A DNA stretch of 47,465 nt from Cytophagaceae bacterium (lineage in GTDB: Bacteria; Bacteroidota; Bacteroidia; Cytophagales; Spirosomataceae), in the NCBI GenBank assembly GCA_024642485.1, contig JAHEAY010000003.1:1-47465 (forward strand), in the 5' to 3' direction. The notes beneath the pieces were generated by a model. That model was not told the DNA's origin. It saw only the letters and a list, made by a program, of their open reading frames with translations, and did not search any database. Shown piece by piece: positions 1 through 47,465 of this stretch (position 1 is its first letter; every line of letters starts with the position of its first letter). A program made the translations under genes and the position numbers.

Positions 1-241
1 TTCTTCACTCTTAGCTCTTAGTTAGCTTACTATTGTTCTCGGTAATTCAACTGCCTACGGCTTCCTTGTAGCACTAATGAAAAAAGACGCGAAGTATCGC
101 GTCTCTACATTTAAATATCCATCATCTTCACTCTTAATTCTTAACTCCCTCCGGACTATTTCCCTCCGGACTCCTGACTAACCAATAACCACCGAATTCT
201 GTCACTCATTTACCTATCCCCAGCTTTGTAATTACCCCCTA
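1..241. repeat. Repeat-filled stretch upstream of rmuC
   Basis: I see no gene here. Positions 1-26 and 127-146 carry degenerate copies of a 7-bp unit (ACTCTTA/ACTCTTC, the complement of TAAGAGT). Between them, 85-104 is a perfect palindrome, AGACGCGA-AGTA-TCGCGTCT, followed by CTAC. Positions 148-157 and 163-172 are two direct copies of CCTCCGGACT. The same three repeat classes recur elsewhere in the window, at 1531-1610, 27629-27755 and 46551-46768. The rmuC promoter should lie in the last 70 bp, but I find no convincing TAnnTTTG element. Confidence 0.8.
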
Positions 242-259
242 ATGATTTACTTTTACTTC

Positions 260-1522
260 ATGACAATTATCTACATCATTCTCGCAATTTTAGTCGGAGC
301 CGGAGCAGCCTATCTCCTACTCCAAGGTAAAATCACCGTTTTGAACAGCCAATTAAGCCAACTCACCGGCTTACAAGCAAAAACCGAAGCGCTGGAACAA
401 GAGAACAAAACGATGTTTGGTAAATTATCCCAACTCGAAGGACAAAATGAAACGCTGAAAACTACAGTGGAAAGCCAGAAGGCCGACGAGGATAAATTGC
501 GGAAAATGCTAACAGATATTAGTAATGAGTCGGTTCTCCGACAAGGACGTATGCTTAGCGATCAGCAACAAGTTAAATTAAACGACGTTTTAAACCCGCT
601 CAAGGAAAAACTTTTGGCATTTGAGACTCAGGTCAATGAAGGCCAAAAAAACTCCTTACATCAAAACACGGTGCTTTTGGAGCAAATCAAAAATCTAACA
701 AACCTCAATCAAACCGTTACCCAAAAAACCGAAGACCTCACAAACGCCCTCAAAGGCTCCAATAAATCCCAAGGAAACTGGGGTGAAATGATTTTAGAAC
801 GCGTTTTGGAAAGCTCAGGCCTCAAAAAAGGCATGGAATACGAGACACAATTTGTCACTAAAAATCAAATAAACGAAACGATTAAACCCGATGCGGTTAT
901 CTTCCTACCCGATAACAAAAACCTCATCATCGACTCCAAAGTATCTTTAACCGCCTACGAACGCTATACTAGCGCCGAAGAAGGCACAGTCGAAAAAGAA
1001 CAAGCACTCAAAGAACACATCGAGTCACTTAAATCCCACATCAAATTATTATCGGCCAAAGATTACCATACAGGTCTCGACTTAAATAGCCCCGACTTCA
1101 CCCTCCTATTCATTCCGATTGAATCAGGTTTCGTGGCAACCATCAGCCAAGATACGACCTTGTTTAATTACGCCTGGGAACGTAAAATCGTTTTGGTATC
1201 CCCTTCTACCCTATTGGCAACTTTACGCACGATCGCATCGGTTTGGAAGACTGAATACCAAACACGTAATGCCATCGAAATTGCTCGACAAGCCGGTGAT
1301 CTTTACGATAAATTCGTCTCATTCACTCAAGATATGGAAGACGTAGGCAAACACATGAAACGTGCTGAAGATGCCCACGCTGGCGCCCTGAACAAACTAA
1401 GCACCGGAAAAGGTAACCTTGTCAGTCGGGCCGAAAAACTGCATAAACTAGGCATCAAATCAACCAAAAAATTAAACCAAGGATTGATTCAAGACGAGGA
1501 GCCAGAGATTGAGGAGGAATAG
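260..1522 (+). CDS. rmuC: DNA recombination protein RmuC
   Basis: RmuC family protein, linked by genetics in E. coli to limiting recombination at inverted repeats; its biochemistry is poorly known. The protein begins with one transmembrane helix (roughly residues 1-20), followed by a long Gln/Glu/Lys-rich coiled coil (about 20-165) and the nuclease-like RmuC domain, entered at the GNWGEMILERVLE motif. The hydrophobic domain segment PDAVIFLPDNKNLIIDSKV, with its D-x-K pattern, matches the PD-(D/E)XK-like core. An in-frame ATG six codons upstream (242) is possible; 260 puts the start directly before the membrane helix. At 420 residues it is slightly shorter than the E. coli protein. It is convergent with the PhnA-type gene, with repeat DNA between them. 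Confidence 0.93.
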   Translation: MTIIYIILAILVGAGAAYLLLQGKITVLNSQLSQLTGLQAKTEALEQENKTMFGKLSQLEGQNETLKTTVESQKADEDKLRKMLTDISNESVLRQGRMLSDQQQVKLNDVLNPLKEKLLAFETQVNEGQKNSLHQNTVLLEQIKNLTNLNQTVTQKTEDLTNALKGSNKSQGNWGEMILERVLESSGLKKGMEYETQFVTKNQINETIKPDAVIFLPDNKNLIIDSKVSLTAYERYTSAEEGTVEKEQALKEHIESLKSHIKLLSAKDYHTGLDLNSPDFTLLFIPIESGFVATISQDTTLFNYAWERKIVLVSPSTLLATLRTIASVWKTEYQTRNAIEIARQAGDLYDKFVSFTQDMEDVGKHMKRAEDAHAGALNKLSTGKGNLVSRAEKLHKLGIKSTKKLNQGLIQDEEPEIEEE

Positions 1523-1530
1523 AAGTGAGG

Positions 1531-1565
1531 TAAGAGTTAAGAGTTAAGAGTTAAGAGTTAAGAAC
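1531..1565. repeat. Heptamer tandem array TAAGAGT after rmuC
   Basis: Four perfect tandem copies of TAAGAGT (1531-1558) are followed by TAAGAAC (1559-1565), starting 8 bp after the rmuC stop codon. Because 7 and 3 share no factor, TAA appears in all three frames within 21 bp, and the complementary strand also reads TAA at each TTAA junction. The array therefore stops translation in every frame on both strands. Confidence 0.9.
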
Positions 1566-1580
1566 GAAGAGGAAAGAATT

Positions 1581-1610
1581 CCTCCGGACTCCGGACTAAT
1601 TCCCTCCGTA
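1581..1610. repeat. CCTCCGGACT short repeat cluster
   Basis: CCTCCGGACT lies at 1581-1590, followed at once by a partial copy CCGGACT (1591-1597) and a variant CCTCCGTA (1603-1610). Two exact copies occur at 148-157 and 163-172, before rmuC. The repeat sits in the rmuC/phnA convergent spacer beside the heptamer array. Confidence 0.7.
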
Positions 1611-1638
1611 CAAGCGACTAGTGACTGACGACTAGCTC

Positions 1639-1866
1639 CTATGCTTTTTTCAAAAACTCCGTTCTTAACACCATCATCGACTTTTCTACTTTCCCCTCAA
1701 CCTCATCTGCATCATCTGTCAAACGAATGTTCTTGACCATCGTACCACGCTTGATCACACTCGATGAACCACGCACCTTCAAATCTTTAATTACTGTAAC
1801 TGAATCGCCATCTTTCAAAACAGCTCCATTGCTATCGCGAACGATTAATTCTTCATTCTCATCCAT
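1639..1866 (-). CDS. PhnA/YjdM C-terminal domain protein, no zinc ribbon
   Basis: 75-residue protein that aligns along its whole length with the C-terminal domain of YjdM (formerly PhnA): LIVRDSNG, LKDGDSVTVIKDLKVRGSS and KNIRL are hallmarks. The N-terminal four-cysteine zinc ribbon of the E. coli protein is missing, and there is no cysteine even in the open frame upstream (to 1917). I chose the ATG at 1866 because the family core begins a few residues later and the longer start would lie 12 bp inside the upstream gene. Despite its historical name the family has no proven role in phosphonate use. It follows ygiQ at 38 bp and may be cotranscribed with it. Confidence 0.85.
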   Translation of the reverse strand: MDENEELIVRDSNGAVLKDGDSVTVIKDLKVRGSSSVIKRGTMVKNIRLTDDADEVEGKVEKSMMVLRTEFLKKA

Positions 1867-1904
1867 TGTATTCTTGTTTTTTGGGTTAATAAATAAGGTC
1901 GAAA

Positions 1905-3764
1905 CTATTTCTTCCAACCAGTTTTGTTATTTCTAAATCCTAATAAGCGCTGAGCCAAATCCGGTCGCTTCAAATAAGTCAAACGATTCCGAATCCAATC
2001 CTTATATTCTGCCTTATACCAGAAAAAATACTTATTCTGATTCTGCTTCTCTTCTTTCGTCTTCGCCGTTTTAATGGGCTGCAACGTGTAAGGATGAACA
2101 CCCGAATAATAAATTACCTCTGCCACGGTCATGGGTGTAGGAGTGAAATCCTGCACTTGCTCCAATTGGAACCCTAAATCCTTCGTTTCAGCCGCCAAAT
2201 TCGCCATATCTTCCTCTTCACATCCCGGATGCGATGAAATAAAATAGGGAATCAAAGGCTGCTTTAGGCCAAATTTGGCAGAAATCTCATCGTATTTCTT
2301 CTTAAATGCATGAAAATACTTAAACGAAGGCTTCCGCATCACGCGTAATGTCGCATCCGAAGTATGCTCCGGCGCAACCTTTAATCGGCCCGAAACATGG
2401 CGCGTAATCAATTGCTCCATATATTCGTCGTGATTCCCATCTTGGTTATTCTTATTGAAGTCATCGACCAATAAATCATATCGTACGCCTGAACCAACAA
2501 ATGCTTTCTTAATTCCCGGATGCGCATCTACCTTGCGGTAAATGTCTGTCAAGGGTTTATGATTCGTATCTAGATTATTACAAATCACCGGGTGAATACA
2601 CGATGGACTCACACATTTGGCACAAATCGACTCATCTTTCCCCTTCATGCGATACATGTTGGCAGATGGACCTCCCAAATCCGACAGATACCCCTTGAAA
2701 TCCGGCTGTTTCGTGATTTGATTGACTTCTTTCATGATTGATTTTTCACTTCGGGACACAATAAACTTCCCTTGATGCGCGGAAATAGTACAAAAACTAC
2801 ATCCCCCAAAACATCCGCGGTGCATATTCACCGAAAATTTGATCATCTCATAAGCCGGGATCGGCCCACGTTTCTTGTATTTTGGATGTGGTAAGCGCGT
2901 ATAAGGCAAATCAAAGGATTTGTCCATCTCCGCCTCTTCCATCGTCTTAAAGGGTGGATTAATCACCAAAAGGTCCTCGCCTACGGCTTGGGTAATCCGA
3001 TTAGCCTGCCACTTATTCGACTCCACTTCCACAATCTTGAAGTTAGAAGCATATTTAATTTTATCTTGCAAACAAACTTCATGACTGGCCAACTCAACCG
3101 TTTCCCAATCATCCACGACTGGTAAGGGCTCCGATTGTTTTTGAATAAAGGCTACTTGATTGATGTCCGTTAATTCAGCTAATTGTTTACCTGATTTCAC
3201 CCCACGAATAATCTCGCGCAAGGGTTGTTCGCCCATGCCGTAGACCAACATATCCGCTTGGGAATCCACTAAAATCGATGGAAATAATTTATCCGCCCAA
3301 TAATCATAATGCGTCACACGACGCAAGGATGCCTCGATACCCCCAATTAACACAGGGACATCCGGATAAATCTCCTTTAATATTTTGGAATAAACTGTCG
3401 TGGCATAATCCGGACGAAAGCCCGCCTCACCACCCGGTGTATAGGAATCATTGGAACGTAATCGCTTATTCGCCGTATAGTGATTCACCATGGAATCCAT
3501 ACAACCTGCCGTTACGCCAAAAAAGTATTTGGGTTTACCTAATTTCTTAAAATCCCGCAAGTCATCCTGCCAGTTGGGCTGCGCCACAATGCCAACCTTC
3601 AGGCCTTCACTCTCCATGATCCGACCAATAACCGCCGTTCCAAACGCCGGATGATCAACATAGGCATCACCTGAAATCAGAATGACGTCTAGCTCATCCC
3701 AGCCACGCTTTTCTACTTCCTTTTTTGTCAATGGAAGCCAGTCGGTAATCGGTCTTTCTTGCAT
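1905..3764 (-). CDS. ygiQ: YgiQ family radical SAM protein
   Basis: Large radical SAM protein of the YgiQ/UPF0313 family, function unknown. The [4Fe-4S]-binding motif is CFGGCSFC at Cys318, Cys322 and Cys325, preceded by the conserved NMHRG. An N-terminal region with the conserved GGIEASLRR (about 141-149) resembles a B12-binding-like domain. After the radical SAM core there is a second cysteine group, CAKCVSPSCIHPVIC, also typical of YgiQ. The C-terminal part (QDFTPTPMT, then YSGVHP) matches the family extension. At 619 residues it is within the usual range. It lies 32 bp downstream of the S9 peptidase on the same strand. Confidence 0.93.
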   Translation of the reverse strand: MQERPITDWLPLTKKEVEKRGWDELDVILISGDAYVDHPAFGTAVIGRIMESEGLKVGIVAQPNWQDDLRDFKKLGKPKYFFGVTAGCMDSMVNHYTANKRLRSNDSYTPGGEAGFRPDYATTVYSKILKEIYPDVPVLIGGIEASLRRVTHYDYWADKLFPSILVDSQADMLVYGMGEQPLREIIRGVKSGKQLAELTDINQVAFIQKQSEPLPVVDDWETVELASHEVCLQDKIKYASNFKIVEVESNKWQANRITQAVGEDLLVINPPFKTMEEAEMDKSFDLPYTRLPHPKYKKRGPIPAYEMIKFSVNMHRGCFGGCSFCTISAHQGKFIVSRSEKSIMKEVNQITKQPDFKGYLSDLGGPSANMYRMKGKDESICAKCVSPSCIHPVICNNLDTNHKPLTDIYRKVDAHPGIKKAFVGSGVRYDLLVDDFNKNNQDGNHDEYMEQLITRHVSGRLKVAPEHTSDATLRVMRKPSFKYFHAFKKKYDEISAKFGLKQPLIPYFISSHPGCEEEDMANLAAETKDLGFQLEQVQDFTPTPMTVAEVIYYSGVHPYTLQPIKTAKTKEEKQNQNKYFFWYKAEYKDWIRNRLTYLKRPDLAQRLLGFRNNKTGWKK

Positions 3765-3768
3765 GCTG

Positions 3769-3776
3769 CAAAATTA
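3769..3776 (-). promoter_or_regulatory. Candidate -7 element for ygiQ
   Basis: On the minus strand this reads TAATTTTG, an exact match to the Bacteroidota -7 consensus TAnnTTTG, followed by CAGC and then the ygiQ ATG. Transcription would start at or next to the start codon. I see no good -33 TTG at the usual spacing, so this may be chance. Confidence 0.35.
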
Positions 3777-3796
3777 GCTAAAAACGCGGGTTTAAC

Positions 3797-5911
3797 CTAT
3801 TTCGTTAATTGCGCTTTTAAGTAATCTGCCGTCGCTTGAAATACTTTGATGGCATTTGAAAACTTCATCCAATGATGCGTATCATCCACAATCACCATCG
3901 TTTCCATAGTTACTTTTTTCTTTTGCAAGCGATTGATTAAGTCAATGCTTTGACTGAATGGAACATTGCGATCGTCATCCGCATGAATGAATAATACTGG
4001 TGATTTCCATGTATCGATAGACGAGATAGGTGAAGAACGATAAGATAAACTTGTTGCCCAATCTGCATCAGGAGCCTTGTGTGGCCCCGACAACAATTCC
4101 ATTGGAATTTCTTTTTGATGTGCCCAATCATGCACACCATGAATATCCACTCCAGCCACAAATAATTTAGAATCACGTGCCAAAGCCAATGCGGTTAGAT
4201 ACCCGCCATAAGAGCCACCATAGAGAGCAATTTTCTTGGAATCTACGTAAGATTGTTGGGCTAACCACTCTCCTGCCGCTTTGATGTCTAAGTATTCCGA
4301 TGCGCCCCACTGGCCAGCTGATTTTGGATTATGAAAATCATAGCCATATCCAATGCCCAATCGATAATTAACGGAAAGTACCACAAATCCTAAATTTGCC
4401 AAATACTGGTTCAATGCATAAGCATTTGCATAATAATCGGAATAATGCCAGCCTAAAAGCATTTGACGTGGAGGTCCTCCGTGTACAAATATGATGGCCG
4501 GTTTTTTCTGCGTTCCATTCGAATTATCAAAAATTTGACCGTGAATTGTTAAGCCATCCAATGATTTAAAAATAACTTGTTTCGGTTCAACCAAAGCACT
4601 CGTTGGGAATTCCGCTGGAATTAAACTTTCGGTTAATGAACGAGCTGTCGAAGAGATAGACAACATCAATTGAGGTGCCTTTTGAGCTCCTGCCCCGATA
4701 TATGCATATCCACCCGCAACCGAAACAGCGGTCCACTCAATTCCCTTACCTGGCGTCAAGACTTTCATGTCAGCTTTATCAACAGAAACTTGGCAGATAT
4801 GTCGGCGATCTTTATCTGTCTCATCGCCTCCTGTATTTGCATCAAAATAAATCGAATTTCCATCAGCACTAACGCTAAGATGCTCCACCATAAATTCACC
4901 AGGACTCAATAACAAAGCCGCGCCACCCGAAGGAGCAACTGAATAGGCATGTGGCCAACCGTCATGGTAAGACGTAAATACTAAACGATCTTGACGTGCC
5001 CAATTTAAGTTCGTGCCGCCATGTGTTGTAGGTAAAGAACCTCGGTAGGTATTGGGTGCTTCCCAAACCAAGGTAGATTTTTCTCCTGCAGCTATTCCAG
5101 CCTTACGAATCGACCATGGAATACGCTTCCGTTGGGTTAATGAATCTGCGGAACCACCTTCTGCAGGGGTCCGAACAAAGGCTAATTGGGTGCCATCCGG
5201 TGACCAATTTGGACTAAAATCTTTGGCAAATGCAGGATCAACCCAATTAACTGCATTTTTACCCATTTCCAAGTATCCAATAAACGAATGGTCTCCACGA
5301 TTCGCAACAAAAGCTAATTTCTTTCCTCCAGGAGCCCAAGTTAAAGAATGCACCGAACCACGCGTTTTCAACAAGCGAACAGGTGCTTCTAAGAAATCCT
5401 CATTCTCATTGGTATCCAATTTGCATATCCACGGTTGGCCTTCCTTAATGTAAGCAACCACTTTATTATCCGGTGAAATAACCGGAAAGTCTCCTTCTGA
5501 AATAATACGAATCGGACCTCCTGTAAAAGCAATTTGCATCACTCGAACTGTTTGTGGCTCTGTATTTCCAGCAGGATTAACTGCTTTTTCATCATCAAAA
5601 CTAGCTCCATGATCTCCTCCACGCACAAATAATACCCATTTCCCATCATCCGAAATCGAAATGGAGCTTAGCTCTTGCCCATCATCTTCTTTGAAAGCAG
5701 TTAATTTACGAGCAATAAAATTGGGTGATTCTGCCACATAAATGTTCCGAACACCTTTTTCATCCAAAGCCCAAGCAATTTTATCGCCTTTAGTCGAGCG
5801 AATTAGTTCCGTTGGAAAAGCATAAGATTTGACGGCTTCAAATGTGAATTTTTGACCAAAAGCGATCAAATGAAAGGAAACAAGAACAAGGGTGTAAAAT
5901 AATTTACGCAT
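3797..5911 (-). CDS. Secreted S9 family prolyl oligopeptidase-type peptidase
   Basis: Serine peptidase of family S9, resembling acylaminoacyl-peptidase/dipeptidyl-peptidase types. A signal peptide (residues 1-19, cleavage after IAFGQ) indicates export. Residues about 25-440 form a beta-propeller with TolB-like repeats (for example FSPNWSPDGTQLAFV). The C-terminal alpha/beta hydrolase has nucleophile GGSYGG (Ser567), the acid in HADDDRNVP (Asp647) and the base in DDTHHW (His679 or 680). FVHGGPP supplies the oxyanion region. At 704 residues it is full length for the family. It likely degrades peptides in the periplasm or outside the cell. It may share a transcript with ygiQ, 32 bp downstream. 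Confidence 0.93.
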   Translation of the reverse strand: MRKLFYTLVLVSFHLIAFGQKFTFEAVKSYAFPTELIRSTKGDKIAWALDEKGVRNIYVAESPNFIARKLTAFKEDDGQELSSISISDDGKWVLFVRGGDHGASFDDEKAVNPAGNTEPQTVRVMQIAFTGGPIRIISEGDFPVISPDNKVVAYIKEGQPWICKLDTNENEDFLEAPVRLLKTRGSVHSLTWAPGGKKLAFVANRGDHSFIGYLEMGKNAVNWVDPAFAKDFSPNWSPDGTQLAFVRTPAEGGSADSLTQRKRIPWSIRKAGIAAGEKSTLVWEAPNTYRGSLPTTHGGTNLNWARQDRLVFTSYHDGWPHAYSVAPSGGAALLLSPGEFMVEHLSVSADGNSIYFDANTGGDETDKDRRHICQVSVDKADMKVLTPGKGIEWTAVSVAGGYAYIGAGAQKAPQLMLSISSTARSLTESLIPAEFPTSALVEPKQVIFKSLDGLTIHGQIFDNSNGTQKKPAIIFVHGGPPRQMLLGWHYSDYYANAYALNQYLANLGFVVLSVNYRLGIGYGYDFHNPKSAGQWGASEYLDIKAAGEWLAQQSYVDSKKIALYGGSYGGYLTALALARDSKLFVAGVDIHGVHDWAHQKEIPMELLSGPHKAPDADWATSLSYRSSPISSIDTWKSPVLFIHADDDRNVPFSQSIDLINRLQKKKVTMETMVIVDDTHHWMKFSNAIKVFQATADYLKAQLTK

Positions 5912-6015
5912 AGGTTGATTTTAGAACACGAAATATAGGGAATGTCAGACGGAAACGAAAAGAAAAAAGGCAGGACCCGTTTAAATAAAATAAATTCAAA
6001 CTAATTTTAAGGTTT

Positions 6016-7020
6016 ATGAATGTATCAATCGTATTTGTCAACTACAAAACGGAAGCGCTCTTATTGGATTGCTTGCGAAGCATTCACGAACATACCCCCG
6101 AACTGCATTTCGAATGCATAATTGTCGACAATCACTATGTCAGAGGCCAAAATCAAGCCATTTTATCGGCCTTTCCACAAACAACTTGGATTGATTCCGG
6201 TGGGAATGTTGGCTTTTCCAAAGCCAATAACATCGGATTGAATGCAGCCTCTGGCGAATACGTGCTATTTCTAAATGCCGATACCTTGGTCTTCGATGCA
6301 GCAATTACGAAGGCTTACCAAAAACTAAAAACCGATTCAAGTCTTGTGGCTGTCGGCGGAATTCAAGTTGATTCAAATCAAGATCCTATCCCCTATTATC
6401 GAACGCTAAATGCTGTAAGAAGAGATTTTTACATTGTTCCCAATAGACCTGTTTTTCATCAACTGATCGATCGATTATTACCTGAAGAAAGATTCAGCCG
6501 ACCGGAAGAAACAAATAATTTAGTGGGTGCCTTTCTGATGGCATCGAAAGAAAACCTGCTCAAACTACATGGTTGGGACGAAGATTTTTTCATGTATGCA
6601 GAAGATGCTGAATTGAGTTACCGTCTGAGTAAAATTGGAAAATTGGCCTATTTTGACGAGATCAAATTCATTCACCTCATTCAAGAAAATCCTTTCCGAA
6701 GAACGACCTACTCCTGGGTCAATCGTTTTTCGATGCAAATTCAAGTTTCTAACTTACTGTGGATTCGTAAAAGCTATGGAATTTTGCCTTATGTGATTAT
6801 CTATGCGAATTATACATTATTGGCTCCATTGTTCTGGGCATGGAAAATTTGCATCAATATACTTAAGGGGAAAAATTGGTTGAATGACACAGATAACCAA
6901 CGAATTTTTAGCCAAAAACTCGGGATACTCTACCGCTATTTTATAGCAATTTTATTCCTAAAAAAAGGACCTTACCGGATAAAATCGGATGAGAATATTG
7001 ATCAAGTCAATAAATCATAA
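6016..7020 (+). CDS. Family 2 glycosyltransferase (rhamnosyltransferase-like)
   Basis: GT2 family enzyme. The N-terminal GT-A fold starts at once (VSIVFVNYKTEALLLDCL), the nucleotide-sugar DxD-type site is LFLNADTLVF (about residues 89-98), and the acceptor/catalytic region is FFMYAEDAELSYRL, typical of rhamnosyltransferase-like GT2 proteins. After residue 230 there is a hydrophobic stretch suggesting membrane association, with a basic tail. The sugar donor and acceptor cannot be told from sequence; cell-surface polysaccharide is the usual setting. It stands 48 bp upstream of eboA on the same strand and could be transcribed with the ebo cluster, but the family is too common to infer a shared function. 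Confidence 0.88.
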   Translation: MNVSIVFVNYKTEALLLDCLRSIHEHTPELHFECIIVDNHYVRGQNQAILSAFPQTTWIDSGGNVGFSKANNIGLNAASGEYVLFLNADTLVFDAAITKAYQKLKTDSSLVAVGGIQVDSNQDPIPYYRTLNAVRRDFYIVPNRPVFHQLIDRLLPEERFSRPEETNNLVGAFLMASKENLLKLHGWDEDFFMYAEDAELSYRLSKIGKLAYFDEIKFIHLIQENPFRRTTYSWVNRFSMQIQVSNLLWIRKSYGILPYVIIYANYTLLAPLFWAWKICINILKGKNWLNDTDNQRIFSQKLGILYRYFIAILFLKKGPYRIKSDENIDQVNKS

Positions 7021-7068
7021 AAATCCTCATTTTTTTTAGTATTTTCGTTGAAAGGAACCTAATTAGCC

Positions 7069-7821
7069 GTGAAAACGAATACTCAAATCACTGAAACCAT
7101 CGCATCCTATGCGACTGAAACAGAATCCACATGGATCGCCGAGCAAAAAGCCCTCAATGCTAAAGCTTTGGCATTAGCCTTTGTGAAAGTTCCTCGTTTT
7201 ATCTCAAAGCATTTGATTGAAGCTGGTGATTTCAAAGGCTGGACTCTAGACCAAGTTGTTCGAGTCAATTTACTAACTCAATTGGACGAGGCGAATGTAG
7301 ACCTGTTATATGAAACTGCAGAAATACAAGAAGCTGTCGCTTTAACGCGTTCACTTCCCTACTTAAATAATCCAGAGAATTTTTTATTACGTGCGACGGA
7401 CGCGGTGCGTTCCAACATGGGTCCCGTTTTTGACGCGATTGCCTTTGGAAATACCTATCCAAAAGATTATTTCAGCGAAGCGGCTTGGAACCAATTAGTC
7501 TTAAAATGTATTTTCAACGACAAAGCAATTCATCAAATCATCGGATTGGATGAACGAGCTAATCAAGATTTAGCCAATACACTTTCCGATTTTGCCCATG
7601 AAAGATGGTCGGCAGGACGCAGAGTGCCTTCCCAAGTATGGCGGCTCGTTCCTAAATTCATGAATGAATCTTTACATGCCGACATTGAAAAGCTAGCTCA
7701 ATCTGAAAATCCACGGGATGTCCTTGCAGCCAGCTTAGTGAAACAAGAAGCCCAAATTCCTGGCAGTACGCAAGGACTTTGGCATGAACTTGAAAAACCA
7801 GAACCGATTTATACCGCCTAA
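7069..7821 (+). CDS. eboA: EboA protein, first gene of ebo cluster
   Basis: EboA-domain protein, the first member of the conserved ebo cluster. Recognisable family features are the WTLDQVVRV segment (about residues 58-66), the WNQLVLKCIFND helix and the C-terminal HERWSAGRRVPSQVWRLV signature (residues about 183-200). It appears all-helical, with no signal peptide or membrane helix, so it is probably cytosolic. Its biochemical activity is not known in any organism. The start is a GTG at 7069; no in-frame ATG lies nearby, and the next residues (KTNTQITETIASYATETE) look like normal coding. eboB begins 1 bp after its stop codon, indicating translational coupling. Confidence 0.88.
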   Translation: MKTNTQITETIASYATETESTWIAEQKALNAKALALAFVKVPRFISKHLIEAGDFKGWTLDQVVRVNLLTQLDEANVDLLYETAEIQEAVALTRSLPYLNNPENFLLRATDAVRSNMGPVFDAIAFGNTYPKDYFSEAAWNQLVLKCIFNDKAIHQIIGLDERANQDLANTLSDFAHERWSAGRRVPSQVWRLVPKFMNESLHADIEKLAQSENPRDVLAASLVKQEAQIPGSTQGLWHELEKPEPIYTA

Positions 7822-7822
7822 T

Positions 7823-8839
7823 ATGTGCCAAGAACATAAAAACATAGGAAATCCTTCACATTTTGAAGGTACAGAGCAAGAGAAAACAACAGCACATGCA
7901 GTTGATGGAACTTTTGCCCAATACACACAAGGTATGAAATTCTTTGATCCGCATGTGCACATGACTTCGCGGACCACGGATGATTATCAGGCTTTAGCTG
8001 ATGCTGGCGTTGTTGCATTGATTGAACCTGCATTCTGGTTGGGCCAACCGCGTACTGGATTAGCTTCATTTAAAGACTATTTCGCGAGTTTAGTGGGCTG
8101 GGAACGTTTTCGTTCTTCGCAATTTGGCATCAAACATTATTGCACGATTGGACTGAATTCTCGTGAAGCTAATCATGAGGCATTAGCAGAACAGGTGATG
8201 GAAATATTGCCTTTATTCTTGCAGAAAGAAGGCGTTGTGGGTGTAGGGGAAATCGGTTTCGATGACCAAACAGCCGCTGAGGAAAAATATTACCGTGCGC
8301 AATTAGAGCTGGCCAAAGAAATGAATTTGCCCGTACAAGTACACACGCCACACCGGGATAAGAAAAAAGGAACGGAGCGCAGTATGGCCATTGCTTTGGA
8401 GCATGGCATCGCACCGAACATGGTCATTATCGACCATAATAATGAAGAAACGGTTAAATCGGTTTTAGACCAAGGTTTTTATGCTGCTTTTACGATTTAT
8501 CCTTTCACTAAAATGGGCAATGAGCGTATGGTAGAAATCGTAAAACAATACGGTCCCGAACGCATCATGGTCAATTCTGCCGCCGATTGGGGCATTTCGG
8601 ATCCATTAGCAATTCCCAAAACAGCTGCCTTAATGAAAATCAAGGAGATTCCTGATGAACATATTCGTTTGGTTACGTATCAAAACGCTTTGGATGCATT
8701 TGCCCAAAGTGGACAGATTCAAGAATCGGATTTCATCAACGGCTTGGAAATTGACCAAACACAAAAATTTAATGGAAATACGGTTTTACGGGGTGGTCAA
8801 GCACCACGTGTCAACAAAGATTCCCTAATCATTCGCTAA
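7823..8839 (+). CDS. eboB: EboB, TatD-type metal-dependent hydrolase
   Basis: TatD-family TIM-barrel hydrolase assigned to EboB by sequence and position. Metal ligands visible are FDPHVHM (His44, His46), GEIGFDD (Glu), VQVHTPH (His), IIDHNNEE (His) and the late NSAADWG (Asp). The family signature HVHMTSRTTDDY is typical of EboB rather than of general TatD nucleases. The substrate is unknown. Starting at 7823, one base after the eboA stop, gives a 37-residue N-terminal extension; a start at 7934 (MKFFDPHVHM) would give the more usual family length. The frame stays open through the extension. Its stop TAA overlaps the eboC start by one base. Confidence 0.88.
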   Translation: MCQEHKNIGNPSHFEGTEQEKTTAHAVDGTFAQYTQGMKFFDPHVHMTSRTTDDYQALADAGVVALIEPAFWLGQPRTGLASFKDYFASLVGWERFRSSQFGIKHYCTIGLNSREANHEALAEQVMEILPLFLQKEGVVGVGEIGFDDQTAAEEKYYRAQLELAKEMNLPVQVHTPHRDKKKGTERSMAIALEHGIAPNMVIIDHNNEETVKSVLDQGFYAAFTIYPFTKMGNERMVEIVKQYGPERIMVNSAADWGISDPLAIPKTAALMKIKEIPDEHIRLVTYQNALDAFAQSGQIQESDFINGLEIDQTQKFNGNTVLRGGQAPRVNKDSLIIR

Positions 8840-9726
8840 TGCGTATCAAATTCAGAGCCTTTCTTGAACTCATGCGTCCAGCGAATGTCATCACAGCCTT
8901 AACGGATGTGTTGGCGGGAATGGCCATCGTAGGATTTACCTTTGGGACCTTGGACTATCAATTTTGGCCCGTGGTTTTTCTGGGTATTTCGACCATGTGT
9001 TTATATGCAGGCGGTGTCGTATTCAATGACATTTTTGATCATGAACTGGACATCATTGAACGCCCAGAACGCGCTTTGCCTAGTGGCAGAATCCAACGAA
9101 TCGAAGCCATTTTTGGTGGAATCGTTTTATTATCATTGGGAATTTTCTTAGCCTTTTGGCAAAGCCGATTGAGTGGAATCATCGCGGTAATCATCACCGT
9201 ATTAGCATTATTTTATGATTACAAGGGAAAACACATGCGCATTTTTGGTCCTATCAATATGGGATTATGCCGGGCCTATAATTTAATGCTGGGGATGAGC
9301 GTGTACGAGCTAGGTGTGTTAGAGCACTTTTATTTGATTTTAATTCCTTTGATTTACATCGCTGCGATTACCTTGGTGAGTCGCGGTGAGGTACATGGAA
9401 GCCAATCGGCGCCCTTATGGTTTGCGGCCTTCTTATTCGTCATTGTGCATGGAAGCCAATTGGCCGTAGGCTATCAAGCTGGAAAATTGATGTACATGCT
9501 GCCATTTGTTGTGGCACACGCTTATTTGATCTTTTCAAAGTTGACAAAAGCCATCCAAAACCCTATAGGCCCTAATATAGGTCAAAGTGTTAAAACCGGT
9601 GTTTTGACACTAATTTTAATGAATGCCGCCTGGGTCAGCGTTAGTGAACAATATTACATGGCTTTTGTTACTTTAGCCTTATTGCCGCTCTCCATGTGGG
9701 TGGGCAAAAAATTCGCCGTTTCTTAA
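8839..9726 (+). CDS. eboC: EboC, UbiA-family membrane prenyltransferase
   Basis: Polytopic membrane protein of the UbiA superfamily, about eight or nine hydrophobic helices in 295 residues. The first Asp-rich motif is NDIFDHELD (residues 63-71), followed by the conserved ERPERALPSGRI; the second motif is YDYKGKHMR. Both are intact, so prenyl-diphosphate binding is likely. In the ebo setting it is called EboC. UbiA enzymes move a prenyl or similar hydrophobic group onto an acceptor at the membrane, which would fit attaching a cargo to a lipid carrier; that is inference. It overlaps eboB by one base (TAATG) and is followed by eboD at 10 bp. Confidence 0.9.
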   Translation: MRIKFRAFLELMRPANVITALTDVLAGMAIVGFTFGTLDYQFWPVVFLGISTMCLYAGGVVFNDIFDHELDIIERPERALPSGRIQRIEAIFGGIVLLSLGIFLAFWQSRLSGIIAVIITVLALFYDYKGKHMRIFGPINMGLCRAYNLMLGMSVYELGVLEHFYLILIPLIYIAAITLVSRGEVHGSQSAPLWFAAFLFVIVHGSQLAVGYQAGKLMYMLPFVVAHAYLIFSKLTKAIQNPIGPNIGQSVKTGVLTLILMNAAWVSVSEQYYMAFVTLALLPLSMWVGKKFAVS

Positions 9727-9736
9727 TTTATCATTC

Positions 9737-10882
9737 ATGCAAGTTTTACAACAGCAATTTCAAGTACCCTTCAGCTATCAAGTGATTTTTACGAAACACT
9801 TGTTTGACGCGAGCAATAAAACCTTGTGTGATTTTATATCCAATTTTGGCCAAAGCAATTTCCGCAAACGCATCTTATTTGTCATCGACAAAGGCGTTGC
9901 AGATGCACATCCATCCTTAACGAGTAACATTGTTTCATATTTTGAATCGAATGCTGTAGCTGATTTAGCACCAGAAATCTTGGTTTTACCTGGCGGGGAA
10001 GTGTGTAAAAATGATCCCCGATTTTATGAAGAAGTCGTTCGGGCGATTGATGAACATCGCATTGACCGACATTCTTTTGTCGCAGCAATTGGTGGTGGTG
10101 CTTTCTTGGACATGTCGGGATATGCCGCTGCTATTTCCCATCGTGGAGTTAAATTAATTCGTATACCCACGACCGTCTTATCCCAAAATGATTCAGGAGT
10201 GGGCGTCAAGAATGGGGTCAATTACTTAGGCAAAAAGAATTTCTTAGGCACCTTCGCTCCTGCTGTAGCCGTATTTAACGATATCGCCTTTTTAGCAACC
10301 TTGGAAGACCGCGACTGGCGCTCTGGAATTGCAGAAGCCATCAAAGTAGCTTTGATCAAAGATTTAGTTTTTTTCGAATGGTTAGAGGCGCATGTCGATG
10401 CCATGAATGCCCGTGATGAAGCGGCGATGGTTGAGCAAATTTATCGTTGCGCCGACTTGCACATGAAGCATATTTCGGGCGGAGATCCATTTGAATTGGG
10501 ATCCGCACGACCCTTGGATTTTGGACATTGGGCAGCACATAAATTGGAATATTTATCCGATTTCAAGATACGTCATGGCGAAGCAGTTGCGATCGGAATT
10601 GCCTTGGATTGCGTGTATTCGCATTTGATTGGTGCGATTTCCTTATCGGATTGTAAGCGTATTTTGGCCGTCATTAAGGGCTTAGGATTTGATTTATATC
10701 ATCCGGCTTTGGCCGAAAATGAATGCCAAAACCTGCATAAAGGTTTGCAAGAATTCCAAGAACATTTGGGAGGGCATTTAACCATCACTTTGTTGAAAGC
10801 TTTAGGAAAAGGAGAAGAAGTTCACGAAATGGACTTCCCAACGATCCAAGCTTCCGTTGCCTTATTAGCTAAATACGCTTAA
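9737..10882 (+). CDS. eboD: EboD, 3-dehydroquinate synthase-like enzyme
   Basis: Sugar phosphate cyclase-fold protein related to AroB. It has the glycine-rich NAD site IGGGAFLDMSGY (119-129), RIPTTVLSQNDSGVGVKNGVN (from about 142), and all three zinc ligands at SGIAEAIK (Glu200), DFGHW (His264) and RHGEAVAIG (His280). It is therefore probably catalytic. The position between eboC and eboE, and the form FGHWAAHKLE, mark it as the ebo paralogue and not the shikimate enzyme. Its product is unproven; a cyclitol or sugar-derived carrier headgroup is one possibility. Length 381 is slightly above AroB. eboE begins 1 bp after its stop. Confidence 0.88.
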   Translation: MQVLQQQFQVPFSYQVIFTKHLFDASNKTLCDFISNFGQSNFRKRILFVIDKGVADAHPSLTSNIVSYFESNAVADLAPEILVLPGGEVCKNDPRFYEEVVRAIDEHRIDRHSFVAAIGGGAFLDMSGYAAAISHRGVKLIRIPTTVLSQNDSGVGVKNGVNYLGKKNFLGTFAPAVAVFNDIAFLATLEDRDWRSGIAEAIKVALIKDLVFFEWLEAHVDAMNARDEAAMVEQIYRCADLHMKHISGGDPFELGSARPLDFGHWAAHKLEYLSDFKIRHGEAVAIGIALDCVYSHLIGAISLSDCKRILAVIKGLGFDLYHPALAENECQNLHKGLQEFQEHLGGHLTITLLKALGKGEEVHEMDFPTIQASVALLAKYA

Positions 10883-10883
10883 G

Positions 10884-12062
10884 ATGAAAACAGCCTACGG
10901 ACACCTCAGTTATTGCAGTAACATTCATCCCGGGGAGATTTGGGAAGAACATTTTGCCAATTTACAAGCAACCGTCCCGAAGGTAAAGCAAGAAGTTTGT
11001 CCAGACCACGCGATGGGATTGGGTTTACGGATCGCGAATCAGGCAAGTATCGATTTAAGCGAAGATTCGAATAAGTTGGCAGCCTTAAAAACCTGGCTCG
11101 CCCAAGAAGACATTTACATATTTACGTTGAACGGATTCCCGTATGGCGGATTTCATAATACGATTGTCAAAGATCAGGTGCATGCGCCCGACTGGACGAC
11201 ACAGGATCGCGTGAATTATACCCGTCGATTGATAGATTTATTAGTTCAATTATTGCCAACGGATCAACATGAGGGAGGTATTTCAACGTCGCCATTGTCT
11301 TATAAATTCTGGTGGGATAATCGCGGTTCGGCAATTAGCCAGGCCACGATGGAATTGTTAAAACTCGTCCCCTATTTGGCTCAAACGGAACAAAAAACGG
11401 GAAAATGGATTCACATTGACATCGAACCGGAGCCAGATGGCCTATTGGAAAATCACCGTGAATTCGTCGACTGGTACACAGACATTTTAATTCCTTATGC
11501 GATAACAGCCGGCATTCCGGAAGATTGGGTTCGTAGGCATATACACATCTGTTTCGATGTGTGTCATTATGGGGTTTCCTTCGATAAACCTACATCCTGT
11601 TTACAAGAATTAGCAGAGAAAAATATCTCCATCGGCAAGATACAAATCAGTTCTGCGCTGCGAGTTGATTTACGACAGGACGCTAATGCGCGTATCGAAG
11701 CCTTGAAACAATATGAAGAACCCACTTATTTACATCAGGTGAAGGCCTTGAAAAAAGATGGGAATTACGAACAATTCAAAGATTTGGGAGAAGCCTTAGC
11801 GCAATACAAAGAAGGAATTTACGACGAGTGGCGCGTGCATTTCCATGTGCCTCTTTTCTTAGATTCCTATGGCTTATTGAATTCCACGCAAGCGGAAATC
11901 GCGGAAACTTTGGCTTATCATCAACAACATCATGTCACACGGATGATGGAAATTGAGACCTATACTTGGGGAGTTTTACCCTCCGAATACCAAGAATCCA
12001 TCGAGACATCCATCGCGCGTGAAGTCACGTACATACAAGACCTATTATGCAAAAAACCGTAG
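10884..12062 (+). CDS. eboE: EboE, metabolite traffic TIM-barrel protein
   Basis: Matches the 'metabolite traffic protein EboE' family: it opens with GHLSYCSNIHPGEIW, continues with FTLNGFPYGGFH (about residues 71-82), and has IDIEPEPDGLLE and HICFDVCHYGVSFD, which give an apurinic-endonuclease/xylose-isomerase-like TIM barrel with acidic and histidine metal ligands (Glu/Asp/His in the last two motifs). No signal peptide or membrane helix is seen, so it is cytosolic. A role as an isomerase- or epimerase-type enzyme on a sugar-like intermediate is plausible but unproven. Its 3' end overlaps the eboF start by 16 bp. Confidence 0.9.
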   Translation: MKTAYGHLSYCSNIHPGEIWEEHFANLQATVPKVKQEVCPDHAMGLGLRIANQASIDLSEDSNKLAALKTWLAQEDIYIFTLNGFPYGGFHNTIVKDQVHAPDWTTQDRVNYTRRLIDLLVQLLPTDQHEGGISTSPLSYKFWWDNRGSAISQATMELLKLVPYLAQTEQKTGKWIHIDIEPEPDGLLENHREFVDWYTDILIPYAITAGIPEDWVRRHIHICFDVCHYGVSFDKPTSCLQELAEKNISIGKIQISSALRVDLRQDANARIEALKQYEEPTYLHQVKALKKDGNYEQFKDLGEALAQYKEGIYDEWRVHFHVPLFLDSYGLLNSTQAEIAETLAYHQQHHVTRMMEIETYTWGVLPSEYQESIETSIAREVTYIQDLLCKKP

Positions 12063-13411
12063 TCATTGATATTGTAGGCCTAAGCGAAAGTATTTTAGGT
12101 CAACATACCCCTTTTTTAGACGGCTATATTTCGGGTAAAAAGAAATCGAAAATCAAGCCCCCGTTTCCGGCTGTGACGACGACTTCCCAAAGTGTATACC
12201 TGACAGGAAAATATCCAAGTTCACACGGCATTGTGGGGAATGGCTGGTATGACAACATCGATTCGGAAGTGAAGTTTTGGAAACAGTCCAATAAGCTCGT
12301 GGGGGACGAAAAAATCTGGGATGCAGGACATAAAAAAGATCCGAATTTCACCTGTGCCAATTTATTTTGGTGGTACAACATGTATTCATCGGCGGATTAT
12401 TCGGTGACACCTAGACCTCAATATCACTCGGATGGAGTAAAGATGCCTGATTGTTATAGTCATCCAGCTGATTTGCGTGATGAATTACAGGAGGCCTTTG
12501 GAACATTTCCCTTGTTTAATTTTTGGGGACCCAATGCAAATATTAAATCGACAAATTGGATTGCGGATGCCTCCATTTACGTGGATAAGAAATATGATGC
12601 GACGCTGACCTTTATCTATTTGCCTCATTTGGATTATTGCTTGCAGAAATTCGGCGTGGATTTTGAAAAGATCAAAGGCGATTTGCAGGAAATCGATCAG
12701 GTAGTTGAGCGTTTAGTAAGCCATTTTGAAGGCAAAGGGGCGAAAGTAATTATCCTTTCCGAATATGGAATTAATAACGTTTCCAAACCCGTTCATTTGA
12801 ATCGCATCTTGCGCGAGGCAGGTTATATCGCCTTGCGGGAGGAACAAGGCTTGGAATTATTAGATCCGGGTGCATCACGTGCATTTGCCGTATCTGATCA
12901 CCAAATCGCGCATGTATATTGTCCTGATGCTTCTGTTTTGGATGAAGTAAAATTACTTTTGATGCAAACACATGGCGTCAAAAAAGTACTATCCGGCGAT
13001 GAATTAGCCGCATTTCACATCGATCATCCGCGTGCGGGCGACTTGGTATTGATTGCTGATAAGGATGCTTGGTTCACCTATTTCTACTGGTTGGACGACA
13101 AAAAAGCACCCGATTTTGCCCGTTGTGTAGACATCTTCAAAAAACCTGGGTATGACCCTGTCGAGATGTTCATGGATCCTAAAAACCCATTCATCAAACT
13201 CCGTGCGGCCTATAAATTGGCCCGTAAACTGACAGGTTTCCGTTATCGCATGGATGTGATTCCTTTGGATGCGAGTTTGGTCAAAGGATCCCATGGCAGT
13301 CCATTTTGCGACGAAGCTTATTATCCTTTGTATATCGCTGATAATCAATCAACTGATAAAATGGAACCAACGGAAGTTTATTCCTTGATTTGGAATACGG
13401 TGTTTGAATAA
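12047..13411 (+). CDS. eboF: EboF, nucleotide pyrophosphatase/phosphodiesterase-like
   Basis: Alkaline-phosphatase superfamily protein of the NPP type. Asp8 (VIDIVGLS) and the putative nucleophile Thr44 in PPFPAVTTTSQSVYLTG, followed by YPSSHG, are intact. Later metal-ligand motifs differ from the classical ones: YLPHLDYCLQKFG has Gln200 where a GHxxG His is usual, and SEYGI (239-240) stands in place of SDHGM. I believe these changes are typical of this bacterial subfamily, but its activity may differ. No signal peptide is visible. In the ebo pathway it may cleave a phosphodiester or pyrophosphate in a carrier-linked intermediate; this is inference. It is the last gene of the core cluster. 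Confidence 0.85.
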   Translation: MQKTVVIDIVGLSESILGQHTPFLDGYISGKKKSKIKPPFPAVTTTSQSVYLTGKYPSSHGIVGNGWYDNIDSEVKFWKQSNKLVGDEKIWDAGHKKDPNFTCANLFWWYNMYSSADYSVTPRPQYHSDGVKMPDCYSHPADLRDELQEAFGTFPLFNFWGPNANIKSTNWIADASIYVDKKYDATLTFIYLPHLDYCLQKFGVDFEKIKGDLQEIDQVVERLVSHFEGKGAKVIILSEYGINNVSKPVHLNRILREAGYIALREEQGLELLDPGASRAFAVSDHQIAHVYCPDASVLDEVKLLLMQTHGVKKVLSGDELAAFHIDHPRAGDLVLIADKDAWFTYFYWLDDKKAPDFARCVDIFKKPGYDPVEMFMDPKNPFIKLRAAYKLARKLTGFRYRMDVIPLDASLVKGSHGSPFCDEAYYPLYIADNQSTDKMEPTEVYSLIWNTVFE

Positions 13412-13443
13412 ATTGGTTAACTTGAATTCCTAAACTTATCAAA

Positions 13444-13803
13444 ATGAAAAAGATCTTAACAACAATCGCCATGGTCGTTGCCCTAATGGGAGCCGGCGAA
13501 GCAGTTTACGCACAAATGCCAAGTCCACAGGAAATGGCTATGAATCAATTGAACCGCATGAGTTCAGAATTGAAATTGACCAAAGAGCAAGAAGACAAAA
13601 TTGAACCCTTAATTGTTGCACGAATCGAAAAGATGATGGAATTCCGTCAAGCTGGTATGGAACGTGAAGAGATGATGGGGGAAATGAAGAAGATTAACGA
13701 GGGCCAACAAGAAGCGTTGAAGGCTATTTTGACACCTGAGCAATTAGAGAAATACAAAACTATGCAGTCGCAAATGCGTGCGGGTGGGCCTCCAAGAAAC
13801 TAA
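13444..13803 (+). CDS. Small periplasmic Spy/CpxP-like protein
   Basis: 119-residue exported protein with a clear signal peptide (MKKILTTIAMVVALMGAGEA, cleavage probably at VYAQ). The mature part is helical, Met/Glu-rich, and carries two LTxxQ motifs (LTKEQ near residue 44 and LTPEQ near residue 97), the hallmark of CpxP/Spy periplasmic chaperone or metal-sensing proteins. It ends in a Gly-Pro tail. It lies 32 bp after eboF and 5 bp before the beta-helix gene, so it is probably in the same transcript. A direct part in the ebo pathway is not shown. Confidence 0.72.
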   Translation: MKKILTTIAMVVALMGAGEAVYAQMPSPQEMAMNQLNRMSSELKLTKEQEDKIEPLIVARIEKMMEFRQAGMEREEMMGEMKKINEGQQEALKAILTPEQLEKYKTMQSQMRAGGPPRN

Positions 13804-13808
13804 TTAGG

Positions 13809-15008
13809 ATGAAGTACCTCAACATTTTTCTTTTATTTATTGGGCTTTCTCCACTTATGGGGCAAGCCCAATTTGAAAAAGGACTGCAGACTCAATTAAT
13901 CCTAGCATCAGATGGGGATGTGATTGAATTGGAAGCAGGCAAATTTCAAATTTCGGGTAGTTTATCCTTAGAAGGAAAAAAGAAAATCACTATCCGCGGT
14001 AAGGGAATGGACAAAACGGTCTTGAGTTTCAAAGATCAACAAACCGGTGCGGAAGGAATCAAAATCACCAATTGCGAAAATATCATTTTAGAAGATTTGA
14101 CAGTTCAGGACTCCAAAGGAGATCTAATTAAAACGATGCATGTGAAGGATATCACATTCCGTCGCATCAAAGCCGAATGGACAGGAGGACCCAAGTCCCA
14201 AAATGGCTCCTATGCGCTTTATCCAGTGCTTTGCACAAATATTCTTATCGACAGCTGTATCGCGATCGGGGCATCTGATGCGGGAATTTATGTAGGACAA
14301 TCTCAGCACATCGAAGTAAAAAATTGCACAGCCTATCAGAATGTAGCGGGGATTGAAATCGAAAACTCTCTCTTTGCGGATGTGCACCATAACCATGCCT
14401 ATGGAAATACAGGTGGGATTTTGGTATTTGATTTACCGGATTTGATTCAAAAAAAGGGTGGATTTGTTAAGGTTCATGACAACCTAATCGAAGCTAATAA
14501 CCAATCGAATTTCGCTCCTAAAGGCAATATCGTAGGTAAAGTACCCAAGGGAACTGGGATGTTGATTTTGGCGACGAGCAACGTAGACATTTACGACAAT
14601 AAGATTTTAAATCATCAAACGGTAGGCGTCGGTATTATTTCTTATTTCATGTCAGAAATCGCGATTAAAGATAAGGAATATGACCCCTACCCGACCGCCA
14701 TTTCGGTGTTCAATAATACCTTTGAGCGTCGTTTAGGACGTGTACCCTTAGAAGGACGATTTGCCCAGATTTACCGCTTCAAATTGCGATTTGGCAGAAA
14801 TGTACCCCATGTAGTTTATGATGGTATTCTTGATTCGGCACGTTGTGGAAGCGATGGTCAATATTTACCCCAACATCGCATTTGTGTACATCATAATGTA
14901 AACCAGTCGGTGGCCAATATGGACGCGGAGCATGATTTCAAAAACGTGCGACGTAATCCAGTGGAGTTGGATTGTGTACAGGAATATGTCAAATCGAATC
15001 AATTTTAG
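13809..15008 (+). CDS. Secreted parallel beta-helix repeat protein
   Basis: 399-residue protein with signal peptide (MKYLNIFLLFIGLSPLMGQA) and repeated right-handed beta-helix turns of the pectate-lyase/PbH1 type: ITNCENIILEDLTVQDS, VKDITFRRIKAEW, CTNILIDSCIAIG, SQHIEVKNCTAYQN and ENSLFADVHHNHAY follow one another from about residue 75 to 200. It resembles the family that occurs beside the SO2930-type diheme cytochrome, which is exactly its neighbour here (2 bp downstream). The pair is thought to work together in the periplasm; no activity is established. A polysaccharide or other polymer substrate is possible from the fold. Confidence 0.85.
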   Translation: MKYLNIFLLFIGLSPLMGQAQFEKGLQTQLILASDGDVIELEAGKFQISGSLSLEGKKKITIRGKGMDKTVLSFKDQQTGAEGIKITNCENIILEDLTVQDSKGDLIKTMHVKDITFRRIKAEWTGGPKSQNGSYALYPVLCTNILIDSCIAIGASDAGIYVGQSQHIEVKNCTAYQNVAGIEIENSLFADVHHNHAYGNTGGILVFDLPDLIQKKGGFVKVHDNLIEANNQSNFAPKGNIVGKVPKGTGMLILATSNVDIYDNKILNHQTVGVGIISYFMSEIAIKDKEYDPYPTAISVFNNTFERRLGRVPLEGRFAQIYRFKLRFGRNVPHVVYDGILDSARCGSDGQYLPQHRICVHHNVNQSVANMDAEHDFKNVRRNPVELDCVQEYVKSNQF

Positions 15009-15010
15009 GC

Positions 15011-16021
15011 ATGCGTTACTTGGGATTCCTCTTGCTTCTTGGCTTATTTTCATACCAACCAGCGCCTAAATTTCCCACGAAACTCTCTGATTACGGCTTG
15101 TTTCAGGGAAAACTGCAAGATCAAATTCCCGTAACTGGTGTGATACCCTATGAGCTGATTAGCCCCCTCTTTTCAGATTACGCCCATAAATTACGTTTCG
15201 TTCAGTTACCTGCGGGACAATCAGTCGCCTACAATCCGGATTCCGTTTTTCAATTCCCGGTGGGAACACGCATAGCCAAAACCTTTTATTATCCCTTCGA
15301 TGAGCGCAAACCTGAATCCGGTCGGCGAATCATGGAAACACGTATCCTAAGCCATGAAGGTTCAGGCTGGGTAGCATTGCCTTATATTTGGAATGAGGAG
15401 CAAACAGAAGCCTATTTAGAAGTAGCTGGTGGGACGAGTTTGGTGGAGTTCAAAAACTTGCAGGGCAAGAAGCAGCAGGTTAATTATGTCGTGCCGAATA
15501 TGAATCAATGCAAAGGATGCCACGAACGGGATGGCATGATGACGCCTATAGGTCCTAGTGCCCGACAAATGAATGCCTCGATGCGCTATGTCCATGGAGA
15601 AGAAAACCAATTGGATTATTGGAGTCGGACGAATCAGCTGACGAATGTATCCGAAACTAGGCCTAAATTCGTCTCGTATTTTGACGAAGGTGCGCCTCTC
15701 AATGAACGAGTGAAGGCATATTTGGACATCAATTGTGCGCATTGTCACAATCCCAAAGGACCCGCCAAGAGTTCAGGCTTATTTTTAGATTATCGCTATT
15801 ATGGTACGACGGCCTACGGCAACATGAAATCACCTGTGGCGGCAGGTCGCGGTTCAGGCGGTTTATCCTATGACATCGTTGCGGGTAAACCGGCAGAAAG
15901 CATATTGCTCTATCGAATGAATTCGCATGATCCGGGGGTTATGATGCCGGAACTTGGTCGGACAATTATCCATCAAGAAGGCGTCGCGTTGATCCGTGAA
16001 TGGATTAAATCAATTCATTGA
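15011..16021 (+). CDS. SO2930-family diheme c-type cytochrome
   Basis: 336-residue exported protein with two CxxCH heme attachment sites, CKGCH (residues 167-171) and CAHCH (242-246). The N-terminal hydrophobic segment MRYLGFLLLLGLFSYQPAP is a signal peptide. The region before the hemes (YELISPLFSDYAHKLRFVQLP) is the conserved N-terminal domain of the SO2930 family. I chose ATG 15011 because it begins the signal peptide and follows the previous stop by 2 bp; a longer frame from 14972 would overlap the beta-helix gene. It probably carries electrons to or from a periplasmic substrate jointly with the beta-helix protein. Confidence 0.88.
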   Translation: MRYLGFLLLLGLFSYQPAPKFPTKLSDYGLFQGKLQDQIPVTGVIPYELISPLFSDYAHKLRFVQLPAGQSVAYNPDSVFQFPVGTRIAKTFYYPFDERKPESGRRIMETRILSHEGSGWVALPYIWNEEQTEAYLEVAGGTSLVEFKNLQGKKQQVNYVVPNMNQCKGCHERDGMMTPIGPSARQMNASMRYVHGEENQLDYWSRTNQLTNVSETRPKFVSYFDEGAPLNERVKAYLDINCAHCHNPKGPAKSSGLFLDYRYYGTTAYGNMKSPVAAGRGSGGLSYDIVAGKPAESILLYRMNSHDPGVMMPELGRTIIHQEGVALIREWIKSIH

Positions 16022-16102
16022 TAATCATTCAATTAGTCATTTTTTGAATAGGAAAAGGTATTTATCCGGACGAAATTTGTGTCATCAAACCTAGCCCGAA
16101 AA

Positions 16103-16546
16103 ATGAAAAAGAATACCTTAATAGAAAACCAGCTCCTCGAAATGATTCAGCCGCGCATTCAGCTGATTGAAAATAAATTTTCAAATGGAGAAGCGTTGTC
16201 AGATCAAGATGTGAATACACTTTTATTGAAATCAGCATTCAATCACATCAATCATTTCGAAATGCGATTGGATGAGTTGGCCGCGGATGTGGCACAGCTA
16301 CGATTAGACTTCTCTGAACTTGAGGTAAAATTTCATCATCTTGAAAGTAGATTCTATGCCCTTGAAGGTAAATTTCATTCTCTTGAAGCAAGATTCGAAA
16401 CCTTAGAAGCGCGATTCATTTCTTTTGAGTCAAGAATGGAGGCCACCATTGAAAAGACTATGAAATCAAACAAAAAATGGACACTTGGCTTGATGACCTT
16501 TTGCCTCACATTATTTAAAATCATTGATCTAGTCATCCACAACTAA
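16103..16546 (+). CDS. Tail-anchored heptad coiled-coil protein
   Basis: Unrecognised small protein (147 residues from ATG 16103; a GTG at 16079 would add 8). After a helical N-terminal part, residues 73-114 hold six consecutive 7-residue units with the pattern L-E-x-[RK]-[FM]-x-x, an unbroken coiled coil. A single C-terminal membrane helix (WTLGLMTFCLTLFKIIDLVI) follows, with only HN after it, giving a tail anchor with the coiled coil in the cytosol. The organisation resembles coiled-coil/tail-anchor proteins of the DUF1640 or Bdr kind, but I cannot assign a family. It ends at a strong terminator. Confidence 0.7.
   Translation: MKKNTLIENQLLEMIQPRIQLIENKFSNGEALSDQDVNTLLLKSAFNHINHFEMRLDELAADVAQLRLDFSELEVKFHHLESRFYALEGKFHSLEARFETLEARFISFESRMEATIEKTMKSNKKWTLGLMTFCLTLFKIIDLVIHN
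16319..16444 (+). repeat. 21-bp internal coding repeats (six heptads)
   Basis: Six 21-bp units encode LEVKFHH, LESRFYA, LEGKFHS, LEARFET, LEARFIS and FESRMEA. The DNA repeats around CTTGAA and AAATTTCAT/AGATTC blocks, with divergence between copies, suggesting duplication followed by drift. Confidence 0.75.
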
Positions 16547-16571
16547 AAAGGGCTGATTACTCAGCCCTTTC
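16545..16571. terminator. Bidirectional terminator between coiled-coil gene and leuS
   Basis: The perfect 7-bp stem GGGCTGA-TTAC-TCAGCCC (16550-16567) is flanked by AAAA and TTT, so it can end transcription on both strands. It overlaps neither gene: the coiled-coil gene stops at 16546 and leuS at 16575. Confidence 0.9.
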
Positions 16572-16574
16572 TAT

Positions 16575-19391
16575 CTATTTTCCTAAAACAATATTCACAA
16601 TCCGTTTCGGAACCACAATCACCTTGGAAGGTGCTTTGCCATCCAAGTGTTTCTGCACTTGTTCATTAGCCAGCACAGCTGCCTCCACTTCAGCTGGACT
16701 TGCCGTTGCCGAAAAGGCCAAGGTTAATTTCACCTTCCCATTGAAAGAAATCGGATAATTGAATTCATTCTCCACCAAAAATTCTGGATTGAATACCGGG
16801 AATTTGGAATGTGAAATACTTCCTGCCTCCTCTCCTAAGGCCAACCATAATTCTTCAGCCATGTGAGGTGCATAGGGAGATAGCAATAAAACCAATTCAC
16901 GAAGTACCGATTTCTTGTGGCATTTCAATTGGCCTAAATCATTTACGCAAATCATCAAAGTCGACACAACCGTATTAAACGAATAACGCTCCAAATCATC
17001 CTGAACCTTGCGAATGGCTGTATGTAATACCTTTAATTCTTCCGGTGTAGCTTGGGCATCCACCAAAACAGATTTTTGTGCTTGCTCGTCAAAGAACAAA
17101 CGCCACACCTTACGCAAGAAATTATGCGAACCCGAAATGGAATTCGTGTTCCAAGGCTTGAATTGCTCCAAAGGCCCTAGGAACATCTCGTAAACACGTA
17201 AAGTATCCGCACCATATTTAGCAATTAAATCATCCGGATTCACGACGTTGAACTTCGATTTGGACATTTTCTCCACTTCCCAACCGCATACATATTTCCC
17301 ATCTTCCAAGATGAATTGTGCATCCGCAGGTACATCGTTACGTGAACGCTTGAACTCTTCAACGTCCAACACGTCATTTTCCACAATATTCACATCCACG
17401 TGCAAAGCAGCCACATCGTATTGATCTTTTAATCCATGAGACACAAAAGTCACCTGATCGGAATTTTTGACACGATAGACAAAATTTGACCGACCTTGAA
17501 TCATCCCTTGGTTGATCAATTTCTTAGCAAATTCTTCCTCCGCTACATACCCTAAATCCTTCAAGAACTTATTCCAAAAACGCGAATACAACAAGTGTCC
17601 CGTTGCATGCTCAGAACCACCAATATATAAGTCGACAGCCTTCCAATAATTAACCGCCTCTGCCGAAGCAAATGCAGCATCATTTTGTGCGTCCATGTAA
17701 CGATACCAGTACCAAGAAGATCCGGCCCAGCCCGGCATGGTCGACCATTCATAATCATATTGACCTTGGTACTTCCATGAATCTGCAGCGCGTCCTAATG
17801 GCGGCTCACCCGTTTCCGTAGGTAAATACTTATCGATTTTAGGCAATTCCAAAGGCAATTCAGACTCCTGAATTAAATATGGCAATAATTGGCCAGTAGA
17901 CCTAGGCTTGAAATAAACCGGTACCGGCTCTCCCCAATAGCGCTGGCGTGAAAATACAGCATTCCGCATGCGGTACTGTACTTTTCCTTTGCCTATTCCA
18001 CGTTCCTCCAACCATTGAATTAAAGTTTCCGTAGCTTGCTTATAACCCATGCCATTGATAATCCCCGAATTGATATATTTCCCTTCCTTGGTATTATCAG
18101 CCTGTTTTTCAATATCTTTTTGCGCATCTAAGATGGCAGGAATAGGCAAATCAAAATGTTTGGCAAAATTCCAGTCGCGTTGGTCCCCTGAAGGTACACC
18201 CATCACAGCTCCGGTTCCATAACCAGCCAAAACGTAGTCGGCCAAGAACAAAGGAACACGCTCATTATTCAAGGGATTAATCACATAAGAACCTGTGAAT
18301 ACCCCTGAAACAGTTTTAACTTCTGAAACACGGTCTAATTCTGAACGAGATTTCGTCCAGGTAATATAGGCATCCACATCAGCCTGTTGTTCTGGCTTTG
18401 TTAATTCCGCCACCCATTCATGCTCAGGCGCTAAAACCATGAAAGATACCCCATAAATCGTATCTACGCGCGTCGTAAACACCTTGATTTTCTTATCCGA
18501 AATACCCTCAATGGCAAATTCAACGTCAGTACCGATTGATTTTCCAATCCAGTTGCGTTGTTGTTCTTTCAAGGAATCCGACCAATCTACCTCCTCTAAA
18601 CCACGTAATAATCGATCTGCATAGGCCGTGATGCGCATAGACCATTGACGCATTTTTTTCTGCTCCACAGGATAGCCTCCACGCTCGGATAAACCATCTT
18701 TTACTTCATCATTCGCTAATACCGTACCTAATTGAGGACACCAGTTGACAACCGAATCATCCAAATAAGCCAATCGAAAATTCAATAAATAGGCATATTG
18801 CTCCTCCTCATTCATGGCATTCCAAGCATCCGCTGAAATTCGCTCCACATCGTCTTCACAAACCGCTTTCAAGCCGATAGACCCTTTGGAAGCTAGAATA
18901 CTTTTCAAGGTATCAATAGACTCCGCCTTATCGGTTTCCTGGTTATACCAAGAATTAAATAATTGCATGAAAATCCACTGCGTCCATTTATAATAGGCAG
19001 GATCTGAGGTACGTACTTCACGCGTCCAATCGAACGAAAAACCCATGTTTTTCAATTGCTCAATGTAACGAGTAATATTTTGTTCCGTCGTTATTGCAGG
19101 ATGCTGGCCCGTTTGAATCGCATACTGCTCTGCAGGCAAACCAAAGGAATCAAATCCCATAGGGTGCAATACCTCATATCCTTGCAAACGCTTATATCGC
19201 GCCATGATATCTGAAGCGATGTACCCCAGTGGATGGCCTACATGTAGCCCCGCTCCCGAAGGATAAGGAAACATGTCCAACACATAATACTTGGGTTTAT
19301 TGGGATTTACCTGTGCTTTGAATGTTTGGTTTTGCTCCCAAAATCCTTGCCACGCTTTTTCGATCTCACGAAATTGATACTCTGAACGCAT
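16575..19391 (-). CDS. leuS: Leucine-tRNA ligase
   Basis: Class I leucyl-tRNA synthetase, charging tRNA-Leu in the cytosol. The HIGH-type motif is LHVGHPLGY (HVGH at 50-53), preceded by FPYPSGAG; the KMSKS motif is at 708-712. The CP1 editing domain lies between, with TTRVDTIYGVSFMVLAPEH and the GTGAVMGVPSGDQRDW motif whose Asp contacts the mischarged amino acid. The anticodon-binding helical domain and C-terminal LeuRS extension follow. At 938 residues it is longer than the E. coli enzyme, as usual in Bacteroidota. It is monocistronic, between a bidirectional terminator and a divergent transporter gene. Confidence 0.97.
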   Translation of the reverse strand: MRSEYQFREIEKAWQGFWEQNQTFKAQVNPNKPKYYVLDMFPYPSGAGLHVGHPLGYIASDIMARYKRLQGYEVLHPMGFDSFGLPAEQYAIQTGQHPAITTEQNITRYIEQLKNMGFSFDWTREVRTSDPAYYKWTQWIFMQLFNSWYNQETDKAESIDTLKSILASKGSIGLKAVCEDDVERISADAWNAMNEEEQYAYLLNFRLAYLDDSVVNWCPQLGTVLANDEVKDGLSERGGYPVEQKKMRQWSMRITAYADRLLRGLEEVDWSDSLKEQQRNWIGKSIGTDVEFAIEGISDKKIKVFTTRVDTIYGVSFMVLAPEHEWVAELTKPEQQADVDAYITWTKSRSELDRVSEVKTVSGVFTGSYVINPLNNERVPLFLADYVLAGYGTGAVMGVPSGDQRDWNFAKHFDLPIPAILDAQKDIEKQADNTKEGKYINSGIINGMGYKQATETLIQWLEERGIGKGKVQYRMRNAVFSRQRYWGEPVPVYFKPRSTGQLLPYLIQESELPLELPKIDKYLPTETGEPPLGRAADSWKYQGQYDYEWSTMPGWAGSSWYWYRYMDAQNDAAFASAEAVNYWKAVDLYIGGSEHATGHLLYSRFWNKFLKDLGYVAEEEFAKKLINQGMIQGRSNFVYRVKNSDQVTFVSHGLKDQYDVAALHVDVNIVENDVLDVEEFKRSRNDVPADAQFILEDGKYVCGWEVEKMSKSKFNVVNPDDLIAKYGADTLRVYEMFLGPLEQFKPWNTNSISGSHNFLRKVWRLFFDEQAQKSVLVDAQATPEELKVLHTAIRKVQDDLERYSFNTVVSTLMICVNDLGQLKCHKKSVLRELVLLLSPYAPHMAEELWLALGEEAGSISHSKFPVFNPEFLVENEFNYPISFNGKVKLTLAFSATASPAEVEAAVLANEQVQKHLDGKAPSKVIVVPKRIVNIVLGK

Positions 19392-19461
19392 ATAATTGTT
19401 TGTTTTTCAAAAGGGCATGCAATTTACACGAATTTTATGAAAAAATATTTACTCTACTTTA

Positions 19462-19492
19462 TTGGTAGATTAAGTAAAGTCTATTAGTTTTG
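19462..19492 (+). promoter_or_regulatory. Promoter for the TauE/SafE gene
   Basis: TTG at 19462-19464 and TAGTTTTG at 19485-19492 are spaced by 20 bp, matching the Bacteroidota sigma-A consensus (-33 TTG, -7 TAnnTTTG). The start codon follows 20 bp after the -7 box. Confidence 0.65.
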
Positions 19493-19512
19493 TAGGATTA
19501 TTAATTTTACCC

Positions 19513-20466
19513 ATGTCTACACAACCTGAGTCCACGCCGAACAAGCCTAAATTTCCTAGCTTATTAAAAGCGATTAATATCATTTGGAAACGGGAACGGA
19601 GCATCACCGAGGTCATTATTCACATCAGCAATGCTTTGGCCTTAATGATTGTGGGACATTTATTATTCTCATACTTAACAGCGGAAAATGTCATTGCCGT
19701 ATTCAATACGGTTAATTCTGAAATCTTATATTACATTTTAGGCGGTTTTGTCGCGCAAATGATTGACGGCGCACTCGGTATGGCTTATGGGGTTACTGCT
19801 ACGACTTTTTTAATGTCGGTAGGCATCACTCCCGCCGCAGCTTCCGCTAGCGTGCATGCTTCTGAGGTATTCACCTCTGGTGTTTCGGGTTACATGCACT
19901 TGAAATTTGGGAATGTGAATTCCAAGTTATTCAAAACCTTAGTCGTTCCAGGCGTAATTGGCGCAATTTTAGGTGCATATATTTTATCTTCTTTGGAAGA
20001 CTACGCAGGATATATCAAACCAATCGTTTCCATTTACACCTTATTTTTAGGGGCCATCATTATCCGCAAGGCCTTAATCAAACGCCAAGAAAAACGTCCA
20101 TTAAAGAAAGTGGGTTGGTTGGCCTTATTCGGTGGTTACTTAGATTCCATCGGTGGTGGCGGTTGGGGACCCATCGTTTCTTCCACCTTAATTGCATCGG
20201 GACGGCATCCAAAATATACGATTGGTAGTGTCAACCTCACTGAATTTTTTGTATCCCTTGCCTCTTCGATTACCTTCTTTACCGTGATTGGCTTAGGTTA
20301 TTGGCAAGTCATTGCCGGCTTAATATTAGGTGGTGTTGTCGCAGCTCCAATCGCTGCGCGTTTGGCCAACAAACTTCCAGTAAAGAGTATGATGATTTTA
20401 GTAGGCATCGTGATCATCATTGTTAGTCTACGCCAAATCGTTTTAGGAGCCGGGAAATTCTTTTAA
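19513..20466 (+). CDS. TauE/SafE family (TSUP) membrane transporter
   Basis: 317-residue polytopic membrane protein with about eight hydrophobic helices. The two family repeats are clear: GGFVAQMIDGALGMAYGVT and GYLDSIGGGGWGPI, the paired glycine-rich hairpins of TSUP proteins. The family exports or imports small anions such as sulfite, sulfoacetate or other organosulfur compounds; the substrate here cannot be told. The N-terminal cytosolic segment of about 40 residues, rich in Pro and Lys, is longer than usual. Its 3' end overlaps the convergent FG-GAP gene by 4 bp (TTAA gives both stops). Confidence 0.88.
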   Translation: MSTQPESTPNKPKFPSLLKAINIIWKRERSITEVIIHISNALALMIVGHLLFSYLTAENVIAVFNTVNSEILYYILGGFVAQMIDGALGMAYGVTATTFLMSVGITPAAASASVHASEVFTSGVSGYMHLKFGNVNSKLFKTLVVPGVIGAILGAYILSSLEDYAGYIKPIVSIYTLFLGAIIIRKALIKRQEKRPLKKVGWLALFGGYLDSIGGGGWGPIVSSTLIASGRHPKYTIGSVNLTEFFVSLASSITFFTVIGLGYWQVIAGLILGGVVAAPIAARLANKLPVKSMMILVGIVIIIVSLRQIVLGAGKFF

Positions 20467-22439
20467 TCTTGTTGGAGTTTTTGTGTAGTCACTTTTCCGC
20501 TTGTATCCACAAAGCGTAATACTGACATACCCGAATTCAACATGTCATACGTTTTTCCTGCTTGCATAGTGGTCGTAGAAATTTTTTGACCCAACGAATT
20601 ATATAGCTGCAATTCCCCTGGTTGATTCGTTAATACGTGAATTTGACCTGAATGCGGATTAGGCCAAACTTGTAACGTTTGCTCCATCATCGCATCCCAA
20701 ACCGGCGAATTGCTCTTATTCTCCAGTAAATAAATCCCTCCAGCGCCTGTTCCAACAACCAAATCCTGCCGACCATCTGCGTTGAAATCAGCCACGCTCA
20801 GACGCGCATTTCTTCCCACCTTAAAGCCTTGAAAATCTGAAGAACGCCAAGAAAGTAAATTTGTTAATACATCATAATTCCCGATGTGCCAATTGCCTTC
20901 AACATCAATCCCGATAAATTCATCAGTACCATCTCCATCCATATCAGCAAACTGACAAGAACGCAATTGCCATGACTCTTTACTTAAATGACCCCAGTCG
21001 GCATTCGCTGCAGATTGAATTAGGCCCGTGCGCGTAATGATTAAATTTCCCCAAGGACTCGTGCAAGGTAATTCTCCTGAATTTACGACAAAGGGAACCT
21101 TTGTAATTTGTTGCTTTGCCAAATAAAATACTTTTGAACCTTCAGCACTTTGGCCTACAACCAGCATTTGATTTCCCTGCACTTGTAAAACCAAATCAGT
21201 TAGGGATTCGCTAACACCTAAACCCAGGTAATCTGCCGTTTTAAATTGGAAGGTACCCGATTGATTTTCGTATAAATAGATACTAGATTTCACATCATTT
21301 GCTACCCGATAACCGGCATGGCCGATTAATAGGTCCAAATCCCCATCTTCATCTACATCAAAAAAGCAAGGACTCGCCTTCTCCCCTACATCGATCATTT
21401 GATCTTGTAAAAAGGGCTTTGATTTGCCCCCGACAATTCGAAATGAAGCATGTTGGAAATCCTGCCGAAAACCTGCATTGTCCGGCGTGTTAAAAGAAAC
21501 GAACAATTCCTCTGTCTTCCCGTTCAGCTGAAGGGATGTTGCAGAATAGAATACCCCAGCCCCTACAGACAATCCACCTAGATAATCAAATTCGATATTC
21601 GAATAGCTTGCCTGCTGCTGTGTTCCTACATTTTTCAACATACCCAAATTGGTACAAGCTACCTGCCCAAAAAACAAATCATTGTTGGCCGTTCTACCCA
21701 AACTATTCCCAACATGGTCGACCCGATTAACGGCCCCAACAGACTGAGGGCGAATTTCCGAGTTTAGGATTTGGGCATCCCGACAATCATGATGAACAAA
21801 ATTCCCCCAATATTGTGGAGATTTCTCAAAATCAAGATCCGCTTTGCCTGATTTTTGCATGGACACATTCTCATGAAATTCGATGTAATGACCTCCTGGT
21901 TCGAATGCCAACACATCCACATCGCCATCGCTATCTACATCTGCAATGACCGGAATGTCAGGAGATGCGACATATAAATTAATGAGACCAGAAAATCCTT
22001 TCGTACACAGGGGGTCTTTGACTTTTTCAAAGTCAATCTGTCCGTTTAGCGATTTATTTTGATATACTTTTATACCTGCAGCGCTGGAACAAAACAAATC
22101 CTTTCGGCCATCTTGATTAAAATCTGCCAATACAAACCAGTTTTCGATGACTGGGAATTTGATGGCGTATCCTGGGGCAAAAATGAAATTCTCTTGAGAA
22201 TCTTGCAAGAAAGTACTCACTTGATTACTTGTACGATCAAAACAAACCAAATCCATCACACCATCCCCATTCAAATCCATGCTTTGATATTGCATGGAAT
22301 TCATGCCGCCGGCCCAAGGAAAGGTTAAACTCTGCCCATTTTGTTTCACCGAAATGCCTTGAAAAATAGAAAATCGCAAGCTTTGCGCAGGGATTTGCAT
22401 ACTTATCAAGCTCATTAAAAGGATTAAACAATTTTTCAT
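20463..22439 (-). CDS. FG-GAP/VCBS repeat protein with T9SS sorting domain
   Basis: 658-residue exported protein. The signal peptide begins at the chosen start (MKNCLILLMSLISMQIPAQS); the frame is open further upstream but has no export signal there and would run into murF. At least six FG-GAP/VCBS-type calcium-binding units are visible, such as MDLNGDGVMDLVCFD, ADFNQDGRKDLFC, ADVDSDGDVDVLAF, FDVDEDGDLDLLIGH, ADMDGDGTDEFIG and ADFNADGRQDLVVG, giving an integrin-like beta-propeller. The C-terminal about 70 residues (VWPNPHSGQIHV, YNSLGQKI, ending VTTQKLQQD) are a type A T9SS sorting domain, so it should be secreted or anchored on the cell surface. The ligand is unknown. Confidence 0.88.
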   Translation of the reverse strand: MKNCLILLMSLISMQIPAQSLRFSIFQGISVKQNGQSLTFPWAGGMNSMQYQSMDLNGDGVMDLVCFDRTSNQVSTFLQDSQENFIFAPGYAIKFPVIENWFVLADFNQDGRKDLFCSSAAGIKVYQNKSLNGQIDFEKVKDPLCTKGFSGLINLYVASPDIPVIADVDSDGDVDVLAFEPGGHYIEFHENVSMQKSGKADLDFEKSPQYWGNFVHHDCRDAQILNSEIRPQSVGAVNRVDHVGNSLGRTANNDLFFGQVACTNLGMLKNVGTQQQASYSNIEFDYLGGLSVGAGVFYSATSLQLNGKTEELFVSFNTPDNAGFRQDFQHASFRIVGGKSKPFLQDQMIDVGEKASPCFFDVDEDGDLDLLIGHAGYRVANDVKSSIYLYENQSGTFQFKTADYLGLGVSESLTDLVLQVQGNQMLVVGQSAEGSKVFYLAKQQITKVPFVVNSGELPCTSPWGNLIITRTGLIQSAANADWGHLSKESWQLRSCQFADMDGDGTDEFIGIDVEGNWHIGNYDVLTNLLSWRSSDFQGFKVGRNARLSVADFNADGRQDLVVGTGAGGIYLLENKSNSPVWDAMMEQTLQVWPNPHSGQIHVLTNQPGELQLYNSLGQKISTTTMQAGKTYDMLNSGMSVLRFVDTSGKVTTQKLQQD

Positions 22440-22482
22440 TCGATATTTGCAGAGCATTTTCATTAGGCGCACTAAATTTAAC

Positions 22483-23775
22483 ATGAAGATTTTAAATTCA
22501 GCTCTTTTAGCTTTTTTTCTAAAATCCACAGGTGTTTGTACAGACACCCGTAAGATTCAAGCAGGAAATCTCTTTTTTGCACTAAAGGGACCCAATTTCA
22601 ATGCAAACGCTTTAGCCAAAGAAGCCTTGGAAAAAGGGGCTTTAGCGGCTGTCATCGATGATGTAAACTTTGAAACAGGCGAAAAGACCCTACTCGTGGA
22701 AGACGGCTTGATAGCCCTACAAGATTTAGCGCGGGATTATCGAAATACGCTTAAGATCCCCATCATTGGATTGACGGGTTCAAACGGGAAAACAACGACG
22801 AAAGAATTATTATTTTCGGTCTTATCTCAAAAATACCATTGCTATGCCACTGCCGGGAATTTAAATAATCATATCGGCGTGCCACTTTCTATCTTACAGA
22901 TCAAATCCTCGCATGAAGTTGCAGTGATCGAGATGGGTGCGAATAAGCAAGGTGACATCAAAGAATTGGTTGAAATTGCTCAGCCCACTCATAGCCTAAT
23001 TACCAATATCGGCAAGGCACATTTAGAAGGCTTTGGCGGGGAAGCAGGTGTCCGCAAAGGAAAAGGGGAATTATTTGATTATGTTGCCCAACATGGCGGA
23101 ACGGTCTTTTTACCAAAAGACAAAAATGTAGTACATGAGATGAGCGAAGAGCGCGGCATTTCAAATTGCATTGTGGCGAATGTCGAAATGCCCACAACAC
23201 TTATTGAAGCGAAACCAACGATTACTTTTTCTTGTGCAGATGGAAGTATTGTAAAATCGCATCTCCCGGGAATATATAATTTTGAAAACATCCAAATGGC
23301 TATCGCTGTTGGAAAAAACTTCGGACTAAGTGATGAGGCTTGTCGGCTAGGAATTAGTTCCTACATGCCTACGAATCACCGTTCCCAATTCATCAAAATT
23401 GGATCCAATCAAGTATTGATGGACGCATACAATGCCAACCCATCTTCCATGGAGGCTGCCATAAGTCATTTTGCCGAAACGGAAAATAACCCTAAAATTG
23501 TCATCCTAGGCGACATGTTTGAATTGGGTAATTTGTCGGCAAGCGAACACGCTTCAATAGGTCAGCTTATCGCAGGATTTCAATTTTCAAAAGTACTGCT
23601 TGTAGGCGAACACATGCAACATGCATTAATTCATTTACCACAAGCTTATTATTTCCCTGACAAATTTGGCTTACACAATTGGTTACAAGATAACCCCATT
23701 ACGAATAGCTTTTTGTTAGTAAAAGGTTCGCGAGGAATCCAACTCGAAAGCGTATTGCCTTTCTTGGAATCCTAG
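22483..23775 (+). CDS. murF: UDP-MurNAc-tripeptide--D-Ala-D-Ala ligase
   Basis: MurF, the last cytosolic ATP-dependent ligase of the peptidoglycan precursor pathway. The N-terminal uridine-binding domain has STGVCTDTRKIQAGNLFFAL, the central domain has the P-loop LTGSNGKTTTKE (98-107), then NNHIGVPLSI and VIEMGAN, and the C-terminal domain has MDAYNANPSSMEAAI. I start at ATG 22483 (430 residues), where the family N-terminus begins; the frame is open to 22447 but that adds an unrelated stretch. It is divergent from the FG-GAP gene with only 43 bp between starts. Other mur genes are not in the window. Confidence 0.95.
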   Translation: MKILNSALLAFFLKSTGVCTDTRKIQAGNLFFALKGPNFNANALAKEALEKGALAAVIDDVNFETGEKTLLVEDGLIALQDLARDYRNTLKIPIIGLTGSNGKTTTKELLFSVLSQKYHCYATAGNLNNHIGVPLSILQIKSSHEVAVIEMGANKQGDIKELVEIAQPTHSLITNIGKAHLEGFGGEAGVRKGKGELFDYVAQHGGTVFLPKDKNVVHEMSEERGISNCIVANVEMPTTLIEAKPTITFSCADGSIVKSHLPGIYNFENIQMAIAVGKNFGLSDEACRLGISSYMPTNHRSQFIKIGSNQVLMDAYNANPSSMEAAISHFAETENNPKIVILGDMFELGNLSASEHASIGQLIAGFQFSKVLLVGEHMQHALIHLPQAYYFPDKFGLHNWLQDNPITNSFLLVKGSRGIQLESVLPFLES

Positions 23776-23799
23776 GCTTCGCCTTTCTTAAAACAAAAT

Positions 23800-23830
23800 T
23801 TTGTTGCTCGGCAATAAAGGATTAAATTTG
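23800..23830 (+). promoter_or_regulatory. Promoter for ahcY
   Basis: TTTG at 23800-23803, a 19-bp spacer and TAAATTTG at 23823-23830 match the Bacteroidota consensus exactly. The expected start lies a few bases after TTTGCAC, leaving a leader of about 30 nt before the ahcY ATG. Confidence 0.8.
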
Positions 23831-23867
23831 CACTTTCTTAAGAATTCGAAATAAAATACAATACACA

Positions 23868-25184
23868 ATGGCATCACAATCAGGGACTTACGTACCTTTC
23901 AAAGTTAAAGACATTGCATTGGCCGACTGGGGTCGCAAAGAGATTCAATTAGCAGAAGCTGAAATGCCGGGTTTAATGGCATTGCGTGCGGAATTTGGAG
24001 CAGCGCAACCATTGAAAGGTGCTCGCATCGCGGGTTGCTTGCACATGACGATTCAAACAGCGGTTTTAATCGAAACATTAACAGCTTTAGGAGCGGATGT
24101 AACTTGGTCTTCTTGTAACATTTTCTCTACGCAAGATCATGCAGCAGCAGCTATCGCGGCGGCAGGTATCCCAGTTTATGCTTGGAAAGGCATGAACGAA
24201 GAGGAATTCAACTGGTGTATCGAGCAAACTTTATTCTTTGGAGAAGATCGTCAACCTTTGAACATGATTTTGGATGATGGTGGTGATTTAACAAACATGG
24301 TTTTTGATGATTATCCTGAGTTAATCGAAGGCATCAAAGGTCTTTCAGAAGAAACAACGACAGGTGTTCACCGTTTATATGAGCGTATGAAGAATGGCAC
24401 ATTATTCTTGCCAGCGATCAACGTAAACGACTCGGTAACAAAGTCTAAATTTGATAATAAATACGGCTGTAAAGAGTCATTGGTTGATGCGATTCGTCGT
24501 GCAACTGACTTGATGCTAGCAGGTAAAGTTGCTGTGGTAGCAGGTTATGGTGACGTAGGAAAAGGCTCTGCTGATTCATTACGTGGTGCTGGTTGCCGTG
24601 TTTTGGTAACAGAAATCGACCCAATTTGTGCGCTTCAAGCGGCAATGGATGGTTATGAAGTTGTTCCGATGGATGAAGCTGCAACACGCGCGAACATCTT
24701 TGTTACGGCTACAGGTAACGTAAAAATTATCCGTGATCGTCACTTCAAAGCGATGAAAGACAAAGCGATTGTTTGTAACATCGGTCACTTTGACAATGAA
24801 ATCGACATGGAGTGGTTGAACAACAACTACGGTTCTACAAAAGACCAAATCAAACCACAGGTTGACATGTACACAATCGACGGCAAAAACGTGATCGTTT
24901 TGGCAGAAGGTCGTTTGGTAAATTTAGGTTGTGCCATGGGTCACCCATCTTTCGTGATGTCGAACTCATTCTGTAACCAAACATTAGCTCAATTGGAATT
25001 ATGGGCTAATTCAAAAAATTACGAGAACAAAGTTTACATCTTACCAAAACACTTAGATGAGAAAGTAGCATTCTTGCACTTAGCACACATCGGTGCGAAG
25101 TTGGAGAAATTAGAAAAAGAACAAGCAGAATACATCGGCGTACCTCAAGCGGGTCCATTCAAGCCGGAGCATTACCGTTACTAG
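23868..25184 (+). CDS. ahcY: Adenosylhomocysteinase
   Basis: S-adenosylhomocysteine hydrolase, which splits SAH into adenosine and homocysteine and so relieves inhibition of methyltransferases. Conserved regions include [17 protein letters not shown] (82-98), the active-site [11 protein letters not shown] with Lys192, the NAD-binding [17 protein letters not shown] (GYGDVGKG at 226-233), and the C-terminal FKPEHYRY that reaches into the partner subunit. At 438 residues it has the short bacterial form. Codon usage is strikingly even and rich in GTT/GCA/CGT compared with its neighbours, in keeping with high expression. It has its own promoter and terminator. Confidence 0.97.
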
Positions 25185-25204
25185 TATTTTTCTGAATGTA
25201 TATC

Positions 25205-25236
25205 AAAAGCTGCACTTTCAAGGTGCAGCTTTTTTT
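25205..25236 (+). terminator. Rho-independent terminator after ahcY
   Basis: The 11-bp stem AAAAGCTGCAC (25205-25215) pairs with GTGCAGCTTTT (25223-25233) around a 7-nt loop, and a run of T follows. It lies 20 bp after the ahcY stop and before the peptidase gene. Confidence 0.93.
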
Positions 25237-25263
25237 ATATCTTTAAATTCACATTTCATTCCA

Positions 25264-26850
25264 ATGACCCAGAAATTACTCTTCATTCTTCTTATCCCCT
25301 TCGGTTTATTTGCTCAAAAATTCAGCCATGCGGATAGTCTTCGTGGAACATTAAGCCCGGCAAGAGCCTGTTTCGACGTATTGCATTATGACCTACATGT
25401 GGCTGTGAATCCGGCCGAAAAAAGCATTGCGGGAACAAATAGCATTCGTTTCATCACGACCCAACAAACCAAAGAGATTCAATTGGATCTATTTGCAAAC
25501 TTAATCGTAGACGAAATTCGTTGGGCCAATAAAAAAGTAAACTTCCGTCGGGATGGCAATGCTATTTTCATCCAAGCCAATAATATGATTCCCGCCAAAC
25601 AAGTTCAAACGGTTTGGGTGAAGTACCACGGTAATCCCAGACCGGCTGTTAAACCACCCTGGGATGGCGGATTTTCATGGACAAAAGACCCCAAAGGAAA
25701 TCCTTGGGTAACCGTATCCTGTGAGGGATTAGGGGCATCGGTTTGGTGGCCATGCAAGGATCATCCTTCCGACGAACCCGCATCGATGGACATCCACATC
25801 GAAGGCCCGAAAGGACTTGTATCTGTTTCCAACGGAAATTTGGTAGAAAAAATCAGCAAGGCATCCACCGATGAATATCACTGGAGAGTCAGCTATCCCA
25901 TCAATCTATACAATGTTAGCATCAATATGGCCGAATATGCGCATTGGTCCAAAACGATGAAGCAATTGAATGGCAAGAACTTAGATTTAGACTATTATGT
26001 TCTCAAAGAAAATGAGGCAATTGCTAAAAAACATTTCGAGCAAAGTGAAGAAATGTTGCGCATTTTTGAGAAATATTTTGGACCATACCCTTTCCCTCGG
26101 GATGGATATGCTTTAGTGGAAACGGATTATTGGGGAATGGAACACCAAAGTGCAGTGGCTTATGGTAACCACTACAAAAACAACAAATTTGGTTTCGATT
26201 TTATCATCATTCATGAGTCGGCACATGAATGGTTTGGCAATTCCATCTCTTGTTCCGATCATGCAGATTTGTGGATTCACGAAGCATTAGGCACATATAC
26301 CGAGGCCATTTATGTGGAAGAGAAATTTGGCAAGGCAAGAGCACAAGAATACTTGAATGGTCAAAAACGAAACATCCGATATGCCTTTCCGATTGCGGGC
26401 CCTTATCAGGTAAACTACCAGCATCCAGATTCCGACATGTATTTTAAGGGTACCTGGATGTTCCATACCTTGCGAAATATCATTCAAGATGATGCACTTT
26501 GGTTTAAAACCATGCGCGAATTTTGTTTAGCATTTTACCACAAGAACACGAATACGCAAGAAGTTGTTGAATTCTGGAGCAAGCACTTGAACAAGCCCAT
26601 CAAGGATTTGATGTTGAATTACTTGTATCAAGTGAAGAATCCCAATTTGCAATATAGCATCTTACAAACGGGCAATTCTTGGACAATGCGCTATCGCTGG
26701 AGCAATCTAAACGATGCCATCAGCTTTCCTCTTACACTTAAATCAGGCGAGAAAATCAAACCAAATTCGGCATGGCAAGAAATCCAATTAGACCATGCTC
26801 CGGAATTGGATGAAGAAAGCTATTTATTTGATAAAGAATTGCTAAAATAA
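25264..26850 (+). CDS. Secreted M1 family aminopeptidase
   Basis: Zinc metallopeptidase of family M1 (gluzincin). Signal peptide MTQKLLFILLIPFGLFAQ. The zinc site is HESAH (317-321) with the third ligand Glu340 in WIHEALGTY, the HEXXH-X18-E pattern. The exopeptidase motif appears as GMEHQSAVAYG (291-301), a form common in Bacteroidota in place of GAMEN. The N-terminal beta domain covers about residues 35-230, and there is no long C-terminal helical domain, so it is a short, 528-residue form. It is likely a periplasmic enzyme removing N-terminal residues from peptides. A TATCTTTA box near 25236 could be its -7 element. Confidence 0.93.
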   Translation: MTQKLLFILLIPFGLFAQKFSHADSLRGTLSPARACFDVLHYDLHVAVNPAEKSIAGTNSIRFITTQQTKEIQLDLFANLIVDEIRWANKKVNFRRDGNAIFIQANNMIPAKQVQTVWVKYHGNPRPAVKPPWDGGFSWTKDPKGNPWVTVSCEGLGASVWWPCKDHPSDEPASMDIHIEGPKGLVSVSNGNLVEKISKASTDEYHWRVSYPINLYNVSINMAEYAHWSKTMKQLNGKNLDLDYYVLKENEAIAKKHFEQSEEMLRIFEKYFGPYPFPRDGYALVETDYWGMEHQSAVAYGNHYKNNKFGFDFIIIHESAHEWFGNSISCSDHADLWIHEALGTYTEAIYVEEKFGKARAQEYLNGQKRNIRYAFPIAGPYQVNYQHPDSDMYFKGTWMFHTLRNIIQDDALWFKTMREFCLAFYHKNTNTQEVVEFWSKHLNKPIKDLMLNYLYQVKNPNLQYSILQTGNSWTMRYRWSNLNDAISFPLTLKSGEKIKPNSAWQEIQLDHAPELDEESYLFDKELLK

Positions 26851-26865
26851 ATCGCTGAAATCCCG

Positions 26866-26873
26866 TATTTTTG
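26866..26873 (+). promoter_or_regulatory. Candidate -7 element for purQ
   Basis: TATTTTTG followed by CAC is an exact TAnnTTTG match 23 bp before the purQ ATG and has the same TTTGCAC context as the ahcY promoter. The nearest TTG (26839-26841) is 24 bp upstream, slightly too far for a good -33 box. Confidence 0.5.
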
Positions 26874-26896
26874 CACAAAATTAAGACAGAAAAGAA

Positions 26897-27583
26897 ATGA
26901 AATTTGGCGTAATCGTATTCCCGGGTTCCAATTGTGATGATGACACCGTTGGCGTAATTCAAAGCTTAGGCCATGAGGCCGTGAAATTGTGGCACAAGGA
27001 TACCGATTTGCAAGGCTGTGATTTTATTATCGTTCCAGGTGGTTTCTCCTATGGAGATTACTTACGTTCAGGTGCCATTGCACGCTTTTCACCTATCATG
27101 GAACACGTCATTGAATTCGCTAAGAATGGTGGCTATTTGATGGGTATCTGTAACGGATTTCAGGTATTGGTTGAGGCACATTTATTGCCAGGCGTTTTAT
27201 TACGTAATAATTCACAAAAATTCATTTCAAAAAATATCTACTTAAAGGCTGCGACAAACAATGCTTTATTGACGCAAGAGTTAGATCGTAACAAAGCCTA
27301 CAAAATACCTATCGCGCACGCCGAAGGTCGTTATTTTGCAGATCAAGCAACTTTGGCATCGCTACAAGCAAATGATCAAATCTTGTTTTACTATTGCGAC
27401 GCGAATGGACAAGTAACAGAAGAAGCCAATCCAAACGGAAGCTTATTGAACATCGCTGGAATTTGCAATGAAGGACGCAATGTATTCGGATTGATGCCAC
27501 ACCCAGAACGTGCGGCAGATCCCGATTTGAATAACACAGATGGATTGGAAATCATGAAGCAGTTAATCCTTCAAATGGCATAA
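26897..27583 (+). CDS. purQ: Phosphoribosylformylglycinamidine synthase subunit PurQ
   Basis: Class I glutamine amidotransferase subunit of FGAM synthase (purine biosynthesis, fourth step), delivering ammonia to PurL. The nucleophile is Cys85 in [10 protein letters not shown], and the His/Glu of the triad are in MPHPERA (His202, Glu204). The oxyanion region is [15 protein letters not shown] (46-60). At 228 residues it is the normal stand-alone length, so the organism should carry separate purL and purS; neither is in the window. It ends just before a strong terminator. Confidence 0.96.
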
Positions 27584-27585
27584 AA

Positions 27586-27614
27586 TCAAAAAGCGCGAAT
27601 TTCGCGCTTTTTTT
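27586..27614. terminator. Terminator after purQ
   Basis: AAAAAGCGCG-AATTT-CGCGCTTTTT forms a hairpin with A-tract and T-tract, so it works in both directions. It begins a few bases after the purQ stop (27583). Confidence 0.92.
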
Positions 27615-27628
27615 GTTCCCATTTGTAG

Positions 27629-27755
27629 AGACGCGACACCTCGCGTCTTAAAACTCAAATTTGTAGAGACGCGACACCTCGCGTCTAATAATATAAAAAG
27701 ACGCGAAGTATCGCGTCTCTACATTGCACCAACCTCTAAATTTTCGCGTCTCTAC
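27629..27755. repeat. Cluster of AGACGCGA palindromes
   Basis: Three complete palindromes AGACGCGA-NNNN-TCGCGTCT lie at 27629-27648 (loop CACC), 27667-27686 (loop CACC) and 27699-27718 (loop AGTA), and a half copy TCGCGTCTCTAC lies at 27744-27755. The first two are direct copies within a longer unit starting TTTGTAGAG; the third is inverted with respect to them, judged from its trailing CTAC. The whole purQ/lolA spacer outside the terminator consists of these repeats. Single copies with loop AGTA occur at 85-104 and 46690-46709. Confidence 0.92.
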
Positions 27756-27759
27756 AACC

Positions 27760-28362
27760 CTATCTCAAATCATTCACCTCTACCCCCGGAAACGCCTTCT
27801 TATTAAATGTAAAGAATGTATCATCCGCACCCGCTTTAGCATTCAATTTCGTGACCGTAAACAATTGTTTCTTACCCGTCTTATTAACAATTGTCCAAGA
27901 CTTCACCGTAAAGTCTGATGTGTTAATCTTAAGGCTGATATGCTTCACCTGAGCAGCTTTTCCACCTGGTACCATCTCTACTGTAGCAATGCCACCTGAT
28001 TCGCTAACCAAGCTAAACTTATAGCCTTTTTTGTCAAACGTATAAATTTTCGCAGGATTCAAGTCTCCATCCGCCGGATCAAAGGCTGAAATATTCACTT
28101 CATTAATTTCTTTGATATACGTCGCAACCTCTTTCCCATTATTGAAAATCTCCTGCCCTGCCGTCTTCAAGCGAAACTTCGTTCCCTTTACGGTAATCGA
28201 ACCATTCATCGTATTTCCGCCATCGGTTTGATAGCTGAAATTTGCTGAAAACGACCCCATGCTTTTATATTTCTTTTGCATGCCATCAATTAAACTGATG
28301 GCCTTATTCGCTTGTCCCCAAACAGGTAACGATAACAATACAAACGCTAATATCTTTTTCAT
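27760..28362 (-). CDS. lolA: LolA-like outer-membrane lipoprotein carrier
   Basis: 200-residue periplasmic protein with signal peptide MKKILAFVLLSLPVWGQA. The fold signals of LolA are present: an amphipathic first helix (SLIDGMQKKYKSMGSFSANFSY), alternating beta strands, GKFRLKT-type FRLKTAGQEIFNNGKEVATYI, and a C-terminal strand ending in FPGVEVNDLR. LolA-type proteins ferry lipoproteins across the periplasm; Bacteroidota members belong to a divergent group, so the symbol is by similarity. Its ATG overlaps the ftsK stop by one base (TAATG), an arrangement I recall as common in this phylum. Confidence 0.85.
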   Translation of the reverse strand: MKKILAFVLLSLPVWGQANKAISLIDGMQKKYKSMGSFSANFSYQTDGGNTMNGSITVKGTKFRLKTAGQEIFNNGKEVATYIKEINEVNISAFDPADGDLNPAKIYTFDKKGYKFSLVSESGGIATVEMVPGGKAAQVKHISLKINTSDFTVKSWTIVNKTGKKQLFTVTKLNAKAGADDTFFTFNKKAFPGVEVNDLR

Positions 28363-30821
28363 TACTTTAAATTTTTCAAAATTTCTTCTAACTCTACTTC
28401 GGACTTCACTAATACCTCCCGGGCTTTAGATCCGCCAAACGAGCCTACAATGCCCGCTGCCTCCAATTGATCTATCAATCGACCCGCACGGTTATAACCT
28501 AATTTCAATTTACGCTGAATCAAGGATGTACTTCCTTGCTGATGCATCACAACCAAACGAGCCGCCTCATCAAAAAACGAATCGCGATCGCCCAAATCTA
28601 CATCACCACGGTCCTGACCACCCATTTCATCCGCATCCGGTTCTGGCAATAAATAGGCCGACGAATACCCTTGTTGGTTCCCAATAAAGTCACAAATCTC
28701 CTCAACCTCTGGCGTATCCACAAACGCACATTGCAAACGAATTACTTCAGATCCCATCGATAAAAGCATGTCTCCCATACCTACCAATTGATCAGCACCG
28801 CCGGCATCCAAAATCGTACGGGAGTCAATTTTTGACATAACCTTGAACGATAAACGTGCAGGGAAATTGGCCTTAATCGTACCCGTAATAACGTTCACGG
28901 AAGGTCGTTGCGTCGCAACAACCAAGTGAATACCGATGGCACGGGCCAACTGCGCTAAACGGGCAATCGGGTGCTCCACTTCCTTACCGGCTGTTAACAT
29001 CAAGTCGGCTAATTCGTCAATCACCAAAACGATATACGGCATGAAATCATGCTCATTCGGATTCAATCGGCGATTAATGAATTTCGTATTGTATTCCTTA
29101 ATATTACGACATCCCGCTTCTTTCAGTTTATCGTAACGCATATCCATCTCCTTGCAAAGGGAATTCAACGTCGCGACAACCTTTTTGGTATCGGTGATAA
29201 TAGCCTCCGCAGAATCTGGCAAACAGGCTAAGAAATGGCGCTCCAACTTATTAAACAAGGACAGCTCTACTTTCTTCGGATCCACCAAAACAAACTTCAA
29301 TGTCGATGGATGTTTCTTGTAAATCAAGGAAGTCAATAACATATTCAATCCAACCGACTTACCTTGTCCTGTAGCACCAGCCATCAATAAGTGAGGCATT
29401 TTGGCTAGATCAGCCACAAAAATTTCGTTCGAAATCGTCTTACCCAAGGTAATCGGCAAATCATAGGTTGACTTTTGGAATTTCTCCGAACCAATCACAG
29501 CACGTACAGGAACCATTTCTCGGTTCTTATTCGCAACCTCGATACCAATCGTTCCTTTACCCGGCATTTGCCCAATAATTCGAACACCCATGGCAGCTAA
29601 AGAAAGTGATAAATCGTCTTCCAGAGATGTAATTTTACTTACCCGGACACCCGCTTTTGGCACAATTTCATACAAAGTAACCGTTGGCCCAATCGTCGCT
29701 TCAATCTTTTGAATTCCAATGCCATAGTTCAACAAGGTCTCTACAATCTTCTCCTTGTTTTCCTTCAGCTCGTCCATCGTAACTTGCGTCGTCTGATTCT
29801 TCTGATCGTATTCCTTCAACAAATCAAGTGTCGGATAGACATACTTAGGCAAATCCGCCGTAGGATCATACAAACCAAATTGGGCAACCAAATCATTCGC
29901 TTGAACAGCCGTTGTAGGAGGCGTCTCCTCTACCTCAACAGCCGCATCATCTTCATCAGCCACCTTGAATGTAAATGGCGTTTCATCCACTTCTTCCAAA
30001 GCCGCTTCCGCGATTTGCTCTTCTACAATCGGCAAATCTGCTGGCAATACTTCATCCTCATCTTCCACTTTTACCGGTGGAACAAGTGGTCGGTAAGTCT
30101 CTAAATCCTCATTATCCACATGAACAGGAGAATCATCGTCATCATCAAACAAGGCCTCTTCTTCGGCAAACTCATCCTTAGGCAAAGCGCCTCCGGAAGC
30201 TGCCGTTTGAACTTTAGGCTTGGAAGGATTCCATTGATAGAATAAAATCAAAAACACCAAACCCGCAAATCCAAGCGCAAAAATGGCCAAGTAACCAATC
30301 AATTGAATTAGTTTCTCACTCACAAAATAACCCACGCCTCCGCCAATCGAATGCGGCAAATCCAATTGATAAACAAAAAATCCAGCGATTAAACTTCCCC
30401 AAATGATGTAGAAAATCACCTGCCAGGTTAAACGATCCAAGGGATAAATTTCCCGTTTGAAAATCAGTTTAATGGCCGATAAAAAGAATAAAGGAATCAA
30501 CAATAGGGACGACCACCCAAAAGTTCTGAACAAAAAGAAATGTGCAATTTTGGCACCTAATAAGCCTGCCCAGTTTTTTACTGGAATATCAGAACCTGCA
30601 ATCACATCCAAAGCACCTTCCGAAACTTCACTTTGATCCGCGACTCCGACAAAAAAACTCGATACGAAAGCAAACAGTAATAAAAAGCCAACAAGCAACA
30701 AAAAGCATCCGAAAATCAATCGAACGCGATATGCAATCTCTGCCGGAGTTTTGGGCTTCCTGTTTTCAGAATCAAAATTAATTTGAAGGGTACTCGTAGG
30801 ATTAACTATCTTTTTGGCCAT
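28362..30821 (-). CDS. ftsK: FtsK/SpoIIIE DNA translocase
   Basis: 819-residue DNA translocase for chromosome segregation at the division septum. Residues 1-200 hold four membrane helices. An acidic linker (DDDDDSPVHVDNEDLE and nearby) leads to the alpha/beta motor with Walker A GATGQGKS (482-489) and Walker B IVLVIDELAD (597-606), followed by VVATQRPSVNVITG. The C-terminal winged-helix gamma domain (about 747-806; SLIQRKLKLGYNRAGRLIDQLE) reads polarity sequences. The linker is short compared with E. coli FtsK, normal for the phylum. It is cotranscribed with lolA, and pyrD lies 63 bp upstream. Confidence 0.96.
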   Translation of the reverse strand: MAKKIVNPTSTLQINFDSENRKPKTPAEIAYRVRLIFGCFLLLVGFLLLFAFVSSFFVGVADQSEVSEGALDVIAGSDIPVKNWAGLLGAKIAHFFLFRTFGWSSLLLIPLFFLSAIKLIFKREIYPLDRLTWQVIFYIIWGSLIAGFFVYQLDLPHSIGGGVGYFVSEKLIQLIGYLAIFALGFAGLVFLILFYQWNPSKPKVQTAASGGALPKDEFAEEEALFDDDDDSPVHVDNEDLETYRPLVPPVKVEDEDEVLPADLPIVEEQIAEAALEEVDETPFTFKVADEDDAAVEVEETPPTTAVQANDLVAQFGLYDPTADLPKYVYPTLDLLKEYDQKNQTTQVTMDELKENKEKIVETLLNYGIGIQKIEATIGPTVTLYEIVPKAGVRVSKITSLEDDLSLSLAAMGVRIIGQMPGKGTIGIEVANKNREMVPVRAVIGSEKFQKSTYDLPITLGKTISNEIFVADLAKMPHLLMAGATGQGKSVGLNMLLTSLIYKKHPSTLKFVLVDPKKVELSLFNKLERHFLACLPDSAEAIITDTKKVVATLNSLCKEMDMRYDKLKEAGCRNIKEYNTKFINRRLNPNEHDFMPYIVLVIDELADLMLTAGKEVEHPIARLAQLARAIGIHLVVATQRPSVNVITGTIKANFPARLSFKVMSKIDSRTILDAGGADQLVGMGDMLLSMGSEVIRLQCAFVDTPEVEEICDFIGNQQGYSSAYLLPEPDADEMGGQDRGDVDLGDRDSFFDEAARLVVMHQQGSTSLIQRKLKLGYNRAGRLIDQLEAAGIVGSFGGSKAREVLVKSEVELEEILKNLK

Positions 30822-30884
30822 CTAAGAAACAATCATATTTAACATATAAATTTCGACTTTTTGATTCGATTTACAAAATCAATT

Positions 30885-31919
30885 TTACAGGCCCGCTTGA
30901 ACGATTCCTTGATTGATTTCTTTAATCAAACCCGGACCTTCATAGATGAATCCCGTATAAATTTGCACCAAACTCGCTCCTGCACGCAATTTCTCAAGAG
31001 CATCTGCTGCTGAATGTATCCCTCCCACTCCAATAATCGGAATTTGTCCATTTGATTTTTGATGGATGTAAGCAATTACCTCCGTCGAACGCGCACGAAC
31101 CGGCTTACCACTTAAGCCGCCGGATTGCGATTTCAATGATTCTTCTGATTGCAATCCTTCTCGTGACAAGGTCGTATTCGTCGCAATCAAACCAGCAATT
31201 TTAGTTTCCAAAACAATTTCAATCACATCATCTAATTGCTCATTCGTCAAATCAGGGGCTATTTTAAGCAAAATCGGCTTTTGCTTAGGCTTGGCAGCAT
31301 TCAAGTTTTGAAGGCGCATCAGCAAATTTTGAAGTGGCTCCTTCTCCTGCAATGCCCGCAAATTAGGCGTATTCGGAGAACTAACATTGACCACAAAATA
31401 ATCCACAACATCATACAGAGCCTCAAAACCTTTGCAATAATCTTCATCTGCCTCCTCGTTTGGCGTAACTTTATTTTTACCCAAATTTCCTCCAATGATT
31501 ACTTGAGACTTACGCGCTTGCAAGCGCTTTTTCATCGCATCCAAGCCTTCATTATTGAACCCCATCCGATTTATTATCCCACCATCTGCAGGTAAACGAA
31601 ACAAACGCGGTTTATCATTTCCCGCTTGAGCTTTTGGAGTAACGGTACCTACTTCGATAAAGCCAAATCCTAAATGTGAAAATTCATCGATTAAAAGTGC
31701 ATTCTTATCAAAACCCGCAGCTAATCCGACTGGATTAGGAAATCGTATACCAAAAACCGTTCGCGCCAAGCTCGGATGTTCATATCCATAAATGAGTCGG
31801 AACAAAGCTGGAACACCTGGAATCTTCATCGAAAACTTGATGATATCAGCAAGCAAATAATGCGCGCGCTCAGGATCAAACAGAAAAAAGAAAGGCTTGA
31901 TTATGTACTGATAAAACAT
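30885..31919 (-). CDS. pyrD: Quinone-dependent dihydroorotate dehydrogenase
   Basis: Class 2 PyrD, the membrane-associated flavoenzyme of pyrimidine biosynthesis oxidising dihydroorotate to orotate with quinone. The N-terminal amphipathic part ([21 protein letters not shown]) is the class 2 quinone tunnel. FMN-site motifs include [45 protein letters not shown] and, near the end, [19 protein letters not shown]. The catalytic base Ser lies in [13 protein letters not shown], as expected for class 2. At 344 residues it is full length. A TATTTTTG box lies 27 bp upstream on the same strand. Confidence 0.97.
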
Positions 31920-31945
31920 AAAAGGGGATTCAAAAAGCTAAGTAA

Positions 31946-31953
31946 CAAAAATA
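31946..31953 (-). promoter_or_regulatory. Candidate -7 element for pyrD
   Basis: The minus strand reads TATTTTTG, an exact match to TAnnTTTG, 26 bp before the pyrD start codon. No TTG lies at the ideal spacing upstream, so only the -7 box is supported. The rest of 31954-32110 holds a small hairpin (CGCAC/GTGCG, 32023-32038) and nothing else I recognise. Confidence 0.45.
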
Positions 31954-32110
31954 CAAAATGCCCTCAAGATTATGGGAATAAATCAAGGATAATCTGAAGT
32001 TTCGAAAGACTTTTTAAAATAACGCACACAAGCGTGCGGCCAACTCGAAAAAAAGGCTAATTTTAAAAATACCTTAAAGGGTAATCAAGCATTTAAAAAT
32101 TATACAGCCT

Positions 32111-33073
32111 ATGTTAAGTCGAGTAGCAAATTCCATCTATTGGATGAATCGGTACATTGAACGCGCCGACAATTACGCGCGATTCATTTCAGTAAATTTC
32201 AACCTTGCATTGGATCTACCTCCCAATGTCCCGGAACAATGGGAACCACTCATTGTCGCCACAGCCGATCATTACAATTTCTTTGAACATTATCCAGTTG
32301 CTAACAGAGAAAATGTCCTCTACTTCATGACATTCGATGAAAGCAATCCGAATTCTATATTATCTTGCTTATACAGCGCCCGCGAAAATGCACGGACTAT
32401 CCGTGAGAGTATCTCAAGGGAAATGTGGGAATACGTCAACCAAATCTATTGGAAAGTCAAAGATCGTGTCGAAGGGAGTAGAGAATGGGAAATTTCTCGC
32501 TATCAAGGCTTTTTGGAGGAAATTAAATCAGGCAGTCAATTGTTCTACGGTATTGTGGACTCCACCATTACACGAGGAGAAGGTTGGCATTTTGGCCAAT
32601 TGGGAAAATTACTGGAGCGCGCCGACAAAACCACGCGTTTCTTAGATGTGAAGTATTTTACCCTACTCCCCGATATTGACGCGATTGGTTCTCCGCTTGA
32701 CCTTTTATTGTGGTCGGCGGTGCTGAAATCCAACTCGGCCTACAACATGTTCCGCCAGCAATACAAGGTCATCAATCCCAAGAACATCGTGGAATTTTTA
32801 ATCCTTGACAAAAGCTTTCCGCGTTCTGTCGTGCATTGTTTACAAGAAGCTGAAGCTTCACTTTATGCCATTTCGGGAACATCTTCCGATCATGGCTATT
32901 CAAACCCTGCGGAGAAAAAAGTATCCAAATTGCTTTCCGAAGTGCAATTCACGGAAATCGATGACATTCTGAATACAGGATTGCATCAATTTTTGGACAA
33001 TTTCCAAAGCAAAAACAACGAAATCGGCCAAACCATTTTCAACACCTATTTCGATTTGAAGCCGGTCAGCTAA
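32111..33073 (+). CDS. Alpha-E domain-containing protein
   Basis: Alpha-E superfamily protein of 320 residues, all-helical. The diagnostic N-terminus MLSRVANSIYWMNRYIERADNYAR is present, and the mid-protein segments SARENARTIRESISREMWEYVN and FGQLGKLLERADKTTRFLDVKY repeat the E-R-A-D/N pattern. In most genomes this family sits beside a circularly permuted ATP-grasp ligase and a transglutaminase-like protein, and it is proposed to take part in making or modifying a peptide. Here it is the first gene of a three-gene operon with Anbu and the transglutaminase; the ATP-grasp gene is not next to it. Confidence 0.93.
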   Translation: MLSRVANSIYWMNRYIERADNYARFISVNFNLALDLPPNVPEQWEPLIVATADHYNFFEHYPVANRENVLYFMTFDESNPNSILSCLYSARENARTIRESISREMWEYVNQIYWKVKDRVEGSREWEISRYQGFLEEIKSGSQLFYGIVDSTITRGEGWHFGQLGKLLERADKTTRFLDVKYFTLLPDIDAIGSPLDLLLWSAVLKSNSAYNMFRQQYKVINPKNIVEFLILDKSFPRSVVHCLQEAEASLYAISGTSSDHGYSNPAEKKVSKLLSEVQFTEIDDILNTGLHQFLDNFQSKNNEIGQTIFNTYFDLKPVS

Positions 33074-33129
33074 CCCGGCTTCTCAATTTTAATTTGTAAT
33101 ATTGCGCTCCCATTTGCCACCCATCATTT

Positions 33130-33858
33130 ATGACATACTGTTTAGGAATCACCGTTAAAGAAGGTCTTATTGCAATCGCAGATACCCGAATCACGGCGGG
33201 GAATGAAATGTATTCCAATAAGAAAATTTCGATTCATGAAATTAATAAGCATAGCTTATTTATCATGACGGCGGGTTTACGCTCGGTTCGCGACAAAGCA
33301 GTCACCTATTTCAATCAGAAAATTGAAGAAGAGGAATCAAGCTATGATTACATGTTTCAAGCAGCAACGGCTTTTGGCCAAATGCTTAAAAAAGTAGCAC
33401 AAGAAGATCGTGAGGCTTTAGAAAAAGAAGGTTATAATTTTAATTTACATGCCATCGTAGGTGGACAAATGCCCAAAGACAGTGAACATAAATTGTTTCT
33501 AATCTTCCCTGAAGGCAATTGGATTGAAATCAATGATGGCTTGAAGTACCAAATCATAGGCAACTCCAACTATGGAAAGCCCTTGTTAAATCGTAACCTC
33601 AGTTTTGAGACTCCCTTAAAAGATGCGCTTAAAATGGGCTTCTTATCCTTTGATGCCACTCAGGTGAGTACGAATGATGTCGATTATCCGATTGATGTGG
33701 TGGTTTACGAAAAGGATAGTTTCAAAGCTAAAGAAATCCGTTTATATAAAGAGGACATGCAAAAGATTTCCGATGAATGGAATTTAGCCTTGCGTAATTC
33801 CCTTGAGACAATCGACGAACATTGGATGAAGAGCTTGCTTACATTTCCGAGCCGATGA
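33130..33858 (+). CDS. Anbu, ancestral proteasome beta-type subunit
   Basis: 242-residue Ntn hydrolase of the Anbu (BPH/HslV-related) family. After removal of Met1 the nucleophile is Thr1 (TYCLGITVKEGLIAIADTR), Asp17 falls exactly at the expected place in IADTR, and the catalytic Lys is Lys31 in SNKKISIHE, a residue or two from the standard Lys33 numbering. No propeptide is present, as usual for Anbu. Anbu forms open helical or ring assemblies; its proteolytic activity has been difficult to show. The operon context (alpha-E, transglutaminase) is the known one. It overlaps the next start by four bases (ATGA). Confidence 0.9.
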   Translation: MTYCLGITVKEGLIAIADTRITAGNEMYSNKKISIHEINKHSLFIMTAGLRSVRDKAVTYFNQKIEEEESSYDYMFQAATAFGQMLKKVAQEDREALEKEGYNFNLHAIVGGQMPKDSEHKLFLIFPEGNWIEINDGLKYQIIGNSNYGKPLLNRNLSFETPLKDALKMGFLSFDATQVSTNDVDYPIDVVVYEKDSFKAKEIRLYKEDMQKISDEWNLALRNSLETIDEHWMKSLLTFPSR

Positions 33859-34709
33859 TCGCTAAGATACACCATAGCCTTCAATATCAATACAGTGAGC
33901 CGGTCACATTGGATCCGCATGTCTTGTATTTACATCCAAGAAAAAGTTCATTACTAAGCGTTCAGTCGTTTGACTTATGGATTGAACCGCGACCGGTACA
34001 AATTTCAAAGAATTTAGACCCCGAGGGGAACATCCAAAATATCTTATTTTTTAAGGAGCCTACAAATTTCCTGCATATTCAGATGCAGGCCCAAGTAGAA
34101 ACAACTGAATTCAACCCCTTCGATTTCGTTTATTTCCCCTTCGAAAGCAAACGACTCCCAATGCGTTATTCGGATTCCTACTTAAAAACCTTAAGCCCCT
34201 ATTTAGGCCTTGCGGGAATTACGTCAGTTGTAGAACAAACAGCACGCCAACTCGCTTCGCAGGTACAGTATGAAACATCTGCATTTTTAATGCAGATCAA
34301 TGAATTCATTTACAAAAACTTTGCCTACGAAATTCGAGAAGAAGGCGCACCCAATACGCCTGAATATACACTGTTAAACCGGAAAGGATCATGTCGGGAT
34401 TATGCGGTACTTTTCTCTGCACTCTGTAGAACGATGGGACTCGCTACGCGATTTGTTTCGGGTTATTACACGGGGGCAGCGCCGGTCGATGTACCGAACC
34501 AAACTCATCACTTGCACGCTTGGGTTGAAATTTATCTTCCGGGAGGTGGCTGGCGTGGTTATGATCCGACCCAACACGAAGTCGTATCTGGAAATCACAT
34601 CCCTTTGGCAGCATCTTGCTTACCCGAAGAGATTACGCCGGTGTTTGGCACCTATCGTGGCGCGGCCATTTCAACGTTGACAACAGAAGTATTTATTGAA
34701 AGAATCTAG
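33855..34709 (+). CDS. Transglutaminase-like family protein of Anbu operon
   Basis: 284-residue protein with an N-terminal beta domain (MIAKIHHSLQYQYSEPVTL, typical for the family found with alpha-E proteins) and a transglutaminase-like core. The triad is visible: Cys180 in NRKGSCRDYAVL, His221 in HHLHAWVEIYLPG and Asp237 in GYDPTQ. The start at 33855 gives the family N-terminus and an ATGA overlap with the Anbu stop; the frame is open further upstream inside Anbu. It lacks a signal peptide, so it is cytosolic. It could be a protease, amidase or peptide ligase. It ends in CTAG shared with the convergent mlaE gene. Confidence 0.92.
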   Translation: MIAKIHHSLQYQYSEPVTLDPHVLYLHPRKSSLLSVQSFDLWIEPRPVQISKNLDPEGNIQNILFFKEPTNFLHIQMQAQVETTEFNPFDFVYFPFESKRLPMRYSDSYLKTLSPYLGLAGITSVVEQTARQLASQVQYETSAFLMQINEFIYKNFAYEIREEGAPNTPEYTLLNRKGSCRDYAVLFSALCRTMGLATRFVSGYYTGAAPVDVPNQTHHLHAWVEIYLPGGGWRGYDPTQHEVVSGNHIPLAASCLPEEITPVFGTYRGAAISTLTTEVFIERI

Positions 34710-35437
34710 CCAACTAATAATTGGGCCAATAGATAATCAGCAATAAGAATTGCAATACAAGCATTGGTCACAGCAGCCGTACTTGCCTTCCCAACTTCAT
34801 ATGCGCCCCCTTTGGTATAAAATCCCTGAAATGCAGCAATAGAAGCAACTAAAAAACCAAATACGACCGATTTGATTAATGCAAACAATACGTAATTAGG
34901 TTTAAAGTCGAACTGCAAACCATATATGTAAGATTGTTGGGTTACTGAACCTGTCAACCAACCTGCCAAATAGCCGCCGTAAATTCCTAAAAAACAAGCC
35001 ATGGTTACAAGCATCGGAAAAGTAACCATCGCCGCAATCATTTTAGGAAGCACTAAATAAGATGGCGAATTGATCCCCATTACTTCTAAGGCATCAATTT
35101 GTTCCGTGATTCGCATCGTTCCTAATTGGCCTGCAATATTTGACCCAATTTTACCCGCTAAAACGACACAGGTAATCGTTGGACCTAATTCCAAAATCGT
35201 CGAATCTCTAACAATTAAGCTAATTATATACTTAGGAACGAAAGGATTCTCCATGTTCGCAGCCGTTTGAACACATGTCACAGCACCTAAGAAAGAAGAT
35301 ACAATCGTTACGATCAACATCGAATTGATCCCAATATCCTTGCATTCTTGCATCGTTAATGCCCAATACACCCGAAATTTCTCAGGATTTGTAAAAAGCT
35401 TACTCAAGAAGATTAAATATTTACCTAATTTTGACAT
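34706..35437 (-). CDS. MlaE family ABC transporter permease
   Basis: 243-residue inner-membrane permease of the MlaE/YrbE family, moving phospholipids between the inner and outer membranes. Family hallmarks are the segment TCVVLAGKIGSNIAGQLGTMRITEQIDALEVMGINSP (split here by memory of its core: ELGPTITCVV then EQIDALEVMGI) and a cluster of about five hydrophobic helices. The C-terminal GFYTKGGAYEVGKASTAAV is also typical. The ATPase (MlaF) and MCE protein (MlaD) genes that usually adjoin it are absent from this window. Its stop is shared within CTAG with the convergent transglutaminase gene. Confidence 0.9.
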   Translation of the reverse strand: MSKLGKYLIFLSKLFTNPEKFRVYWALTMQECKDIGINSMLIVTIVSSFLGAVTCVQTAANMENPFVPKYIISLIVRDSTILELGPTITCVVLAGKIGSNIAGQLGTMRITEQIDALEVMGINSPSYLVLPKMIAAMVTFPMLVTMACFLGIYGGYLAGWLTGSVTQQSYIYGLQFDFKPNYVLFALIKSVVFGFLVASIAAFQGFYTKGGAYEVGKASTAAVTNACIAILIADYLLAQLLVG

Positions 35438-35474
35438 GCGTTTGAATTTAAGAACGCGCTAAGTCTCAAAGATA

Positions 35475-36176
35475 ATGAACAAATCCGTAGTTATAAGTGG
35501 AGGAAGCCAAGGAATTGGTAAAGCACTCGTAAAAAAGTTTTTAGCTGAACAATTTACTGTGTACACCTGCTCCCGCAACCAAGCAAAATTAGATGCCTTA
35601 AAAGCAGAATTAGGAACGGATCGTTTACATACCTTTGCAGCGGATTTGAGTCAAAAAAATCAAGTACTTGATTTTGCCAACTGGGTTTTAGCGCAAACCA
35701 ATCAAATTGATGTACTTGTTAATAATACCGGCGTATTCATGCCGGGCCAAATCCAAAATGAGGCCGAAGACATTCTTGAGAAAACCATCGAGACAAATTT
35801 ATACAGTGCCTATCATTTGACACGCGCTCTATTACCTACTTTCCAAGCGAAACAAGCTGGACATATTTTCAGTATTTGTTCGACCGCTTCTATCACAGCC
35901 TATACGCTTGGCGGATCGTATTGCATTAGTAAATTCGCCTTATTAGGCTTTACCAAAGTATTGCGTGAGGAATTGAAAACCCAAGGCATTAAAGTAACAG
36001 CGATACTTCCAGGTGCAACATTGACCCCTTCTTGGGAAGGCGTCGAACTACCTGCATCGCGATTCATTCCGGCAGATGATGTGGCACATACAATTTGGTC
36101 GGCATATCAAATGAGCCCATCCACTGTTTTGGAAGAAATCTTAATTCGCCCACAACTAGGAGATATTGATTTATGA
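35475..36176 (+). CDS. Short-chain dehydrogenase/reductase
   Basis: Classical SDR oxidoreductase, 233 residues. The cofactor site is SGGSQGIGKAL (TGxxxGIG-type, residues 8-18), NNTG lies near 83-86, and the catalytic pair is Tyr149/Lys153 in GGSYCISKFA with Ser near 136-139. The Arg34 region (CSRNQAK) suggests preference for NADP(H). The substrate is unknown. It overlaps tsaE by four bases (ATGA), so is in one operon with tsaE, alanine dehydrogenase and a small unknown protein. Confidence 0.9.
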   Translation: MNKSVVISGGSQGIGKALVKKFLAEQFTVYTCSRNQAKLDALKAELGTDRLHTFAADLSQKNQVLDFANWVLAQTNQIDVLVNNTGVFMPGQIQNEAEDILEKTIETNLYSAYHLTRALLPTFQAKQAGHIFSICSTASITAYTLGGSYCISKFALLGFTKVLREELKTQGIKVTAILPGATLTPSWEGVELPASRFIPADDVAHTIWSAYQMSPSTVLEEILIRPQLGDIDL

Positions 36177-36595
36177 GAATTTGGGAATCCTATACCTTAG
36201 CTGATTTACCGGTCGTTGCCAAAGAAATGTTGACTTCCTTGCAGGACGCCCCGCGTGTTTGGCTATTTCGAGGCCAAATGGGTGCAGGGAAAACGACGCT
36301 TTCTAAGGAATTACTCAAACAATTAGATATCGATCAAAACGTACAAAGCCCGACCTTTTCTTTGGTCAATGAATACCAAACGAAATCCGGCAAGACTGTA
36401 TACCACTTTGATTTATACCGACTAAAAAACATCCAAGAAGCCTTAGCCATTGGAATAGAAGAATATTTAGATTCAGGGAATTATTGCTTAATCGAATGGC
36501 CTGAGCAGGCAGAAGAGCTCTGGGATTTTCCGCATGTCAATGTGGAAATTGAGGCAATCAATGAAACCCAACGAAAATTAACCCTATCTTGGTAA
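36173..36595 (+). CDS. tsaE: tRNA t6A biosynthesis ATPase TsaE
   Basis: 140-residue P-loop protein of the TsaE (YjeE) family, needed with TsaB, TsaD and TsaC for threonylcarbamoyl transfer to A37 of ANN-decoding tRNAs. Walker A is FRGQMGAGKTTLSKELL (GQMGAGKTT at 34-42). Further family motifs are SPTFSLVNEY, HFDLYRL and CLIEWPEQAE. It is of normal length. It starts inside the SDR stop (ATGA) and precedes the alanine dehydrogenase gene by 1 bp. Confidence 0.95.
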   Translation: MRIWESYTLADLPVVAKEMLTSLQDAPRVWLFRGQMGAGKTTLSKELLKQLDIDQNVQSPTFSLVNEYQTKSGKTVYHFDLYRLKNIQEALAIGIEEYLDSGNYCLIEWPEQAEELWDFPHVNVEIEAINETQRKLTLSW

Positions 36596-36596
36596 G

Positions 36597-37811
36597 ATGC
36601 GTATGACAAATCCTTTTCACGAATTATTATCCCAACAGGGCATCATGCCAATGGAGGCGATGAGTTGGACCAAACAAAATGCCAAAAGCATTCAAATCGC
36701 ACTACCCAAAGAAACGTCAACCTATGAAAATCGAATTGGACTAACGCCACAAGCCGTTCAATTACTTATTGCCAATGGCCATGAAGTAATTCTGGAACGA
36801 GGAGCTGGCGAACGTGCCGGATTTTCAGATGCCGACTATCTTTTAGCGGGAGCAATAGTCACTGAAGATTTACAACAAGTTTGGCAGGGAGGATTAATCT
36901 TGAAAATCAATGCACCTAAATTGGAAGAAGTGGGGCGCATGATGCCAGGACAATCTTTTGTTTCTTGCGCATCAAAAAATCAATTATCAGGGGAATTACT
37001 TGACGAAATCAATCGGAAACAATTGATCGCCATCGGGCTGGAATATGCAGAAGATAATGCCGGAGGCTATCCTTTTGTTAAAATCATGGCTGAAATTGCA
37101 GGCCAACTCGTGCTACCGATTGCGAGTGGCATTCTGAGCAATCACAAAGGACCTGGCTTATTGATGGGCAATGTCACGGGAGTTCCTCCATGCAAATTGG
37201 TTTTATTAGGATCGGGACATGTAGTGGAGCAAGTGGCACGAGCAGCTTGGCATGCTGGGATACAGATGCAAGTATTCGACAAAGACATTTACAAATTACA
37301 ACGCTTAAAACACACTTTGGGATTCCCACTTGTTACCCAGGTTATTGATTCCGAAAATTTACCTCACGCTTTACAAGATGCAACGGTCATCGTGGGGGCT
37401 TTGCGTTCGGATTCGGGCGTAACACCTTGTGTTGTGACGGAAGAAATGGTGAGCAAACTAAAACCAGGAACGCTTATTATCGATGTTTGCATTGACCAAG
37501 GAGGCTGTTTCGAGACATCCGAAATCACAAGTTTAGGCAAACCCGTATTTAAAAAATTTGGTGTGAGCCATTATTGCGTACCCAATATTCCATCACTTGT
37601 TTCTCATACTGCCAGTATTGCCATCAGTAATTTATTGACCTCATTTGTATTGAAAGCAGGAAAAACGGGTGGCGTGGAAGAAATGCTTTGGCAAGGTAAA
37701 TCCTTCATGAAAGGAACTTTCTGCTACAAGGGTCACGTTACCTTAGCAAGCATCGCAAAACTGTATAAAAAACCCTTAAAGGACATTCAACTCTTATTAT
37801 TAGCTCGATGA
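36597..37811 (+). CDS. ald: Alanine dehydrogenase
   Basis: NAD-dependent alanine dehydrogenase/pyridine nucleotide transhydrogenase fold, interconverting L-alanine and pyruvate plus ammonia. N-terminal signature: ALPKETSTYENRIGLTPQAV. NAD-binding Rossmann site: VLLGSGHVVEQVARAAWHAG then QVFDKD, where the Asp ends the second strand and favours NAD. The C-terminal YCVPNIPSLVSHTASIAISN is conserved. At 404 residues (402 if the ATG at 36603 is used) it is the longer Bacteroidota form. It is in an operon behind tsaE and overlaps the next gene by ATGA. Confidence 0.92.
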   Translation: MRMTNPFHELLSQQGIMPMEAMSWTKQNAKSIQIALPKETSTYENRIGLTPQAVQLLIANGHEVILERGAGERAGFSDADYLLAGAIVTEDLQQVWQGGLILKINAPKLEEVGRMMPGQSFVSCASKNQLSGELLDEINRKQLIAIGLEYAEDNAGGYPFVKIMAEIAGQLVLPIASGILSNHKGPGLLMGNVTGVPPCKLVLLGSGHVVEQVARAAWHAGIQMQVFDKDIYKLQRLKHTLGFPLVTQVIDSENLPHALQDATVIVGALRSDSGVTPCVVTEEMVSKLKPGTLIIDVCIDQGGCFETSEITSLGKPVFKKFGVSHYCVPNIPSLVSHTASIAISNLLTSFVLKAGKTGGVEEMLWQGKSFMKGTFCYKGHVTLASIAKLYKKPLKDIQLLLLAR

Positions 37812-38212
37812 TTGAAGATTACACCGCCATATCCAATGCCCCCAATTCTCCAGAATTGAATGGAAAATATTTAGGACTCATTTCCAGTGATTTTGTCTTA
37901 GTAGCTGATACACTTAAAGAGGCTGCCTACCAAATTAAAAAACGTGGATTTTCTGAATTCCCTGTTTTTGTTTGTTCGCAGCGACCTATTGAAATTGGCC
38001 AAATGCTAATCGGCGTTGGGGAATTGAACGGCAACAAGTGGAATTACCATGCTTCCATGATGGAAGAATTTGTGCAACGCAAATTAATCGCAGAAGAAAA
38101 TGTGGAATTGTTTGTGCAAAATTTCAAGGATGTCGAAGAATATGCCTGTTTATTTGTGGTAGATGGACAATTCACCAACTTCGTCTTTATTCCTTTTCCA
38201 GACGAGGTTTAG
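37808..38212 (+). CDS. Conserved small protein of unknown function
   Basis: 134 residues, no signal peptide and no membrane helix; I do not recognise a named family. The first 60 residues (GKYLGLISSDFVLVADTLKEAAYQIKKRGFSEFPVFVCSQ) resemble a small alpha/beta fold of the DUF5678 kind: 'this is what you asked for, how is it stored'. The second half is predicted as alternating strands and one helix, ending FTNFVFIPFPDEV. It overlaps the alanine dehydrogenase stop by ATGA, so it is translationally coupled to it. Its stop lies in TTAG shared with the convergent membrane protein gene. Confidence 0.75.
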   Translation: MIEDYTAISNAPNSPELNGKYLGLISSDFVLVADTLKEAAYQIKKRGFSEFPVFVCSQRPIEIGQMLIGVGELNGNKWNYHASMMEEFVQRKLIAEENVELFVQNFKDVEEYACLFVVDGQFTNFVFIPFPDEV

Positions 38213-39891
38213 TTATGAAATTGCGGAGTTTCAAAATAAGGAACTTGTAAATCCATCATTTTACATTTCGTTAAAATGCCATTTTTTGTTTGGATAAAGG
38301 AGAGTGAATAATTCCCATGATCAATATTTGATTTTGGAACAATCACAGTAAATGAACTTGCATAAATAGGCATTCCCATTACACGCTTCAGTAAATCTTT
38401 GGGTGAAAGATTTACTTTCAGAGGCAATAAAACTAGATTTTTTGAGGACTGCATTTGAACGCAGTTGAATTCATCAATAGGTATGGGTGCTACGGCCATA
38501 TCAATAGCGTTATGATAGGTCATTGATTTCTGAGTAAATGAAGCGCAAACTGCTTGAATCGAATCCTTACCTAAGATCTGCTTCTCAGAATTTCTCAACA
38601 CCCAATCACCCTGATAATAGCCTTTTGAAATAAGCATTTGACATACCCGACTAGCGTTTTCGGCATTGGTAAAATTGGTCGTAAACGGCGGATAAATACC
38701 TTTCCAATTTCGATTATTTAGTTCATAGGTTCTACCAGCATATTTTAATTCATTAAAATGATTGTAGAGCGTTGACACAAATGGCAAAGATTGATACGAA
38801 AAGTATACAGCCAAAATAAAAAACACGCCTGTAATCGCCTTAGGTTTACCAAACTCAAGTGCAGATAAAAATACAAATACTAAAACTAAGCTAGAATAGA
38901 TTTTGTACCGACTAAAAAGCATATTCTCTAATCCTCCTCCACGATTTAATGCCACTAAAAATGCAGTTCCTAGTAAAAATACAAACACGAGAAAATACCA
39001 ATTCATTGCTGCATGTTTCATTTTTAAAACGAAAACACCCTGATATATGAACCAAGTCATGTAACCAACAATAAGTGTACCAATAACAAAACAACTCGCA
39101 AACGAGAAGCCGATTCCATGAAAAACAGAGGTTAGAAAAAGAGTGAAATTTTCAAAAAGCGAAACAGGACTCAATAACATATCACCTATATTCGACCTTC
39201 CACCAAAGACAGCAGGTGGTTTTTGGTAATTTAAAAAATAAATTAAGAGTAGTCCAAATGCAAAAAGCAACCACAAGTATAGCTGCCGATTACCCTCTTT
39301 TGAAAATAATATAAATATAAAACCAATAGGCAATAATAAGACCCCATTCCCTGAGGTAAAAACAGTTAGCACTACGATCAAATAAGTAATTAAGCGGTTC
39401 CATTTTAAGCTCCCTTTCGAAAGAAAATAAAGTGCTGCTAAACTAAAAAATGGGGATGAAATATTTTGTAATGCCGTCATGGCGCTCATCATATTTTCCC
39501 AATATTGAAAATTTAATAAAAACAAACTGCATATAGATAGCGCTACAAAAGCATATCGAAACTTTTGGACTACGGAATAAATAAGCACTTGAATCCCTAA
39601 AAGCCCCAATAATCCAAACCAAATTAAATGCATAAAATTCAGCTTCCCGAACAAACTAAAATACAGTAAAGAAATCATTCTTGTGTATCCAATTCGGTGT
39701 TCAGCGTATTGATCAAACACATGAAATAACCTACTTCCAAAGGCATTATTTCCACTTAAAATAAACGTACAAATCGAATCGAAATCATCATAAAAAGGAA
39801 TATTTAGACTAAAATCCATGACAAAAAAGACAAATAAGCCATTAGTCATGCATAAAATAAAAAAACCTAAAATATTCGTCAAACGACCCAT
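38209..39891 (-). CDS. Polytopic membrane protein, GT-C glycosyltransferase-like
   Basis: 560-residue protein with about ten to twelve hydrophobic helices over residues 1-370 followed by a soluble C-terminal domain of about 190 residues. After the first helix the loop contains PFYDDFDSI, and later AEHRIGYTRM; an acidic Asp-Asp motif in the first outer loop is typical of GT-C enzymes using lipid-linked sugars. I cannot name the family or substrate. By eye the gene is richer in A+T than its neighbours, with frequent TTT/ATA-type codons, which hints at recent transfer or relaxed selection. It follows xerD by 10 bp on the same strand. Confidence 0.7.
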   Translation of the reverse strand: MGRLTNILGFFILCMTNGLFVFFVMDFSLNIPFYDDFDSICTFILSGNNAFGSRLFHVFDQYAEHRIGYTRMISLLYFSLFGKLNFMHLIWFGLLGLLGIQVLIYSVVQKFRYAFVALSICSLFLLNFQYWENMMSAMTALQNISSPFFSLAALYFLSKGSLKWNRLITYLIVVLTVFTSGNGVLLLPIGFIFILFSKEGNRQLYLWLLFAFGLLLIYFLNYQKPPAVFGGRSNIGDMLLSPVSLFENFTLFLTSVFHGIGFSFASCFVIGTLIVGYMTWFIYQGVFVLKMKHAAMNWYFLVFVFLLGTAFLVALNRGGGLENMLFSRYKIYSSLVLVFVFLSALEFGKPKAITGVFFILAVYFSYQSLPFVSTLYNHFNELKYAGRTYELNNRNWKGIYPPFTTNFTNAENASRVCQMLISKGYYQGDWVLRNSEKQILGKDSIQAVCASFTQKSMTYHNAIDMAVAPIPIDEFNCVQMQSSKNLVLLPLKVNLSPKDLLKRVMGMPIYASSFTVIVPKSNIDHGNYSLSFIQTKNGILTKCKMMDLQVPYFETPQFHN

Positions 39892-39901
39892 TGCCTTTTA
39901 T

Positions 39902-40837
39902 TTAGTCAATAAATTTATGATTATTATTTCGTTGGGTCTTATTCAATGGATGAAAATCATGCACCATTTGACTCAAATAAGCTCGATCTAAATGGGTATA
40001 AATTTCCGTGGTCAAAATGGATTCATGCCCAAGCATCTCTTGCACAGCCCGTAAATCTGCCCCACCTTCGATGAGATGTGTGGCAAAGGAATGTCGGAAG
40101 GTATGCGGACTAATCGTTTTCTCGATTCCCGCCTTAGCTGCTAAATCCTTGCAAATGATAAAGACCATCACCCGACTGAGTGCCGCCCCTCTCCGATTTA
40201 AAAAGACAATATTTTGCGCTTCTTTCTTCACATCCATGTGAGCTCTAACCTCCTCTTGATACAGTTTCAAATAATGAAACGCATCCCGACCTGCTGGGAC
40301 TAAACGTTCTTTATCACCTTTACCACGCACCTTGATTAAACCCAAATCCGTATAGATATCACTAATTTTTAGGTTAACTAATTCGGAAACACGCAAACCT
40401 GCACCATACAGAAATTCCAACATCGCCCGATTGCGAATGCCTTGCGAATTCGACATATCATTCGATTCCAATATGAGCTCAATTTCATCAAAAGAAAGCG
40501 TATCAGGAAGATGTCTCCCCTTCTGAGGAGATTTGATGTGAACACTTGGATCCCGAAAATCAGGATTCTCGAGGCATAAATATTGAAAAAAACTACGAAG
40601 TCCAGATAAACAGCGCGCTTGGCTGCTCGCCTCAATCCCAAGATCATGTAGCACCTTGAAAAAATCAAGAATGTGATTTTCCTCAAGCTCTATCGGACTC
40701 AAATCATGATGTGGAGAATCTGCCATAAAAGTTGCAAATTTCTGCACATCACGCACGTAACCATCCAAAGAATGTGCAGAGAGGCCCCGCTCAATCTTCA
40801 AATAATTCCCAAATGCTTGGATTTCCGTTGACCACAT
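39902..40837 (-). CDS. xerD: Site-specific tyrosine recombinase XerD-like
   Basis: 311-residue tyrosine recombinase with an N-terminal SAM-like core-binding domain (about 1-95) and catalytic domain. Catalytic residues: Arg149 (GAGLRVSEL), Lys173 (VRGKGDKERLVP), His245 and Arg248 (SPHTFRHSFATHL), His271 (MLGHESILTT) and Tyr280 (EIYTHL). These fit XerD, which resolves chromosome dimers at dif together with XerC and FtsK. I start at ATG 40837, where the family N-terminus begins; a longer frame to 40912 would run across the aroQ start. XerC versus XerD cannot be settled here. It is not linked to any mobile element. Confidence 0.93.
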   Translation of the reverse strand: MWSTEIQAFGNYLKIERGLSAHSLDGYVRDVQKFATFMADSPHHDLSPIELEENHILDFFKVLHDLGIEASSQARCLSGLRSFFQYLCLENPDFRDPSVHIKSPQKGRHLPDTLSFDEIELILESNDMSNSQGIRNRAMLEFLYGAGLRVSELVNLKISDIYTDLGLIKVRGKGDKERLVPAGRDAFHYLKLYQEEVRAHMDVKKEAQNIVFLNRRGAALSRVMVFIICKDLAAKAGIEKTISPHTFRHSFATHLIEGGADLRAVQEMLGHESILTTEIYTHLDRAYLSQMVHDFHPLNKTQRNNNHKFID

Positions 40838-40847
40838 GAATGCAATA

Positions 40848-40880
40848 TTGCTAGATTCCTGTAAATTTAGGCTAAATTTG
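40848..40880 (+). promoter_or_regulatory. Promoter for aroQ operon
   Basis: TTG at 40848-40850 and TAAATTTG at 40873-40880, spaced by 22 bp, lie in the 66-bp region between the divergent xerD and aroQ starts. The -7 box is an exact match; the spacer is 1-3 bp longer than ideal. The leader would be about 17 nt. Confidence 0.6.
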
Positions 40881-40903
40881 AAATATAGCACAGGCATTGA
40901 ACC

Positions 40904-41329
40904 ATGGTACATAAAAAGATATTAATCCTGAATGGTCCCAACTTGAATTTACTAGGCACGAGAGAGCCTGAAATTTATGGACATCAGACCTTTGAACAGT
41001 TTCTTGAAATTTTGACTGAAAAATTCAAAGACAGTTTGGACATTTCTTATTTTCAATCCAACGAAGAAGGAGTCCTGATTAATAAACTTCATGAAGTTGG
41101 CTTCAGTTTCGATGGCATTATCTTGAACGCAGGAGGCTATACGCACACTTCCATCGCCTTAGGGGATGCAGTTTCTGCGATTAAAACTCCTGTTATTGAG
41201 GTTCACATATCAAATGTACATGCACGGGAGGCATTCCGTGGACACAGTTATTTGAGTCCAAATTGCAAAGGAATCATTGTGGGCTTCGGCTTGCGCGGCT
41301 ATGAGTTAGCATTAAATTCTTTCCTATAA
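40904..41329 (+). CDS. aroQ: Type II 3-dehydroquinate dehydratase
   Basis: 141-residue AroQ, third step of the shikimate pathway (dehydroquinate to dehydroshikimate). The N-terminal LILNGPNLNLLGTREPEIYG carries Asn10 and the catalytic Arg20/Tyr25; LNAGGYTHTSIALGDA and EVHISNVHAREAFRGHSYLS complete the active site, including His of the second segment. It is of normal length for a dodecameric type II enzyme. It opens the operon with a class V aminotransferase 3 bp later. The shikimate-type AroB itself is not in this window; the AroB-like gene at 9737 belongs to the ebo cluster. Confidence 0.96.
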   Translation: MVHKKILILNGPNLNLLGTREPEIYGHQTFEQFLEILTEKFKDSLDISYFQSNEEGVLINKLHEVGFSFDGIILNAGGYTHTSIALGDAVSAIKTPVIEVHISNVHAREAFRGHSYLSPNCKGIIVGFGLRGYELALNSFL

Positions 41330-41332
41330 ACG

Positions 41333-42382
41333 ATGCTTTCATTTTACCCCGGTCCTTCTAAGGTTCATCCGGAGGCCTTGGAATTCATCCAAGAAGCCTT
41401 TGACCAGGGTATTGTCAGCATTAACCACCGAAGTGCGCGGTTTGAGGCGCTGTTAAAAGACACCTTGGAGGTATTACATGCGAAATGGAATATACCCTCG
41501 GACTATACCATCTATTTTGTTTCTTCCGCCACAGAAGCCTGGGAAATTGTCGCTCAATCATTGATTGAAAAGCAATCCCTGCATCTTTACAATGGCGCTT
41601 TTGGAAAAAAATGGGCGCATTATACCCAACAAATTTATCCACAGGCTCAAGCGATTTCTTTCGATGCACAAGCCAGTTTATCATCTGTCGATCTTCCATC
41701 ACTAGCCGAAATCGATACGGTTTGCCTCGTCCAAAGTGAAACGTCCAATGGTACAGGCCAAACAATTGCTCGCTCCCTTTATGGCGAAAGCCTAATTGCC
41801 GTTGATGCGACGTCATCCATGGGTGGCATCGAATTGCCTTGGGCAGAAGCCGATGTGTGGTTGGCCTCCGTACAAAAATGCATGGGTATTCCAGCCGGCT
41901 TAGGGATCATGATTTGTTCACCCAAAGCTTTAGCTCGTGCAGAGAAATTGGGACGCAAGTCACACTACAATGACATCTTATTAATGGAAGAAAATCGTAA
42001 GCGGTTTCAGACCCATTATACGCCCAATGTATTAAGTATTTACTTGCTTAACCGATTAACACATCTACTACCCAATTTAAGCGTAATCGATGCGCAAACG
42101 AGGAAAAAGATGAAAATCTGGGAAGAATTCTGGCACACAAATACTGCTTGGGGGCTTGAATGCTTAATCGGAAACCCTAATTTGCGCCTTCCGACAGTAT
42201 TAGCTTTACAAGGAGATCCGAAACAAATTCAATTAATCCAACAAACTTGCTTAGCAGCAGGCAATGAATTAGGTAAAGGATATGGCGATTGGCAAGCGAA
42301 TACGGTGCGGATTGCCAACTTCCCTAGCCATACCGAAAACGACATTCAAACACTCATTCAAGTATTAACACATGAACTTTAA
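41333..42382 (+). CDS. Class V aminotransferase (SerC-like)
   Basis: PLP-dependent fold-type I enzyme, 349 residues. It starts with the phosphoserine-aminotransferase-like FYPGPSKVHPEA, has NHRSARFEALL, FVSSATEAWE, AVDATSSMGG (Asp and Ser contacting PLP) and the Schiff-base Lys182 in SVQKCMGIPAGLG. The overall pattern resembles SerC or alanine-glyoxylate aminotransferase-like proteins. The phosphate-binding residues of true SerC are not clear to me, so substrate is left open. It overlaps marC by 11 bp. Confidence 0.82.
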   Translation: MLSFYPGPSKVHPEALEFIQEAFDQGIVSINHRSARFEALLKDTLEVLHAKWNIPSDYTIYFVSSATEAWEIVAQSLIEKQSLHLYNGAFGKKWAHYTQQIYPQAQAISFDAQASLSSVDLPSLAEIDTVCLVQSETSNGTGQTIARSLYGESLIAVDATSSMGGIELPWAEADVWLASVQKCMGIPAGLGIMICSPKALARAEKLGRKSHYNDILLMEENRKRFQTHYTPNVLSIYLLNRLTHLLPNLSVIDAQTRKKMKIWEEFWHTNTAWGLECLIGNPNLRLPTVLALQGDPKQIQLIQQTCLAAGNELGKGYGDWQANTVRIANFPSHTENDIQTLIQVLTHEL

Positions 42383-42944
42383 TTTCAAAGAAATCTTATC
42401 GTCATCCCTGATTTTATTCTCGGTCATTGATATTTTAGGGTCAATTCCCATCATCATTGATTTGCGAAAAAAGAATGGCAATATCCATGCGGAACAAGCC
42501 ACCATGGTATCAGGCTTAATCATGATTGGTTTTTTCTTTGCAGGGAAACTGATCTTGCGTTTTTTTGGCGTAGATACGAACTCATTTGCCATGGCAGGAG
42601 CGCTGATTATCTTTTTAATTGGTTTGGAAATGACGCTCGGGCGCAACATTTTCAAATCGGAAGAAGTGCAAGAAGGATCCGCGCATAGCATCGTTCCTTT
42701 GGCGTTTCCGATTATCGCTGGAGCAGGTACGATGACCACCTTAATTTCCTTGAAATCACAATTTGAAGAGGAAAATATCATGATCAGTATTTTGATTAAC
42801 CTCATCTTCATTTACATCGTTTTACGCTCCAGCGTCTGGATTGAAAACAAACTTGGGAATGCTGGAACGCAGGTTTTACGCAAAGTTTTTGGGGTAATCT
42901 TGATTGCCATCGCGATTAAAATCTTCAAAACGCGTTTAGGATAA
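42372..42944 (+). CDS. MarC family membrane protein
   Basis: 190-residue inner-membrane protein of the MarC/NAAT family with six predicted helices. Family motifs include LFSVIDILGSIPIII at the start, FFGVDTNSFAMAGALIIFLIGLEM in the middle and VPLAFPIIAGAGTMTTLI. A role in amino-acid transport has been proposed for a few relatives but is not proven in general. The start overlaps the aminotransferase by 11 bp, and its stop shares one base with the next start (TAATG). Confidence 0.92.
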   Translation: MNFNFKEILSSSLILFSVIDILGSIPIIIDLRKKNGNIHAEQATMVSGLIMIGFFFAGKLILRFFGVDTNSFAMAGALIIFLIGLEMTLGRNIFKSEEVQEGSAHSIVPLAFPIIAGAGTMTTLISLKSQFEEENIMISILINLIFIYIVLRSSVWIENKLGNAGTQVLRKVFGVILIAIAIKIFKTRLG

Positions 42945-43570
42945 TGGCCAAAAAACAGAAATACTATGTAATCTGGGAGGGGCATAAAAAAGGGATTTTC
43001 GACTCTTGGTCGGAAACCGAGAAGCATATCAAAGGTTTCCCCAATGCTCAATATAAATCTTTCGAGTCTAGACAAGATGCGGAAGCGGCATCAAAGAAAA
43101 ATTACTGGGCGAGTATCAACCCAAAAGGGACTAAAACATTGAAGCCTTCGGGAGCTGCAGGCAATTACATCGTTCCGAGTATATCCGTCGACGCGGCATG
43201 TGCAGGAAATCCAGGAGTCTTAGAATACCAAGGTGTCAACACAGCTACCAAAGAAGTCCTTTTTAAACGCGGCCCATTTCCAGTAGGGACGGTCAATTTA
43301 GGTGAATTTCTTGCGATTGTTCACGGGCTCTCCTACCTCAAAAAATTGGATTGCCCTTTTCCCCTGTATTCCGATTCAAGAACAGCTATTGCTTGGGTAC
43401 GCAACAAAGCAATCAAAACGAATTTGGAACGCAATGCAAAAACGGAAGATCTGTTTATTTTGGTCGATCGAGCGATTGAATGGTTGAAGACCAACAGCTA
43501 TACTACCAAAATCTTGAAGTGGGAAACAGAAGATTGGGGTGAAAATCCGGCAGATTATGGCCGAAAATAG
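42944..43570 (+). CDS. RNase H with N-terminal viroplasmin (hybrid-binding) domain
   Basis: 208-residue ribonuclease H family protein. Residues 5-50 (YYVIWEGHKKGIFDSWSETEKHIKGF split around the WxGxxxGI and FxSxxDAEAA motifs) form the viroplasmin/hybrid-binding domain found in eukaryotic-type RNase H1. The RNase H fold has the four acidic residues: Asp83 (VDAACAGNPG), Glu121 (LGEFLAIVHG), Asp144 (LYSDSRTA) and Asp204 (NPADYG). The usual DGSC/DGAC start is altered to VDAAC. It removes RNA from RNA-DNA hybrids in the cytosol. The end overlaps trmN6. Confidence 0.93.
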   Translation: MAKKQKYYVIWEGHKKGIFDSWSETEKHIKGFPNAQYKSFESRQDAEAASKKNYWASINPKGTKTLKPSGAAGNYIVPSISVDAACAGNPGVLEYQGVNTATKEVLFKRGPFPVGTVNLGEFLAIVHGLSYLKKLDCPFPLYSDSRTAIAWVRNKAIKTNLERNAKTEDLFILVDRAIEWLKTNSYTTKILKWETEDWGENPADYGRK

Positions 43571-44264
43571 ATCCATTTTTCAGTTCAAACAATTTGAGCT
43601 CGCTCACGGAAAGCCAGGCTTAAAAATAACTACAGAAGCCTGTTTGTTCGGAGCATGGTCGGCGCAATTTCCACAACAAAACACACTTGACATCGGAACG
43701 GGCTGCGGACTACTCATAGGCATGTTGGCCCAAGCCCACCCCCAAGCACAATTTACCGGCATTGAAATCCAGGCAGATGTAGCCAATTTGGCAACTGAAA
43801 ACATGATTTCATTATCGAAGACGAATATCCAGATTCAAGCAAAAGGACTTGCCGAATATGCAGGCCAACATGATTTCATCATCTGCAATCCACCATTTTT
43901 CATTAATCACTTGAAAAACTCGGATGCATCTAAGAATCAAGCGATGCACAGTGATACGCTTAGTCCGGAGGAATTGGCCGAAGGAATTCAGCGTACCTTA
44001 AGTCCCGAAGGAAAATTCACCATGCTCTACCCACCGGTAGGCATGAAGCAATTCGAAGAGGCGGCCAATAAACGGGGACTTTACCTGAATCAAATCTGCG
44101 AGGTCAAACATCAAGCCACGCACGAAACATTACGTTTGATGGCTCAAGGTTCGTTTCATGAGGGACAATTAGCAAAGGAGATACTTTGCATAAAGAATAA
44201 CGATGATACCTATTCACCGGCATTCATTAACTTATTAAGACCCTACTATCTGATTTTCGACTAA
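43557..44264 (+). CDS. trmN6: tRNA1(Val) A37 N6-methyltransferase
   Basis: 235-residue Rossmann methyltransferase of the YfiC/TrmN6 family, which methylates N6 of A37 in tRNA1-Val. SAM-binding TLDIGTGCGLLIGML (DIGTGCG at 45-51), GIEIQ at the end of strand two, and the adenine-N6 motif CNPPFF (111-114). The opening FQFKQFELAHGKPGLKITT is characteristic. I start at ATG 43557; an in-frame ATG at 43539 is possible. The gene overlaps RNase H by 14 bp. It is normal in length. Confidence 0.9.
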   Translation: MAENRSIFQFKQFELAHGKPGLKITTEACLFGAWSAQFPQQNTLDIGTGCGLLIGMLAQAHPQAQFTGIEIQADVANLATENMISLSKTNIQIQAKGLAEYAGQHDFIICNPPFFINHLKNSDASKNQAMHSDTLSPEELAEGIQRTLSPEGKFTMLYPPVGMKQFEEAANKRGLYLNQICEVKHQATHETLRLMAQGSFHEGQLAKEILCIKNNDDTYSPAFINLLRPYYLIFD

Positions 44265-44282
44265 TTTATCCATTGAAATTTG

Positions 44283-44290
44283 TATTTTTG
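44283..44290 (+). promoter_or_regulatory. Candidate -7 element before GtrB-like gene
   Basis: TATTTTTG matches TAnnTTTG exactly, 18 bp before the ATG at 44309. I see no TTG at proper spacing, so this may be an internal promoter or chance within an A/T-rich 44-bp gap. Confidence 0.35.
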
Positions 44291-44308
44291 TTTGTTTGAT
44301 GCCCACCT

Positions 44309-45262
44309 ATGTTGCAAATATCCATTGTAGTACCCTTGTATAACGAAGCTGAATCCCTTCCCGAATTATGTTCGTGGATTGATCAGGTCATGCAGAAAAA
44401 TCAATTCTCCTATGAAATGATTTATATTAATGACGGAAGCAAGGATAATTCTTGGCAAGTTTTACAAGAGTTGGCGAAACAATATCCAACCGTTAAAGGC
44501 ATTTCATTTGCGCGTAATTACGGCAAATCAGCTGCTTTGCATGAAGGGTTCCAAAAAGCCAGCGGGCAAGTTGTCATTACCATGGATGCGGATTTACAGG
44601 ATTCTCCTGATGAAATTCCAGGATTGTATCACATGATTACCGAGGAAGGATTTGACCTCGTTTCGGGCTGGAAACAAAAGCGTTTCGATCCGATTTCCAA
44701 GACTATCCCAACAAAACTATATAATGCCGCGACGCGCGCTTTGTCGGGCGTTTCCCTACATGATTTCAATTGTGGCTTAAAGGCATACAAATTAGAGGTT
44801 GTCAAAACCATCAAATTATACGGCGAAATGCACCGCTACATTCCGGTGCAGGCTAAATGGAATGGTTTTACGAAAATTGGCGAAAAGGTAGTTCAGCACC
44901 AAGCGCGTAAATATGGGGTTACCAAATTTGGTTTGGAACGCTTTCTATATGGTTTCTTGGATTTATTATCCATCACTTTTGTGCAGACTTTTGGCAAAAG
45001 ACCCATGCACCTTTTCGGTAGTTTAGGGATTTTATCCTTCTTTTCTGGCTCACTGATTACTTTGTGGTTAATTGGGGTAAAACTTTATAACATCGCGAAT
45101 AATCTTAAGTTCAGAAACGTCACAGAAAACCCATTATTCTTTTTGGCATTAGTTGCCATCATTTTGGGTGTTCAATTATTCGTCGCAGGTTTCCTAGGAG
45201 AACTACTTATCACGAATTCCGATAAAACTACACAATACCAAATCAAGGAAGAAATTGCCTAA
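44309..45262 (+). CDS. GtrB/DPM1-type membrane glycosyltransferase
   Basis: GT2 family enzyme with the polyprenyl-phosphate glycosyltransferase layout. N-terminal GT-A domain: ISIVVPLYNEAESLPEL, INDGSKDNSW, GKSAALHEGFQKASG and ITMDADLQDSPDEIP, where the DADLQD Asp residues bind metal and sugar nucleotide. Two membrane helices at about 230-255 and 275-300 anchor it. Such enzymes move glucose, mannose or a similar sugar from a nucleotide to undecaprenyl phosphate. The next step in glycan building is unknown. It ends one base into tcdA (TAATG). Confidence 0.9.
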   Translation: MLQISIVVPLYNEAESLPELCSWIDQVMQKNQFSYEMIYINDGSKDNSWQVLQELAKQYPTVKGISFARNYGKSAALHEGFQKASGQVVITMDADLQDSPDEIPGLYHMITEEGFDLVSGWKQKRFDPISKTIPTKLYNAATRALSGVSLHDFNCGLKAYKLEVVKTIKLYGEMHRYIPVQAKWNGFTKIGEKVVQHQARKYGVTKFGLERFLYGFLDLLSITFVQTFGKRPMHLFGSLGILSFFSGSLITLWLIGVKLYNIANNLKFRNVTENPLFFLALVAIILGVQLFVAGFLGELLITNSDKTTQYQIKEEIA

Positions 45263-46035
45263 TGTTACAAGAAAATAACCTTAGTTGGCTTTCTCGCTCC
45301 GAACTACTCATCGGCGCAGAAGGAATCCAAAAATTACAAAACGCACATGTGCTAATTGTTGGCCTTGGTGGCGTCGGCTCATTCGCCGCAGAATTTATCG
45401 CCCGTTCAGGCGTAGGCACCATGACCATCGTAGATGGTGATGTCGTGGATCCAACCAATCGAAACCGTCAATTACCCGCATTGGCTACAAACCATGGCGT
45501 ATCGAAAGCCCAAATTATGGCGGAACGCCTGATGGCGATCAATCCAGCCTTGAAACTGACGAGAATTGAAAGCTTTTTGAGTCCAGAAGCTGCCAAAGAA
45601 TTATTGGAACAAACCCGCTTTGATTATGTGATGGATTGCATTGATTCGGTCACGCCAAAGATTACCTTGCTAAAAACGGCTTATGATTTAGGCTATCGCA
45701 TTGCAAGTTCGATGGGTGCTGGAGGAAAATTAGACCCAACCAAGATTCGTACGGCGGATTTGATGGACACACGGGAATGTTATTTGGCATCCTTGGTGCG
45801 CAAACGCATTCGTAAAATGAATGTCGGAAAAGGAATTAAAGCGGTCTTTTCGCTGGAGAAAGTGAAGGATGAGTCGTTGATTTTAACAGATGGTTCCAAC
45901 TTTAAAAAATCAGCCTACGGGACTATCTCCTATTTACCTGCCGCTTTTGGTGGCGCGGTTGCGTCCATCGTGATTCGCGATTTATTGGACGAACCCATTC
46001 CTATGGAAAAACGTCTTAAAGCCTATAAAAAATGA
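45262..46035 (+). CDS. tcdA: tRNA threonylcarbamoyladenosine dehydratase
   Basis: 257-residue E1-like protein of the TcdA (CsdL/YgdL) family, converting t6A to cyclic ct6A in tRNA using ATP. The nucleotide-binding loop is IVGLGGVGSFAAEF (GLGGVGS at 34-40), followed by VDGDVVDPTNRNRQLPAL, the E1-type Arg/Asn signature. The middle MDCIDSVTPKI and MGAGGKLDPTKI are conserved. The window also has tsaE of the same t6A pathway, in a different operon. The stop overlaps the mogA start by ATGA. Confidence 0.95.
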   Translation: MLQENNLSWLSRSELLIGAEGIQKLQNAHVLIVGLGGVGSFAAEFIARSGVGTMTIVDGDVVDPTNRNRQLPALATNHGVSKAQIMAERLMAINPALKLTRIESFLSPEAAKELLEQTRFDYVMDCIDSVTPKITLLKTAYDLGYRIASSMGAGGKLDPTKIRTADLMDTRECYLASLVRKRIRKMNVGKGIKAVFSLEKVKDESLILTDGSNFKKSAYGTISYLPAAFGGAVASIVIRDLLDEPIPMEKRLKAYKK

Positions 46036-46553
46036 TCAAAATTGGCGTCATCAATGTGTCGGACCGTGCCAGCGCAGGTATCTACGAAGATATTCCCGGC
46101 AAGGCAGTCGTCGAATTATTGCATGAATATTTGACCTCTCCTTTCGAGGTGGTGTATGCTGTCATCCCCGACGAACAAGCTTTGTTGGAGGCCAAAATGA
46201 TCGAAATGAGTGAAGAAGTTTGTCTTTTAGTAACCACGGGCGGCACCGGACCTGCTTTACGTGATGTAACACCCGAAGCAACAGAAGCGGTATGCCAAAA
46301 GATGATGCCTGGATTCGGTGAGTTAATGCGATCCGTGAGTTTGCAATATGTTCCTACGGCGATTTTAAGCCGACAAACCGCCGGCATTCGCAATCAAACC
46401 TTGATCTTAAATTTACCAGGAAAACCAAAGGCCATTCGTCAATGCTTGGAGGCAGTTTTTCCTGCTATCCCCTATTGCATTGATTTAATTGGTGGGCCAT
46501 TCTTGGAATGCAATGAGGCGAATATGAAGGCATTTAGGCCGAAGGGGAGTTAA
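46032..46553 (+). CDS. MogA/MoaB family molybdopterin protein
   Basis: 173-residue protein of the MoaB/MogA fold, which binds molybdopterin and adenylates it or inserts molybdenum. Motifs include VINVSDRASAGIYEDIPG, LLVTTGGTGPALRDVTPEAT and LILNLPGKPKAIRQCLEAVFPAI. The DRASAGIYED start resembles MogA more than MoaB. No other molybdenum-cofactor gene is in the window. The stop TAA is itself the first three bases of a heptamer array. Confidence 0.9.
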   Translation: MIKIGVINVSDRASAGIYEDIPGKAVVELLHEYLTSPFEVVYAVIPDEQALLEAKMIEMSEEVCLLVTTGGTGPALRDVTPEATEAVCQKMMPGFGELMRSVSLQYVPTAILSRQTAGIRNQTLILNLPGKPKAIRQCLEAVFPAIPYCIDLIGGPFLECNEANMKAFRPKGS

Positions 46554-46596
46554 GAGGTAAGAGGTAAGAGTTAAGAACTAAGAGTGAAGAGTGAAT
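46551..46596. repeat. Heptamer array after mogA (TAAGAGK units)
   Basis: Six units lie in tandem: TAAGAGG, TAAGAGG, TAAGAGT, TAAGAAC, TAAGAGT and GAAGAGT (46551-46592), running out in GAATAAT. The first unit supplies the mogA stop codon. Confidence 0.9.
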
Positions 46597-46735
46597 AATT
46601 AAAAGGTAGAGGTTCTGTTTTAAATCCCATATCTTTTCCGATACAGACGCATCTAATCTCAGACTGAAGTACGGCATATAAAATAAAAAAGACGCGAAGT
46701 ATCGCGTCTCAACATACTCATCAAAATCTCTTCAC
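46597..46735. other. Spacer holding one AGACGCGA palindrome
   Basis: The central part of the mogA/aminotransferase spacer. At 46690-46709 is a perfect palindrome AGACGCGA-AGTA-TCGCGTCT, identical over 20 bp to the copies at 85-104 and 27699-27718. I see nothing else: no open frame and no classical terminator. Confidence 0.8.
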
Positions 46736-46768
46736 TCTTCACTCTTCACTTTTCACTCTTAACTAATT
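46729..46768. repeat. Inverted heptamer array at the aminotransferase 3' end
   Basis: CTCTTCA/CTCTTAA-type units run from 46729, in the opposite direction to the array at 46551. They extend past the stop codon of the minus-strand aminotransferase (46746-46748), so its last residues VKSEK and stop are read from GTTAAGAGTGAAAAGTGA. Confidence 0.85.
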
Positions 46769-47465
46769 CCTCATACAGCCGCTTCGCCACAGGCCCTCTC
46801 ACCCCCGAACCAATCTTTTGCCCATCAATCGCTAAAATAGGCACCACACGTTTCGTACTTCCGGTAGTAAATACTTCGTCGGCCTTCATAAAATCTTCCA
46901 AGTCGCATCGTTGCACATTCACTTGATAATGTGTCCGTGCGATTTCCAACACCTTCATCCGGGTAATTCCTTCCAAAATATGCGCATCGGGCGTGTAAAT
47001 CGCCCCATTTTTGACATAGAACAAATTACTTCGTGTCGATTCCGAAACTCCATGCTGGGAGGTAAAATAAAGCAAATCATCCGCACCAGCCTGCTTCATC
47101 TCAGGAATATGTCTAATTCCAAACGCATAATTCAGCGACTTAATATCCGCCATTTCACGAACAAATTCCTTGCTCAATAAACGCATTCCTTTTTCCGGAT
47201 CGGTAAACTGAAATACCCCTGGCAAAATCCAAAGGTTTGATTGCTCATTAGGAGAATAGCCATTCATACTTTCTCCTCCGGTCAACACCATTTTGACACC
47301 TAAACAAGCATCCTTTGACATTGCGGCTAATTCATGAATACGGGTAGATAAAGCCTCAGTTGAATAGGGCAATTTCAAACCCATTTTGGCCGCAGATCGC
47401 TCAAATCGCGCCAAATGATCTGCCAAAAAAACAGGGTTTCCATCCATGATTCGAAAAAAATCAAA
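46746..47465 (-). CDS. Class IV aminotransferase (D-amino acid/branched-chain type), partial
   Basis: Fold-type IV PLP enzyme, cut at its N-terminus by the window edge; the frame continues upstream of Met47447 through FDFFRI, as expected from the family pattern (hydrophobic-F-x-x-hydrophobic-R-x-x-G-x-P-hydrophobic-F-hydrophobic-x-x-H). The Schiff-base Lys is in IKSLNYAFGI, and EGITRMKVLEIA carries the conserved Glu. The fold includes BCAT, D-alanine aminotransferase and aminodeoxychorismate lyase; the substrate is undecided. The C-terminal VKSEK is encoded by heptamer repeat DNA. Confidence 0.9.
   Translation of the reverse strand, partial: FDFFRIMDGNPVFLADHLARFERSAAKMGLKLPYSTEALSTRIHELAAMSKDACLGVKMVLTGGESMNGYSPNEQSNLWILPGVFQFTDPEKGMRLLSKEFVREMADIKSLNYAFGIRHIPEMKQAGADDLLYFTSQHGVSESTRSNLFYVKNGAIYTPDAHILEGITRMKVLEIARTHYQVNVQRCDLEDFMKADEVFTTGSTKRVVPILAIDGQKIGSGVRGPVAKRLYEELVKSEK

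Follow-up and report, generated by a model that had tools for sequence, protein, structure and literature searches.

The ebo operon of a Cytophagaceae bacterium: a candidate isoprenoid-cyclitol pathway with a probably exchangeable cyclase and an EboF that has lost zinc ligands

ABCDEF-type ebo operons were described in 2016 in Bacteroidetes, and occur also in Cyanobacteria, Leptospira and the plastids of eustigmatophytes; an "isoprenoid-cyclitol" was proposed as their product (PMC5133447). In Nostoc punctiforme, all five ebo genes that were deleted are needed for scytonemin, and ebo is reported to be required for the passage of a metabolite through the inner membrane (PMC6282210).

The window analyzed here, a stretch of 47,465 nucleotides from a freshwater Cytophagaceae bacterium, contains at positions 7069-13411 of the + strand the full eboA-B-C-D-E-F set, contiguous, on one strand and in the ABCDEF-type order. 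Comparison with the operons of PMC5133447 reveals the same six genes, order, strand and domain assignments and no structural difference. The genes of Nostoc punctiforme form an orthologous set by the published naming (PMC6282210), the cyanobacterial sequences being outside the comparison; there, eboD lies apart from the other five genes and scytonemin genes are present, whereas the window's genome (89% complete) has no ScyE-family match. The operon as such is already known, and what is new here is its near-universality in one genus, the loss of metal ligands in EboF, and the comparison with clusters that carry an inositol-3-phosphate synthase (IPS). The whole, including an EboF devoid of the two-zinc site, is best explained by an operon that makes a membrane-bound isoprenoid-cyclitol, a reading to which we assign a probability of about 0.58.

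Gene layout, distribution and neighborhood

The features are summarized in Table 1. From eboA to eboF, successive genes are separated by a gap of 1 bp, an overlap of 1 bp, gaps of 10 and 1 bp, and an overlap of 16 bp. The coordinates agree with the contiguity and spacing given in the original prediction, including the 16-bp eboE/eboF overlap, and the profile scores bear out the gene identities that it assigned to eboA-F.

Table 1. Features of the ebo locus in the window
Feature	Position	Strand	Assignment and evidence
GT2 glycosyltransferase gene	6016-7020	+	PF00535; family f28; upstream of eboA
eboA	7069-7821	+	GTG start; NCBIfam EboA_domain 158.8 bits (cut-off 50)
eboB	7823-8839	+	TatD-like metal-dependent hydrolase; PF01026 1.6e-18
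eboC	8839-9726	+	UbiA-family intramembrane prenyltransferase; NF035940 EboC equivalog 354.5 bits (cut-off 250)
eboD	9737-10882	+	sugar-phosphate cyclase; NF004852 562.8 bits (cut-off 333)
eboE	10884-12062	+	xylose-isomerase-like TIM-barrel protein; NF035939 EboE equivalog 478.8 bits (cut-off 250)
eboF	12047-13411	+	NPP-fold protein; PF01663 1.4e-57
small LTXXQ/Spy-like protein gene	13444-13803	+	PF07813 0.0044, below cut-off; family f9; after eboF

Against two close relatives (L033 and L034), the six reading frames contain no stops and align over their full length (eboA over at least 248 of 250 residues), with dN/dS of 0.005-0.087 at dS values of 0.8-1.9, which are near saturation. The stop-free alignment and low dN/dS indicate that the frames are not chance, and all six genes look to be under purifying selection. 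EboB is the most conserved of the six, with 98-99% identity and dN/dS of 0.005-0.009 in the same comparison. Its reading frame opens at 7784, but at 7823 lie a Met and a Cys, both of which at least 93% of 72 EboBs retain, as they do His57, His59, Glu156, His187, His190, His218 and Asp268 (numbering of the frame from 7784). The HxH, Glu, His, His and Asp among them, which we take to be the ligand set of TatD-like metallohydrolases, place EboB in that class. In EboE, 107 of 392 positions reach a conservation of at least 93% across 81 sequences; its TIM-barrel assignment is that of PMC5133447. EboA scores 160.3 bits, short of the cut-off of 320 of the stricter EboA_family model, and weak fold evidence suggests an all-helical protein that may be a scaffold of the HEAT/ARM or TPR type.

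Within the genus of the window, which is probably Aquirufa, ebo was found in 34 of 37 genomes, in contrast to 8 of 148 in a phylum-wide sample. In this genus, ebo behaves as a core gene set rather than a strain-specific metabolite cluster. The neighborhood was surveyed in 81 loci, comprising the window (ORFs of its first 23.5 kb) and 80 relatives, the best among at least 550, with ORFs clustered by single linkage. The six genes follow one another without insertion in 56 of these 81 loci; in the other 25, a contig ends within the operon, further genes are inserted, or some of the six are missing from the stretch. The upstream GT2 gene is present in 8 loci, all closely related to the window, and is not part of the conserved operon, while the LTXXQ/Spy-like gene after eboF, seen in 15 loci that all belong to the window's closest group, is a lineage-specific neighbor. 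The commonest family outside ebo comprises GFO/IDH/MocA oxidoreductases (f6; 19 loci), which occur in several genera on varying sides and strands and may owe this count to the background of so large a family. Subtilase and M24 peptidase (f7 and f8; 16 loci), MgtC (f10; 14 loci), and TMEM220 and saccharopine dehydrogenase (f11 and f12; 13 loci) follow groups of genera.

These data bear on the possible but doubtful alternative that ebo mainly assists the export of one particular aromatic cargo, the role put forward for it with the scytonemin monomer of Nostoc, and that the cargo genes lie elsewhere in the genome. Candidate cargo genes do lie beside ebo in a few loci, namely a VioB-type ferritin-like gene (PF12902) in L119 and L132 and a ScyD/ScyE-family gene in L127. 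Against this, no neighbor resembling a shared cargo gene was found in the 81 loci; within this set, the survey suggested with the original prediction yields no convincing cargo gene recurring beside ebo in Bacteroidota, and the different cargo that the prediction considered likely is one possibility. The prediction had also stated that no scytonemin gene is seen in the window; for the genome, this holds for ScyE, the one family searched, with the zero matches noted above. Moreover, ebo is near-universal in a genus whose genomes measure about 1.5-3.2 Mb, which fits better with a core role.

Cyclases and prenyltransferase

EboD combines the domains PF01761 and PF24621 and retains Glu200, His264 and His280, presumably the metal-site Glu/His/His, in 25 of 25 EboDs, which places it in the sugar-phosphate cyclase superfamily. 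It also matches the ValA structure 4p53. The NF004852 profile that it matches bears the name 3-dehydroquinate synthase (DHQS), and the nearest solved chains are mostly DHQS. That EboD is a second DHQS of the shikimate pathway, as the NCBI label implies, is nevertheless highly improbable. EboD scores 211.1 bits against the aroB equivalog TIGR01357, missing the cut-off of 305 that is passed by a separate AroB elsewhere in the genome (342.2 bits). Asp261 is present in 25 of 25 EboDs, whereas the five DHQS chains compared have Asn at this position of the LNxGH motif. On the score, the separate AroB and Asp261 we reject a shikimate role; furthermore, eboD stays with ebo, and PMC5133447 places EboD outside DHQS. 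Judged from these sequence features, EboD is a sugar-phosphate cyclase and not the DHQS of the shikimate pathway.

EboD was found in 77 of the 81 loci of the neighborhood survey, and in the remaining 4 the contig stops at most 470 bp from eboE. Plasmids present a different picture. Among 20 plasmid loci, with the chromosomes of most hosts outside the search, 7 contain EboD, 10 contain IPS and a PF01261 isomerase without EboD, 3 contain neither cyclase, and none contains both. The ten IPS-type clusters belong to nine Actinomycetota and one member of Gemmatimonadota, Gemmatirosa. The actinobacterial ones (L116, L118, L121-L123 and L126-L129) carry IPS, an SCO3242 prenyltransferase, the isomerase, EboA, TatD, EboE and EboF. 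They thus share with the window homologues of EboA, EboB, EboE and EboF and a UbiA prenyltransferase, their EboC, in those checked, belonging to the SCO3242 family as judged from annotation or score; unlike the window, they possess IPS and the PF01261 isomerase instead of EboD. PF07994 and PF01658 were detected in both IPS proteins tested, the nearest solved structure is 1u1i (3e-67), and the lysines that we take to be catalytic are kept in 9 of 9 sequences covering the sites; by these sequence hallmarks, the IPS of the ebo clusters is genuine. No IPS was found in 59 genomes (that of the window and its relatives). In the 148-genome sample of the phylum, IPS occurs in 24, EboE in 8 and both in none, which is uninformative since about one overlap is expected by chance.

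That one and the same slot is filled by either of two unrelated ring-forming enzymes argues for a cyclitol head group. It is unlikely, in our estimate, that IPS and the isomerase serve another pathway in Actinomycetota and Gemmatirosa and do not replace EboD. Position is the sole basis for the functional equivalence of IPS and EboD, 8 of the 10 IPS loci are from Streptomycetaceae with three of these being near-copies, and the IPS product is not certain because IPS scores 33.8 bits, far under the cut-off of 638 of the mycothiol INO1 equivalog. However, IPS, EboC and the isomerase are adjacent in both phyla, the isomerase and the EboA domain share one frame in L118 and L123, EboD and IPS occurred together at no locus examined, and no NF004852 match was found in any of the three IPS-type replicons searched whole. 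The link between the isomerase and IPS is not strict: in the EboD-type locus L115, the TatD gene has a neighbor annotated as sugar-phosphate isomerase/epimerase, which gave no match to the IPS-type isomerase at 1e-6. Only EboB, EboE and EboF were seen in L124 and L125, whose EboFs lie close to that of L123 in the tree. A link between IPS and ebo was not found among the literature matches listed, which exclude subscription papers, preprints and supplements, and neither "inositol" nor "zinc" appears in the main text of PMC5133447, PMC6282210 or PMC9235831.

The cyclase and the prenyltransferase appear to travel together, as judged from the trees of one Gemmatimonadota cluster: the EboC of Gemmatirosa groups with the EboCs of actinobacterial IPS-type clusters (bootstrap 95, SH-aLRT 92), while its EboB groups with Deinococcus (100) and its EboF with EboD-type Proteobacteria (97). 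A sister relationship of this EboC to that of Deinococcus is rejected (p 0.0005); placements with other non-Bacteroidota EboD-type EboCs (p 0.14) or with Bacteroidota (p 0.065) are not. A single IPS clade is rejected for EboB (p 8e-34) and not rejected in the EboE tree (p 0.22). We also note that L117_B forms a long branch.

In EboC, the D64-x2-D67-x3-D71 motif, Tyr56 and Arg145 are conserved in at least 93% of 73 sequences including that of the window. The DxxDxxxD motif, Tyr56 and Arg145 are features of a UbiA group that includes Ubi-297 (G2), according to PMC9235831, and EboC falls in this group of the superfamily. The same source reports prenyl transfer in vitro for three Bacteroidota relatives of EboC, from Maribacter, Zobellia and Algoriphagus, which farnesylated 8-hydroxyquinoline-2-carboxylic acid (8-HQA) and hence count against a cyclitol acceptor; PMC9235831 nowhere uses the word "cyclitol". 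Two EboCs of Algoriphagus share 41-42% identity with the EboC of the window. An aromatic quinoline such as 8-HQA as the acceptor of EboC, with ebo making a meroterpenoid, is nonetheless improbable. Tryptophan 2,3-dioxygenase is the usual entry to the kynurenine route. In a search confined to this enzyme (PF03301), a match is present in 16 of 22 genomes of the order outside the genus, and in 4 of the 5 ebo-positive genomes outside the genus, but in none of the 37 genomes of the genus. In addition, a cyclase and an isomerase-like barrel are ill-suited to quinoline chemistry, and a substrate screen does not reveal the natural acceptor. The case for 8-HQA as native acceptor is thus weakened for this genus.

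EboF and the two-zinc site

EboF has the NPP fold, and the original prediction called it a phosphodiesterase. Alignment with ENPP1 reveals that Val10, Gln200, Glu239 and Tyr240 of EboF occupy the positions of the zinc ligands Asp200, His362, Asp405 and His406, so that four of the six Asp/His ligands are replaced; this is the case in 95-97 of 97 EboFs. In contrast, the matching ligands are kept in 15 of 15 alignable NPP/PafA-type paralogues. EboF therefore lacks the two-zinc site of active NPP-type phosphodiesterases, in contrast to XacNPP and ENPP1, and the label is not supported. In ENPP1, replacement by Ala of any Asp/His ligand except His362 leads to an enzyme inactive on both substrates tested (PMC9173814). 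Sequence comparison thus makes an ordinary phosphodiesterase unlikely. It is also unlikely that EboF works as a phosphodiesterase or pyrophosphatase by means of an unusual metal site: the fold, the retention of the nucleophile position Thr44 (95 of 97 sequences), Asp196 and His416, and 72 positions invariant across the 97 sequences are consistent with it, whereas the lost ligands, their retention in the paralogues and the ENPP1 mutants speak against it. The loss of ligands argues against the hydrolysis of phosphate or pyrophosphate proposed for EboF.

Proposed product and its implications

In the isoprenoid-cyclitol pathway that we favor, EboD would convert a sugar phosphate, probably sedoheptulose 7-phosphate, to a cyclitol, which EboB and EboE may modify and to which EboC, within the inner membrane, would attach a prenyl tail, with EboA as putative helical scaffold. 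EboF would most likely bind or hand over a phosphate-bearing intermediate, or carry out metal-independent chemistry, instead of hydrolyzing a phosphodiester. The lipid may be a constituent of the envelope or, in line with the Nostoc deletions, may help small molecules to cross the inner membrane. A lipid-linked cyclitol had been suggested in the original prediction and was already in print (PMC5133447); the exchange of eboD for IPS strengthens it. Counting against a lipid, a lipid-conjugated scytonemin monomer was not found in Nostoc, nor did gene-specific metabolites accumulate (PMC6282210). No ebo product is named in the literature searched.

The ebo genes occur in many phyla and in algal plastids, and Nostoc cannot make scytonemin without them. 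The swap of cyclases narrows the chemistry to a cyclitol head joined to a prenyl tail, points to the pair of genes that should be exchanged jointly, and might account for the reported absence of eboD from some genomes; the EboF result allows mutant and lipid experiments to be better aimed. More tentatively, the product may be a modular carrier lipid, in which the cyclitol head is supplied by either of two non-homologous cyclases (EboD, or IPS with the isomerase), each moving with its own prenyltransferase, and in which EboF, a repurposed phosphodiesterase fold without the two-metal site, loads or releases the carrier. If true, this would represent a class of lipids for small-molecule export distinct from undecaprenyl phosphate.

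The ebo operon and its maintenance

The six ebo genes of the window are adjacent or overlapping between positions 7069 and 13411, and each matches its ebo family. This bears out the complete six-gene set of the original prediction, whose intergenic spacing also agrees with the coordinates. The eboA product stays below the cut-off of the stricter EboA family model. The operon is another instance of the already known ebo operon, whose distribution and ABCDEF type in Bacteroidetes were described in 2016 (passages of PMC5133447).

Genes of the ebo operon in the window
Gene	Position	Strand	Assignment
eboA	7069-7821	+	above curated cut-off of NCBIfam EboA domain model
eboB	7823-8839	+	TatD-like
eboC	8839-9726	+	EboC equivalog cut-off passed
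eboD	9737-10882	+	DHQS-like sugar-phosphate cyclase
eboE	10884-12062	+	EboE equivalog cut-off passed
eboF	12047-13411	+	PF01663 protein

In alignment with the loci of two close relatives (L033 and L034), no stop codons are found in the six frames. Measured against these relatives, eboA has a dN/dS of 0.077-0.087 and its five partners have 0.005-0.035; the values point to purifying selection but are only rough, dS being 0.8-1.9. The stop-free frames and low dN/dS make it unlikely, judging from sequence, that the frames go unexpressed, the case named at the outset as refuting the prediction.

The genome of the window (contig C226) measures 2.5 Mb and is 89% complete. EboE is present in 34 of the 37 genomes of its genus, own genome counted, and the three negative genomes are 71, 91 and 73% complete. 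Elsewhere in the order it occurs in 5 of 22 genomes (39/59 overall), and an even sample of 148 genomes across the phylum, own genome again counted, has it in 8. The operon may be split in one relative (genome G039), where EboE is not on the same contig as the sole PF01663 match, an EboF-like protein (57% identity, L140); the two contigs are C9 and C19.

Two cyclases and their prenyltransferase

Twenty plasmid loci with EboE or EboF were fetched from 48 and 54 matching records, a biased sample that includes near-copies; the ebo sequence comparisons cover non-cyanobacterial sequences. EboD is found in seven of these loci (Deinococcus, Azospirillum, Ketogulonicigenium, Mycetohabitans, Roseivivax, Salipiger and Aureibacter), while ten have inositol-3-phosphate synthase (IPS) and an isomerase without EboD (eight Streptomyces/Embleya, Nonomuraea, and Gemmatirosa of the Gemmatimonadota). 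None of the 20 carries both EboD and IPS, and three have neither (L120, L124, L125). Within 17 kb, the Streptomyces plasmid loci L124 and L125, whose EboFs cluster with the L123 protein, contain only EboB, EboE and EboF, with no cyclase, EboC or EboA. On the plasmid of Streptomyces sp. NBC_01244 (L120), an EboE homologue (7968-9146) sits among genes for oxygenases and type II polyketide synthase, other ebo genes being absent in 17 kb.

A set of 81 loci was formed from the window plus 80 named loci, the best among at least 550 relatives; record names place every one in Bacteroidota. EboD is present in 77 of the 81, and the four exceptions start less than 470 bp from eboE, at a contig end. No IPS-like ORF occurs among these 81 loci and no IPS in 59 genomes (own and relatives). 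Pfam matches in the copies tested, from Streptomyces and Gemmatirosa, and the nearest solved relatives uphold the identity of IPS. All nine sequences that extend to the presumed catalytic positions keep lysines there; the tenth is truncated where its locus ends. Of the ten IPS-type plasmid replicons, three were searched over their full length with the EboD model NF004852, and none of the three has a match.

IPS and EboD are unrelated families, each making a carbocycle from a sugar phosphate, and they alternate in one slot. Because of this alternation, a requirement of the ebo pathway for a cyclitol is the simplest reading. As a marker of the IPS type, the isomerase is less reliable than IPS itself, since an annotated sugar-phosphate isomerase/epimerase also lies beside ebo in EboD-type Ketogulonicigenium. 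An isoprenoid-cyclitol product was already suggested in passages of PMC5133447.

The Gemmatirosa EboB groups with Deinococcus (support 100, long branch), a single clade of all IPS-type EboBs being rejected (p 8e-34), and EboF groups with EboD-type Proteobacteria (support 97). EboE is placed among EboD-type sequences, although a single IPS clade is still compatible (p 0.22). In contrast to its EboB and EboF, EboC groups with actinobacterial IPS-type EboCs (bootstrap 95, SH-aLRT 92; support 93, unstarred, in a quick tree). A sister position to Deinococcus EboC is rejected (p 0.0005), and two looser placements stay compatible (p 0.14 and 0.065). This EboC scores 172.5 bits to the SCO3242 model versus 135.6 to the EboC model; in six other non-Bacteroidota EboCs, of EboD type, the two scores differ by less than 20 bits in either direction. 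EboC, IPS and the isomerase adjoin one another in both Actinomycetota and Gemmatimonadota. The isomerase and EboA domain are fused in one frame in loci L118 and L123, and such hybrids are mentioned, data not shown, in passages of PMC5133447. From the separate grouping of EboC and this adjacency, the ring-maker and tail-adder (cyclase and EboC) seem to move as one unit, as seen in one cluster outside Actinomycetota, which fits prenylation of the cyclitol by EboC.

Acceptor, neighbours and cargo

EboC relatives of three Bacteroidota farnesylate 8-hydroxyquinoline-2-carboxylic acid (8-HQA) in vitro (passages of PMC9235831). Tryptophan 2,3-dioxygenase has no match in any of the 37 genomes of the window's genus; 16 of the 22 genomes from elsewhere in the order have one, including four of the five carrying EboE. 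Since it is unmatched throughout the genus, a kynurenine route to 8-HQA is unlikely there, and for EboC of this genus 8-HQA is probably a surrogate substrate, although another route may supply it and ebo carriers outside the genus may differ.

Scytonemin export in Nostoc punctiforme needs ebo (passages of PMC6282210). The window's genome (89% complete) has no ScyE-family match, and the survey of recurring neighbours proposed with the original prediction points, by position, to no cargo gene in the 81 Bacteroidota loci. The A-B-C-D-E-F order is unbroken in 56 of them. GFO/IDH/MocA oxidoreductases, a family that takes in cyclitol dehydrogenases, are the commonest non-ebo neighbours (19/81, side and strand varying), a raw count for a large family. 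One directly adjoins eboD in Ketogulonicigenium (L115, 9575-11254), and they lie near ebo in several lineages. The next-commonest families track groups of genera; only the window's closest group has the glycosyltransferase gene that precedes eboA and the LTXXQ-like gene that follows eboF.

After the operon, a parallel beta-helix protein and an SO2930-family diheme cytochrome c are encoded in tandem (13809-16021), a pair that recurs in other loci of the window's group. In nine of ten Chitinophaga loci (L080-L083, L091, L095, L098, L100, L102), eboC is separated from eboD by one to three opposite-strand genes. A VioB-type ferritin-like gene (PF12902) lies upstream of ebo in Mycetohabitans (L119, 144-1226) and Aureibacter (L132, 1651-2919), hosts from two phyla, preceded in both by a gene annotated hypothetical; the pair is a possible cargo pathway. 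In Streptomyces camelliae (L127) the IPS-type cluster has flanking genes at 1031-2233 and 9455-13257: one of the ScyD/ScyE family (243.2 bits against a cut-off of 80), and others encoding aromatic prenyltransferase, methyltransferase and multicopper oxidase, a set resembling scytonemin chemistry. The PLSDB label of a tetracycline ribosomal protection gene at L127 13279-13602, annotated 2Fe-2S protein, is doubtful because the gene is 324 bp long.

EboF, EboA and the putative pathway

EboF has lost four of its six Asp/His zinc ligands and is predicted to have the NPP fold. Residues 361-404, which include the invariant K366-P371, E373, F375 and R399, are modelled at low confidence (ten-residue means 38-62) and are perhaps ordered only through a partner or ligand. 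In the putative pathway, sedoheptulose 7-phosphate would be the EboD substrate and a cyclitol the EboC acceptor, prenyl transfer by EboC-type enzymes being known in vitro from elsewhere. EboB and EboE would also have roles in the pathway; EboA, with its all-helical model, might be a scaffold, and EboF a binding or handover protein. The ebo lipid might serve as an envelope component or aid small-molecule transport over the inner membrane.

The cyclase alternation and, second, the EboC that seems to follow the cyclase are additions beyond the published ebo descriptions cited here. The distribution of ebo, patchy in the phylum and core in a genus with genomes of ~1.5-3.2 Mb, suggests a retained cellular function more than a metabolite peculiar to individual strains.
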